From Betaproteobacteria bacterium (GTDB lineage: Bacteria; Pseudomonadota; Gammaproteobacteria; Burkholderiales; Ga0077523), in assembly GCA_025350245.1 (NCBI GenBank), contig JANXYG010000032.1, positions 1 through 52,945 of the forward strand: DNA of 52,945 nt, written 5' to 3'. A program made the position numbers and the translations under genes. Below are positions 1-52,945 of the stretch, piece by piece. Position 1 is the first letter of the stretch, and each line of letters opens with the position of its first letter. The notes below the pieces were generated by a model, which worked only from the letters and a program-made list of their open reading frames with translations, did no database searches and was not told the DNA's origin.

Positions 1-221
1 CGGGGCGCCCCCTCGAGGGGGAAGGCGTAGCGCAGCGCAGCCTGGGGGTGGAGGTCCCCCGTCCGCAGGGTCCCCCGAGGAACGGGGCGCCCCCTCGAGG
101 GGGAAGGCGTAGCGCAGCGTAGCCTGGGGGTGGAGGTCCCCCGTCCACAGGGTCCCCCGAGGAACGGGGCGCCCCCTCGAGGGGGAAGGCGTAGCGCAGC
201 GTAGCCTGGGGGTGGACGTCA
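1..221 (-). repeat. Three tandem copies of the intergenic GC-rich repeat
   Basis: The unit starts at 1, 83 and 165, a period of 82 bases, and the third copy is partial. Read on the minus strand each unit begins with CCCCCAGGCTGCGCTGCG or a one-base variant, followed by a CCCCCTCGAGGGGG palindrome and a GGGGGACCCTG block. The last copy ends two bases from the dnaJ stop codon, preceded by the boundary motif TGACGTCCACCCCCAGG. The same family recurs at nine other places in the window. No gene is visible here. Confidence 0.9.
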
Positions 222-223
222 CC

Positions 224-1348
224 TCACCCCTCGAAGAACTCCTTCACCCGGTCCATCCAGGATTTGGCGCGAGGATTGTGGCGCGAGCCGTCTTTCGCAT
301 TGATCGATTCGAGCTCCTGCAACAGTTCTTTCTGGCGCGGGGTCAGGTTCACCGGTGTCTCGACCACCACATGGCACATCAGATCGCCATAGGCGTTCGA
401 TCGCACGCCCTTGATGCCCTTGCCGCGCAGCCGGAACACCTTGCCCGACTGGGTTTCCGCGGGAATCCGGATCTTGGCGGCGCCATCGAGGGTGGGGATC
501 TCGATCTCCCCGCCCAGGGCGGAGATGGTGAAGCTGATCGGCATCTCGCAGTGCAGGTCGTTCTGGTCGCGCGTGAAGACCTGATGCTCGCGGATGTGGA
601 TCACGACATACAGATCGCCGGTGGGCCCGCCGTTGACCCCGGCTTCGCCTTCGCCCGACAGGCGGATGCGATCACCTTCGTCGACCCCCGCCGGAATCTT
701 GACCGACAGTGTCTTGTGCTTCTTGATGCGGCCGGCTCCCCTGCATGGCGCGCAGGGCTCCTCGATTACCTTGCCGCTGCCGTGGCAGGTCGGGCAGGTC
801 TGCTGGATTGAGAAGAATCCCTGCTGCATCCGCACCTGGCCGTTGCCGTTGCAGGTGGAGCAGGTCTTGGCTTGCGTGCCCGGCTTCGCGCCCGACCCGT
901 GGCAGGTGTCGCACTGCTCCATGTTCGGGATGCGGATCCGGGTCTCGGTGCCGCGTGCCGCCTCTTCCAGCGAAATCTCGAGGTTGTAGCGCAGGTCGGC
1001 GCCGCGATAGACGCTGGAGCGCTGCCGCCCGCCGCCATTGCCGCCGAAGATCTCACCGAAGATGTCGCCGAAGGCATCGGCGAATCCGCCGAAGCCGGCA
1101 CCGCCGGCGCCCGCCGCGGAAGAATCGAGACCGGCATGCCCGTGCGCGTCGTACGCCGGTCGCTTCTGGGCATCGGACAGGACCTCGTAGGCCTCCTTGG
1201 CCTCCTTGAATTTATCCTCGGCGTCCTTGCTGTCGGGATTGCGGTCCGGGTGGAACTTCATCGCGAGCTTGCGATAGGACTTCTTGATCTCGTCGTCCGC
1301 GGCGTCCCGATTCACGCCCAGGATTTCGTAATAGTCGCGCTTTGCCAT
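224..1348 (-). CDS. dnaJ: Chaperone protein DnaJ (Hsp40)
   Basis: Co-chaperone that stimulates the ATPase of DnaK and delivers unfolded substrates in the cytoplasm. The 374-residue protein has the full type I layout: J domain (residues 1-70) with the HPD motif at 33-35, a Gly/Phe-rich linker (about 73-110), four zinc-binding CxxCxGxG repeats between residues 146 and 206, and the C-terminal substrate-binding domains. It is the last gene of grpE-dnaK-dnaJ, 100 bases after dnaK, with a perfect hairpin in the gap. The start ATG gives the expected MAKRDYYE N-terminus. Length is normal for the family. Confidence 0.98.
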
Positions 1349-1397
1349 GGCTTCCGCTGCTAGGGGAGAGAGTAAGTAACAGGAACGCCAAACGGAG

Positions 1398-1426
1398 GAG
1401 GGATGAAGCGCATCGCTTCATCCCTC
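1398..1426 (-). promoter_or_regulatory. Perfect hairpin between dnaK and dnaJ
   Basis: A 13-base stem (1398-1410 paired with 1414-1426, GAGGGATGAAGCG and its complement) closes a 3-base loop. It lies in the transcribed gap between the dnaK stop and the dnaJ start. It is not followed by a run of T on the coding strand, so it is not a classical intrinsic terminator. It may be an RNA processing, stability or partial-attenuation element. The structure is seen directly; the role is inferred. Confidence 0.6.
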
Positions 1427-1448
1427 ACCGCGCGCACCCCTGTAGCTG

Positions 1449-3374
1449 CTACTTGCGGTCTTTCACTTCCTCGAATTCGGCGTCGACGACATCGCCTTCG
1501 TCTTCCTTGCGCGCACCGGTCGGCGCAGCGGAGGGCTCCCCACCAGCGGGCTGCTGCTGTGCATACATCTGTTCCGCGAGCTTGTGTGAGGCTTCGTTCA
1601 GTGCCGCCATGCGGGCCTCGATCGCCGTCTTGTCGCCGTCCTTGAGTGCGGTTTCGGCATCCGCCAGCGCGGTCTCGATGCGGGCCTTTTCGTCCGCACC
1701 GAGCTTGTCGCCGTGCTCGGCTACCGACTTGCGCACCTGATGCACCAGTCCATCCAACTGGTTGCGGACCTCGACCAGTTCACGGGCCCGGCGATCGTCC
1801 TCGGCGTTCACTTCGGCATCCTTGACCATCTTCTGGATCTCGGCCTCGGACAGGCCGGAGCTGGCCTTGATGACGATCTTGTTTTCCTTGCCGGTAGCCT
1901 TGTCGCGTGCCGATACGTGCAGGATGCCGTTGGCGTCGATGTCGAACGTCACCTCGATCTGCGGCATGCCGCGCACCGCGGGCGGAATGCCTTCGAGGTT
2001 GAACTCGCCCAGCGACTTGTTGCCCGCCGTCATCCCGCGCTCGCCCTGCAGCACCTTGATGGTGACCGCAGGCTGGTTGTCGTCCGCCGTCGAGAACACC
2101 TGGTTGGCCTTGGTCGGGATGGTCGTGTTCTTCTGGATGAGCTTGGTCATGACGCCGCCGAGCGTCTCGATGCCCAGCGACAGCGGGGTCACGTCGAGCA
2201 GCAGCACGTCCTTGACATCGCCCTTCAGCACGCCGCCCTGGATCGCCGCGCCGACAGCGACCGCTTCGTCGGCATTGACGTCCTTGCGCGGTTCCTTGCC
2301 GAAGAATTCCTTGACCTTATCCTGCACCTTGGGCATCCGGGTCATGCCGCCGACCAGGATGACGTCGTCGATGTCGGCCACGCTCACGCCTGCGTCCTTG
2401 ATCGCCACCCGGCACGGCTTGATCGAGTTCTCGATCAGGTCCTCGACCAGGCTTTCGAGTTTCGCGCGTGAAATCTTCATCGCGAGGTGCTTCGGGCCGC
2501 TTGCGTCAGCCGTGATGTAGGGCAGGTTGATCTCGGTCTGCTGTGTCGAGGAAAGTTCGATCTTGGCCTTCTCGGCCGATTCCTTGAGGCGTTGCAGCGC
2601 CAGCACGTCCTTGGACAGGTCGACACCGGATTCCTTGCGGAACTCGCCGATGATGTATTCGATGAGGCGATGGTCGAAATCCTCGCCGCCGAGGAAGGTG
2701 TCGCCGTTGGTGGCGAGCACCTCGAACTGCTTTTCGCCATCCACATCGGCGATCTCGATGATCGAGATGTCGAAGGTGCCGCCCCCCAGGTCGTAGACGG
2801 CGATCTTGCGATCCTTGGTGGTCGCCTTGTCCATGCCGAACGCCAGCGCGGCGGCGGTGGGCTCGTTGATGATGCGCTTGACCTCGAGACCGGCGATCCG
2901 GCCGGCGTCCTTGGTCGCCTGTCGCTGCGAGTCGTTGAAATAGGCCGGCACCGTGATCACCGCCTCAGTCACCGGCTCGCCGAGATAATCCTCGGCGGTC
3001 TTCTTCATCTTCATCAGCACTTGCGCGGAGATCTCCGGCGGTGCGATCTTGCGATCACGCACACCGACCCAGGCGTCGCCGTTGTTATTCTCGACGATGC
3101 TGTAGGGCATGAGCTTGAGGGCCTTCTGCACCTCCGGTTCGACGAAGCGGCGTCCGATCAGCCGCTTGACGGCATAAAGTGTGTTGCGTGGGTTGGTGAC
3201 GGCCTGCCTCTTGGCTGGCGCACCGACCAGGATCTCGCCTTCTTCGGTATAGGCCACGATCGAGGGTGTGGTGCGCGTGCCCTCGGCGTTCTCGATGACC
3301 TTTGCCTGGCCGTTTTCCATGATCGCGACGCACGAGTTCGTGGTCCCGAGGTCGATGCCGATGATCTTTGCCAT
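1449..3374 (-). CDS. dnaK: Chaperone protein DnaK (Hsp70)
   Basis: ATP-dependent Hsp70 chaperone, 641 residues. The N-terminus [17 protein letters not shown] and the downstream phosphate-loop DLGGGTFD are the Hsp70 ATPase signatures. The substrate-binding domain follows, with a C-terminal lid ending in an acidic tail (DAEFEEVKD) typical of bacterial DnaK. The reading frame is open further upstream, through grpE, but the start at 3374 is right because it has an AGGAG ribosome site 8 bases upstream and gives the conserved N-terminus. It sits 71 bases after grpE, and a good sigma32-type promoter overlaps the end of grpE. Confidence 0.98.
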
Positions 3375-3422
3375 GCTGACGGCTCCTAGAGTGCTGTGGT
3401 TGACTTGCTGCCTATGCTGCGA

Positions 3423-3450
3423 AGATGGGGGCCCGCGGGTTTGCTTCAAC
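3423..3450 (-). promoter_or_regulatory. Sigma32-type promoter for dnaK
   Basis: On the minus strand GTTGAAG (3450-3444) is followed after 13 bases by CCCCATCT (3430-3423), a full match to the sigma32 -10 consensus CCCCATNT. The -35 overlaps the grpE stop codon. The predicted start lies about 40 bases before the dnaK ATG. It would give dnaK-dnaJ an extra heat-inducible promoter independent of grpE. Confidence 0.6.
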
Positions 3451-3976
3451 CGTCCCTGGGTTTGGAGATCGTGACCAGCGCCGGCCGCAGGACCCGGTCG
3501 TGCAGCAGGTAGCCTTTCTGGAACACCGTGACCACCGTGTTCGGGGCGGCATCGGCGTCGACCAGGTTCATGGCCTGGTGGCGGTGGGGGTCGAATTTCT
3601 CGCCGACCGGATCGATCGGGCGCACGGCGAACTTCTCGAACACGCCCGACAACTGGCGCAGCGTGATCTCGACCCCGCTGCGCATGGTTTCGGTGGTGGC
3701 GTTCTGCACCGCCAGCGCGGCTTCGAGGCTGTCGCGAACGGCCAGCAGTTCGGTCGAAAAGCCCTCCACGGCGAACTTGTGCGCCTTGGCGACATCTTCC
3801 TGGGCGCGGCGGCGGACGTTCTCGGTTTCGGCCTTGGCGCGCAGCCATGCATCCTGCATGTCGCTCAGCTTGCGCTCCAGCTCCACCACGCCGTCGGGCG
3901 TGACCGCAATATCCTCTGCTGCCACCGGTGGCGCGTCGTGCTCTGTCGATGCGGCGTTGTCCTGCGAATCCTGCAT
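3446..3976 (-). CDS. grpE: Nucleotide exchange factor GrpE
   Basis: Releases ADP from DnaK and so resets the chaperone cycle. The 176-residue protein has an acidic, probably disordered N-terminus (1-30), a long helix (about 32-85, with [11 protein letters not shown] typical of the family), and a C-terminal beta domain containing the conserved [20 protein letters not shown] region. It is the first gene of the grpE-dnaK-dnaJ operon, directly behind a sigma32-type promoter. A GAGG ribosome site precedes the ATG. Length is normal. Confidence 0.97.
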
Positions 3977-4015
3977 GGGTTACCTCGAAGGTCGGCTAAC
4001 TGACGAACCTTCGGG

Positions 4016-4043
4016 ATTTTGGGTTGCCCCGGCGCCTTTCAAG
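4016..4043 (-). promoter_or_regulatory. Sigma32-type promoter for grpE-dnaK-dnaJ
   Basis: On the minus strand CTTGAAA (4043-4037, exact -35 consensus) is followed after 13 bases by CCCAAAAT (4023-4016), close to the -10 consensus CCCCATNT. It is the only promoter-like signal in the 85-base gap between hemH and grpE and would give a leader of about 35 bases. No CIRCE inverted repeat for HrcA is visible here. Confidence 0.65.
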
Positions 4044-4061
4044 CCCCGAATCGCAAAAAAC

Positions 4062-5165
4062 TCATCTCGCGGCGCCCAGCGCCGACGCCCGCTCCCGGGT
4101 GGCGGCACCCTTCAGATCCGCCGCAGCCGGATCCCAAGCGTTGCTCGCCCAGCCGTGCAGGTGGCCCGACACGATATGGCACAGCGCCTTGATCCAGTCG
4201 TCACGTTCGTTGAGGCAGGGGATGTACTCGAAGGCGCGGCCGCCTGCGTGAAGGAAGGCCGCCCGGTTTTCGACCGCTATTTCCTCCAGGGTCTCGAGGC
4301 AGTCGGACACGAATCCGGGGCAGATGACGTCGACCCTTCCGGCGCCTTGGCGGCCGAGGGTCTCCAGGGTTTCCTGGGTATAGGGTTTGAGCCACTCCGC
4401 CTTGCCGAACCGCGACTGGAAGGTGAGGACCCAGCGATCGGGTGCGAGGCCGAGCGCCTCGGCAAGCAGTCGTCCGGTCTTGTGGCACTCGCAGTGATAC
4501 GGATCGCCCTGGTCGAGCTGGAACCGGGGAACACCGTGAAAGCTCATCACGAGCTTGTCGCCGCGCCCGTTGACCGACCAGAAGTCGCGCACGCTTTGCG
4601 CCAGCGCCGCGATGTACCGCGGGTGGTCGTGAAAATGTTTCACGAAGCGTAGTTCAGGCACATTGCGGGTCTGGGCCACGGCCGCGAACACCGCGTCGTA
4701 GGTGCTGCCGGTGGTGCTGCTCGCAGCCTGGGGATAGAGCGGCACCACCAGCACGCGGTCGCACCTTTCCGCGCGCAGCCGCGCCAGCACCGAAGCGACC
4801 GACGGATTGCCGTATCGCATGGCGAAGTCGACGACAAACGGTGACTTCACCACCTGTCCGAGGTACCCGTCCAGCAGTCGTGCCTGCCGGGCGGTGTGGA
4901 CCTTGAGCGGCGAACCCTCGGGGGTCCATACGGTGGCGTACTTGGCCGCGGATTTCTTCGGCCGACTGTTGAGGATGATCCCATTGAGGATGAGCCACCA
5001 GATGGGCCGCGGGATCTCGACTACCCGGCGATCCCAGAGGAACTCCTTCAGGTAGCGCTTGAGCGCAGGGGCGTCGGGTGCGTCGGGGGTGCCCAGGTTG
5101 ACCAGCAGGATTCCGGTTCTGCTCGGGGTTCCGTGGATGAACGCCGGCTCGGCGGTGTACGGCAT
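4062..5165 (-). CDS. hemH: Ferrochelatase
   Basis: Inserts Fe(II) into protoporphyrin IX, the last step of heme synthesis. The 367-residue sequence shows the family features: [11 protein letters not shown] near the N-terminus, the active-site SFHGVP (His contacts the metal), a HCECH segment, and the C-terminal [14 protein letters not shown] motif. It reads in the same direction as hrcA upstream and grpE downstream, with 87- and 85-base gaps. This hrcA-hemH-grpE order is common in Burkholderiales. Length is usual for proteobacterial ferrochelatase. Confidence 0.97.
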
Positions 5166-5252
5166 CGTCGGATCGGGAGGTGGGGCGGGCGGGTTAAGGA
5201 GGGTGGCCAGGCGCCCGCCGTGGCGGGCGAGTCTCGTGTCGGGGCGCCTGCG

Positions 5253-6290
5253 TCAGGGGCGATTCGCGGAGTCGTTGTGCGACAGGGCGCTCGACAGCAG
5301 CTTGGCGGTGATGTCGACGATCGGGATGATGCGTTCGTAGGCCATTCGGGTCGGGCCGATCACGCCGACCGTTCCCACCACCTGTCCATCGACTTCGTAA
5401 GGTGCCGTCACGACGCTGCATTCGTCGAGGGGTACCAGGCCGGAGTGGCCACCGATGAAGATCTGGACCCCCTGGGCGCGACTCGACATCTCGAGCAGCT
5501 GCAGAAAGCCGGTGCGCTGATCGAACAGGGCGAACAGCTTGCGCAGGCTCTCCATGTTCGACGACAGGTCTTCGACATTGAGCAGGTTACGTTCTCCGGA
5601 GATCACCATGGCGTCGCTGCGTTCGTGCATGGCCTCGGACCCGGCATCCAGGGCCCGGGTCATCAGATGCGTCACGTCCTCTCGGAGCTGCTGCAGTTCC
5701 TCGCGCAAGTTGCGCCGGATATCGTCGAAGTCGCGCCCGGCGTAGTTCTGATTGAGGTAGTTGGCGGCTTCGGTGAGCTGCGACGGCGAGTAGGGCCGGT
5801 CGGTGAGCAGGATGCGATTCTGCACGTCGCCGTCCGGCGTAACGATGATCAGCAGCAGACGATTGTCCGACAGCCGCAGGAACTCGATGTGACGAAACGC
5901 CAGGTTGCGGCGCCTGGGGGTCATGACCACGCCGGCGAAGCTGGTGAGATCCGACAGCAGGTGCGATGCCGAGGAGACCACCCGTTGGCGGTTGTCCGGC
6001 TGCAACTGGTCTTCGAGCTGGTCGATCTCGCCTTGCGCCAGCGGCTTGACGGTCAGCAGGGTGTCGACAAAAAAGCGGTAACCGCGTGGGGTGGGAATTC
6101 GGCCGGCCGAGGTATGAGGGCTGGCGATGTACCCCATTTCCTCAAGATCGGCCATCACGTTGCGGATGCTGGCGGGGGACAGGTCGAGCCCGGAGTATTT
6201 CGACAGCGCCCGCGATCCGACCGGTTGCCCGTCGCTGATGTAGTGCTCCACCAGGGTCTTCAGCAGGATTCGCGCGCGTTCGTTGAGCAT
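5253..6290 (-). CDS. hrcA: Heat-inducible transcription repressor HrcA
   Basis: Repressor that in other bacteria binds the CIRCE inverted repeat upstream of chaperone genes and depends on GroEL for folding. The 345-residue protein has the N-terminal winged helix ([17 protein letters not shown], then [18 protein letters not shown]) and the long HrcA C-terminal domain. I chose the ATG at 6290 over an upstream in-frame extension because it gives the conserved N-terminus. No ribosome site precedes it, and a TATAAT lies only 6 bases upstream, so the mRNA may be leaderless. No CIRCE element was found near the chaperone genes of this window. Confidence 0.95.
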
Positions 6291-6296
6291 GGCTCG

Positions 6297-6302
6297 ATTA
6301 TA
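6297..6302 (-). promoter_or_regulatory. -10 element directly before hrcA
   Basis: Minus-strand TATAAT ends six bases before the hrcA ATG, which puts the expected transcription start on or next to the start codon. No convincing -35 is seen at 16-18 bases spacing (GC-rich sequence there). With the missing ribosome site this suggests leaderless translation. Confidence 0.45.
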
Positions 6303-6380
6303 GGGGTATGTGGCACGTTGCTGCGATGCGGCAGTGACGCTTGCGCTTTTCGTGTGTATGCCAGCCAACACCGGCTTCGC

Positions 6381-6410
6381 TTGTCACCGGTTCGACCGAA
6401 CCTCGATAAT
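6381..6410 (+). promoter_or_regulatory. Sigma70-type promoter for nadK
   Basis: TTGTCA (6381-6386) and GATAAT (6405-6410) are spaced by 18 bases. The expected start is at about 6417, immediately before the nadK ATG at 6418. The nadK start has no visible ribosome site, so this too fits a leaderless transcript. Confidence 0.5.
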
Positions 6411-6417
6411 CGCCCGG

Positions 6418-7296
6418 ATGGATACCGCCTTTCGTCATGTAGCCCTGATCGGGAAGTACAAAAGTCCCGAGATCGCCCAGCCGCTGCTGCAACTGGCCGA
6501 ATTCCTCGAACACCGGGGTGTCGAGGTATCGGTCGACCCGCTCACGGCCGCGCATGTCAGCGACCACCGGCGGCCCGTGCTGACGCTGGAACAGATCGGT
6601 CGCAGCGCCGACCTCGCCATCGTCATCGGTGGCGACGGCACCATGCTCAACATCGCCCGTACCCTGGCGCCGTTCGACGTCGCGCTGGCGGGTGTCAATG
6701 TCGGCCGCCTCGGTTTTCTCACCGACGTATCGATCGATACGATGTTCGCCACGGTCGGCGCGATGCTCGAAGGCCGATTCATCGTCGAACAGCGGATGCT
6801 GATCGCCTCGGACGTGATGCGCGGCGATCTGCGGCTGGACGATGTGGTTGCCTTCAATGATGTCGCGGTCAGCAAGGGCGCCGGGGGCGGGCTGATCGAC
6901 CTGGAGGTGCGGGTGAACGGCCAGATGCTCTACCGCTTGCGTGCCGACGGCCTGCTGGTGGCGACGCCGACCGGTTCCACCGCCTACGCGCTGTCGGCAG
7001 GGGGGCCGATACTGCACCCTTCGCTGTCGGTGCTCACCCTGGTGCCGGTGTGTCCGCAGACGCTGGCCAATCGGCCGATCGTTCTGCCCGGTGACGTGAC
7101 CCTGGAGATCGTGGTGCACCGGGCCGCTGACGCTCGCGTGCATTTCGACAGCCATTCCCATTGCGAACTGAAGGAGGGCGACCGGGTCGTGGTCCGGCGG
7201 TGCCGTCATGTGGTGCGGCTGCTGCATCCGGCCAATCACGACTACTACCACATGCTCAGGGAAAAACTGCACTGGAGCGAGTCGCCGGGTCGCTGA
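6418..7296 (+). CDS. nadK: NAD kinase
   Basis: Phosphorylates NAD to NADP with ATP or polyphosphate. The 292-residue protein carries the diagnostic GGDGT motif at 71-75, followed by GVNVGRLGFLTD, and the second substrate-binding block with ATPTGSTAYALSAGGPI. The start at 6418 gives the usual MDTAFRHVALIGKY N-terminus; the frame is open 36 codons further upstream without conservation. It is divergent from hrcA and 29 bases ahead of recN, as in many betaproteobacteria. Confidence 0.97.
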   Translation: MDTAFRHVALIGKYKSPEIAQPLLQLAEFLEHRGVEVSVDPLTAAHVSDHRRPVLTLEQIGRSADLAIVIGGDGTMLNIARTLAPFDVALAGVNVGRLGFLTDVSIDTMFATVGAMLEGRFIVEQRMLIASDVMRGDLRLDDVVAFNDVAVSKGAGGGLIDLEVRVNGQMLYRLRADGLLVATPTGSTAYALSAGGPILHPSLSVLTLVPVCPQTLANRPIVLPGDVTLEIVVHRAADARVHFDSHSHCELKEGDRVVVRRCRHVVRLLHPANHDYYHMLREKLHWSESPGR

Positions 7297-7325
7297 CCCC
7301 GACCGCCCCGGACCAGCCGCACGCA

Positions 7326-8993
7326 ATGTTGACCGCTCTTGGCATCCGCGACTTCGTGATCGTCGACCGCCTGCGCCTGGAGTTGTCGCATGGGTTCGGG
7401 GTGCTGACCGGCGAAACCGGCGCCGGCAAGTCGATCCTGATCGATGCGCTGCTGGTCGCCATCGGCGGCCGGGCCGAGGCCGCCATGGTGCGCGAGGGCT
7501 GCGAACGGGCCGAAGTCACCGCCGAGTTCGACATTGCCGGCGTCGAACCGGTTGGACGCTATCTCGCGGCGCACGACCTTGCCGGCGATGACGGCGAGTG
7601 CATCCTGCGACGCGTGATCGACGCCACGGGCCGGTCGCGCGCCTATCTCAACGGGCATCCTTGCACGGCCGCGCAGTTGCGTGAGACCGGCGAATTCCTG
7701 GTGGAAATCCACGGACAGCACGAACATCAGTCGCTCATGCGAGCAGCCGGCCAGCGCGCCATTCTCGATATCCAGGCTGGTGCCGTCGCCCTTGCCACCG
7801 ACGTTGCAAGGTGTCACGGCGCGTGGCGTGCGGCCGCGGATGCCTGCGCCCGCGCCGAGGCGGGCGCGCAGGCGGCGATGGGTGAGCGCGACCAGCTCGC
7901 CTGGCAGATCGGCGAGCTCGAGCGGCTCGGATTCGATCCGGCGCAGTGGGCCGATACCCAGGCCGATCACGGGCGGCTTGCCCACGCCGCCGCCCTCATC
8001 GAGGGCACCGAGGCGAGCCTCGAGCGGTTGTCGGAAGGCGATGGTGCGGCGCTGCCTGCGGCAGCGGCGGTCATCGCGCGCCTGCGGTCGATGGTGGAAC
8101 ATGACGCCCGGATCGGTCCCGTGCTTGACGGCCTGGAATCGGCTCGCATCCTGTTGCAGGAGGCCGTGTATGCGCTCAGGCACTACCGGCAGGGCCTGGA
8201 CGTCGATCCCGCGAGATTGCGCGAGGTCGAGGCCCGCATCGACGCCGTGGTCGGTGCCGCCCGCAAATACCGCGTGGCGCCGGAAGACTTGTCGGCCTGC
8301 CTGACCGGATTGCAGGAGCGGCTGCGGTCCCTGGCCGCGGCGTTCGACCCCCAGGCGCTGGCCACCGCCGAAGCGGCGGCGAGGGCCGTGTGGTCGGACG
8401 TTGCCGGGCAGCTCTCGGTCGTGCGGGCGACCTCCGCCCGAGACCTGTCGACGCGCGTGACAGAGGCGATGCAGACCCTGGCGATGCCGGGTGGGCGATT
8501 CGACGTCGCGCTGACGCCGCTCGCGGACCCGTCCGCCACCGGCCGGGAACAGGTCGAGTTCCTGGTCGGCGGGCATGCCGGCGCCAGCCTGCGGCCGGTG
8601 GCGCGGGTTGCTTCGGGTGGTGAACTGTCGCGTTTGTCGCTGGCTCTGCAAACAGCGACGGTGCGCGACGCCGGTGCGCCGACACTGGTCTTCGATGAGG
8701 TCGATGCGGGTATCGGCGGCGGTGTCGCCGAGGTCGTCGGACGCATGCTGGCAGCGCTCGGCGTCGGGCGGCAGGTGCTGTGCATCACCCATCTACCCCA
8801 GGTTGCCGCAGTCGCTTCGCAGCACTGGCGGGTTTCAAAACGAGCAGCAGCCGATACCACGGTATCGACTGTGGAACGCTTGACCACGCCGCAGCGTGTC
8901 GACGAGATCGCTCGGATGCTCGGGGGCGTGACCATCACCGATACCACGCGGCGGCATGCCGCCGAGATGCTCGGTCACCAGCTTACGGGTTGA
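7326..8993 (+). CDS. recN: DNA repair protein RecN
   Basis: SMC-like ATPase of double-strand break repair. In 555 residues it has Walker A GETGAGKS (29-36), a coiled-coil middle region rich in Ala, Glu and Arg, the ABC signature ASGGELSRLSLALQ and Walker B TLVFDEVDAGIGG near the C-terminus, followed by the conserved CITHLPQVAA. The start at 7326 gives MLTALGIRDFVIVD, typical of the family, and lies 29 bases after nadK. It converges on fur with a gap of 36 bases in which I see no clear terminator. Confidence 0.96.
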   Translation: MLTALGIRDFVIVDRLRLELSHGFGVLTGETGAGKSILIDALLVAIGGRAEAAMVREGCERAEVTAEFDIAGVEPVGRYLAAHDLAGDDGECILRRVIDATGRSRAYLNGHPCTAAQLRETGEFLVEIHGQHEHQSLMRAAGQRAILDIQAGAVALATDVARCHGAWRAAADACARAEAGAQAAMGERDQLAWQIGELERLGFDPAQWADTQADHGRLAHAAALIEGTEASLERLSEGDGAALPAAAAVIARLRSMVEHDARIGPVLDGLESARILLQEAVYALRHYRQGLDVDPARLREVEARIDAVVGAARKYRVAPEDLSACLTGLQERLRSLAAAFDPQALATAEAAARAVWSDVAGQLSVVRATSARDLSTRVTEAMQTLAMPGGRFDVALTPLADPSATGREQVEFLVGGHAGASLRPVARVASGGELSRLSLALQTATVRDAGAPTLVFDEVDAGIGGGVAEVVGRMLAALGVGRQVLCITHLPQVAAVASQHWRVSKRAAADTTVSTVERLTTPQRVDEIARMLGGVTITDTTRRHAAEMLGHQLTG

Positions 8994-9029
8994 TCGTGAA
9001 CCGGCGCCGGGAGCAGCGCGCGAGCCAGG

Positions 9030-9461
9030 CTATTTCCGGTTCGGGCAGTCGGTCCGAGTGCAGTGCACATACAGTTGCAAGGAATGCTCATGGATGACAA
9101 ATCCGCGAGCCTTGGCAACCTCGAGCTGACGTTTCTCGATCTGATCGTCGAAGAATTCCTCGACCTGGCCACATTGCAGGCAGACGAAGTGATCATGATG
9201 ACCACCTTCGTTCAGCTCGAACACTGCCTTGCCGCTTTCGAAGTGGTGGCGAATCAGCAACCCGGCCTGCTCGAACTGCGTCAACACCCGATAGATGGTG
9301 GCGAGGCCGATATCCATGCCTTCGCCGATCAACAGTTTGTAGACGTCTTCGGCCGTGAGGTGCCGCTCGGCGCTGTTTTCGAAGAGATTGAGAATCTTCA
9401 GGCGCGGGAGCGTCGCCTTCAGACCCATGGTCTTCAGGTCGTTCGGGGTGCGATTGGACAT
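9030..9461 (-). CDS. fur: Ferric uptake regulator Fur
   Basis: Iron-responsive repressor, 143 residues. It has the N-terminal winged helix ([14 protein letters not shown], then [18 protein letters not shown]), the metal-site block [18 protein letters not shown] with its conserved His and Cys residues, and a C-terminal Cys pair (CTRTDC). The chosen ATG gives the usual N-terminus of betaproteobacterial Fur; the frame stays open upstream into bamE without conservation. It is divergent from bamE with a 64-base gap, the standard Fur/BamE arrangement in this class. Confidence 0.96.
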
Positions 9462-9525
9462 GGGCGAGTTCGGGAAAGGCGCAAAAAGACGTCGGGTATC
9501 ATAGAGTCTTTTGCGGTACCTGAGA
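9462..9525. promoter_or_regulatory. Divergent fur / bamE promoter region
   Basis: TATCAT (9497-9502, plus strand) and TATGAT (minus strand, 9504-9499) overlap and could serve as -10 elements for bamE and fur. No good -35 hexamer is seen for either. No convincing Fur box is visible. Low confidence; the call rests mainly on position. Confidence 0.3.
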
Positions 9526-9921
9526 ATGATGAATGGTAGTGGCGCGCTGCGGCGTTGGGTGGGAGTGACGGCACTGGCACTGCTGCTGGCTGTGCAGGGC
9601 GCGTGCGGCCTCGGGCCGTACCAGCTCGATGTCCAGCAAGGCAATGTCGTCACCCAGGAAATGCTGTTCAAGCTGCGCCTCGACATGACGCGTTCCCAGG
9701 TCAAGTTCGTTCTCGGCACGCCGCTGGTGGCATCGGTGTTCCGGCCCGAGCGATGGGATTACTACTACCGCTCGACCAAGGGCGGTAGGGTCGGTGACCG
9801 GCGCCTCATCACCCTGATCTTCGCGGAAGACAAGCTGAAATGGATCCTGGGTGATGTGCCAGAAGCGCCCGGCCTGAAGGCCGAGCCGGCCGCCGCCGCG
9901 TCGGCGCCGGTTTCGAAGTGA
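9526..9921 (+). CDS. bamE: Outer membrane assembly factor BamE (SmpA/OmlA)
   Basis: Small lipoprotein of the BAM complex that inserts outer-membrane beta-barrels. The 131-residue product has an N-terminal signal segment, then the family core: [15 protein letters not shown], a KFVLGTP block and [10 protein letters not shown]. The putative lipid-acceptor cysteine follows LLLAVQGA, which is not a canonical lipobox (Gln at -3). Two consecutive ATG codons at 9526 and 9529 are possible starts. It is divergent from fur and 7 bases ahead of dapB. Confidence 0.93.
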
Positions 9922-9928
9922 GGGCTCG

Positions 9929-10732
9929 TTGAGCACTCGAATCGTGGTTGCCGGGAGTGCCGGGCGCATGGGCCGCGCATTGATGGAGGCCATCGCGCAG
10001 GGCCCGGACCTGAGACTGCACGCCGCTCTCGAACAACCCGGCAGCCCGTTCATCGGGCGCGACGCGGGTGAACTGATCGGCGCGCCGAATGGCGTCAAGG
10101 TGGGTGCCGATCTGACGGCTGCGCTTGCCGGTGCCGACGTGCTGATCGATTTCACCCGCCCCGAGGGAACCATCGGCCACGCACGCGCATGCCTGGCCAG
10201 CGGCGTCAACCTCGTCATCGGCACCACCGGGTTCGATGCCGCGCAAAAAGACTGGCTCGCCGCCACCGCCGCCGGCATCGCGATCGTGATGGCGCCGAAC
10301 ATGAGCGTCGGTGTCACGGTGTCGCTCAAGTTGCTGGACATTGCCGCCCGCATTCTCGGCGACGACTACGATGTCGAGATTGTGGAGGCGCACCACCGGT
10401 ACAAGGTGGATGCGCCTTCCGGCACGGCTTTGCGCATGGGCGAAGTTGTTGCCGCGGCGCTCGGCCGCGACCTCGCGGCCGATGCCGTGTTCTGTCGCGA
10501 GGGCGTGACCGGCGAGCGGCGGCAAGGGAGCATCGGCTTTGCCACCATCCGCGGCGGCGATATCGTCGGCGACCACACGGTGATCTTTGCCGGCAGCGGT
10601 GAGCGGGTGGAGATCACGCACCGCGCGGCGAGCCGCGCGACCTTCGCGACCGGCGCCATACGGGCGGCACGCTACCTCGCAGGACGCCGCAGCGGCATGC
10701 ACGACATGCAAGATGTACTCGGCTTGCGCTGA
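9929..10732 (+). CDS. dapB: 4-hydroxy-tetrahydrodipicolinate reductase
   Basis: Second committed step of the diaminopimelate/lysine pathway, NAD(P)H dependent. The 267-residue protein shows the nucleotide-binding [11 protein letters not shown] near the N-terminus, the APNMSVGV segment, and the active-site [16 protein letters not shown] with His155 and Lys159 at the positions of E. coli His159 and Lys163. It starts with TTG behind a GAGG ribosome site, 7 bases after bamE, so the two are probably cotranscribed. A copy of the intergenic repeat follows the stop by about 10 bases. Confidence 0.96.
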
Positions 10733-10741
10733 GAGAAAGGT

Positions 10742-10838
10742 TCACCCCCAGGCTGCGCTGCGCCTTCCCCCAGGGGGGGCGCAACATCCCTCGGGGAACC
10801 CTGCGGATGTCACCCCTTCGCTGGAACGGGCCGCGTCA
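10742..10838 (+). repeat. Intergenic GC-rich repeat after dapB
   Basis: One copy in plus orientation, beginning CACCCCCAGGCTGCGCTGCG about ten bases after the dapB stop, with the later CTCGGGGAACCCTG and CCCCTTCGCT blocks of the family. It fills the first third of the 292-base gap between dapB and carA; the rest holds the carA promoter and leader. Confidence 0.85.
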
Positions 10839-10899
10839 GTAGCGGTCGGTCGCGTGGGTGCTGGCGCCGGCTTACCGGCTTACGTTTAGATCACTTCGA

Positions 10900-10928
10900 T
10901 TGAAGACTGCGCGCCCGGGGCGTACAAT
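10900..10928 (+). promoter_or_regulatory. Sigma70-type promoter of carAB
   Basis: TTGAAG (10900-10905) and TACAAT (10923-10928) are separated by exactly 17 bases. The expected start near 10935 gives a leader of about 90 bases before the carA GTG. This is one of the clearest sigma70 promoters in the window. Confidence 0.65.
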
Positions 10929-10944
10929 CAAAATCTGAAACTGG

Positions 10945-10973
10945 GCGGGAGTGGCGCGCAAGCGCCCTCCCGC
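10945..10973 (+). promoter_or_regulatory. Leader hairpin with GCAA tetraloop upstream of carA
   Basis: GCGGGAG (10945-10951) pairs with CTCCCGC (10967-10973). GGCGC and GCGCC pair inside it with one bulged T, and a GCAA tetraloop caps the stem. The hairpin starts about ten bases after the predicted transcription start. The following TTGGCAT is not a T-run, so it is not a standard terminator. It could be a stability or attenuation element. Confidence 0.55.
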
Positions 10974-11024
10974 TTGGCATATATCAAGCGTCGTAACGAC
11001 GCATCAGCCGCAGGAGTCAGATTC

Positions 11025-12158
11025 GTGCCCGATCGTCAGTCCGCCGTCCTCGCGCTTGCAGACGGGACGATTTTTCGCGGCGTATCGATCGGCGCCGAGG
11101 GTTCCACCGCCGGTGAGGTGGTATTCAACACCGCGATGACCGGCTACCAGGAAATCCTCACCGACCCCTCGTATTGTCGGCAGATCGTCACGCTGACCTA
11201 TCCGCACATCGGCAATACCGGCGCCAACCCCCAGGACATCGAGGGTGCCCGCATCCACGCCGCCGGCCTCGTGATCCGCGACCTTCCGCTGCGTGCCAGC
11301 AACTGGCGTATGACCCGCGATCTCCCTACCTACCTGCGCGACGAAGGCATCGTTGCCATCGCCGGCATCGATACCCGCATGCTCACGCGAATCCTGCGCG
11401 AACGTGGTGCCCAGGGTGGTTGCATCATGGCCGGCAGCGTTGACGAGGCATCGGCGATAGACCAGGCGAAAGCTTTTCCCGGACTCGCCGGCATGGATCT
11501 GGCCCAGGTGGTATCGTGCAACGAGGTTTTCGAATGGGACCAGTCGACGTGGTCCCTGGAGCAAGGCTACGGTGTCAGGCGTGAGGCCCGGCACCACGTC
11601 GTCGCCTACGACTTCGGCATCAAGTACAACAGCCTGCGGCAGCTTGCCTCGCACGGTTGCCGGATCACCGTCGTGCCGGCGCGAACGCCCGCGAGCAAGG
11701 TCATGGCGCTGCGCCCTGACGGCGTGTTCCTGTCGAATGGTCCGGGTGATCCCGAGCCTTGCGACTACGCCATCGATGCAATCCGCGAGTTGATGGCAAT
11801 GAAGTTGCCCATGTTCGGCATCTGCCTCGGGCATCAGCTCATGGCGCTCGCCAGCGGTGCGCGAACCCTCAAGATGAAGTTCGGGCACCACGGTGCCAAC
11901 CACCCGGTCCAGGATCTCGATTCCGGGCGCGTCATGATCACCAGCCAGAACCACGGGTTCGTGGTCGATGCCGCCACGTTGCCGCCGACCGCGCGCGTGA
12001 CGCACCGCTCGTTGTTCGACGGCTCGCTGCAGGGGTTTGCCCGTACCGACCTACCGGCGTTCTGCTTCCAGGGGCATCCGGAAGCGAGCCCCGGTCCGCA
12101 CGACGTCGACTACCTGTTCGGCCGGTTCGTCGACCTCATGAACCGGGAGCATCGCTAG
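11025..12158 (+). CDS. carA: Carbamoyl-phosphate synthase small subunit
   Basis: Glutamine amidotransferase subunit that passes ammonia to CarB, feeding arginine and pyrimidine synthesis. The 377-residue protein ends in a class I glutaminase domain with the triad Cys267 (FGICLGHQ), His351 and Glu353 ([11 protein letters not shown]), almost the numbering of E. coli CarA. It starts with GTG at 11025, eight bases after a CAGGAG ribosome site; the frame is open upstream to 10974 but lacks conservation and a ribosome site. carB follows after 48 bases. Confidence 0.97.
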
Positions 12159-12206
12159 GCACCCGCCTGGCCGAGGCCACGCCAGCCGCTTCAGACCACC
12201 AGAACC

Positions 12207-15413
<3,207 letters not shown>

Positions 15414-15417
15414 TTGC

Positions 15418-15560
15418 CCACCCCCAGGCTGCGCTGCGCTTCGCCTTCCCGCTTCAAGGGGGCGCAGCGTCCTCGGGGGACCCTGTTGGCGCTGCCCCTC
15501 CGCTTCCGAGGTCCCTTCGTTCGGCACCCCCAGGCCGCGCTGCCCGGCGCCCTTCCTGGA
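15418..15560 (+). repeat. Intergenic GC-rich repeat after carB
   Basis: The copy starts 4-5 bases after the carB stop (CCCACCCCCAGGCTGCGCTG) in the direction of transcription, includes the CCTCGGGGGACCCTG and CCCCTCCGCTTC blocks, and ends in a second partial start (CACCCCCAGGCCGCGCTG) at about 15528. It occupies most of the 195-base gap between carB and greA. Confidence 0.85.
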
Positions 15561-15608
15561 TTGCAGCGTGACTTTGTTCGTTCCCCACTCCCGAGGAGTC
15601 AGATAGCG

Positions 15609-16085
15609 ATGGCGAAGGTTCCCCTGACCGTGATCGGTGCTGAAAAGCTGCGACACGAACTGCGCCAGCTCAAGACGGTCGAGCGCCAGGCGGTGATCGC
15701 CGCGATCGCCGAAGCGCGGGCGCACGGTGATCTGTCCGAAAATGCCGAGTACGACGCCGCCAAGGAACGACAGGGCTTCGTCGAAGGTCGCATCACCGAG
15801 ATCGAGAGCAAGCTCGCGAACGCGCAGATCATCGATCCGACCTTGCTCGATGCCGAGGGCCGCTGCGTGTTCGGTGCCACGGTCGATCTCGAAGATGCCG
15901 GCGCCGGCGAAACGGTGACCTACCAGATCGTCGGTGACGACGAAGCCGACATCAAGCAGGGCAAGATCTCGATCGGTTCGCCGATCGCGCGGGCGCTCAT
16001 CGGCAAGTACGCGGGTGACGTGGCCGAGGTCAACGCGCCCAGTGGGATCAAGGAGTACGAAATCCTGGATGTGCGGTACGAGTAG
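15609..16085 (+). CDS. greA: Transcription elongation factor GreA
   Basis: Rescues backtracked RNA polymerase by stimulating transcript cleavage through the secondary channel. The 158-residue protein has the N-terminal coiled coil (residues 1-75) with the tip motif [17 protein letters not shown] carrying the catalytic acidic residues, and a C-terminal FKBP-like domain ([22 protein letters not shown]). The ATG at 15609 is preceded by GAGGAG; the open frame upstream runs through repeat sequence and is not coding. Confidence 0.97.
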
Positions 16086-16161
16086 AGTGCTGCGGCGCCC
16101 GGCGAATCCCGTCCGTGGCAGCCGGTGAGCAATTTCATCCCCCCCGGCGACTGCATCGGCC

Positions 16162-16623
16162 ATGACCCGTTTTTTCACTACGCTGAACGACATCGTCGTG
16201 GCGCTCTGGGCGGGCGGTCTCTGGATCGTCGGGGCGTTGGTCGCGCCGACGCTGTTCCACCATGTGCCGGATCGCCAGATCGCCGGCGCGCTCGCCGGCG
16301 AGATGTTCTCGGGCATGGCCTATATCGGTGCCGCCTGCGGTCTCTACCTGCTGATTTTTCAGCTCGGACGTTTCGGGCTCGGCGCCATGCGCCGGTGGTT
16401 CTTCTGGGTGGTGGTGCTGATGCTGCTGGTGAGTGTTTCCGGGCAGTTCTGGGTGCAACCGATCCTCGCGAGCCTGAAAGAGCAGGCGTTGCCGCGAGAG
16501 GTCATGGAAAGCGTCTTTCGCGATCGTTTCGCGACCTGGCACGGCGTGGCCAGCATTCTTTATCTGATCGAGAGTGCTCTGGCGATCCTGATGGTGGCCC
16601 TGGCCGGCCGTGGTCAACGCTGA
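16162..16623 (+). CDS. DUF4149 family membrane protein
   Basis: Unknown function. The 153-residue protein has about four membrane segments (roughly residues 10-30, 50-70, 80-100 and 130-150). The N-terminal segment with ALWAGGLWIVGALVAPTLF resembles the DUF4149 / TMEM205-like family, usually found between greA and yhbY in Burkholderiales. The position here, 76 bases after greA and convergent with yhbY, agrees. The assignment rests on hydrophobicity pattern and context. Confidence 0.75.
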   Translation: MTRFFTTLNDIVVALWAGGLWIVGALVAPTLFHHVPDRQIAGALAGEMFSGMAYIGAACGLYLLIFQLGRFGLGAMRRWFFWVVVLMLLVSVSGQFWVQPILASLKEQALPREVMESVFRDRFATWHGVASILYLIESALAILMVALAGRGQR

Positions 16624-16658
16624 TCCGTGGCCGGGCGGGGCTGGGGTACCGGGGTGCG

Positions 16659-17003
16659 TCAGGGCTTAGTCTGGAACGAGCGCTTGAGCGCCCGGACCGG
16701 CTTGCGCCGTGCCGGCGCCGGTTTGGGCGCCGCCTCGGGGTTCACGCGGTAGATCACCAGCATTCGACCGATGCTCTGTACGGCTTCCGCCTGTACCGCA
16801 TCGCAGATTTCGCGCAGGATGCGCTGCCGCGCTTCCCGATCTTCACTGGCGACATGAATCTTGATCAGTTCATGACTGCGCAGGCTGCGGTCGATTTCTT
16901 CGAACACGGCCGGACTCAGACCATGATTGCCGATCAGGACAACGGGATCGAGCGCATGGGCGCTGGCGCGGAGATTTCGGCGTTGGGCGGATGTGATGGG
17001 CAT
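16659..17003 (-). CDS. yhbY: CRM-domain RNA-binding protein YhbY
   Basis: Small RNA-binding protein associated with the pre-50S ribosomal subunit. The 114-residue sequence shows a single CRM domain (about 1-95): SAQRRNLRASAHALDPVVLIG, the GNHG loop that corresponds to the family GxxG motif, and LIKIHVASEDREARQ. A basic, Pro/Ala-rich tail follows. It lies 33 bases from the divergent rlmE, a standard neighbourhood in this class; yhbY and rlmE both act on ribosome maturation. Confidence 0.92.
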   Translation of the reverse strand: MPITSAQRRNLRASAHALDPVVLIGNHGLSPAVFEEIDRSLRSHELIKIHVASEDREARQRILREICDAVQAEAVQSIGRMLVIYRVNPEAAPKPAPARRKPVRALKRSFQTKP

Positions 17004-17036
17004 GGACGTTCACTATCGAATACCGGATTCTAAGCG

Positions 17037-17699
17037 ATGGCCAGAACCAGAACCAGCAAGGCGTGGATGCGTGAGCACGTCAACGATCCCTGGGTACAGA
17101 AAGCGAAGGCCGAGGGCTTGCGGTCGCGTGCGGCGTTCAAGCTGCAGCAGATCGATGCCCGCGACCACCTGCTGAAGCCGGGCATGACCGTTGTCGACCT
17201 GGGGTCGACCCCGGGCGGATGGGCTCAGGTGGCCGCGCGGCAGGTCGGGAGCGCGGGTCATGTCGTGGCGGTCGACCTGCTCGACATGGAACCTCTGCCC
17301 GGGGTTCGGTTCGTGCGCGGCGACCTCGGCGACGCCGTGACGCTTGCCGTGGTCGAAGCGGCGCTGGCCGGGCGCCGCGTGGGGCTTGTGCTTTCCGACA
17401 TGGCGCCCAATGTCAGCGGTATCGCGATGGCGGACCAAGCCAGATCGGTAGGCCTCGCAGAACTCGCGCTGGAGTTTGCCTTGCAGTTGCTGTCGCCAGA
17501 CGGGGTGTTTCTGGTCAAGGTGTTCCACGGTGCCGGCTTCGACGAATATGTGCGCGAAGTGCGTCGGCACTTTGCCCAGGTGGTGTCGCGCAAGCCGGAA
17601 GCGTCGCGTGGCCGAAGTGCCGAAACCTACCTGCTGGCCCGGCGGCCGATCCGTGCAGGGGCGTCACCATCGCCGGGGAACGTTTCGAGCGTAGAATAA
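17037..17699 (+). CDS. rlmE: 23S rRNA 2'-O-methyltransferase RlmE (FtsJ/RrmJ)
   Basis: Methylates U2552 of 23S rRNA during 50S assembly, using SAM. The 220-residue protein has the SAM site [15 protein letters not shown] (52-66) and the catalytic tetrad Lys35, Asp121, Lys161 and Glu196, each three residues before the E. coli numbering. An approximately 15-residue C-terminal extension is variable. A rho-independent terminator follows 12 bases after the stop, separating it from ftsH. Confidence 0.96.
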
Positions 17700-17710
17700 G
17701 ACGAAGTGTG

Positions 17711-17736
17711 AGGCGTCGCTGGCGACGCCTTTTTTG
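17711..17736 (+). terminator. Rho-independent terminator after rlmE
   Basis: AGGCGTCG (17711-17718) pairs with CGACGCCT (17723-17730) around a 4-base loop and is followed by a run of six T ending at 17735. It is the clearest intrinsic terminator in the window and lies between rlmE and ftsH. Confidence 0.85.
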
Positions 17737-17789
17737 TCTCCAGCAGTTTCCATGCAGCGGCGCCCGCGCCCCCAAGTTCAGGAGAAGCC

Positions 17790-19679
17790 TTGAGCAATCT
17801 CATCAAGAACGTTGCGATATGGCTCGTCATCGCGCTGGTTCTGATGACCGTATTCAATCAGTTCAGTCAGCGCCCGAGTGCGCAGGCGCCGATGGAATAC
17901 TCCCAGTTCATCGAAGAGGTCAAGAAGGGCTCGATCGTCAAGGTCACCATCGAAGGGCGGGTCCTCAAGGCCACCACTTCCGAGGGCAAGCGGATCACGG
18001 TCTACGCCCCGCAGGACCTCTGGCTGGTGTCCGATCTCCTCAAGAATGGTGTCCAGGTCGAAGCCAAGCCCGAGGAGGAGCCTTCGCTCCTGATGAACAT
18101 CTTCGTGTCGTGGTTCCCGATGCTGCTGCTGATCGGGGTGTGGGTGTTCTTCATGCGGCAGATGCAGGGTGGCGGACGAGGTGGGGCGTTCTCGTTCGGC
18201 AAGAGCCGCGCGCGACTGCTGGACGAGAACACCAACCCGGTTACCTTTGCCGAGGTGGCCGGCTGCGAAGAGGCCAAGGAGGAAGTCTCCGAACTGGTCG
18301 ATTTCCTGCGTGATCCGGGCAAGTTCCAGAAGCTGGGTGGACGGATCCCTCGCGGCGTTTTGATGGTGGGCAGTCCGGGCACCGGAAAAACGTTGCTTGC
18401 TCGGGCTATCGCCGGCGAAGCCAAGGTGCCTTTCTTCTCGATTTCCGGTTCGGACTTCGTCGAGATGTTCGTCGGGGTGGGTGCTGCCCGGGTGCGTGAC
18501 ATGTTCGAGCAGGCCAAGAAGCAGGCGCCCTGCATCGTTTTCATCGACGAAATCGATGCCGTCGGACGCCAGCGCGGCGCCGGGCTCGGGGGCGGCAACG
18601 ACGAACGTGAGCAGACCCTTAATCAGCTGCTCGTCGAGATGGATGGTTTCGAGGCCAACGCCGGCGTCATCGTGATCGCCGCGACCAACCGGCCCGATGT
18701 ACTCGATCCGGCGCTGTTGCGGCCGGGTCGCTTCGACCGCCAAGTGGTGGTGCCATTGCCCGATATCCGTGGACGTGAGCAGATCCTCATGGTGCACATG
18801 CGTAAGGTGCCGATCGCGCCCGATGTGCGCCCCGACTTGCTGGCGCGTGGCACCCCCGGATTTTCCGGTGCCGACCTCGCCAATCTGGTCAATGAAGCGG
18901 CGCTATTCGCGGCACGAAGCAGCAAGCGCCTGGTCGACATGGAAGATTTCGAGCGCGCCAAGGACAAGATCATGATGGGCGCGGAACGCCGCTCCATGGT
19001 CATGCCGGAACACGAGCGCAAGAACACCGCTTACCACGAGTCCGGCCACGCGGTCGTCGCCAAGCTGCTCATTCGTACCGACCCGGTGCACAAGGTTACG
19101 ATCATTCCACGAGGCCGAGCGCTTGGCCTGACGATGCAGCTTCCCGCCGAAGACCGCTACAGCATGGACCGTGAGTACCTGCTGCAGAACATCTCCGTCC
19201 TGTTCGGTGGTCGGATCGCCGAAGAAGTATTCATGAATCAGATGACGACTGGCGCGTCGAACGATTTCCAGCGCGCCACCGACATGGCACGGCGAATGGT
19301 CACCGAGTGGGGCATGTCGGACAGTCTCGGCCCAATGGTCTATGGCGAGAACGAAGGCGAAGTGTTTCTCGGCCGGTCGATCACGACCCACAAGAATCTC
19401 TCGGAGGCGACCATGAAATCGGTCGACCACGAGATTCGGCAGATCATCGACGCCCAATACGCGCTTGCGCGCAAGTTGATCGAGGAAAACCGGGACAAGG
19501 TCGAAGCCATGGCAGGCGCTCTGCTCGAATGGGAAACCCTCGACGCCGATCAGGTCGGCGATATCATGGCGGGGCGCCCGCCGCGGCCGCCGAAGCCTGC
19601 GGCTACGCCCGCGTCCAAGCCGCCGCAAGACAACACGCCCTCGCCGGCGCCAACCGCGACACCCGCGACGGAACTCTGA
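17790..19679 (+). CDS. ftsH: ATP-dependent zinc metalloprotease FtsH
   Basis: Membrane-anchored AAA+ protease that degrades sigma32, LpxC and damaged membrane proteins. In 629 residues: first membrane helix (about 7-23), periplasmic domain, second membrane helix (104-122), AAA domain with Walker A GSPGTGKT (194-201) and Walker B FIDEID (251-256), and the zinc site HESGH (416-420). The usual Walker A is GPPGTGKT; Ser replaces the first Pro here. The start is TTG, seven bases after AGGAG. The C-terminal 30 residues are Pro/Ala rich. Confidence 0.97.
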
Positions 19680-19754
19680 AATCTCCCGGCGCCTGCTCGC
19701 TCCTCGCGTTCACGGAAAATCCGCCTGAACGACGTTGGTGCGAGGGGTGAGCGA

Positions 19755-20636
19755 ATGCTCGGTAACCAGGCTCAACCCATTGTTCCACCCCGCCTGAGTG
19801 CCGGTCGGTTTGAGCTTTCGTTTTCGCGTCCGCTGCTCATGGGTGTGGTCAACGTCACCCCCGACTCGTTTTCCGACGGCGGACGGCACGCTTCCCCCGA
19901 CCAGGCGATTGAGCACGCCTGGCGTCTGGTTGCCGAAGGTGCCGACATCATCGATATCGGCGGCGAATCAACCCGTCCCGGCGCGTCTCCGGTATCGGTA
20001 GACGTTGAACTCGCCAGGGTGGTTCCGGTTGTCGAGGCGCTCGCTACCGGTCCGGTGCCGGTATCGGTGGACACCAGCAAACCGGAAGTCATGCGGGCGG
20101 CGATGGCCGCGGGCGCGTCGATGATCAATGACGTCTGGGCCCTGCGACGACCGGGTGCCCTCGAAGCGGTGGCCTCGGGACCGGCGGCCGTATGCCTGAT
20201 GCACATGCTCGGCGAACCACTCACCATGCAGGTGGCGCCGGCCTACGACGATGTGGTTGCCGAAGTCGCGGCCTTCCTCGATTCCCGGATCGCGGCATGC
20301 GAAGCGGGTGGAATTTCTCGTGATCGCATCGTGGTCGATCCTGGATACGGATTCGGCAAGACCGGCCGGCACAACCTGCAATTGATTCGCAGACAGCAGG
20401 CGATCCTCGCGCTCGGGCGGCCCGTGCTCGCCGGTGTTTCGCGCAAATCCCTGCTCGGTGCGACCACCGGCCGCCCCGAAACCGACCGGGTTCATGCCAG
20501 CGTTGCCGCGGCGCTGGCCCTGTTGGTCCGTGGAGCGGCAATCCTGCGGGTGCATGACGTGGCTGCATCCCGTGACGCGATTGCCGTCTGGCTGGCAATC
20601 GAAGACGACTCTTTCGAGTTCCCGCAGCGTCGATGA
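19755..20636 (+). CDS. folP: Dihydropteroate synthase
   Basis: Condenses 4-aminobenzoate with 6-hydroxymethyl-dihydropterin pyrophosphate in folate synthesis; target of sulfonamides. The 293-residue TIM-barrel protein carries [15 protein letters not shown], the GGESTRPGA motif, and the C-terminal [19 protein letters not shown] ribosome site precedes the ATG. The last four bases overlap glmM (ATGA), so translation of the two is probably coupled. It follows ftsH by 75 bases, as in E. coli. Confidence 0.96.
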
Positions 20637-22009
20637 CCGAGAGACACTATTTCGGCACCGATGGCGTCCGCGGCAAGGTCGGCGAGGCGCCGATCACCGC
20701 TGATTTCGTGATGCGCCTCGGGCATGCGGCTGGCGAGGTGCTGGCGCGGCGCGGCGATGCCAGCGCGGACCGCGCGACGGTCCTGATCGGCAAGGACACC
20801 CGCATCTCGGGCTACATGCTCGAGGCGGCACTTCAGGCCGGGTTGACTGCCGCCGGCGTCGACGTACTGCTGGCCGGCCCGATGCCGACCCCGGCCATCG
20901 CCTATCTCACCCGGGCTCTACGGCTGGCGGCCGGCATCGTCATCAGTGCGTCGCACAATCCCTATGACGATAACGGTCTCAAGTTCTTCGGCGCCAATGG
21001 GCGCAAGCTGGCGGACGACACCGAGCGGCAGATCGAAGCGCGTCTCTCGGCGCCGATGGGATGCATGCCGTCCGCACAACTCGGTCGCGCGCGTCGGGTC
21101 ACGGATGCCGCAGGCCGCTACATCGAATTCTGCAAGAGCACCTTTCCGAACGAGCTCGACCTGCGCGGGCTCAAGATCGTGGTCGATTGCGCGCACGGCG
21201 CGGCGTACGGGGTTGCGGGCCCGGTCCTGCACGAACTCGGCGCCGAGGTGGTCACGGTCGGAAACCACCCCAATGGACTGAACATCAATGACGGCTGTGG
21301 TGCCACCCATCCGGAGTGTATCGCCCGTGAGGTCGCGGTTCATGGCGCCGATATCGGCGTTGCCCTGGATGGTGATGGTGATCGCCTTGTCATGGCGGAT
21401 GCCACCGGCAGACTGTATGACGGTGACGCGCTGCTCTACGTCATTGCTCGTCAGCGAAAGCTGTCCGGCGGCCTGCCAGGCGGCGTCGTCGGTACCCTTA
21501 TGACCAACCTCGGAACCGAACTCGCGCTGGGCCGACTCGGTATTCCCGTGGCCCGCACGGCAGTGGGTGACCGCTACGTGCTCGAGGCCATGATCGAGCG
21601 CGGTTGGGTGCTGGGCGGCGAAAACTCCGGCCATATCGTCTGTCTCGACCGGCATACCACTGGCGACGGCATCGTTTCCGCGTTGCAAGTGCTGATCGCA
21701 TTGCGCACGGCCGGACAGACGCTGGCGGAGGCCACTGCCGACCTCACGCTGCTGCCCCAGATCCTCGTCAACGTGCCGACCCGCCGTGGCTTCGATTATC
21801 GTGCCCATGCCGAGGTCTCCGCCGCGCTTGCCGCTGCCGAGGCGGTCCTCGGCCGGCGCGGCCGTATTCTTCTGCGGCCCTCGGGAACCGAGCCGGTAAT
21901 TCGCGTGATGGTCGAGGGCGAGCACGTCGGCGAGGTGTCCGGTCTGGCACACGGTCTTGCCGATACCATCCGGCTCGCCGCGGACGCTCGGGGTGATTCG
22001 CCGAGCTGA
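20633..22009 (+). CDS. glmM: Phosphoglucosamine mutase
   Basis: Converts glucosamine-6-phosphate to glucosamine-1-phosphate for peptidoglycan and LPS synthesis. In 458 residues: FGTDGVRG at the N-terminus, the phosphoserine loop ISASHNP (Ser107 the likely phosphorylated residue), the metal loop DGDGDR, the sugar-binding GGENSGH, and the phosphate-binding [14 protein letters not shown] near the C-terminus. It overlaps folP by four bases. A copy of the intergenic repeat follows its stop at once. Confidence 0.97.
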
Positions 22010-22011
22010 GT

Positions 22012-22142
22012 TGACGTCCCCCCCAGGCTGCGCTGCGCCTTCCCCCGAGGGGGCGCCCCGTTCCTCGGGGGACCCTGTGGACGGGGCCCCTTCGGTTCAG
22101 CCATTCCTTTCGTTTCCCACCCCCAGGCTGCGCTCCGGCTCG
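22012..22142 (+). repeat. Intergenic GC-rich repeat after glmM
   Basis: Begins two bases after the glmM stop with TGACGTCCCCCCCAGG and runs in the direction of transcription through CTGCGCTGCGCCTTCCCCC, the CCTCGGGGGACCCTG block and CCCCTTCGGTTC. A truncated second copy starts at about 22119 (CACCCCCAGGCTGCGCTCC) and stops just before the Pho box of pstS. Confidence 0.9.
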
Positions 22143-22144
22143 AA

Positions 22145-22178
22145 CTGCAATGAAATTGTCACAATCGAAACCTACACT
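22145..22178 (+). promoter_or_regulatory. Pho box and -10 of pstS
   Basis: CTGCAAT (22145-22151) and TTGTCAC (22156-22162) form two direct half-sites, each 5 of 7 matches to the PhoB consensus CTGTCAT, with the standard 4-base spacer. A TACACT (-10) at 22173-22178 lies exactly 10 bases after the box, the spacing of PhoB-activated promoters, where the box replaces the -35. It predicts induction of pstSCAB by phosphate limitation. Confidence 0.65.
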
Positions 22179-22221
22179 CGGCGCGGGGTTGCGAAGCCCG
22201 ATATTTCACAGGAGAAACCAG

Positions 22222-23232
22222 ATGCAGTGCTCAGTCTTGAATCGATCGATCGTCGGCGCCACGGCGCTGCTATGCTTGGCCATGGTGCCGACGCTGGCCA
22301 CAGCTCAGGAGACGGTGAAGGTCGATGGATCGTCCACGGTATTCCCCATCACCGAAGCGGTAGCCGAGGATTTCCAGAAGTTCAAGAAGAACAAGATCCG
22401 GGTCACAGTCGGCATTTCGGGCACCGGTGGCGGTTTCAAGAAATTCTGCCGCGGCGAGACCGACATATCGGATGCCTCCCGGCCCATCCTCGCGCGCGAG
22501 ATGGAAGACTGCAAGAAGACCGGCGTCCAGTATGTGGAACTCGCGGTTGCCTACGACGCGCTGACCGTGGTGATGAACCCCAAGAATACGTTCATCAAGT
22601 CGCTCACCGTGGCCGATCTGCGCAGAATGTGGGAGCCATCGGCGCAGGCAAAGGTGCTTACCTGGAAGCAGGTGAACGGCAGCTGGCCGGACCAGCCGCT
22701 CAAGTTGTTCGGCGCTGGCGCCGATTCGGGGACATTCGACTATTTCACCGAGGCCATCAACGGCCGCGCCAAGGCAAGTCGCGGCGACTACACCGCTTCC
22801 GAAGATGACAATGTCCTGGTCCAGGGCATCGCTCGCGACGGCAATGCCATCGGCTATTTCGGCTATGCCTACTATGCCGAGAACAAGGACAAGCTCAAGG
22901 CCGTGCCGATCGTGAATCCCAGAACCGGCAAGGCGGTCGAGCCGTCCCCGGAAACGGTGATCGACGGCAGCTACCAGCCGCTTGCCCGACCGATTTTCAT
23001 CTATGTCAACGCCAAGTCTCTGGAGCGCCCCGAAATCCGCGAATTCGTTCAGTACTACATGAAATCGGCCGAAGCGCTGGTGCGTGAAGTGAAGTACGTG
23101 CCGCTGCCGCCGAAGGCATACACGTACAATCTCGAGATGATTGACAAGAAGGTCATCGGCACCAGGTTCGGCGGTGAAAACAAGGTCGGCCTCACGATCG
23201 AGGAATTGATGAAACTCGAAGCCAGGCTCTGA
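22222..23232 (+). CDS. pstS: Phosphate ABC transporter, periplasmic binding protein PstS
   Basis: Captures orthophosphate in the periplasm for the PstCAB importer. The 336-residue precursor has a signal peptide (about residues 1-29, ending LATAQ). The mature start [18 protein letters not shown] and the [23 protein letters not shown] block are the phosphate-site motifs of the family. I chose ATG 22222 (AGGAG nine bases upstream) over the in-frame ATG at 22150, which lies inside the Pho box. It is first of pstSCAB and separated from pstC by 152 bases containing a repeat fragment. Confidence 0.95.
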
Positions 23233-23317
23233 TCGGGTTCGGTCGTCGGTCGCAACGGGAGGGGTCGTTCGGATGCCCTCCTGTTTGGTGCCCCGCTGGG
23301 CCGCTCACAAGAGCACC

Positions 23318-23356
23318 GGCCCCCTGGAGGGGGCGGCGCAGCCTGGGGGGTGGACG
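23318..23356 (-). repeat. Inverted fragment of the intergenic repeat between pstS and pstC
   Basis: Read on the minus strand it contains ACGTCCACCCCCCAGGCTGC and a CCCCCTCCAGGGGG palindrome. It is the only copy in the window that points against the preceding gene and that does not touch its stop codon (86 bases away). Confidence 0.75.
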
Positions 23357-23384
23357 TGTTTTCGAGTGATCCGGCCCGCAGGGC

Positions 23385-24371
23385 ATGACAATGACGGCAA
23401 CGGTTGCTCCCGCTGAAACGGCTTCGACGCCGATCCCACCGCCACCCGGCACGGTCTCCGGCGGAGAGGTGACCGCACGTTTGCATCGGCGGGCTTTCAG
23501 GCACGTTCGCGAGCGGATCATCGAATCCGTATTGTTCCTGTCGGCCTTGTTCTCGGTATTCGTCACCGTCGGCATCGTGTACGTGCTGCTGAGCGAGTCG
23601 TTCAGCTTCTTCCGGCACGTATCGGTGTGGGATTTCCTCACCGATCGCCAATGGACGCCGCTGTTCGACGACGCGCACTACGGGATCATGGTGCTGCTGT
23701 CCGGCACCCTGGCGAGCTCCCTGGTGGCGCTGCTGGTCGCGATTCCCATGGGAACGGTCATCGCGATCTATCTTTCGGAATTCGCCCCGTTCAGCCTGCG
23801 CGAAATCGCCAAACCGTTCCTCGAGATGCTCGGCGGGGTTCCGACGGTCGTCTATGGCTACTTCGCCCTTTTGTACGTGACCCCGGCACTGCAATGGCTG
23901 ATTCCGGGCCTGCCGGGGTTCAACCTGCTTTCCGCCGGCCTGGTCATGGGCGTCATGATCATTCCGTATATCAGTTCGTTGAGCGAGGACGCCATGCGGT
24001 CGGTGCCGATGAGCATGCGCGAGGGGTCGTACGCGATGGGCGCCACCCGCTTCCAGACCGCCGTGCGCGTGGTGACGCCAGCCGCGTTCTCGGGCATTTC
24101 CGCCGCCTACATCCTCGGCATCTCGCGCGCGGTCGGCGAGACCATGATCCTGGCGGTCGCAGCCGGCATGCAGCCCAATCTCACCTGGAACCCGCTGGAG
24201 CCTGCGGCGACGATCACGGCGTTCATCGTCCAGGTCGCCCTGGGCGACCTGCCCCATGGCTCCATCGGTTACCAGACCATCTTTGCCGCCGGCCTCACGT
24301 TGATGCTGCTGACGCTCGGCTTCAACATTCTCGGCCATCTGCTGCGCCGCCGCTTCCGCCAAGCCTACTAA
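23385..24371 (+). CDS. pstC: Phosphate ABC transporter permease PstC
   Basis: Inner-membrane permease of the high-affinity phosphate importer. The 328-residue protein has a polar N-terminus and about six membrane segments. The EAA-type loop that contacts PstB is visible as MREGSYAMGATRFQTAVRVV followed by the ISRAVGETM segment. Two starts are possible (23385 and 23391), neither with a strong ribosome site. It is separated from pstA by 70 bases containing a short repeat. Confidence 0.95.
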   Translation: MTMTATVAPAETASTPIPPPPGTVSGGEVTARLHRRAFRHVRERIIESVLFLSALFSVFVTVGIVYVLLSESFSFFRHVSVWDFLTDRQWTPLFDDAHYGIMVLLSGTLASSLVALLVAIPMGTVIAIYLSEFAPFSLREIAKPFLEMLGGVPTVVYGYFALLYVTPALQWLIPGLPGFNLLSAGLVMGVMIIPYISSLSEDAMRSVPMSMREGSYAMGATRFQTAVRVVTPAAFSGISAAYILGISRAVGETMILAVAAGMQPNLTWNPLEPAATITAFIVQVALGDLPHGSIGYQTIFAAGLTLMLLTLGFNILGHLLRRRFRQAY

Positions 24372-24375
24372 AGAT

Positions 24376-24432
24376 GAAACGTCCTCCCCCAGGCTGCGCT
24401 GCGCCAGGCCTTCCCCCGCCAGCGGCACGGCG
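24376..24432 (+). repeat. Short copy of the intergenic repeat between pstC and pstA
   Basis: Starts a few bases after the pstC stop with AACGTCCTCCCCCAGG, then CTGCGCTGCGCCAGGCCTTC, and breaks off in unrelated GC-rich sequence before the pstA start. It follows the direction of transcription. Confidence 0.75.
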
Positions 24433-24441
24433 GACTCTGAA

Positions 24442-25365
24442 ATGCTGAAACAAGACATCGGAGAGATCCGCGCGCTGATCGTGCGGCACAAGCGCTGGGA
24501 CATGATTTTCGCTCTGATCGGCCTGGCTGCCCTGATGCTGGGCGTGCTGGTGTTCGCGGCGCTGTTCGTCGGCATGGCGATCGACGGGTTGCCACGCCTA
24601 TCGCTCGAGTTCTTCAGCAACTTTCCGTCGCGCCGCGCCGAGCATGCCGGCATCCTGTCGGCCTGGGTGGGCACCACGCTGGTCATGCTGACCACCGCGC
24701 TCGCCGCCATCCCCGTGGGGGTCGGCGCCGCCATCTACCTCGAGGAATACGCGCCCAAGAATCTCATCACCGACATCATCGAGATCAACGTCACCAACCT
24801 CGCCGGGGTGCCGTCGATCGTCTACGGGCTGCTGGCGCTCGGCCTGTTCGTCTATCAGTTCGGTTTCGGGCAGAGCATCCTGTCGGCGGGGTTGACGCTC
24901 GCGCTGCTCATCCTGCCGATCGTGATCGTCGCCACGCGCGAAGCGATCCGTTCGATTCCGGCGTCGATCCGCGAAGGCGCCTATGCCCTTGGCGCCACCA
25001 AATGGCAGACCACTGCGGATCACATCATCCCGTACTCGACGCCGGGGATCATGACCGGCATCATCATCGGTATGGCGCGCGCCATTGGCGAGACGGCCCC
25101 CATCATCACCATCGGGGCTCTGACGTTCATCGCGTTCCTGCCGCCCGCGCCGGTCAAGTCCGACTTTCCGTTTCTGTCGTTCGAGTGGCTGTTCTCGCCA
25201 TTCACCGTGATGCCGATCCAGATGTTCAACTGGACCTCCAGACCCGAGGCCGCCTTTCACCAGAACGCCGCCGCCGCGGGCCTGGTTCTGGTGCTGATGA
25301 CGCTGTCGATGAACGCGGTCGCGATCTACATCCGTTACCGGCTCCGCAAGAACATCAAGTGGTGA
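24442..25365 (+). CDS. pstA: Phosphate ABC transporter permease PstA
   Basis: Second permease subunit of the phosphate importer, 307 residues and about six membrane segments. The conserved PSIVYGLLALGLFVY and IREGAYALGATKWQT (ATPase-contact loop), then MARAIGETAPIITIGA, are typical of PstA. It sits between pstC and pstB, nine bases before the pstB start, and so is tightly coupled with pstB. Confidence 0.95.
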   Translation: MLKQDIGEIRALIVRHKRWDMIFALIGLAALMLGVLVFAALFVGMAIDGLPRLSLEFFSNFPSRRAEHAGILSAWVGTTLVMLTTALAAIPVGVGAAIYLEEYAPKNLITDIIEINVTNLAGVPSIVYGLLALGLFVYQFGFGQSILSAGLTLALLILPIVIVATREAIRSIPASIREGAYALGATKWQTTADHIIPYSTPGIMTGIIIGMARAIGETAPIITIGALTFIAFLPPAPVKSDFPFLSFEWLFSPFTVMPIQMFNWTSRPEAAFHQNAAAAGLVLVLMTLSMNAVAIYIRYRLRKNIKW

Positions 25366-25374
25366 TTTCTCCTC

Positions 25375-26175
25375 ATGTCCAAAGTCACTGAAGGTCCCGC
25401 TTCCGCGACCGATCTGAAAATGAAGTCCGAGACCAAGGGTCTCAACTTCTACTACGGCAATTTCCACGCCCTCAAGGGCATCGACATGCCCATCTACGAG
25501 CGCAAGGTCACCGCTCTCATCGGTCCTTCGGGCTGCGGCAAGTCCACCTATCTGCGGTGCTTCAATCGCATGCACGATCTGTATCCCGGCAATCGCTACG
25601 AGGGCGAGATCCGGCTCTATCCGGACAACACCAACCTCCTGCATCCGCAGGTCGATCCGATCGAGGTGCGGATGCGCATCAGCATGGTGTTCCAGAAACC
25701 AAATCCGTTCCCGAAATCGATCTTCGAGAATGTCGCCTACGGCCTGCGGGTCCGGGGTGTTCGCAGCGTCAAGGTGCTGGACGAGAAGGTCGAGATCGCC
25801 CTGCGGAGCGCCGCGCTCTGGGATGAAGTCAAGGACCGGCTCGATCAACGGGCGTTCAACCTCTCGGGCGGGCAGCAGCAACGTCTCTGCATCGCCCGGG
25901 CATTGGCGACCGAACCCGAGATGCTGCTGTTCGACGAGCCGACGTCCGCCCTCGATCCGATCGCGACCGCTAGCATCGAGGAACTGATCGCCGACCTCAA
26001 GGACAAGGTCACTATCCTGATCGTGACCCACAACATGCAGCAGGCGGCCAGGGTGTCGGACTTCACTGCCTACATGTACCTTGGCGAAATGATCGAATTC
26101 GATGCCACCGACACCATCTTCATCAAGCCCAAGAACCAGGCAACCGAGGACTACATCACCGGGCGCTTCGGCTAG
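25375..26175 (+). CDS. pstB: Phosphate ABC transporter ATP-binding protein PstB
   Basis: Energises phosphate uptake through PstCA. The 266-residue protein has Walker A GPSGCGKS, the PstB-specific segment [20 protein letters not shown], the signature LSGGQQQR, Walker B MLLFDEP and the switch histidine in [13 protein letters not shown]. Its stop is followed by three repeat units and then tpiA. phoU, which usually comes next and is needed for Pst-PhoR signalling in many bacteria, is not in this window. Confidence 0.97.
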
Positions 26176-26181
26176 GAGTAC

Positions 26182-26512
26182 GTCCCCCCCAGCCTGCGCT
26201 TCGCTCCGGCTTCCCCCCGAGGGGGCGCAGCGTCCTCGGGGGACCCTGTGGGCGCTGCCCCTCCGCTCCGGAGCGCCCTCCGCCAGATATCTCCAGGCTT
26301 CGCTCCGGCTTCCCCCAGGGGGCGCCCCGTCCTCGGGGAGCCCTGGGGGCGGGGCCCCTCCGCTCCGGAGTACGCTCCGCCAGATATCTCCAGGCTGAGT
26401 CCGACTTCCCCCAAGGGATCGCTGCATCCTTGGCAGCGCCCTGTGGGCGCTACCCCTTCGCTTCAGGGGTTCCCTTCGTTAAGCTACGCTGCGCTTTGTG
26501 TCCGGTGCCCAT
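26182..26512 (+). repeat. Three tandem repeat units between pstB and tpiA
   Basis: Successive units begin at about 26189, 26293 and 26390 (periods 104 and 97). The first two end in the shared CGCCAGATATCT; the third is the most degenerate. The series starts about six bases after the pstB stop in the direction of transcription and fills most of the 412-base gap. The remainder holds the tpiA promoter. Confidence 0.85.
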
Positions 26513-26529
26513 GATGCAGCGCAACGGCG

Positions 26530-26559
26530 TTGACCCTCGGCCGCTACGGCAGGTAAACT
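26530..26559 (+). promoter_or_regulatory. Sigma70-type promoter of tpiA-secG
   Basis: TTGACC (26530-26535) and TAAACT (26554-26559) are separated by 18 bases. The expected start near 26566 leaves a short leader before the tpiA ATG at 26588. It is the only promoter-like pair after the repeat block. Confidence 0.55.
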
Positions 26560-26587
26560 CCAAAGGCTTTGTTCCCTGGACCTACCG

Positions 26588-27349
26588 ATGCGTCGAAAAC
26601 TGGTCGCCGGCAACTGGAAAATGCATGGCGGGCTCGCGGCGAACCGTGAACTGCTCGGCGGCTTGCTGAATCAGCAGGCAACCGTTGGGAGCGCGGCGTG
26701 TGCTGTTCTGGTGCCGTTTCCCTACCTTGCGCAAGTGAGTTCGGCGCTCGCCGGTAGCAGGATCTCCTGGGGCGCGCAGGATGTGAGCGAGCACGTGAGC
26801 GGGGCCTTCACCGGAGAGGTGGCGGCGCCGATGTTGGCAGATTTCGGTTGTACCCTGGTTATCGTTGGCCACTCGGAACGGCGAGCCCTTCATTCGGAGG
26901 ACAGTCGCACGGTGGGAAAAAAGGCATTGTCGGCGTTGCGGTCCGGTCTCACGCCGATCATCTGTGTGGGTGAGTCGCTGGCGGAACGCGAGGCTGGTGT
27001 GACCCGCGAGATCGTCGGCCAACAGATCGCCGAAGCAATTTCGGTGTGCGGGGCCGGTGGCATTTCGGCTTCGATCATCGCGTATGAACCGGTGTGGGCC
27101 ATAGGCACCGGCAAGACCGCATCGCCGGAGCAGGCGCAGGAAGTCCACGAGTTTCTGCGTGGAATCCTGATGTCGGCCAGTGTGGAAGCGGGGCAGGTAC
27201 CCATCCTTTACGGTGGGAGCGTCAAGGCGGCGAATGCGGCGGCATTGTTTGCGATGCCCGACGTCGACGGCGGACTGGTTGGTGGGGCCTCGCTGCTGGT
27301 GAGCGAGTTCATGGACATCTGGCGGGCAGCCTCGGCGGCACGTTACTGA
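26588..27349 (+). CDS. tpiA: Triosephosphate isomerase
   Basis: Interconverts dihydroxyacetone phosphate and glyceraldehyde 3-phosphate. The 253-residue TIM barrel has all active-site residues: Asn9 and Lys11 (AGNWKMHG), His95 (VGHSERR), Glu167 (AYEPVWAIGTG, which also starts the mobile loop), and the phosphate-binding ILYGGSVK near residue 210. secG follows after seven bases, a gene pair common in betaproteobacteria. Confidence 0.97.
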   Translation: MRRKLVAGNWKMHGGLAANRELLGGLLNQQATVGSAACAVLVPFPYLAQVSSALAGSRISWGAQDVSEHVSGAFTGEVAAPMLADFGCTLVIVGHSERRALHSEDSRTVGKKALSALRSGLTPIICVGESLAEREAGVTREIVGQQIAEAISVCGAGGISASIIAYEPVWAIGTGKTASPEQAQEVHEFLRGILMSASVEAGQVPILYGGSVKAANAAALFAMPDVDGGLVGGASLLVSEFMDIWRAASAARY

Positions 27350-27356
27350 GAGTGGT

Positions 27357-27728
27357 ATGCAAACTTTCTTCCTGATCATTCACGTGCTGGTGGCGGCGGC
27401 GGTAATCGGCCTCGTCCTGCTCCAGCACGGCAAGGGTGCCGACATGGGCGCGGCCTTCGGCAGCGGTTCGGCCGGCAGCCTGTTCGGTGCGAGCGGTTCG
27501 GCCAATTTTCTGAGCCGGATGACGGCTGCCCTCACTGCCCTATTCTTCGTGACCAGCCTTTCGCTGACCTACTTGTCCACGAGCAAGCCCGGTACCGGCA
27601 GCGTGATGTCAGGTGGGGCGCCGGTAACAACGCCGTCGTCCGCCTTGCCGTCTTCGCCACCGTCGACCGTGCTGCCTGCGGCGGCGCCCGGAGAGGCCGA
27701 TTCGAAGACTCGCGATATTCCGAAGTAG
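27357..27728 (+). CDS. secG: Preprotein translocase subunit SecG
   Basis: Small accessory subunit of the SecYEG channel. The 123-residue protein has the typical two membrane helices (about residues 3-23 and 53-73) with the family motif VLLQHGKGADMGAAFGSGSA between them. A Ser/Pro/Ala-rich C-terminal tail makes it slightly long, as in other betaproteobacteria. It is 7 bases after tpiA and followed by tRNA-Leu. Confidence 0.93.
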   Translation: MQTFFLIIHVLVAAAVIGLVLLQHGKGADMGAAFGSGSAGSLFGASGSANFLSRMTAALTALFFVTSLSLTYLSTSKPGTGSVMSGGAPVTTPSSALPSSPPSTVLPAAAPGEADSKTRDIPK

Positions 27729-27784
27729 CGGTAGCGTTGCAAATGTCACGGGAGTCGGAACCTTCGATTTCCGTGTGATTCAAA

Positions 27785-27869
27785 GCCGATGTGGTGAAAT
27801 TGGTAGACACGCTGTCTTGAGGGGGCAGTGGCGAAAGCTGTGGGAGTTCGAGTCTCCCCATCGGCACCA
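27785..27869 (+). tRNA. tRNA-Leu, anticodon GAG
   Basis: The 85-base sequence folds as a class II tRNA: acceptor GCCGATG pairs with CATCGGC, D arm with GAAATTGGTAGAC, anticodon stem CTGTC/GGCAG around the loop TTGAGGG (anticodon GAG, reading CUC/CUU), a short variable arm, and T arm with GTTCGAGTC. The 3' CCA is encoded at 27867-27869. A leucine tRNA between secG and nuoA is the usual arrangement in Burkholderiales. Confidence 0.95.
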
Positions 27870-27923
27870 TGTGATGGCAGCAGCAGTCGGGGTGGTTGGG
27901 CCGGTGTGGCCGCGGAAAATACT

Positions 27924-27962
27924 CCGGAGGGCGCCTCCCGGGTGGCGGAAACAGGTTTCCGC
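27924..27962 (+). promoter_or_regulatory. Two inverted repeats in the region upstream of nuoA
   Basis: GCGGAAAC (27945-27952), two bases, GTTTCCGC (27955-27962) is a perfect 8-base inverted repeat. Just before it CCGGAGG/CCTCCCGG (27924-27942) forms a second, imperfect one. They lie between tRNA-Leu and nuoA and may be a regulator site or leader structure for the nuo operon. No convincing promoter hexamers are visible in this gap. Confidence 0.4.
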
Positions 27963-28000
27963 ACTCGAGGGAAGGTTCCGGACACTGACGTTGAAGCACG

Positions 28001-28369
28001 ATGCTGAACAACTATTTTCCGATTCTCCTCTTCATCCTCGTCGGGCTTGGCGTGGGTGTGGTGCCTATCCTGCTGGGGGAGGGCTTGAGCCGCGTGCTCG
28101 GACACCATCGTCCCGATGCCGAGAAGCTCTCACCCTACGAGTGCGGGTTCGAGGCATTCGAAGACGCCCGCATGAAGTTCGACGTGCGGTATTACCTGGT
28201 CGCGATCCTGTTCATCATCTTCGATCTGGAGATCGCCTTCCTGTTTCCGTGGGCAGTCGTGCTTGAGCAGATCGGGACCTTCGGTTTCTTCGCCATGATG
28301 GTATTTCTTGCCATCCTCGTGGTCGGGTTCGTCTACGAGTGGAAGAAAGGCGCACTCGAGTGGGAATGA
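28001..28369 (+). CDS. nuoA: NADH-quinone oxidoreductase subunit A
   Basis: Membrane subunit of respiratory complex I. The 122-residue protein has three membrane helices and the conserved loop [28 protein letters not shown], whose Cys and acidic residues lie near the quinone site. It is the first gene of the nuoA-to-N operon, 131 bases after the tRNA. Length and hydrophobicity pattern are normal. Confidence 0.97.
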
Positions 28370-28435
28370 CTGCACCGGTCGGGCATTCGATTTCCGCTGT
28401 CGGTCCCGGGACGATCGACCAAGGAGCAAGTCGGC

Positions 28436-28912
28436 ATGGGCATTGAAGGCGAGCTGCAGCGCGGTTTTGTCACGACCAGCGTCGATTCCCTGATCAACTG
28501 GACCCGCACCGGGTCGCTCTGGCCCATGACCTTCGGCCTTGCCTGCTGCGCCGTCGAGATGATGCACGCCGGTGCGGCCCGCTATGACCTCGACCGCTTC
28601 GGCATCGTGTTCCGGCCGAGCCCGCGGCAATCCGACGTGATGATCGTCGCCGGCACGCTATGCAACAAGATGGCGCCCGCGCTGCGCAAGGTCTACGACC
28701 AGATGGCCGAACCGCGGTGGGTCATCTCGATGGGATCGTGCGCCAACGGCGGGGGCTACTACCACTATTCGTATTCCGTCGTTCGCGGTTGCGACCGGAT
28801 CGTTCCGGTGGATGTCTACGTGCCGGGTTGTCCGCCTACGGCCGAGGCGCTGCTCTACGGGATCATCCAGTTGCAAAACAAGATCCGTCGCAACAACACC
28901 ATCGCCCGCTAG
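28436..28912 (+). CDS. nuoB: NADH-quinone oxidoreductase subunit B
   Basis: Peripheral-arm subunit that holds the terminal [4Fe-4S] cluster N2, which reduces quinone. The 158-residue protein shows the four cluster cysteines: the adjacent pair Cys37-Cys38 ([10 protein letters not shown]), Cys102 (MGSCANGGG) and Cys132 ([10 protein letters not shown]). An AAGGAG ribosome site precedes the ATG. nuoC starts four bases after its stop. Confidence 0.98.
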
Positions 28913-28916
28913 CGCC

Positions 28917-29516
28917 ATGGTGCCTTCCCCCGCAGCCATTCTCGAAAGCGTCGTTGGCGCACTGGGCGAAGCCGTCACCGCAAGTGAGCTGGTTCGCGAC
29001 CAGGCGATAGTGTCGATTCGGCTGGCCGACTGGATAGCCGCCGCCCGAAGATTGCGTGATGACCCCGCCCTTCGTTTCGAACAGCTCATCGACCTTTGCG
29101 GCGTCGACTATCGCGATTTCGGTGCCGGTCGCTGGACCGGACCGAGATTCGCCGTCGTCGCGCACCTGCTCTCGATCGAACATAACGCGCGCTTGCGGGT
29201 GAAGGTGTTTGCGGCCGACGACGATTTTCCGTCGATTGACTCGGTGATTGACATCTGGAGCTGTGCCAACTGGTACGAACGCGAGACCTTCGACCTGTTC
29301 GGAATCGTGTTCCCCGGCCACCCGGATCTGCGCCGCCTGCTCACCGACTACGGTTTCATCGGTCATCCATTCCGCAAGGATTTTCCGGTGTCCGGCTATG
29401 TCGAGATGCGCTACGACCCCGAGCAGCAGCGCGTGATCTACCAGCCGGTGTCGATCGAACCGCGCGAGATCGTGCCGCGCGTGGTGCGCGAAGCCGGCTA
29501 CGGTGCGGGTCGTTAG
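28917..29516 (+). CDS. nuoC: NADH-quinone oxidoreductase subunit C
   Basis: Peripheral-arm subunit without cofactor, 199 residues. It has the 30-kDa subunit core including [20 protein letters not shown] and [18 protein letters not shown] chose the ATG at 28917, just after nuoB; the frame is open upstream inside nuoB but not conserved. nuoC and nuoD are separate genes here, not fused as in E. coli. nuoD begins two bases after its stop. Confidence 0.97.
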
Positions 29517-29518
29517 CG

Positions 29519-30772
29519 ATGGCCGAGATTCGCAACTTCACGATGAATTTCGGTCCACAGCATCCGGCCGCCCACGGCGTGCTGCGGCTGGTGCTCGAGC
29601 TCGATGGCGAGGTCATCCAGCGCGCCGATCCGCATATCGGGCTGCTGCATCGGGCCACCGAAAAGCTCGCGGAACAGAAGACCTTCCTGCAGAACCTGCC
29701 GTACATGGACCGCCTCGACTATGTGTCGATGATGTGCAACGAGCACGCCTACGTGATGGCGATCGAGAAGCTCGTCGGCGTCGAGGTGCCGATCCGCGCC
29801 CGCTACATCCGCACGCTGTTCGACGAGATCACCCGCATCCTCAATCACCTGCTCTGGCTCGGCGCACACGGCCTGGACATCGGTGCGATGACCGTGTTCC
29901 TGTACTGCTTCCGCGAGCGCGAAGACCTGATGGATTGCTACGAAGCCGTGTCCGGAGCGCGCCTGCACGCGGCCTACTACCGACCCGGCGGCGTTTATCG
30001 CGACCTGCCCGAGCGCATGCCCCTCTACGAAGAGTCGCGACTCAAGTCCGCTGCCGACGTGAAGCGGCTCAATCGCAACCGCGAAGGCTCGATGCTCGAT
30101 TTCATCGATGATTTCGCAGCCCGCTTTCCCGGCCTGGTCGACGAGTACGAGACGCTCCTGACCGACAACCGGATCTGGAAGCAGCGTACCGTCGGCATCG
30201 GCGTGGTGACGCCGGAGCGCGCCCTGCAACTGGGTTTCACCGGACCCATGCTGCGCGGGTCCGGCATCGCCTGGGACCTGCGCAAGAAGCAGCCCTACGA
30301 GGCCTACGGCGAGGTCGACTTCGACATCCCGGTCGGGGTCAACGGTGATTGCTACGATCGCTATCTGGTCCGGATCGAGGAGATGCGCCAGTCGACCCGC
30401 ATCGTGCGGCAATGCGTGGAGTGGCTCCGCTCGCATCCGGGCCCGGTGATGGCGGAAGACCACAAGGTCGCGCCGCCGAGCCGGGTCGCGATGAAGACCA
30501 ACATGGAAGAACTGATTCATCACTTCAAGCTCTTCACCGAGGGTATGCACGTGCCCGAAGCCGAGTGCTATGCCGCAGTGGAGGCGCCCAAGGGAGAGTT
30601 CGGCATCTACCTGGTGTCGGACGGCGCCAACAAGCCCTACCGCCTCAAGATTCGGGCCCCTGGCTATCCGCACCTGGCCGCGATGGACGAGATGGCGCGC
30701 GGTCACATGATCGCCGATGCCGTCGCCATCATCGGCACGATGGACGTCGTGTTCGGCGAGATCGACCGCTGA
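29519..30772 (+). CDS. nuoD: NADH-quinone oxidoreductase subunit D
   Basis: 49-kDa type subunit that forms the quinone-binding site with NuoB. The 417-residue protein has [22 protein letters not shown] near the N-terminus, with the quinone-site His in the HPAAHG loop, and the conserved [11 protein letters not shown] and C-terminal GEIDR. Its TGA overlaps the ATG of nuoE by one base. Confidence 0.98.
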
Positions 30773-31248
30773 TGCTGTCGGCGCAAGCCATCGAGCGCAT
30801 CGACCGCGAACTCACCAAGTTCCCGGCCGACCAGAAGCAATCGGCGGTGATGGCGGCGCTCGCGATCGCGCAGGCCGAGCTCGGCAACCTGAGCACCGAA
30901 ACCATGAATTTCGTCGCGGGCTACCTGGGCATGGCGCCGGTGGCGGTGTACGAGGTCGCGACCTTCTACAGCCTCTACCAGCGCGCCGCGGGCGGCCGCA
31001 ACCGGCTGCGCATCTGCACCAACCTGCCGTGTGTCCTGTCCGGTGCCGGCGAGGCGGCCGAGCATCTCAAACACAAACTGGGCATCGGCTTCGGCGCCGT
31101 CACGGCTGACGGCGCCTTCAAGCTCGAAGAGGGTGAGTGCTTCGGGGCCTGCGGTGACGCGCCGGTGGTGCTGCACAACGAACGCCGCATGCTGATCGGC
31201 ATGACGCCCGCCAAACTCGACGAACTGCTCGCGGAGCTCGCCAAGTGA
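30772..31248 (+). CDS. nuoE: NADH-quinone oxidoreductase subunit E
   Basis: 24-kDa type subunit carrying [2Fe-2S] cluster N1a. The 158-residue thioredoxin-like protein has the ligands Cys82 and Cys87 (CTNLPC) and Cys123 and Cys127 (CFGACG). The start ATG at 30772 overlaps the nuoD stop (TGATG); the frame is open far upstream inside nuoD but the overlap start gives the normal length. It overlaps nuoF by four bases. Confidence 0.97.
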
Positions 31249-32567
31249 AATCCTCGCACGCGCCATTCGCGACTGACGCCTTCGGGCCGGACGCTCTCAT
31301 CATGAAGGGCCTGGACGGCCTGAACTGGCGGCTGTCCGACTACGTGGCCCGTGGGGGTTATCAGGCGCTGCGCCGGATCCTCACCGAGAAGATTCCGCCC
31401 GCGGTGGTGATCGACGAGCTCAAGAAGTCGGCGTTGCGCGGCCGTGGCGGGGCCGGTTTTCCCACCGGGCTCAAATGGAGTTTCATGCCGAAGAACTACA
31501 CCGGACAGCGCTACCTGGTGTGCAATTCGGATGAAGGCGAGCCCGGCACATTCAAAGACCGCGACATCCTGCGCTACAACCCGCACATCGTCATCGAGGG
31601 CATGGCGATCGGTGCCTACGCGATGGGTATCAGCGTCGGGTACAACTATATCCACGGCGAGATCTGGGATGTCTACGAGCGCTTCGAAGAAGCCATCGAT
31701 GAAGCGCGCGCTGCGGGCTTCCTGGGCGATGCCATTCTCGGCAGCGGCTTCGACTTCCAGCTTCACGCCTTCCACGGCTTCGGCGCCTACATCTGCGGTG
31801 AAGAAACCGCGCTGCTCGAGTCGCTCGAGGGCAAGAAGGGCCTGCCGCGCTTCAAGCCGCCGTTCCCGGCGAGCTACGGTCTCTATGGCAAGCCCACCAC
31901 GATCAACAACACCGAGACCTTCGCCGCGGTGCCGTGGATTATCAACAATGGCGGCGAAGCGTTCCTGGCCATGGGCAGGCCGAACAACGGCGGCACCAAG
32001 ATCTTCTCCATCTCGGGCGACGTCGAGCGGCCGGGCAACTTCGAGATCAGGCTCGGCACGCCATTCGCCACGCTGCTCGAAATGGCCGGCGGCATGCGCG
32101 GCGGCCGCAAGCTCAAGGCCTGCATCCCGGGCGGCTCATCCATGCCGGTGCTGCCCGCCGAGGTGATGATGGCGACCGACATGGACTACGACTCGATCGC
32201 CAAGGCGGGGTCGATGCTCGGCTCCGGGGCCGTCATCGTGATGGACGAGACGCGCTGCATGGTGCGATGCCTGGAACGCCTGTCGTACTTCTACTACGAG
32301 GAGTCGTGCGGCCAATGCACGCCGTGCCGCGAGGGCACGGGCTGGCTGTATCGCATGGTTCATCGCATCGAGACCGGCAAGGGCAAGCCGGGCGATCTCG
32401 ACCTGCTCAATTCGGTGGCCGACAACATCCAGGGCCGCACCATCTGCGCGCTGGGCGATGCGGCGGCGATGCCGGTGCGTGCATTCATCAAGCATTACCG
32501 CGATGAGTTCCAGTATCATATCGACCACCGGCAGTGCCTGGTCGGTGCTTTGGCGGTCGCGGCTTGA
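31245..32567 (+). CDS. nuoF: NADH-quinone oxidoreductase subunit F
   Basis: NADH-binding subunit with FMN and [4Fe-4S] cluster N3. The 440-residue protein shows the nucleotide/FMN site ([13 protein letters not shown]), [28 protein letters not shown], and the cluster motif [13 protein letters not shown]. Start is GTG at 31245 overlapping the nuoE stop, with GGAG eight bases upstream. Unlike the other tight junctions of the operon, 229 bases with three repeat starts separate it from nuoG. Confidence 0.97.
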
Positions 32568-32569
32568 AA

Positions 32570-32758
32570 TGACGCCCACCCCCAGGCTGCGCTGCGCTGG
32601 AGATGACGCCCGCCCCCAGGCTGCGCTGCGCTGGAGATGACGCCCGCCCCCAGGCTACGCTGCGCTGCGCCTTCCCCCTCCCGGGGGCGCGGCATTCCTC
32701 GGGGGACCCTGTGGACGCCGCCCCTTCGCTGCGAAGGTTCCCTTCGTTCGGCGTCCCG
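32570..32758 (+). repeat. Intergenic repeat with triplicated start between nuoF and nuoG
   Basis: A 34-base unit (TGACGCCCACCCCCAGG, then CTGCGCTGCGCTGGAGA) is repeated three times from 32570, and the third runs on into a full family copy with CCTCCCGGGGGCG, the CCTCGGGGGACCCTG block and CCCCTTCGCTGC. It starts three bases after the nuoF stop, in the direction of transcription, and lies inside the complex I operon. Confidence 0.9.
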
Positions 32759-32796
32759 AGAGGGTGCCGGGCGCAGTATTTCTGGCGCACACTGAC

Positions 32797-35190
32797 ATGA
32801 GCGAGCGCAAGCTGATCAATCTCGAAGTCGACGGGCGGGCGGTTGCCGTGCCCGAAGGCAGCATGGTCATGGTCGCCACCAATGCGCTCGGCGTCTACGT
32901 GCCGCACTTCTGCTGGCACAGCAAACTGTCGATCGCGGCCAACTGCCGCATGTGCCTGGTGCAGGTCGAAAAGGCGCCCAAGCCGCTGCCGGCCTGCGCC
33001 ACGCCGGTCACCGAAGGCATGAAGGTATTCACGCACTCCGACCAGGCGGTGAAGGCGCAGAAGGGCGTGATGGAGTTCCTGCTCATCAACCATCCGCTCG
33101 ACTGTCCCATCTGCGACCAGGGCGGCGAGTGCCAGTTGCAGGATCTCGCGGTCGGCTACGGGCCCTCGGTGGCGCGCTTCCAGGAATTGAAGCGGGTCGT
33201 GCCGAACAAGGATCTCGGCCCGCTCATCGCCACCGACATGACGCGCTGCATCCATTGCACGCGCTGCGTGCGATTCGGTCAGGAGATCGCCGGCGTGATG
33301 GAGCTCGGCATGGCCGGTCGTGGCGAGCACGCCGAGATCCTCGCGTTCGTCGGCACGACCGTCGATTCCGAACTGTCCGGCAACATGATCGATCTGTGCC
33401 CGGTCGGAGCCCTCACCTCCAAACCCTTCCGCTACAGCGCGCGCACCTGGGAACTGGCGCGGCGCAAGTCGATCAGCCCGCACTGCGGGCTGGGCAGCAA
33501 CCTCGTGCTCCAGGTGAAGGGCAACCGCGTGATGCGCGTCCTGCCGCTCGACAACGACGCGGTCAACGAATGCTGGCTCTCCGACAAGGACCGCTTTTCC
33601 TACGAGGCGCTGAATTCGGCCGAGCGGTTGGCGCGCCCGATGCTGCGCGGTGCCGAGGGCTGGACCGAAACCGACTGGCCCACCGCGCTGCAAGTAGTTG
33701 CCGACGGCCTGCGCACTGTGCGAGAGGCCCATGGCGCCAACCATCTCGCCACCATCGCTAGTCCGCACGCGACTCTCGAAGAGCTCTATCTGGCGGGGCG
33801 ACTCACGCGTGCGCTGGGCTCGAACAACATCGACTGCCGCCTGCGCCATGCCGATACCGCGCTCGACGCGCACCGGAAGGGCATTCCGTGGCTCGGGATG
33901 CCGATCGCCGCGCTGAGCGATCTCGAGCGGGTGCTCGTGATTGGCAGCAATCTGCGCAAGGATCATCCGCTGATCGCCCAGCGCCTGCGGCAGGCACAGA
34001 AGCGGGGTGCCCGCATCGCGTTCATCGGCGCGTATGCAGACGACCCTTTGTTCCCGCTGTCCGCCAACCTGATCGTGCCGCCGTCAGCGATCCTGTCACG
34101 TCTTGCCGCGATCCGGCAGGCGCTCGAAGCCCGCGCTTCCGCATCCGAAACCGCACCGGCGGCGTCTCGCGATGGCGGTGATCCGGCTGTTCTGATCGCC
34201 GCCATGCTGGCCGATGGCCGGTCGGCGGCCGTGCTGCTTGGCAACGCCGCCCAGCATCACGCGCTTGCCGCGCAGATCGAAGCGCAGGCCCAGGCGATCG
34301 CGCAGTTGTCCGGCGCCCGGTTCGGATTTCTCGGCGAGGCGGCCAACAGCGTCGGCGGTTTCGTTGCCGGCGCCGTTGCTCGCGACGGCGGGCTCGCTGG
34401 CGCCAGCCTGTTCAGAGAGCCGAAGAAGGCATACGTGTTGTTGCACGCCGAACCGGAACTCGATGCCGCCGATGGCGCCGCGGCGCTGGCCGCGTTGCGG
34501 CAGGCGAGTTTCGTGGTGGCGCTGTCGCCGTTCGCGCATCGCGCCGCCGAGTACGCGCACGTCATGCTGCCGATTGCGCCGTTTTCCGAAACCGGCGGCA
34601 CTTTCATCAGTACCGAAGGTCGGGTGCAGAGCTTCAGTGCTGTGGTCGAACCGCTCGGAGACACGCGACCAGGCTGGAAGGTGCTGCGCGTCCTCGGCAA
34701 CCTCCTGGGCCTCGACGGCTTCGGGCAGCAGAGCGTCGACGAGGTGCGGGACGAAGCCCTCGGTGGAAATCACGATCTTGCGGCGCGACTGGACAATGCG
34801 CTGGCAGCGTCGGCAGCCGACGTGATCACGGCTTTGGGCGGCGCGGTATCCGCCGGGGCATCCGGGTTCGAACGGATCGGCGATATTCCGATCCATTTCG
34901 CCGATCCGCTGGCGCGCCGCGCACCAGCCTTGCAGAAGACCCGCGACGCCGCTACGCCGCAGGCATGGATGAACGCCGCCACGCTGGCGGCGGGTGGTCT
35001 GGTCGCGGGCGATCAGGTGCGTGTTCGTCAGGGGGGCGGCAGTGCAGTGCTGTTCGCCGGTTGCGACGAGCGCATCCCGGCAGGGTGCGTACGGGTTTCC
35101 GGCGGGCATCCGCTGACCGCGGAACTGGGGCCGATCTCGGGTCGATTGACGCTGGAAGCGGTGGTGGCGTCGCGCCAGGTGACGGCCTAG
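32797..35190 (+). CDS. nuoG: NADH-quinone oxidoreductase subunit G
   Basis: 75-kDa type iron-sulfur subunit. In 797 residues: N-terminal [2Fe-2S] ferredoxin domain with Cys39, Cys50, Cys53 and Cys67; the cluster region [18 protein letters not shown]; the [10 protein letters not shown] segment; then a molybdopterin-oxidoreductase-like C-terminal half without cofactor. I place the start at ATG 32797 ([13 protein letters not shown]); the frame extends 11 codons upstream into unconserved sequence. No strong ribosome site is seen. Its TAG shares one base with the nuoH GTG. Confidence 0.96.
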
Positions 35191-36209
35191 TGGACTACGT
35201 CGAACAGCTGCTCGGCCCCGCCTGGCCCCTGGTCTGGACGCTCGCCAAGATCATGGTGATCGTGCTGCCGCTGATGGGTGCGGTGGCCTATCTCACGCTC
35301 GCCGAACGCAAGGTCATCGCCTACATGCAGGTCCGGATCGGGCCGAACCGGGTTGGTTTCCGGGGGTTGCTACAGCCGATCGCGGATGCGCTCAAGCTGA
35401 TGACCAAGGAGATCATCGTCCCGACCGGGTCGAGCCGTTTCCTGTTCGTGATGGCACCGGTACTGTCGATCATGCCGGCGCTGGCCGCGTGGGCGGTGGT
35501 GCCGTTCAGTCCCGAACTGGTGCTCGCCAATGTCGACGCCGGGCTGCTCTACGTGATGGCGATCACGTCGATGGGGGTCTACGGTGTGATCATCGCCGGC
35601 TGGGCCTCTAATTCGAAGTACGCGTTTCTCGGCTGCCTGCGCTCCGCGGCGCAGATCGTGTCGTACGAGATCGCGATGGGGTTCGCGCTGGTCGGCGTGC
35701 TGATGATGTCGCACAGCCTGAACCTCGTTGACATCGTCCATCGGCAGGACGGCGGCCTGGGTCTGCTGTCGTGGAACTGGCTGCCGCTGTTTCCGATGTT
35801 CTTGGTCTATCTCATCTCCGGCGTGGCCGAGACCAACCGTGCGCCGTTCGACGTGGCCGAGGGCGAGTCGGAGATCGTCGCCGGTTTCCACGTCGAGTAT
35901 TCCGGCATGGCGTTCGCCATCTTCTTTCTCGCCGAGTACGCGAACATGATCCTGGTCTCGACCCTGACCTCGATCATGTTCCTGGGTGGCTGGTTGTCGC
36001 CGCTGCCGTTCATTCCCGACGGTTTCGTCTGGTTGTTCGCCAAGATCGCGTTCGTACTGTTCCTGTTTTTCTGGTTCCGGGCGACCTTTCCGCGTTACCG
36101 CTACGACCAGATCATGCGTCTGGGCTGGAAGGTCTTCATCCCGGTGACCCTGGTGTGGCTGGTGATCATCGGCGGCTGGATGCAGACGCCGTTCTGGCCC
36201 TGGAAATGA
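35190..36209 (+). CDS. nuoH: NADH-quinone oxidoreductase subunit H
   Basis: Membrane subunit that joins the peripheral arm and lines the quinone chamber. The 339-residue protein has about eight membrane helices and the conserved [32 protein letters not shown] and [20 protein letters not shown] loops. The GTG at 35190 is used: it overlaps the nuoG stop by one base and gives the usual N-terminus, while the frame open further upstream runs through nuoG. Confidence 0.97.
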
Positions 36210-36219
36210 GGTCTCCACG

Positions 36220-36708
36220 ATGAATACCGTGCGCGAGTTCCTGCGGACCTTCCTGCTGTTCGAGCTGGTGAAGGGGATGGCCCTGACCGGGCGCCATCTG
36301 TTCGCCCGCAAGATTACCATCCAGTTTCCCGACGAGAAAACCCCGCAGAGCCCGCGGTTCCGCGGCCTGCATGCGTTGCGGCGCTACCCCAACGGCGAAG
36401 AACGCTGCATCGCCTGCAAGCTGTGCGAGGCGGTCTGTCCGGCACTCGCGATCACCATCGAATCCGAGCCGCGCGATGACGGCACGCGCCGCACCACACG
36501 CTACGACATCGATCTCACCAAGTGCATTTTCTGCGGGTTCTGCGAGGAGTCCTGTCCGGTCGACGCCATCGTCGAGACGCGCGTGTTCGAGTATCACGGC
36601 GAGCGCCGCGGCGATCTGGTCTACACCAAGGAGATGCTGCTCGCCATCGGTGATCGTTACGAAGGGCAGATCGCACAAGACAGGGCTGCCGATGCTGCCT
36701 ACCGTTAG
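36220..36708 (+). CDS. nuoI: NADH-quinone oxidoreductase subunit I
   Basis: Ferredoxin-like subunit with two [4Fe-4S] clusters (N6a, N6b) carrying electrons to N2. The 162-residue protein has [12 protein letters not shown] (Cys63, 66, 69, 73) and [12 protein letters not shown] (Cys102, 105, 108, 112). It lies 10 bases after nuoH. An 85-base gap without visible features separates it from nuoJ. Confidence 0.98.
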
Positions 36709-36793
36709 TCCTGGTTGCACGTGCACGGGGGGAACGGCGAAGCGCTAGCCCGCAGCCGCCGCCAGTCGCGGCGCGGGCACATGCCAGCCACTC

Positions 36794-37444
36794 ATGGATT
36801 TCAAGACCGCCGTCTTCTGGGCCTTCTCGGCCATCATGCTGTTCGCGGCGCTGCGAGTCATCACGGCCCGCAATCCCGTGCATTCGGCCCTGTACCTGGT
36901 GCTGGCGTTCGTCACGGCTTCCGGATTGTGGATGCTGCTCGAGGCCGAGTTCCTGGCGATTGCGCTGGTGCTCGTCTACGTCGGTGCCGTCATGGTGCTG
37001 TTCCTGTTCGTGGTCATGATGCTCGACATCAACCTCGACCGTCTGCGCGAGGGCTACTGGGACTACCTCGTGCCTGCACTGGTCGTGGCCGGCATCATGG
37101 TCACCGAAATGGCAGTCATCCTCGCGGGGCGTTATTTCCGCCTCGAAGGCATGGCGAACCCGGCGCCGCATGCCGAGGGCTACAGCAACACCAGCGAACT
37201 GGGCCGGCTGGTCTATACCGAATACGTGTATCCGTTCGAGGTCGCGGCGGTGATCCTGCTGGTCGCGATCGTTGCGGCGATCGCGCTCACGCTGCGAACG
37301 CGCAAGGACAGCCGGGCCATGGACGCATCGGCGCAGATCCGGGTCAAGCGCGCCGATCGCGTGCGGCTGGTTTCGATGGCGGCCGAGACGCCGGCCCCGG
37401 TCCCGGATCCGGCTGTCGCCGCCGCGCCTGCCGCCGGCAAGTGA
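36794..37444 (+). CDS. nuoJ: NADH-quinone oxidoreductase subunit J
   Basis: Proton-channel membrane subunit, 216 residues with about five membrane helices. The family block [20 protein letters not shown] is present, including the conserved Glu and Tyr of helix 3. A polar, Ala/Pro-rich C-terminal tail of about 40 residues follows the last helix. nuoK starts four bases after its stop. Confidence 0.95.
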
Positions 37445-37448
37445 ACCC

Positions 37449-37754
37449 ATGATCTCGCTCTCCCACTATCTGGTCCTCGGCGCGCTGCTCTTCGCGATCG
37501 CGGTGGTCGGCATCTTCCTCAACCGGAAGAACGTGATCATCCTGCTGATGGCCATCGAGCTCATGCTGCTGGCGGTCAATCTCAATTTCGTCGCGTTCTC
37601 GCATTACCTGCGCGACCCTGCGGGCCAGGTGTTCGTGTTCTTCATTCTCACTGTGGCTGCGGCCGAGTCCGCGATCGGCCTCGCGATCCTGGTGGCGTTG
37701 TTCCGCAACCTGCGCACCATCAACGTCGACGAGCTCGACAGTCTCAAGGGATGA
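37449..37754 (+). CDS. nuoK: NADH-quinone oxidoreductase subunit K
   Basis: Small antiporter-like membrane subunit, 101 residues with three helices. The conserved membrane glutamates are in [16 protein letters not shown] and [12 protein letters not shown]. The ATG at 37449 gives exactly the usual length; the open frame upstream lies within nuoJ in another phase. A 94-base gap without visible features precedes nuoL. Confidence 0.96.
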
Positions 37755-37848
37755 CCCGGGTGAAACGCGAGCCGCAGGGACGGGCAAAGTCGATCCGCAC
37801 ACCGCACTACGTCGAGTCGTCGCCCACCGGCCGCGACCGGAACCCCGC

Positions 37849-39840
37849 ATGAAGCTGCTTTACCTGATCATTCCGCTGGCACCGCTGGTCGGGGCGATCG
37901 TCGCCGGCCTGTTCGGCCGTGTGGTCGGCAGGGCAGGGGCGCATGTCGTCACGATCGCCGGGGTCCTGGTGTCCCTGGTCGCGTCGTACATGGTGTTCGA
38001 GGACGTGCGCGCCGGCCACGTGTTCAACGGACCGGTCTACACCTGGTTGCTGTCCGGAAATGCCCGGTTCGACGTGGGCTTCCTGATCGATTCCCTGACC
38101 GCGACGATGATGCTGGTGGTGACCTTCGTCTCGCTGATGGTGCACATCTACACCATCGGCTACATGGCGGACGATCCGGGATACCAGCGCTTCTTCAGCT
38201 ATATATCGCTGTTCACCTTCGCCATGCTGATGTTGGTGATGAGCAACAATTTCCTGCAGCTGTTCTTCGGCTGGGAAGCGGTCGGTCTGGTGTCCTACCT
38301 GCTCATCGGATTCTGGTACACGCGTCCGACGGCCATCTACGCCAACCTGAAGGCGTTTCTCGTGAACCGCGTCGGCGATTTCGGCTTCCTGCTGGGCATC
38401 GGGCTGGTCCTGGCCCAGTTCGGCAGTCTCGACTATGCGACGGTGTTCCAGGCGGTGCCCCACAAGGCCACGGCGACCATCAGCCTGTGGGGAAGCCAGC
38501 CCTGGCCCCTGCTCGATGTCATCGGCATCCTGCTGTTCATCGGCGCCATGGGCAAGTCCGCGCAGTTTCCGCTGCATGTCTGGCTGCCCGACTCGATGGA
38601 AGGCCCCACGCCCATCTCCGCGCTGATCCATGCGGCCACCATGGTGACGGCCGGCATCTTCCTCGTGGCGCGCATGTCCCCGATCTACGAACTGGCCGAG
38701 ACGGCGCTGTCGTTCATCCTCGTGATCGGTGCCATCACCGCGCTGTTCATGGGTTTCCTTGGCATCGTGCAGAACGACATCAAGCGGGTCGTCGCCTACT
38801 CCACTTTGTCGCAACTGGGCTACATGACGGTTGCTCTTGGCGCATCGGCGTATCCGATCGCCATCTTCCATCTCACCACCCACGCCTTCTTCAAGGCGCT
38901 GCTGTTCCTCGCCGCCGGGTCCGTGATCATGGGCGTGCACCACAACCAGGACATCCGCTACATGGGCGGGTTGCGCCGCTACATGCCGATCACCTGGATC
39001 ACCGCCCTGATCGGCTCGCTCGCCCTGATCGGCACGCCCTTCCTGTCGGGCTTCTATTCGAAGGACAGCATCATCGAGGCGGTCGCGCAGTCGCACCTGC
39101 CGGGCGCCGGCTTCGCCCATTTCGCGGTGCTGGCCGGGGTCTTCGTCACGGCCTTCTATTCGTTCCGGATGTATTTCCTCGTGTTTCACGGCAAGGAACG
39201 ATTCGACCAGCAACCGCACGACGACCAAGCGCATCATGGTCACGACGATGCCCACCACGGCCAGCCGCACGAATCGTCATGGGTGGTCTGGGTGCCGCTG
39301 GTGGCGCTGGCAATCCCTTCGCTGCTCATCGGTGGAGTCGCGATCGGCCCGATGCTGTTCGGCGACTGGTTCAACGGTGCCATCCGGGTCACGGAGCATC
39401 ACGAGGCCATGGCGCACCTGCGCGAGGAATTCGAGGGGCCGGTCGCCATGGGCATGCACGCATTCACTTCGGCGCCGTTCTGGCTTGCCGTGGGCGGGGT
39501 CGCCCTTGCCTGGCTGCTCTATCTCGCGCGGCCGACCTGGCCGGCGGCGATCGCCGCGCGGGTCGGCGGACTGCATCGCCTGCTGCTCAACAAGTACTAC
39601 TTCGACGAAATATACGGTTTCGTGTTCGCCGGTGGTGCCCGTGGTCTTGGACACGCCTTCTGGCGATTCGGCGATGTCGCGGTGATCGACGGTCTGCTGG
39701 TCAACGGGACGGCGCGCGGTGTGGGCTGGCTGTCCGGCGCGGTACGCCGCTTCCAGTCCGGCCTGATCTATCACTACGCATTCACCATGATCATCGGGGT
39801 ATTCGTCCTGCTCACGTTCTGGTTCGTCGGTCAGCGTTGA
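37849..39840 (+). CDS. nuoL: NADH-quinone oxidoreductase subunit L
   Basis: Largest antiporter-like, proton-pumping subunit of complex I, 663 residues with about 15-16 membrane helices and the long lateral helix at the C-terminus. Family motifs include FFGWEAVGLVSYLLIGFW (with the key Glu143), GAMGKSAQFPLHVWLPDSM (Lys235) and HAATMVTAGIFL. A His-rich loop at residues 456-474 (about 39214-39270) is inserted between helices. It is 19 bases ahead of nuoM. Confidence 0.97.
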   Translation: MKLLYLIIPLAPLVGAIVAGLFGRVVGRAGAHVVTIAGVLVSLVASYMVFEDVRAGHVFNGPVYTWLLSGNARFDVGFLIDSLTATMMLVVTFVSLMVHIYTIGYMADDPGYQRFFSYISLFTFAMLMLVMSNNFLQLFFGWEAVGLVSYLLIGFWYTRPTAIYANLKAFLVNRVGDFGFLLGIGLVLAQFGSLDYATVFQAVPHKATATISLWGSQPWPLLDVIGILLFIGAMGKSAQFPLHVWLPDSMEGPTPISALIHAATMVTAGIFLVARMSPIYELAETALSFILVIGAITALFMGFLGIVQNDIKRVVAYSTLSQLGYMTVALGASAYPIAIFHLTTHAFFKALLFLAAGSVIMGVHHNQDIRYMGGLRRYMPITWITALIGSLALIGTPFLSGFYSKDSIIEAVAQSHLPGAGFAHFAVLAGVFVTAFYSFRMYFLVFHGKERFDQQPHDDQAHHGHDDAHHGQPHESSWVVWVPLVALAIPSLLIGGVAIGPMLFGDWFNGAIRVTEHHEAMAHLREEFEGPVAMGMHAFTSAPFWLAVGGVALAWLLYLARPTWPAAIAARVGGLHRLLLNKYYFDEIYGFVFAGGARGLGHAFWRFGDVAVIDGLLVNGTARGVGWLSGAVRRFQSGLIYHYAFTMIIGVFVLLTFWFVGQR

Positions 39841-39859
39841 AGCGCGCCCGCCAAAATTC

Positions 39860-41344
39860 ATGACCGGTCTGCCGCTGCTTTCGCTCGCCATCTGGGTGCC
39901 GATCGTCGGCGGCGTGATCGTGCTCGTCGCCGGCGCGGGCAACAATGCGCACCGTGCGCGCTGGATCGCCTTGCTGGTCGCGCTTGCCGGATTTCTCGTC
40001 AGCCTGCCGCTTGCGACCGGCTTCGAGACCTACGGGCACTCGATGCAGTTCGTCGAGAAGGCGTCCTGGATCGAGCGCTACCACGTCGACTATCACCTGG
40101 GCATCGACGGCATCTCGCTGCTGCTCATCCTGCTCAACGGACTCACGACGATCCTGGTGGTGATCGCCGGTTGGCGGGTGATCGACACCCGCGTCGAGCA
40201 ATACATGGCGGCGTTCCTGGTCATGTCGGGCCTGATGAACGGTGTCTTCGCCGCGCTCGACGGGCTGCTGTTCTATGTGTTCTTCGAGGCGACGCTGATC
40301 CCGCTCTTCATCGTGATCGGCGTGTGGGGCGGGCCCAATCGCGTGTATGCCGCGATCAAATTCTTCCTCTACACGCTGTTCGGCTCGCTGCTGATGCTCA
40401 TCGCGTTGGTGTATCTGTACAACGCGTCCGGTGGCAGCTTCGCGCTGGCCGACTGGTACCGGCTGCCGCTGCCGATGGGGGCCCAGACCCTGGTGTTCAT
40501 CGCGTTCCTGGTGGCGTTCGCGGTGAAGGTGCCGATGTGGCCGGTGCATACCTGGCTGCCCGATGCGCACGTCGAGGCCCCGACCGGTGGCTCGGTCGTG
40601 CTGGCCGCCATCGCGCTCAAGCTCGGCGGCTATGGTTTCCTGCGGTTCTCGCTGCCGATCGTGCCGGATGCGAGCCACGCCCTGTCCGGGTTGATGATCG
40701 CGTTGTCGCTGATCGCGGTGATCTACATCGGCCTGGTCGCCCTGGTGCAGACCGACATGAAGAAGCTGATCGCCTACTCGTCGATCTCGCACATGGGCTT
40801 CGTGACCCTGGGGCTGTTCCTGTTCAATCGCATCGGCGTAGAAGGTGCCGTGATCCAGATGATCTCGCACGGTTTCGTTTCGGGCGCCTTGTTCCTGAGC
40901 GTCGGGGTGCTGTATGACCGCATGCATTCGCGGCAGATCGCCGACTACGGCGGCGTGGTCGATCGCATGCCGTTGTTCGCGTCCTTCTTCATGCTGTTCG
41001 CCATGGCCAACGCCGGTTTACCGGGCACCAGCGGATTCGTCGGCGAGTTCATGGTCATCATGGGCGCGGTGCAATCCAATTTCTGGATCGGCTTCGCGGC
41101 GGCCACCACGCTCGTGTTCGGCGCCGCTTACACGCTCTGGATGTTCAAGCGGGTCGTGTTCGGCGCGGTCGCGAACGGCAACGTCGCCGAGCTTGCCGAC
41201 CTCGAATGGCGGGAGATCGTGCTCATGGTGATCCTGGCGGTGGCAGTGATGGGAATGGGGCTGTATCCCGCGCCGTTCAACGCGATCCTGGAGGCGCCGG
41301 TGTCCGACCTGCTGCTGCACCTGGACCGGAGCAAGTTGCCATGA
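39860..41344 (+). CDS. nuoM: NADH-quinone oxidoreductase subunit M
   Basis: Antiporter-like proton-pumping subunit, 494 residues with about 14 membrane helices. It shows [12 protein letters not shown]-type sequence ([19 protein letters not shown], key Glu), [21 protein letters not shown] (key Lys) and the [16 protein letters not shown] block shared with NuoL and NuoN. It lies between nuoL and nuoN with 19-base gaps on both sides. Confidence 0.97.
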
Positions 41345-41363
41345 TCAGCACAGGGAGACCAAC

Positions 41364-42818
41364 ATGGTGGGTCTGAGTGCGTTCGACTACGCCGCAGTCT
41401 GGCCCGAGATTCTGCTGCTGGTGATGGCGTGCCTGATCCTGCTCGTCGATCTGTTCCTGCCGGACCAACGGCGACACGTGACCTATGTCCTTACCCTGGC
41501 GACGCTGGGTGCGGTCGCACTCGTCACCGGCTGGTCCGCGCGCGCCGAATCGGCATATGCCCTGCACGGCATGTTCGTCGATGATCCGCTCTCCGACACG
41601 CTCAAGGTGATGGTGTGCATCGCGGTGGCGGCGGTGGTCGTCTATTCGCGCGGCTACGTGGTCGCTCGCGGCATGTTCCGCGGGGAGTTTTTCACGCTGC
41701 TGCTGTTCGCGACGCTCGGGATGATGGTGATGATCTCGGCCAACAGCCTGCTCATGCTCTACCTCGGGCTGGAACTGCTGTCGCTGTCGGTATACGCCCT
41801 GGTTGCCTTGCAGCGTGATTCGGCCGCCGGTACCGAGGCGGCGATGAAGTACTTCGTGCTCGGGGCTCTCGCGTCCGGCATGCTGCTCTATGGCATGTCG
41901 ATGATCTACGGCGCCACCGGCACCATCGAGATCCCGAAGATCGCCCAGGCGGTGGCGGACGGAAAGGCGAACGCCACCATTCTCGTGTTCGGACTGGTGT
42001 TCATCGTGGCCGGCATCGGCTTCAAGCTCGGCGCGGTGCCGTTCCACATGTGGGTTCCCGACGTGTACGAGGGCGCTCCCACCATTGTCGGCCAGTTGAT
42101 CAGCACGGCCCCCAAGCTGGCGGCGTTCGCTTTCGTCATGCGGGTGCTGGTGGAGGCGCTGGGCCACCCGTCGATTCTCGCCGAATGGCGTCAGATGCTG
42201 ATCCTGTTGTCGGTGGCAAGCATGGCGGTCGGCAACATCGGCGCCATCGCCCAGACCAACCTGAAGCGCATGTTCGCGTATTCCACCATCTCGCACATGG
42301 GCTTCATGCTGCTCGGCGTGATCGCGGGCGACATCAACGGCTATGGCGCGGGCATGTTCTACGTCGTGGTCTATGCGCTGATGGCACTGGGTGGTTTCGG
42401 CATGATCCTGGCGCTCGCCCGCGATGGTTTCGAAGCGGATCGGCTCGAAGACTTCAAGGGGCTCAACCGCCGCAGTCCCTGGCATGCCCTGCTGATGCTG
42501 CTGCTGATGTTCTCGATGGCCGGCGTGCCGCCGCTGGTGGGGTTCTACGCCAAGCTCGCGGTGCTGCAGGCGGTGGTGAATGCGGGGTTCACGTGGCTCG
42601 CCGTGGTGGCGGTGATGTTCTCCCTGATCGGCGCGTTCTACTACCTGCGCATCGTGCGACTGATGTATTTCGAAGAGCCGACCGATACCTCGCCGATTCA
42701 CGGCTACACGAGCGCGCGTCTGTTGCTCAGCCTGAACGGCATCGCCACCTTGGTGGTCGGTATCGTTCCCGGCTGGTTGATGTCGGTGTGCCAGTACGCG
42801 ATCCAGAGTTCGCTGTGA
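41364..42818 (+). CDS. nuoN: NADH-quinone oxidoreductase subunit N
   Basis: Third antiporter-like subunit and last complex I gene, 484 residues with about 14 membrane helices. Conserved segments are [20 protein letters not shown] (key Glu), [24 protein letters not shown] (key Lys) and [16 protein letters not shown]. The ATG at 41364 starts [15 protein letters not shown]. Its stop overlaps the GTG of the Nudix gene, so the latter belongs to the operon. Confidence 0.97.
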
Positions 42819-43402
42819 GCATCCCGCCGATACCGGAAACCGATTTCACCGAAACCGGACTCGGCTCCACGACGCGCTATCGGGGCCGCATGCTCGAAGT
42901 GCGCGAAGATGAGGTACGACTGCCCGACGGCGGTCAGGCACGGCGGGAGTACGTGGTGCACCCCGGCGCGGCCGTGATCCTGCCGATTTTCGACGACTGG
43001 CGCATCCTGCTGGAGCGGCAGTTCCGCTATCCGCGGCACGATCATTTTCTCGAGTTGCCGGCCGGCAAGTTCGATGCGGGCGAAGCGCCGATCACCACCG
43101 CCCGGCGCGAACTCCGGGAAGAAACCGGCTGTATCGCGGCCGATTGGCACCATCTGTGCACGCTGTACCCATGCGTCGGCTATTCCGACGAAGTCGTGGA
43201 GATGTTCGTTGCGCGTGGACTGACGTTCGAGCGGCCGGCGCTCGATCCAGGCGAATTCCTGGAGACCTTGCTGGTGCCTCTGGACGAGGCACTGGCGTGG
43301 ATACGATCGGGCGTGATCACCGAGGCCAAGACCATTCTCGGCTTGTTCTGGGCCGATCGGCTGCGCGCTGGTTGGCCGCTGGAGCCGAAGCTACCCGCCT
43401 GA
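42815..43402 (+). CDS. Nudix hydrolase, ADP-ribose pyrophosphatase type
   Basis: Probably hydrolyses ADP-ribose or a related nucleoside diphosphate linked to another moiety. The 195-residue protein has a complete Nudix box at residues 84-105 (G-x5-E-x7-REL-x-EE-x-G), preceded by [10 protein letters not shown], typical of ADP-ribose pyrophosphatases. The GTG start shares bases with the nuoN TGA, which suggests translational coupling. A Nudix gene at the end of the nuo operon is common in Burkholderiales. Substrate is inferred. Confidence 0.85.
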
Positions 43403-43404
43403 GG

Positions 43405-43530
43405 TGAGGTTCACCCCCAGCCTGCGCTGCGCGTCGGCTTCCCCCAGGGGGCGCCCCGTTCGTCGGGAAACCCTGCGGACGGTGCCCCTTCGCTTCTGAA
43501 GCCTCTTCGTTCAGTACCCCAAGCTTGCGA
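43405..43530 (+). repeat. Intergenic repeat between the Nudix gene and the GGDEF/EAL gene
   Basis: A degenerate copy starting a few bases after the Nudix stop (GGTTCACCCCCAGCC), in the direction of that gene, with CCCAGGGGGCGCCCCG and CCCCTTCGCTTC blocks. It lies between two convergent genes, in a 175-base gap that shows no other feature and no clear intrinsic terminator. Confidence 0.8.
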
Positions 43531-43577
43531 TGCGCCGACGCCCACACCAACCCTTCGTCGCCGTTGCCGGCCTGGCA

Positions 43578-45524
43578 TCAGCCCTGCGACTGATGCCGAA
43601 CCAGGGGCTCTTCGGTTTCGGTTTCGATCAGTGGCTTCGGGTGCTGGAAGAGGTAACCCTGACCGTACTGCACCCCCATGTCGCGCAGCAGTGACAGAAC
43701 CTCGGGTGTTTCGACCCACTTCGCCACCACCTGCTTCGAAAGGCCCTGACCAACGTCACACAGCGCTTTTACGAAGATGCGGTTACCTTCGTCGCGGGTG
43801 AGGTCCCGGACAAAACTGCCGTCGATCTTGATGTAGTCGACGTCGAACTGGCGCAGGTAGTAGAAGGAGCTGAATCCCGACCCAAAATCGTCGAGGCCGA
43901 AACGGCATCCGAGGTGCTTCAATTCCTTGATGAAACCCTTGGTGATGCTCACTTCCGCCATTGCAGCCGATTCCGAGATCTCGAACACCAGTTGCTTGCG
44001 TACCGCACCAGCGCCCTGAAGCAGCTTGTAGAAACGCTGGGTCCAGTGGGGATCGGAAATACTGACTCGCGACAGATTGACGAAGAACCGCGTCTTGGGG
44101 TCACGGTTCGAGGGCTCGTGCAGGAACTCCACCAGCTTCGACGTCACCCTGAGGTCGATTTCCTGGACCATGCCGAGCGATTCGGCAGCCTCGATGAACT
44201 GCCCCGGCGTGACGATGCGGCCATCGTCACCCTCGATGCGGACCAGCACCTCATGGTGCATCACCGCGTTGTCGGCCAGCCGTACCACAGGCTGCGAGTA
44301 CAGCAGCAGCCGGTCTTCGTCGAGTACCTCGCGCAACTGCTTCGCCCAGAGAACCCGCTTGTGCGTCCCCTTCATGGCTTCGCCGCCATCCTGGCCGTAG
44401 GCCACGACCCGGTTACGGCCGGAATCCTTGGCCTGGTAGAGCGCGATGTCGGCCGCGGCCAGCAAACCCGCTGCATCGTTGCCATGAAACGGGTAGAGCG
44501 CCACGCCCGCCGACGCCGTCAGGGTCACGATTCTTCCCTCGGGGCCGATCTTCATCGGATGCTGGCGCAATTGCGCGAGCAGCATTTCCGCGACCTGCAC
44601 GGCTTGCGGCCGCAACGCCGTGGGGAGGTGAATCGCAAATTCGTCACCACCCAGGCGATACACCTTGCCGTGATGTTTGCTGGCGACTTCCTTGAGGGTG
44701 CCGCCCACGGCCAGCAGAATGTGATCGCCCTGGCGGTGACCGACGTTGTCGTTGACGTACTTGAAGTGATCGAGATCGATGAAGGCAACCGCGCCTTTTT
44801 CGCCAGCCTCGAGTGCTCGTTCGACTTCCCGCTGCAGACTGACCCGGTTAGGCAGCCCGGTAAGCGCATCGTGGGTCGCGAGATACTCGATCTGGATGGC
44901 GGCGCGCTGTTCCTCGGTGCTGTCGCGCGCGGTGCCGCGAATGCCCATCATCCCGCCATTTTCGTCGAACGCAACCTTGGCGTTGATTCCGACCCAACGT
45001 TCTTCGCCGTCGGCACCGATGAGTCGGGTGATGTAATTCTTGACCTCGCCGTTTTTCTTGAGGTGCAGAAAGAAGCGACGATTGGATACATGCGCCGGTT
45101 TGGATTCGAAATCGAACAGGCAGCGCCCGATCAGTGCCTGCGGCTTGAGGCCGAAGATGTCCTGGGCAGCATTGTTGAGGTAGGTGAAGCGACCCTGCGT
45201 GTCGGTGGTCCACACCAGATCGTGCGAGGTTTCGACCAGGTCTCGGTAGCGGCTCTCGCTCTCGAGCAGAAGCTGGATGATCCGGCGTTTCTCCTGGAGG
45301 GTCTTGCGAGCATGCTCGAGTTCATCGTTGTACTTGTCGAGCGAGCTGCCAAGCGTCGACGCGGCAAGGCCGTCGATGATCTCCTTGGCGTAGCGCCGGT
45401 GCCCGCCATCGGTGCGGCGCGCCACCAGAACCCCCTGGGCATCCCAGCGGCGCAATTTTTGAACCGGCACTCCAAGCTTATCGGAGACTTCCTGGATGCT
45501 GTACTCGACGCTGTCTTTTGACAT
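43578..45524 (-). CDS. MerR-HTH / PAS / GGDEF / EAL signalling protein, probable fatty-acid-signal sensor
   Basis: Multidomain cytoplasmic regulator of 648 residues. Residues 8-50 look like a MerR-type winged helix (YSIQEVSDKLGVPVQKLRRW, GGHRRY); 60-92 a coiled coil; 92-210 a PAS domain; 218-375 a GGDEF domain with intact GGDEF at 292-296 but no RxxD inhibitory site; 395-640 an EAL domain. In the EAL domain Glu425, Asn483, Glu515, Asp545, Asp546, Lys566 and Gln622 keep the exact spacing of RocR, but residue 602, the RocR Glu352 position, is Lys (VVAKWVE). Phosphodiesterase activity is therefore doubtful. ATG with AGGA five bases upstream. It follows the rpfF-like gene by 63 bases on the same strand, like rpfF-rpfR in Burkholderia; ligand and partner are inferred. 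Confidence 0.9.
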   Translation of the reverse strand: MSKDSVEYSIQEVSDKLGVPVQKLRRWDAQGVLVARRTDGGHRRYAKEIIDGLAASTLGSSLDKYNDELEHARKTLQEKRRIIQLLLESESRYRDLVETSHDLVWTTDTQGRFTYLNNAAQDIFGLKPQALIGRCLFDFESKPAHVSNRRFFLHLKKNGEVKNYITRLIGADGEERWVGINAKVAFDENGGMMGIRGTARDSTEEQRAAIQIEYLATHDALTGLPNRVSLQREVERALEAGEKGAVAFIDLDHFKYVNDNVGHRQGDHILLAVGGTLKEVASKHHGKVYRLGGDEFAIHLPTALRPQAVQVAEMLLAQLRQHPMKIGPEGRIVTLTASAGVALYPFHGNDAAGLLAAADIALYQAKDSGRNRVVAYGQDGGEAMKGTHKRVLWAKQLREVLDEDRLLLYSQPVVRLADNAVMHHEVLVRIEGDDGRIVTPGQFIEAAESLGMVQEIDLRVTSKLVEFLHEPSNRDPKTRFFVNLSRVSISDPHWTQRFYKLLQGAGAVRKQLVFEISESAAMAEVSITKGFIKELKHLGCRFGLDDFGSGFSSFYYLRQFDVDYIKIDGSFVRDLTRDEGNRIFVKALCDVGQGLSKQVVAKWVETPEVLSLLRDMGVQYGQGYLFQHPKPLIETETEEPLVRHQSQG

Positions 45525-45587
45525 TTTTCCTGGCTTTTCAAGATAGATCGACGAAATCCTCCCGATTTCCCCGACTTCCTACCGCGT

Positions 45588-46520
45588 TCAGTGCACCAGG
45601 CCGGCTTCGCCGCCGGCCTCGTTTTGCCTCGACACCAGCCTCTGCATGAGCTTGAGATCGCGTGGTTTCAGGTTGAGGGCTGTTTCGACCCAGATCGCGA
45701 CGACATCCATGAGTTCCTGCAGATTGATACCCGAAACCCGGCGACGAGTACGGGCAATACCGGCCAAGCCGTTGCGACACCGCTGGTTGCGACGAATCAA
45801 GGCGGCGATCTCAAGTTCTCCACCCCCATCATCCGCAACACAATCGACAACGCCAGCCCGCAGCATATCATCCGCCGAGTAGATTTTGCCACTTGAAATC
45901 AGGTCGTCTGCAGCCTTCCTTCCCACTCTACGTTCGAGGAAGGAATAGGCCCCCATGCCAGGGAACAGATTGAAGAGAATTTCGGGAAATCCGAACCGGC
46001 TCGAACGCTCAGCCACGATCAGGTCGCTCGACAGCGCTGCTTCGAATCCACCGCCGAGACACTCGCCTTGAACCAGCGAAATTGTCAGAATCGGCAAACC
46101 ATGTCCGATGTAATTGCTATAAAGCACATCAACGCACGCCTTTCCATAGACGGCCAGGGCATCGCGGTCACGGGTCTCGATCAGGCGCATGAACAGGGCG
46201 AGATCACCACCGAGGTTGAAGACACGCGGTGTGGCCGAGGCGAGAACGGCGTACTCGACAGGCCGTTCCTCACCGTGAAAATCGATGCGTGCCGAGGTCT
46301 CGCGCAGCAGGCGGCAGTACGTGTTGAGGTCGCGCAGCAGTTCCGGATTGAAGCTTGGCCGAGGTGTCGGTCGCAGGCGAAGCCAGACCGCAAGCTGGTC
46401 TGCGTCATAGCAGGCCGACAGTTGTCCGGAGCAGAAAAAGTCGAGGCGATTGCCGGCATTTTCGTATTGGGAGGCCTCTTCGGCTACCTTTAACAGTGCG
46501 CGGGGGATATGCATGTCCAT
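45588..46520 (-). CDS. rpfF: DSF synthase homologue (RpfF-like crotonase)
   Basis: Enzyme of the crotonase fold that in Xanthomonas and Burkholderia makes cis-2-unsaturated fatty acid signals from 3-hydroxyacyl-ACP by dehydration and thioester hydrolysis. The 310-residue product has RVFNLGGDLALF (oxyanion-hole region), LGGGFEAAL with Glu160, and FPEILFNLFPGMGAYSFL with Glu180; these correspond in motif and 20-residue spacing to the catalytic Glu141 and Glu161 of Xanthomonas RpfF. The C-terminal VVAIWVETAL also matches. I chose ATG 46520 (AGGAG nine bases upstream); a TTG at 46595 would add 25 residues. The gene is visibly more AT-rich than its neighbours. It probably forms an operon with the GGDEF/EAL gene. 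Confidence 0.9.
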   Translation of the reverse strand: MDMHIPRALLKVAEEASQYENAGNRLDFFCSGQLSACYDADQLAVWLRLRPTPRPSFNPELLRDLNTYCRLLRETSARIDFHGEERPVEYAVLASATPRVFNLGGDLALFMRLIETRDRDALAVYGKACVDVLYSNYIGHGLPILTISLVQGECLGGGFEAALSSDLIVAERSSRFGFPEILFNLFPGMGAYSFLERRVGRKAADDLISSGKIYSADDMLRAGVVDCVADDGGGELEIAALIRRNQRCRNGLAGIARTRRRVSGINLQELMDVVAIWVETALNLKPRDLKLMQRLVSRQNEAGGEAGLVH

Positions 46521-46808
46521 TTGGAAGTTCTCCTGGGTGAAAGTGAGTTTTGAAACCAAGCGAAACTGTGGAAGTCTCGCTACAATCGACGCCAACCCAC
46601 TGTAAAGGGATGATTTTGTCTCGGCAAATCTCCCGTATTGACAGATTACAAGGGGGTCGTGTCTGGAGATTTTTGATGTTTCCGCAGGAGTTTTCCCGCC
46701 GCGGGGCGCCGCGGCTTGTCGTGGCGCACGACGGGTGACCGGGCCGCCACCGTCGGTGCGCCCGGCATGTCGGGCAATGCAAGGCGTCCATCCGGGAGGA
46801 AGAACGCA
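46521..46808. promoter_or_regulatory. Divergent control region between the rpfF-like and aas-like genes
   Basis: 288 bases, relatively AT-rich for this genome (about half A+T in 46541-46680). It must hold the promoters of both genes. Hexamers such as TACAAT (46581), TTGACA (46638) and, on the other strand, TTTACA (46605-46600) occur, but none pairs with a partner at proper spacing, so I assign no promoter. It is the natural place for an operator of the HTH-containing sensor encoded next door. Confidence 0.4.
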
Positions 46809-48953
46809 ATGACGAGAATGCTGGGCTGGTTGATCAAAATGCTATTTCGCGTCACGGTCACCGGCGATACGTCACCTTTGGGCGAGCGGCGGGTGCTCAT
46901 CGTCGCCAACCACCCGTCGGCGCTGGATTGGTTATGGCTCGCCTACTGCCTGCCGGTGCGGCCGGTGGTGATCTTTCCGCGGGAAGACCGGCGTGGGCGA
47001 CTGGCGCGGTTCCTGTTGCGCTTCGCCGAGCACCAGATGTGGGACATGAACGACCCGCTGACCGTCAAGAAGGTGCTGCGCCTGATCGAGCAGGGCCGGC
47101 CCGTCGCCCTGTTTCCGGAGGGGCGGGTCGCCCGCGCCACCAACGTGATGAAGATCTACGAAGTGCCGGCACTGATCGCCATGAAGAGCGGGGCGACGCT
47201 GGTGCCGGTGCGCATCGATCGACCGCGGGCGGATGGCCCGGTGGTGCTGCGCATGCAGCCGCCGGCGCACATCGACGTCCCGACCGGCCTCGGACCGAAG
47301 GCGCGGCGTGAGGCGGTGGCACGCGAACTGGCCAGGATTCTCCAGGCGGCCACGTTCCACTCCCAACCGGCACGGGGCACGTTCGACGCCTTTCTCGACG
47401 CCGTCTCTCGCGAGGGACGCGCCACTTACATCATCGAGGACCTGAACGAGGAGGCGAAGACCTACGGCGATCTGCTCAAGGCGAGTCTCGCCATCGGGCG
47501 CTGGGCGGCGCGCCACTCACGCGACCAGGAGGCCGTCGGGGTGATGTTGCCCAACCTGTTTGTTTCCGTTGGCGTTCTGCTGGGCCTCCAGTGCTTCGGC
47601 CGGGTGCCGGCGATGATCAACTACACCAGCGGCCCGAGGGGCGTTGAAAGCGCCCGCGCGGCGGTCGGGTTGCGCACGGTGATCACGTCGCGACGCTTCA
47701 TCGACCAGGCTGGTCTCGAGCCGCTCATGGCAGTGCTCGGCGGGCTTCACATCCTCTATGTCGAGGATATCCGGGCCCAGTTCGGCTGGTTCGACAAGCT
47801 CTGGTTGATTGCTTTCGCCCTGCGGTTCCCGCGCCTGGTGCGGCGCTCGGTGAATCCGCATGACCCGGCGGTGATCCTGTTCACGTCGGGGTCGGAAGGC
47901 CGACCCAAGGGCGTGGCGCTGTCGCACGCCGGCATCCAGGCGAACATCCGGCAGATTGCCTCGGTGATCGATTTCACCCCGGCCGACAAGGTGCTCAATG
48001 CGTTGCCGATGTATCACGCCTACAGCTTCACGGCTGGCGTGATGCTCAATGTGCTCACCGGCACCAAACTGTTTTTGTACGTGTCGCCGCTGCGCTATCG
48101 CGCGATTCCGGAGATCGCCTATCGGCGCGACGCCACTTATCTGTTCGGCACCAGCACGTTCCTGGGGTTCTATGCGCGCAATGCCAACCCCGGCGATTTC
48201 GGCAGTCTTCGCTATGTGATCTCGGGGGGCGAGAAACTCGGCGAGGAAGTCGCGCGTCTCTGGCTCGACAAGTTCGGCCTGCGCATCTACGAGGGTTACG
48301 GCGCCACCGAATGCACCGTCATCTCGCTCTCGACGCCGTTGCAGTTCAAGCGCGGCCGGGTCGGCTGCCTGCTGCCTGGAAACGAGGCGCGCATGGAGCC
48401 GGTCGAGGGCATCGCGAACGGCGGTGTGCTGCACGTGCGCGGTCCGGCCGTGATGCTCGGCTACATCACGTCAGAGTTTCCCGGCGTGGTGCAGCCGGTG
48501 GCGTCGAGCCACGGTGAAGGCTGGCATCGAACCGGCGACGTCGTCGAGATCGACCCCGAAGGTTTCCTCCGCATCGCCGGGCGGGTCAAGCGCTTCGCCA
48601 AGATCGCCGGCGAGATGGTGTCGCTGGACCAGGTCGAGCGGGTTGCCGCCGCCGCGTCTCCGGGGTACATGCATGCCGCGGTGCTGAAGCTGCAGGCTTC
48701 CGGCGGCGAAACCACGGTGCTGTTCACCACCGACCCCACCCTCTCGCGGATGCGCCTGCAAAAGGCGGCGCGCGCGCTGGGCGCGCCAGACCTGGCGGTC
48801 GCCCGCAGCGTGGTACGGCTCGACGCCATTCCCCTGCTCGGCAACGGCAAGACCGACTATGTGCGCTTGTTGGAAATCGTTTCCGACGGCCGGCTCTGGA
48901 GCAGCGAGACCGCCGACACCGGTCAAGCCAACCCCGACGCACGGGATCCTTGA
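46809..48953 (+). CDS. aas: Aas-like bifunctional acyltransferase / acyl-ACP (acyl-CoA) synthetase
   Basis: Likely activates free fatty acids with ATP and transfers them to lysophospholipid. The 714-residue protein has an N-terminal glycerophospholipid acyltransferase domain with NHPSALD (HX4D, His35-Asp40) and LFPEGR (101-106), then an adenylate-forming domain with FTSGSEGRPKG (358-368), YEGYGATE and the C-terminal HRTGDVVEID. E. coli Aas has the same two domains and nearly the same length (719). I chose ATG 46809, behind GGGAGGAAG, over an upstream in-frame start at 46716. It is divergent from the rpfF-like gene, where Xanthomonas has the fatty acyl-CoA ligase rpfB. Confidence 0.88.
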   Translation: MTRMLGWLIKMLFRVTVTGDTSPLGERRVLIVANHPSALDWLWLAYCLPVRPVVIFPREDRRGRLARFLLRFAEHQMWDMNDPLTVKKVLRLIEQGRPVALFPEGRVARATNVMKIYEVPALIAMKSGATLVPVRIDRPRADGPVVLRMQPPAHIDVPTGLGPKARREAVARELARILQAATFHSQPARGTFDAFLDAVSREGRATYIIEDLNEEAKTYGDLLKASLAIGRWAARHSRDQEAVGVMLPNLFVSVGVLLGLQCFGRVPAMINYTSGPRGVESARAAVGLRTVITSRRFIDQAGLEPLMAVLGGLHILYVEDIRAQFGWFDKLWLIAFALRFPRLVRRSVNPHDPAVILFTSGSEGRPKGVALSHAGIQANIRQIASVIDFTPADKVLNALPMYHAYSFTAGVMLNVLTGTKLFLYVSPLRYRAIPEIAYRRDATYLFGTSTFLGFYARNANPGDFGSLRYVISGGEKLGEEVARLWLDKFGLRIYEGYGATECTVISLSTPLQFKRGRVGCLLPGNEARMEPVEGIANGGVLHVRGPAVMLGYITSEFPGVVQPVASSHGEGWHRTGDVVEIDPEGFLRIAGRVKRFAKIAGEMVSLDQVERVAAAASPGYMHAAVLKLQASGGETTVLFTTDPTLSRMRLQKAARALGAPDLAVARSVVRLDAIPLLGNGKTDYVRLLEIVSDGRLWSSETADTGQANPDARDP

Positions 48954-48976
48954 AATCCGCGGACGCCGCCCCAAAC
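48949..48976 (+). promoter_or_regulatory. Sigma32-type promoter of htpG
   Basis: CTTGAAA (48949-48955, exact -35 consensus) and CCCCAAAC (48969-48976) are 13 bases apart, the same geometry as the grpE and dnaK promoters in this window. The -35 overlaps the stop codon of the aas-like gene. The predicted start is about 25 bases before the htpG ATG. Confidence 0.6.
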
Positions 48977-49008
48977 TCCGCGCCTCTTGAAACTGTCGGG
49001 GAGCGGAC

Positions 49009-50928
49009 ATGAGCGAAACCACTGAACGCGAAACACTGGGCTTCCAGGCCGAGGTCAAGCAGTTGCTCGACCTCATGATCCACTCGCTCTACAGCAACAA
49101 GGAAATCTTCCTGCGCGAGCTGGTTTCCAATGCCTCGGATGCCGCCGACAAGCTGCGCTTCGAGGCGATTGCCGACCCGGCGCTGTACGGAGACGACCCC
49201 GAACTCGATATCCGCGTGTCGTTCGACAAGGCCGCGCGGACCATCACCATCGCCGACAACGGCATCGGCATGTCGCGCGACGAGGTCATCGCCAACATCG
49301 GTACCATCGCCAAGTCCGGGACCCGCGAGTTCTTCCAGGCGCTCACCGGTGACCAGGCGAAAGATGCCAATCTCATCGGCCAGTTCGGCGTCGGCTTTTA
49401 CTCCGTGTTCATCGTGGCCGACCGGGTCACGCTTGAGACCCGCCGCGCCGGCCTCGATACGGCTCAGGGCGTGCGCTGGGAATCCGCCGGCGGTGGCGAG
49501 TACACCCTTGAACCGATCGCCCGTCCGGTTCGGGGCACCTCGGTCACGCTGCATCTGCGCGCAGGCGAAGACGATTTCCTGAGCGGCTGGAAACTGCGCG
49601 AGGTCCTGCGACGCTATTCCGATCACATCACCTTGCCGATCGTGATGAAGAAGGAGCAGTGGGACGAGGCGAAGAGCGCACAGGTAGCCACCGAGGAAGA
49701 CGAGCAGGTCAACCAGGCGTCGGCCTTGTGGGCGCGCCCCAAGGCCGAGATCACCCGGGAGCAGTACCAGGCGTTCTACCAGCATGTGGCGCACGACCAC
49801 GAAGCGCCGCTTGCCTGGACCCACGCCAGGGTCGAGGGTCGGCAGGAATACACCCAGTTGCTGTTCATTCCGGCGCGCGCGCCGTTCGACCTGTGGGATC
49901 GTGACCATCGCCGGGGCGTGAAGCTGTACGTGCGGCGCGTGTTCATCATGGACGATGCCGAGCAGTTGCTGCCCGCCTATCTGCGCTTTGTCCGTGGCGT
50001 GATCGATTCGGCCGATCTGCCACTGAACGTCTCGCGCGAGATCCTCCAGCAATCGCGCGATGTCGAGGCCATCCGCAATGGTTCGGTCAAGAAGATCCTC
50101 GGCCTGCTCGAAGAACTCGCCACTGCCGAACCCGACAAGTACGCCGGCTTCTGGTCCGAGCTCGGCCGCGTCCTCAAGGAAGGGATCGGCGAGGACTTCG
50201 CCAATCGCGAGCGCATCGCCAAGCTGCTGCGGTTCGCGTCGACCCACCTCGACACCGAGGCGCAGGGCGTCTCGTTCACCGACTATATCGGCCGGATGAA
50301 AGAGGGGCAGGAGCGCATCTATTTCATCACCGCCGACAGCTTCGCCGCGGCAAAGAATTCGCCGCACCTCGAGGTGTTTCGCAAGAAGGGCGTCGAAGTC
50401 CTGCTGCTCTCGGACCGCATCGACGAATGGGTCGTCTCGCATCTGACCGAGATCGACGGCAAGACGCTGCAGTCGGTTGCCAAGGGTGATCTCGACCTGG
50501 GCAGGCTCGAGGACGAGACCGAGAAGGCCGCGCAGGAGCAAAGCGCGGAGGAGTTCAAGGACCTGATCGAGCGCATCGGCAAGGCGTTGGGCGATCAGAC
50601 CCGCGAAGTGCGCGTGACACACCGGCTGACCGATTCACCGGCCTGCCTAGTTGCCGACCAGCACGGCATGGGCAACAACCTCGAGCGGATGCTGAAGGCG
50701 GCGGGCCAGAAGGTCCCTGACAGCAAGCCGGTGCTCGAGATCAATCCCACCCATCCGCTGGTGCAGCGGCTCAAGGCCGAGGCGGACGGCACCCGCTTCG
50801 ACGACTGGAGCCGCATCCTGTTCGACCAGGCGCTGCTCGCCGAGGGCGGTCAGCTCGAAGATCCGGGCACGTTCGTGAAGCGGATCAACTCCCTGCTGCT
50901 CGACATGGCCGGCGATCACGGCGCCTGA
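49009..50928 (+). CDS. htpG: Chaperone protein HtpG (Hsp90)
   Basis: Bacterial Hsp90, ATP-dependent homodimeric chaperone that works with DnaK. The 639-residue protein has the GHKL ATPase motifs [16 protein letters not shown] (about 38-53), [13 protein letters not shown] and [11 protein letters not shown], a middle domain with [12 protein letters not shown], and the C-terminal dimerisation domain. GGGGAG lies just before the ATG. A sigma32-type promoter precedes it. Length is close to the usual 630-640. Confidence 0.97.
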
Positions 50929-51067
50929 ACGGTGACTGCCGCGGATCGGTCCGGCCGTCCGGGTCGGCCCGATTCGCCGCGTGCCGGCACCGCATGCGGC
51001 CCGCAGTGAACTTCGGCATCGTTGCGTTACTCTCTGCCAGTCCTGACCTCCTCGACCGGCAACCACC

Positions 51068-52726
51068 ATGAGCGATACCGGCATTTCCCGTCCACCCGTC
51101 GCCGGTGGGGCGCTGTGGCGCTGGGTCGATCGCAACGTGATCGATCTCGGACGCCGGATGCGCCTGTCGTACCTGCCGCCGCTCATGGTCTACATGGCGG
51201 CCGGGATCGCCGGGCTCACCGGCATCGTCGGCACCTTCTTCGTCAAGGAGTATCTCGGCTTGTCGGCCGCATTTCTGGCCGCGCTCGGCTTCTGGGCGGG
51301 GTTGCCGTGGGCGATCAAGATGCCCATGGGGCACCTGGTCGACCTGCTCTGGAAGTACAAGGGCACGCTGGTATACCTGGGCGCCAGCCTGGTCTGCGCC
51401 AGCCTGCTGATCATGGTGGGCCTGTTGTCCGATCGGGCGGCGATGGAGGCGGTGATGAAGGCCGAAGCCTGGTACGTGCTGGCCGCACTGCTGTCGCCGC
51501 TCGGTTATGTGCTCCAGGACGTGGTCGCGGATGCGATGACGGTCGAGGCGGTGCCGCGCCTCGACCACAACGACCAGCCGGTGTCGGCCGAGGAGCGTCG
51601 CGCCGGCCACGTGACCATGCAGACGCTGGGCCGGGTGGCGATCGTCGGCGGCGGCGTGCTGGTGGCGTTCGTGAACGTGGTGCTGTTCAAGGACGTCGGC
51701 ATGCTCAGCCCGGCCGCAAAGGTCGCGGTCTACCGGCAGATATACCTGCTGGCGCTGCTGATTCCCGTCATCTCCGTTTGCGGGGTCCTCCTCGCCGGTC
51801 ATCTGCAACGCCGTGAAGCGAAGCGGCTTGGTGCTCGTGGCCATAGCCGGGACGAGGTCGAGGTCATGCTGCACGGCCACCTGGAGCGACCGGCCGTCAA
51901 CTGGTGGATTCTCGGCGGCAGTGCCGTGTTTGTGGCGTTCACCGTGTCGATCGGCCTGTCTGACATCCCCTACGACCAGGAGATCGTCTTCGTCGGCTCG
52001 ATGGCGATCGTGCTGTTTCTCATGACCCGGCTGGTGCGCGAACTCGAACCGGAACAACGCAACGTGCTGATCGGCACCGCCTTGCTGGTGTTCGTGTTCC
52101 GGGCGATGCCCGGCCCGGGCGCCGGCGCCACCTGGTGGATGATCGACCAGCTCGCATTCGACCAGCAGTTCCTCGCGGTGATGTCGCTCATCGGATCGGT
52201 GCTGGCCCTGCTGGGCATGTTCGTGTTCCGGCGCTTCATGGCCGAGAGCTCGATGGTGCGGGTGCTGGGGTTCCTGACGGTCGCCGGCACCGTGCTGTCG
52301 CTACCGAGCGTGGCCATGTTCTACGGATTTCACCACTGGACCGCGGCGCATACCGGTGGCGTGGTCGACGCCCGCTTCATCGCGCTGGTCGATACCGCGC
52401 TCGAATCACCGCTCGGCCAGATCGCGATGATCCCGATGCTGGCGTGGATCGCCAATTCCGCTCCGGACCGTCTCAAGGCCACCTACTTCGCGGTGATGGC
52501 CTCGTTCACCAACCTGGCGCTGTCCCTGTCGAACCTGGGGACCAAGTACCTCAACGGTGCCTATACCGTCACGCGCGAAGTCAAGGACGTCGTGACCGGC
52601 GCCATCAAGGTGCCGGCCGACTACAGCCAGCTCGGCAGCCTGTTCATCCTCGCCATCACGATCGGCTTCGTGCTGCCGATGCTGGCCATCCTGGTGGTAC
52701 GCACCACGCGCTTCCGCAGCGCGTGA
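51068..52726 (+). CDS. MFS transporter, folate-biopterin transporter (BT1)-like
   Basis: Integral membrane protein of 552 residues with about 12 membrane segments. Parts resemble the BT1 branch of the major facilitator superfamily: the early FWAGLPWAIKMPMGHLVDLL segment, LQDVVADAMTVEAVPR in the first half, ATWWMIDQLAFDQQFLAV in the second, and SFTNLALSLSNLGTKYL near the end. Substrate is unknown; pterin or folate uptake is only a family-level guess. Preceded by a 139-base gap with no clear promoter or terminator. ATG at 51068 without a strong ribosome site. Confidence 0.6.
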   Translation: MSDTGISRPPVAGGALWRWVDRNVIDLGRRMRLSYLPPLMVYMAAGIAGLTGIVGTFFVKEYLGLSAAFLAALGFWAGLPWAIKMPMGHLVDLLWKYKGTLVYLGASLVCASLLIMVGLLSDRAAMEAVMKAEAWYVLAALLSPLGYVLQDVVADAMTVEAVPRLDHNDQPVSAEERRAGHVTMQTLGRVAIVGGGVLVAFVNVVLFKDVGMLSPAAKVAVYRQIYLLALLIPVISVCGVLLAGHLQRREAKRLGARGHSRDEVEVMLHGHLERPAVNWWILGGSAVFVAFTVSIGLSDIPYDQEIVFVGSMAIVLFLMTRLVRELEPEQRNVLIGTALLVFVFRAMPGPGAGATWWMIDQLAFDQQFLAVMSLIGSVLALLGMFVFRRFMAESSMVRVLGFLTVAGTVLSLPSVAMFYGFHHWTAAHTGGVVDARFIALVDTALESPLGQIAMIPMLAWIANSAPDRLKATYFAVMASFTNLALSLSNLGTKYLNGAYTVTREVKDVVTGAIKVPADYSQLGSLFILAITIGFVLPMLAILVVRTTRFRSA

Positions 52727-52730
52727 GAGG

Positions 52731-52865
52731 TGACGTCCACCCCCAGGCTGCGCTGCGCCTTCCCCCTCGAGGGGGCGCCCCGTCCTCGGGGGACCCTGTG
52801 GGCGGGGCCCCTTCGCTTCAGAAGTCCCTTCGTTTCCCACCCCCAGGCTGCGCTGCGCCTTCCAC
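52731..52865 (+). repeat. Intergenic GC-rich repeat after the BT1-like gene
   Basis: Begins four bases after the stop with TGACGTCCACCCCCAGG, the same boundary as at dnaJ, and runs in the direction of transcription through CTTCCCCCTCGAGGGGG, CCTCGGGGGACCCTG and CCCCTTCGCTTC. A second partial copy starts at about 52839. Confidence 0.9.
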
Positions 52866-52898
52866 CCGAGCATCACAGGCACCGGCTATCATCGAGCC

Positions 52899-52945
52899 AT
52901 GTACACGCCATCGCACTTCCGCCGCCACGACCAGGACGATCTGCA
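52899..52945 (+). CDS. Start of a PaiB-like FMN-binding regulator gene (truncated by window end)
   Basis: Only 15 codons are present (MYTPSHFRRHDQDDL). The MYTPSHF start is characteristic of the PaiB family of FMN-binding split-barrel proteins, annotated as negative transcriptional regulators. A TATCAT seven bases upstream could be a -10 element. The call rests on the N-terminal motif alone. Confidence 0.5.
   Translation, partial: MYTPSHFRRHDQDDL

Follow-up and report, generated by a model that had tools for sequence, protein, structure and literature searches.

A putative fatty acid signal module of an RpfF-type synthase, a MerR-PAS-GGDEF-EAL sensor and an Aas-type enzyme in mostly uncultured betaproteobacteria

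Does a locus of three genes, for a crotonase, a PAS-GGDEF-EAL protein with a helix-turn-helix (HTH) and a fatty acid activating enzyme, encode the production, sensing and recycling of a cis-2-unsaturated fatty acid signal? The locus lies between nuo and htpG in the window, as we call the whole analysed stretch of 52,945 nucleotides. A first-pass annotation had given the coordinates and strands of the open reading frames, a spacer of 63 bases between the crotonase stop and the sensor start, the divergent Aas-like gene and the nuo and htpG flanks, and all of these were found again. With corrected starts, the features are:

41364..42818, plus strand: nuoN homologue, flank at the end of the nuo region, recurring beside the module in other loci
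43578..45524, minus strand: sensor/regulator with MerR-type HTH, PAS, GGDEF and EAL, 648 aa (ORF and Pfam)
45588..46520, minus strand: crotonase of the RpfF type, 310 aa, candidate synthase of a cis-2 fatty acid signal (ORF, homology and RBS)
46521..46808, no strand: divergent rpfF-aas intergenic region
46809..48953, plus strand: Aas-type bifunctional acyltransferase/acyl-ACP synthetase, 714 aa, putative free fatty acid recycler
49009..50928, plus strand: htpG, flank

The name nuoN is our assumption, taken from the first-pass annotation. The uncorrected reading frames were 45588..46595 (minus strand) for the crotonase and 46716..48953 (plus strand) for the Aas-like gene. Based on homology and the ribosome binding site, the crotonase start was moved to the ATG at 46520, residue 26 of the long reading frame; the alignment of most close homologues begins at about residue 15-26. 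The Aas-type gene probably starts with the ATG at 46809, and the two corrected starts result in an intergenic region of 288 bp.

By phylogeny and predicted structure, the crotonase is a member of the RpfF/DSF synthase group and forms its own clade apart from ordinary hydratases. The four best matches in a sequence search were solved RpfF chains (E 1e-57 to 1e-47), and the next crotonase followed only at E 8.5e-16. In the tree, a crotonase clade of 44 rows (SH-aLRT 100) was nested in a group of 110 rows together with the RpfF references and was separate from the hydratases of its own genome. The 12 best matches of the predicted fold in the PDB were all RpfF (TMt 0.89-0.91), and other crotonases did not exceed a TMt of 0.79 among the best 50 matches listed. 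The comparison with ordinary enoyl-CoA hydratases by phylogeny, one of two checks set in advance, grouped the protein with RpfF, in agreement with the predicted fold. Both catalytic Glu motifs of RpfF, on which the first-pass annotation had relied, are present, and the Glu in GGFE and in FPE was invariant in 44/44 aligned homologues. Ordinary enoyl-CoA hydratases have two acidic residues at the same positions, so the motifs are not diagnostic, and we dropped them as proof of RpfF in favour of the tree and the fold comparison. The divergent gene is, judged by its sequence, of the Aas type: its product has fused Acyltransferase and AMP-binding domains (Pfam), and the best NCBIfam model, PRK08043 (E. 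coli-type Aas), gave 710 bits, which places it outside this equivalog (cut-off 886).

The domains of the sensor are:

residues 9-45, MerR HTH; 62-98, long helix; about 92-204, PAS (Pfam match 92-201); 216-372, GGDEF; 395-629, EAL

The MerR HTH (PF00376) scored 44.1 bits, above the cut-off of 28.2, and 14 of 22 signature columns were invariant in 47 sensors. Matches in a profile search with the sensor included CarH and TipA chains and 6amk/6ama, which we take to be BldC. The GGDEF motif is intact and the EAL signature reads EVL. Residue 602 is K where the general base E is expected (we assume the roles of this and the other EAL residues from RocR), which leaves the catalytic set incomplete and disfavours an active phosphodiesterase in this organism. 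Among 49 sensor rows, which include one duplicate (L223 = L042), the frameshifted L039 and the cut L213, the EAL catalytic set was complete in 26, and both active sites were complete in 25.

The first-pass annotation had likened the sensor to RpfR. The PAS-GGDEF-EAL order adjoining rpfF, an RpfR trait, is indeed present, but the analogy fails in other respects. The FI domain, the RpfF-binding N-terminus of RpfR, is absent from the sensor, where residues 9-45 form the MerR HTH, followed by the long helix. The sensor reached 271 bits with PRK10060, presumably the PdeR model, against a cut-off of 782; a true RpfR (L143) reached 1079 bits. The RpfR residues that contact BDSF, according to excerpts of PMC6361424, are S169, N172, Y183, R187 and N202; in a low-identity alignment the window protein has N, F, K, T and N at these positions, only N202 being identical. 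On these three grounds we rejected the sensor as an RpfR. The best 50 rows of the PAS fold comparison were tied general PAS/LOV domains (Z 13.8-14.8) with the RpfR PAS outside them, and no RpfR entry was among the best 60 of 97 rows of the sequence-profile search; both say nothing either way. With no FI domain, a failed family model, and a conserved DNA-binding domain accompanied by a candidate operator (see below), the sensor looks like a one-component transcription factor and not mainly like a c-di-GMP phosphodiesterase.

We surveyed 150 genomes of the order for the neighbourhood. The crotonase clade was present in 22 of them, and the MerR sensor was located directly downstream of rpfF in all 22, which belong to 10 families. 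Aas was divergently adjacent in 18/22, so that the three genes stood together there, and it was present at all in 19/22 clade genomes versus 32/128 genomes without the clade; since the counted genomes are related, Fisher values on these counts are not probabilities of independent events. For the proposed unit of making, sensing and recycling, the linkage, the other check set in advance, was thereby borne out, and making and recycling fit the biochemistry of RpfF and RpfB by homology; the sensing part did not fare as well, with one of five BDSF contacts in the PAS domain. The three genomes among the 150 with a sensor and no rpfF (G029, G075, G084) also had no Aas at E 1e-60, and a sensor without rpfF was found in 4/12 genomes of the window's family. 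In G144 the module takes a distant form, with rpfF, the sensor and a stand-alone acyl ligase together in one row. More distant RpfF clades are mostly located beside RpfC-like kinases or beside RpfR; in the clade-B locus L149 a kinase-like ORF is next to rpfF. At least 28 clade loci have names, all of them MAGs among those listed, and the carriers are mostly uncultured betaproteobacteria.

The rpfF-aas intergenic region contains two candidate elements:

46626..46648, minus strand: candidate operator, 23-bp inverted repeat TAATCTGTCA-ATA-CGGGAGATTT, ending 105 bp before the ATG of rpfF
46599..46627, minus strand: candidate sigma-70-type rpfF promoter TTGCCG-N17-TACAGT (base preferences from 37 aligned sites)

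The inverted repeat at the rpfF -35 box is a new element in this analysis, and its family consensus is AAATCTAACA-N3-TGTTAGATTT. The right arm overlaps the -35 box, as in most loci, and -10-like bases are conserved at a fixed distance. A score of at least 14/20 was reached in 36/40 rpfF-aas regions (37 counting L049), 69-172 bp from the ATG, and at least 16 in 29/40, by a consensus that was derived from the same regions; 1.6% and 0.01% of 8,000 shuffled regions reached these scores. The search of whole genomes is a more independent test, though module genomes fed the pattern: the strict pattern occurred in 16/22 clade genomes and in 0/128 others, and the reversed pattern, used as a control, in 0/150. 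The window's own operator is divergent (14/20), a score that 0/200 shuffles reached. For individually weak operators, the corresponding numbers out of 200 were 2 (L038), 5 (L039), 5 (L136) and 7 (L049, where the site looks degenerate). The family pattern missed 3/8 rpfF genomes of the window's family; inspection revealed weaker or variant sites in two of them and only a poor one in G155. L131 has the sensor and no operator at rpfF.

We consider it fairly probable that the locus is a self-contained RpfF-type signal module, in which the sensor is a one-piece transcription factor that autoregulates rpfF and perhaps aas; the ligand, the cis-2 product and DNA binding are what we infer. By analogy to its family, the crotonase would convert 3-hydroxyacyl-ACP to a cis-2-unsaturated fatty acid, which is released. 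The PAS domain may sense the fatty acid, and the GGDEF/EAL part may make or degrade c-di-GMP or, in lineages like this one whose EAL base is altered, perhaps do no more than bind it. As the comparative evidence suggests, the MerR-type HTH would occupy the 23-bp repeat over the -35 box. Signal and c-di-GMP would then gate transcription of the synthase operon as a feedback, possibly also that of the divergent aas, and of other genes with the operator. The Aas-type enzyme would turn free fatty acids from the thioesterase side activity of RpfF into acyl-ACP and phospholipid, a role parallel to that of RpfB in Xanthomonas, by other chemistry.

Alternatively, the crotonase makes a fatty acid while the PAS domain responds to something else (redox, a gas, another lipid or c-di-GMP alone), and rpfF is under c-di-GMP or stress control without a closed circuit. 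The PAS domain, which lacks most polar BDSF-contact residues of RpfR, and the sensors kept in three genomes of the order and four of the family that have no rpfF are compatible with this; the tied PAS folds decide nothing. Such a reading has to account for the adjacency of synthase and sensor in 22/22 genomes of 10 families and for the operator, which was found neither in the orphan-sensor loci L140-L142 nor in those four genomes of the family that have no rpfF. The type of partner also shifts with the RpfF clade, and the partners in other clades resemble known DSF receptors. We regard a sensor for another cue as unlikely, though to be taken seriously.

The proposed binding of the sensor's MerR-type HTH to the repeat at rpfF has strong comparative evidence. 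It is quite improbable that the repeat belongs to another regulator of fatty acid genes and that the MerR domain binds elsewhere. The orphan-sensor loci L140-L142, with an intact HTH and no operator of this sequence found, and the four family genomes with a sensor and no rpfF, likewise without it, would agree with another regulator, but the operator was not found in the rpfF region of L061, where the nuoN homologue follows directly on rpfF and whose genome, a MAG of unstated completeness, shows no sensor. G148 has lost the site at rpfF and kept two sites elsewhere together with the sensor. The 61 usable rpfF upstream regions of other clades all scored 13/20 or less (L139 among them); the clade-A row L065, also among the 62 usable regions, scored 15/20, and L066 was left out for lack of real upstream sequence. 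The strict pattern was absent from all non-clade genomes, though 32 of these have Aas, and the operator was present in 3/3 loci without Aas. Its retention without Aas, its absence in L061 and the pattern in G148 connect the operator with the sensor, not with aas.

The operator occurred at 19 further sites in nine module genomes, which we treat as a candidate regulon; only one further site was found in the window's own genome. The genes at the 19 sites are mixed. Three sites face c-di-GMP enzymes (L189, L196, L199), and two (L184, L187), which come from different families, each face one of a pair of related Haem_oxygenas_2 genes. Many of the ORFs have no Pfam match, and some sites, e.g., L193, lie between convergent genes. 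Since the genes were read from simple ORF lists without a gene finder, we do not claim a regulon function.

Plain conserved synteny, with three unrelated genes kept together within the nuo-htpG stretch, is hardly tenable. The nuoN homologue, a nudix-like ORF and htpG do flank the module in many loci, but G057 and G008 keep all three genes in 11-kb stretches without a nuo or htpG match, and G144 holds the genes together in changed order, which rules out conserved flanking order as the sole cause. Moreover, five sensor loci with kept flanks (L140-L142, L216, L217) miss both rpfF and Aas. L142 has extra ORFs in between, and L217 has kept the flank on the nuo side. Least credible of all is that the crotonase acts in beta-oxidation as an ordinary enoyl-CoA hydratase: it shares the superfamily (Pfam ECH_1) and, with 202 bits, stays under the 550-bit cut-off of the RpfF equivalog NF053515, but two Burkholderia-type RpfF from the same order also fail with 189 and 181 bits, so that this model is narrow and does not mark the limits of the RpfF family at large, and the tree and the fold comparison rule this identity out.

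DSF receptors are known to act through a kinase (RpfC), a change of c-di-GMP (RpfR) or a separate DNA-binding protein (RpfR-GtrR). RpfR of Burkholderia works at promoters through its partner GtrR; activity falls with c-di-GMP and rises with BDSF (excerpts of PMC12838280). As in RpfF-RpfR of Burkholderia and Cronobacter, an RpfF-type synthase adjoins a PAS-GGDEF-EAL protein; unlike there, receptor and DNA-binding domain form one protein that lacks the FI domain, the two genes point the same way rather than towards each other, the catalytic residues have often disappeared, and a gene for an acyl-ACP synthetase belongs to the linked set. The fatty acid ligase RpfB of Xanthomonas counteracts the thioesterase action of RpfF (parts of PMC4504480). 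Synthase, sensor and fatty acid ligase are linked here as in Xanthomonas RpfF-RpfC-RpfG/RpfB, but the sensor has PAS-GGDEF-EAL and an HTH and no kinase domain, and the ligase is divergent and of the Aas type with an acyltransferase domain. E. coli PdeR controls the MerR-like activator MlrA, and PdeL joins EAL and DNA binding (passages of PMC5052742); in contrast to PdeR/DgcM/MlrA and PdeL, the MerR-HTH, PAS, GGDEF and EAL are here in one polypeptide paired with RpfF. FadD1 of Pseudomonas aeruginosa, a receptor of the fatty acid ligase type, has ties both to signalling by cis-2 fatty acids and to DNA (excerpts of PMC12754631), whereas the Aas described here has acyltransferase and AMP-binding domains. 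In the portions of the openly licensed PMC literature that our search covered, we found neither a MerR-PAS-GGDEF-EAL protein nor an rpfF-Aas linkage described. Tentatively, the sensor may represent a third receptor class in quorum sensing by fatty acids, which combines a signal-binding PAS, a c-di-GMP module and MerR in one cytosolic protein and controls, directly through the conserved operator, its own synthase, as well as a regulon including c-di-GMP enzymes, with GGDEF/EAL repeatedly turned into inactive nucleotide receptors.

The gene set, which probably makes, reads and recycles a signal, would be a third arrangement of bacterial communication by fatty acids. The Aas linkage is a clean test case for whether RpfF needs a dedicated enzyme that repairs its thioesterase side reaction. 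To test the logic of fatty acid in, c-di-GMP as modifier and promoter out, a single protein and a single 23-bp site suffice. With a fused receptor whose operator can be read, the genes targeted by fatty acid signalling would become predictable from sequence data, in bacteria that are mainly known through metagenomes.

The first-pass annotation had placed a crotonase gene, a sensor gene and an Aas-type gene side by side on this stretch, and the reading of the ORFs found all three as claimed. The window is the entire contig C123 of a genome of 3.99 Mb in 156 contigs. Its relevant features (protein domains by Pfam) are:

27785-27869 (+), tRNA-Leu (GAG), the only tRNA detected in the window
42815-43402 (+), ORF between nuoN and the sensor gene
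43578-45524 (-), sensor, 648 aa, with MerR 9-45, PAS 92-201, GGDEF 216-372 and EAL 395-629
45588-46520 (-), crotonase (putative RpfF), ECH_1, start reset to ATG 46520, 310 aa
46648-46626 (-), candidate operator, overlapping the promoter-like TTGCCG-N17-TACAGT, with ATG 46520 beyond it
46809-48953 (+), Aas-type gene, divergent, Acyltransferase and AMP-binding, start reset to ATG 46809, 714 aa

The starts of the crotonase and Aas genes were moved on the basis of homologues and ribosome-binding sites, and with the corrected starts the divergent intergenic region measures 288 bp. An ORF of about 180-220 aa is located at the same place as ORF 42815-43402 in many related loci; from its motif we take the window ORF to be nudix-like.

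Matches to solved chains, the tree and the predicted fold all indicate that the crotonase is of the RpfF type. By sequence, the top four solved chains (6dgn, 5fus, 3m6m and 7zq7) were RpfF or close kin with E values of 1e-57 to 1e-47, and the next was an ordinary crotonase (E 8.5e-16). In a 116-row tree calculated by a quick method, the window crotonase fell within a clade of 44 rows (SH-aLRT 100), nested in a 110-row group that also contained the reference RpfF proteins of Xanthomonas and Cronobacter. Six hydratase rows (five different) from its own genome fell outside the RpfF group, on long branches flagged by the tree tool. The first 12 fold matches of the predicted model (pLDDT 85, built with 44 sequences) were all RpfF chains (TMt 0.89-0.91); other crotonases among the best 50 showed a TMt of ≤0.79. 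On the NCBIfam RpfF model the crotonase scored 202 bits, below the cut-off of 550, and two Burkholderia-type RpfF proteins of the same order, both encoded convergent to RpfR-like genes, were also below it (189 and 181 bits).

The crotonase clade (identity ≥56%) was present in 22 of 150 genomes of the order. In all 22, which represent 10 families, the sensor gene lay downstream in the same orientation, at most 600 bp away, and in 18 an Aas gene was divergently adjacent to rpfF. In one of the four genomes without an adjacent Aas gene (G126) the contig end adjoins rpfF; no Aas was found at E 1e-60 in three genomes of family f48 (G048, G092, G132). At least 28 loci of the clade were among the matches listed for named assemblies, some of them in genomes already counted in the 22, and all 28 records were MAGs. 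Among them the sensor was located downstream in 26, with L061 (sensor absent) and L065 (sequence ends within the crotonase) as exceptions, and Aas was divergent in 27. The gap between rpfF and the sensor gene was 1.7 kb in L045. In G144 a distant version consists of rpfF (44%), the sensor gene (38%) and, in the same row, a gene for a stand-alone acyl ligase.

Other rpfF genes had other neighbors. Among the matches listed, 52 further rpfF loci (41-53% identity) had an RpfC-like kinase ORF within 3.5 kb in 43 cases and none in nine. Five neighbors of this kind, sampled from genomes of the order, were checked for their domains, and four proved to have HisKA-HATPase-REC-Hpt. One of the 52 loci, L066, took the basal position in the 44-row clade; a regular module is present in its genome as well. 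Two rpfF copies at 37% identity were convergent to RpfR. Judging by these neighborhoods, the module is conserved and partner-specific among rpfF clades. Within the window's family the sensor was present in 12/12 genomes and rpfF in 8/12. G029, G075 and G084 kept the sensor, still flanked by nuo and htpG, and gave no match for rpfF or Aas. No nuo or htpG match was found in the stretches around the module in L136 and L137 (genomes G057 and G008); both genomes carry a second Aas elsewhere.

Several loci were observed beside this comparison. Two fatty-acid systems may coexist in L066/G161 and L154/G065, where the module occurs together with another rpfF close to an RpfC-like kinase. L143 and L144 are from two genomes of the order with a Burkholderia-type rpfF convergent with RpfR; in L143 the RpfR has all five residues that contact BDSF and scores above the cut-off of the PRK10060 model. 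The Methylophaga contigs L094 and L102 carry an RpfC-like kinase ORF and, on the same strand as rpfF and some 1.2 kb upstream of it, a GGDEF-EAL gene that resembles the sensor but lacks its HTH. The record titles of L053, L061 and L085 look wrong: the tree put MAG contigs titled Bordetella parapertussis with uncultured betaproteobacteria, and 'Mycobacterium sp. KBS0706' together with Inquilinus.

We rejected the sensor as an RpfR, since it lacks the FI domain and reached 271 bits on the PRK10060 family model (cut-off 782), versus 1079 for the RpfR of L143. Of the five RpfR residues contacting BDSF that are named in PMC6361424, only N202 was matched. The sensor model (pLDDT 84, pTM 0.56) predicted an HTH, a long helix and PAS. 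In the HTH signature, 14 of 22 columns were invariant among 47 sensors, L139 and one duplicate being left out; the N-terminus of L139 is divergent, and Pfam recognized no MerR there. Both active sites were complete in 25 of 49 sensor rows, only the GGDEF motif in 12 (including a duplicate row, a row with a frameshift and a truncated row), only EAL in one, and neither in 11. At the general base of EAL, the window sensor and the compared relatives of its family carry K, and in one lineage of nine sensors this K is accompanied by a change of GGDE to GEDQ or GEDR. The enzymatic residues are thus kept less strictly than the HTH columns, which suggests that the DNA-binding part is best kept by selection.

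An inverted repeat, AAATCTAACA-N3-TGTTAGATTT with the spacing set at N3, recurs in the rpfF-aas intergenic regions and represents a candidate operator that is new here. Of 40 such regions, 29 had a best score of 16-20 out of 20, nine of 13-15 and two (L131, L061) of 12; the site of L049, with a score of 14, looks degenerate. Members of the L224 and L045 type have a perfect operator. Shuffled regions reached 14 in 1.6% and 16 in 0.01%, and never 17. Three module loci without Aas still have the repeat upstream of rpfF (scores 19, 18 and 19). For rpfF genes with lower scores, 62 upstream regions were usable; L065, from the window's clade, reached 15 and the remaining 61 ≤13. Alignment of 37 sites revealed a promoter-like pattern, with TTGC at positions 22-25 and TNNAAT-like bases at 45-50 (T 31/37 at 45, A 33/37 at 48, T 31/37 at 50), so that the right arm of the repeat would cover the -35 box.

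With one mismatch allowed, a strict pattern matched 16 of the 22 clade genomes and 0 of the 128 others; a reversed-pattern control matched 0/150. The window's genome, whose site is divergent, was among the six missed. In the L061 genome no sensor was found at E 1e-20 and no operator site in the rpfF region. G148 has lost the operator at rpfF and retained two sites elsewhere. Speaking against a tie of the repeat to the sensor, no such site was found at orphan-sensor loci with intact HTH, and in the window's family the family pattern gave no match in the four genomes that lack rpfF.

Outside the rpfF locus, nine clade genomes contained 19 strict sites, and the 128 genomes without the clade none. 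These sites represent a candidate regulon predicted from ORF lists, the putative targets being genes with starts facing a site. They include genes for a REC-PAS-GAF-GGDEF-EAL protein (G036), a GGDEF-EAL protein (G090), a PAS-GAF-HD protein and an ABC exporter (both G132) and a sigma-54 activator (G023). In L184 and L187, from two families, a site precedes related Haem_oxygenas_2/TENA-type genes (64% identical), which may encode a fatty-acid-related enzyme; the adjacent GGDEF-EAL genes are 71% identical over the available part. The window's genome has one further site (G000:C90), upstream of an aldo/keto reductase gene.

According to PMC4504480, the dehydration of 3-hydroxyacyl-ACP by RpfF enzymes is followed by release of the cis-2 acid, and the enzymes cleave other acyl-ACPs as well. 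In Xanthomonas this cleavage is counteracted by RpfB, and in vitro an acyl-ACP synthetase was added to reverse it. An Aas-type acyl-ACP synthetase beside rpfF would fit this reversing role. Burkholderia RpfR binds c-di-GMP and works on promoters via the separate GtrR (PMC12838280). In E. coli the MerR-like MlrA, also a separate protein, is under the control of PdeR (PMC5052742). By analogy, the window sensor looks like the two-part arrangements RpfR/GtrR and PdeR/MlrA drawn into one protein. Gene content, conservation and the operator repeat were observed; we infer the RpfF product, the sensor ligand, DNA binding by the sensor and the direction of its action (activation or repression). The finding itself is sound and somewhat stronger than was visible in the first-pass annotation. 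We conclude that the module is probably a new form of DSF-type signalling with a testable candidate operator.
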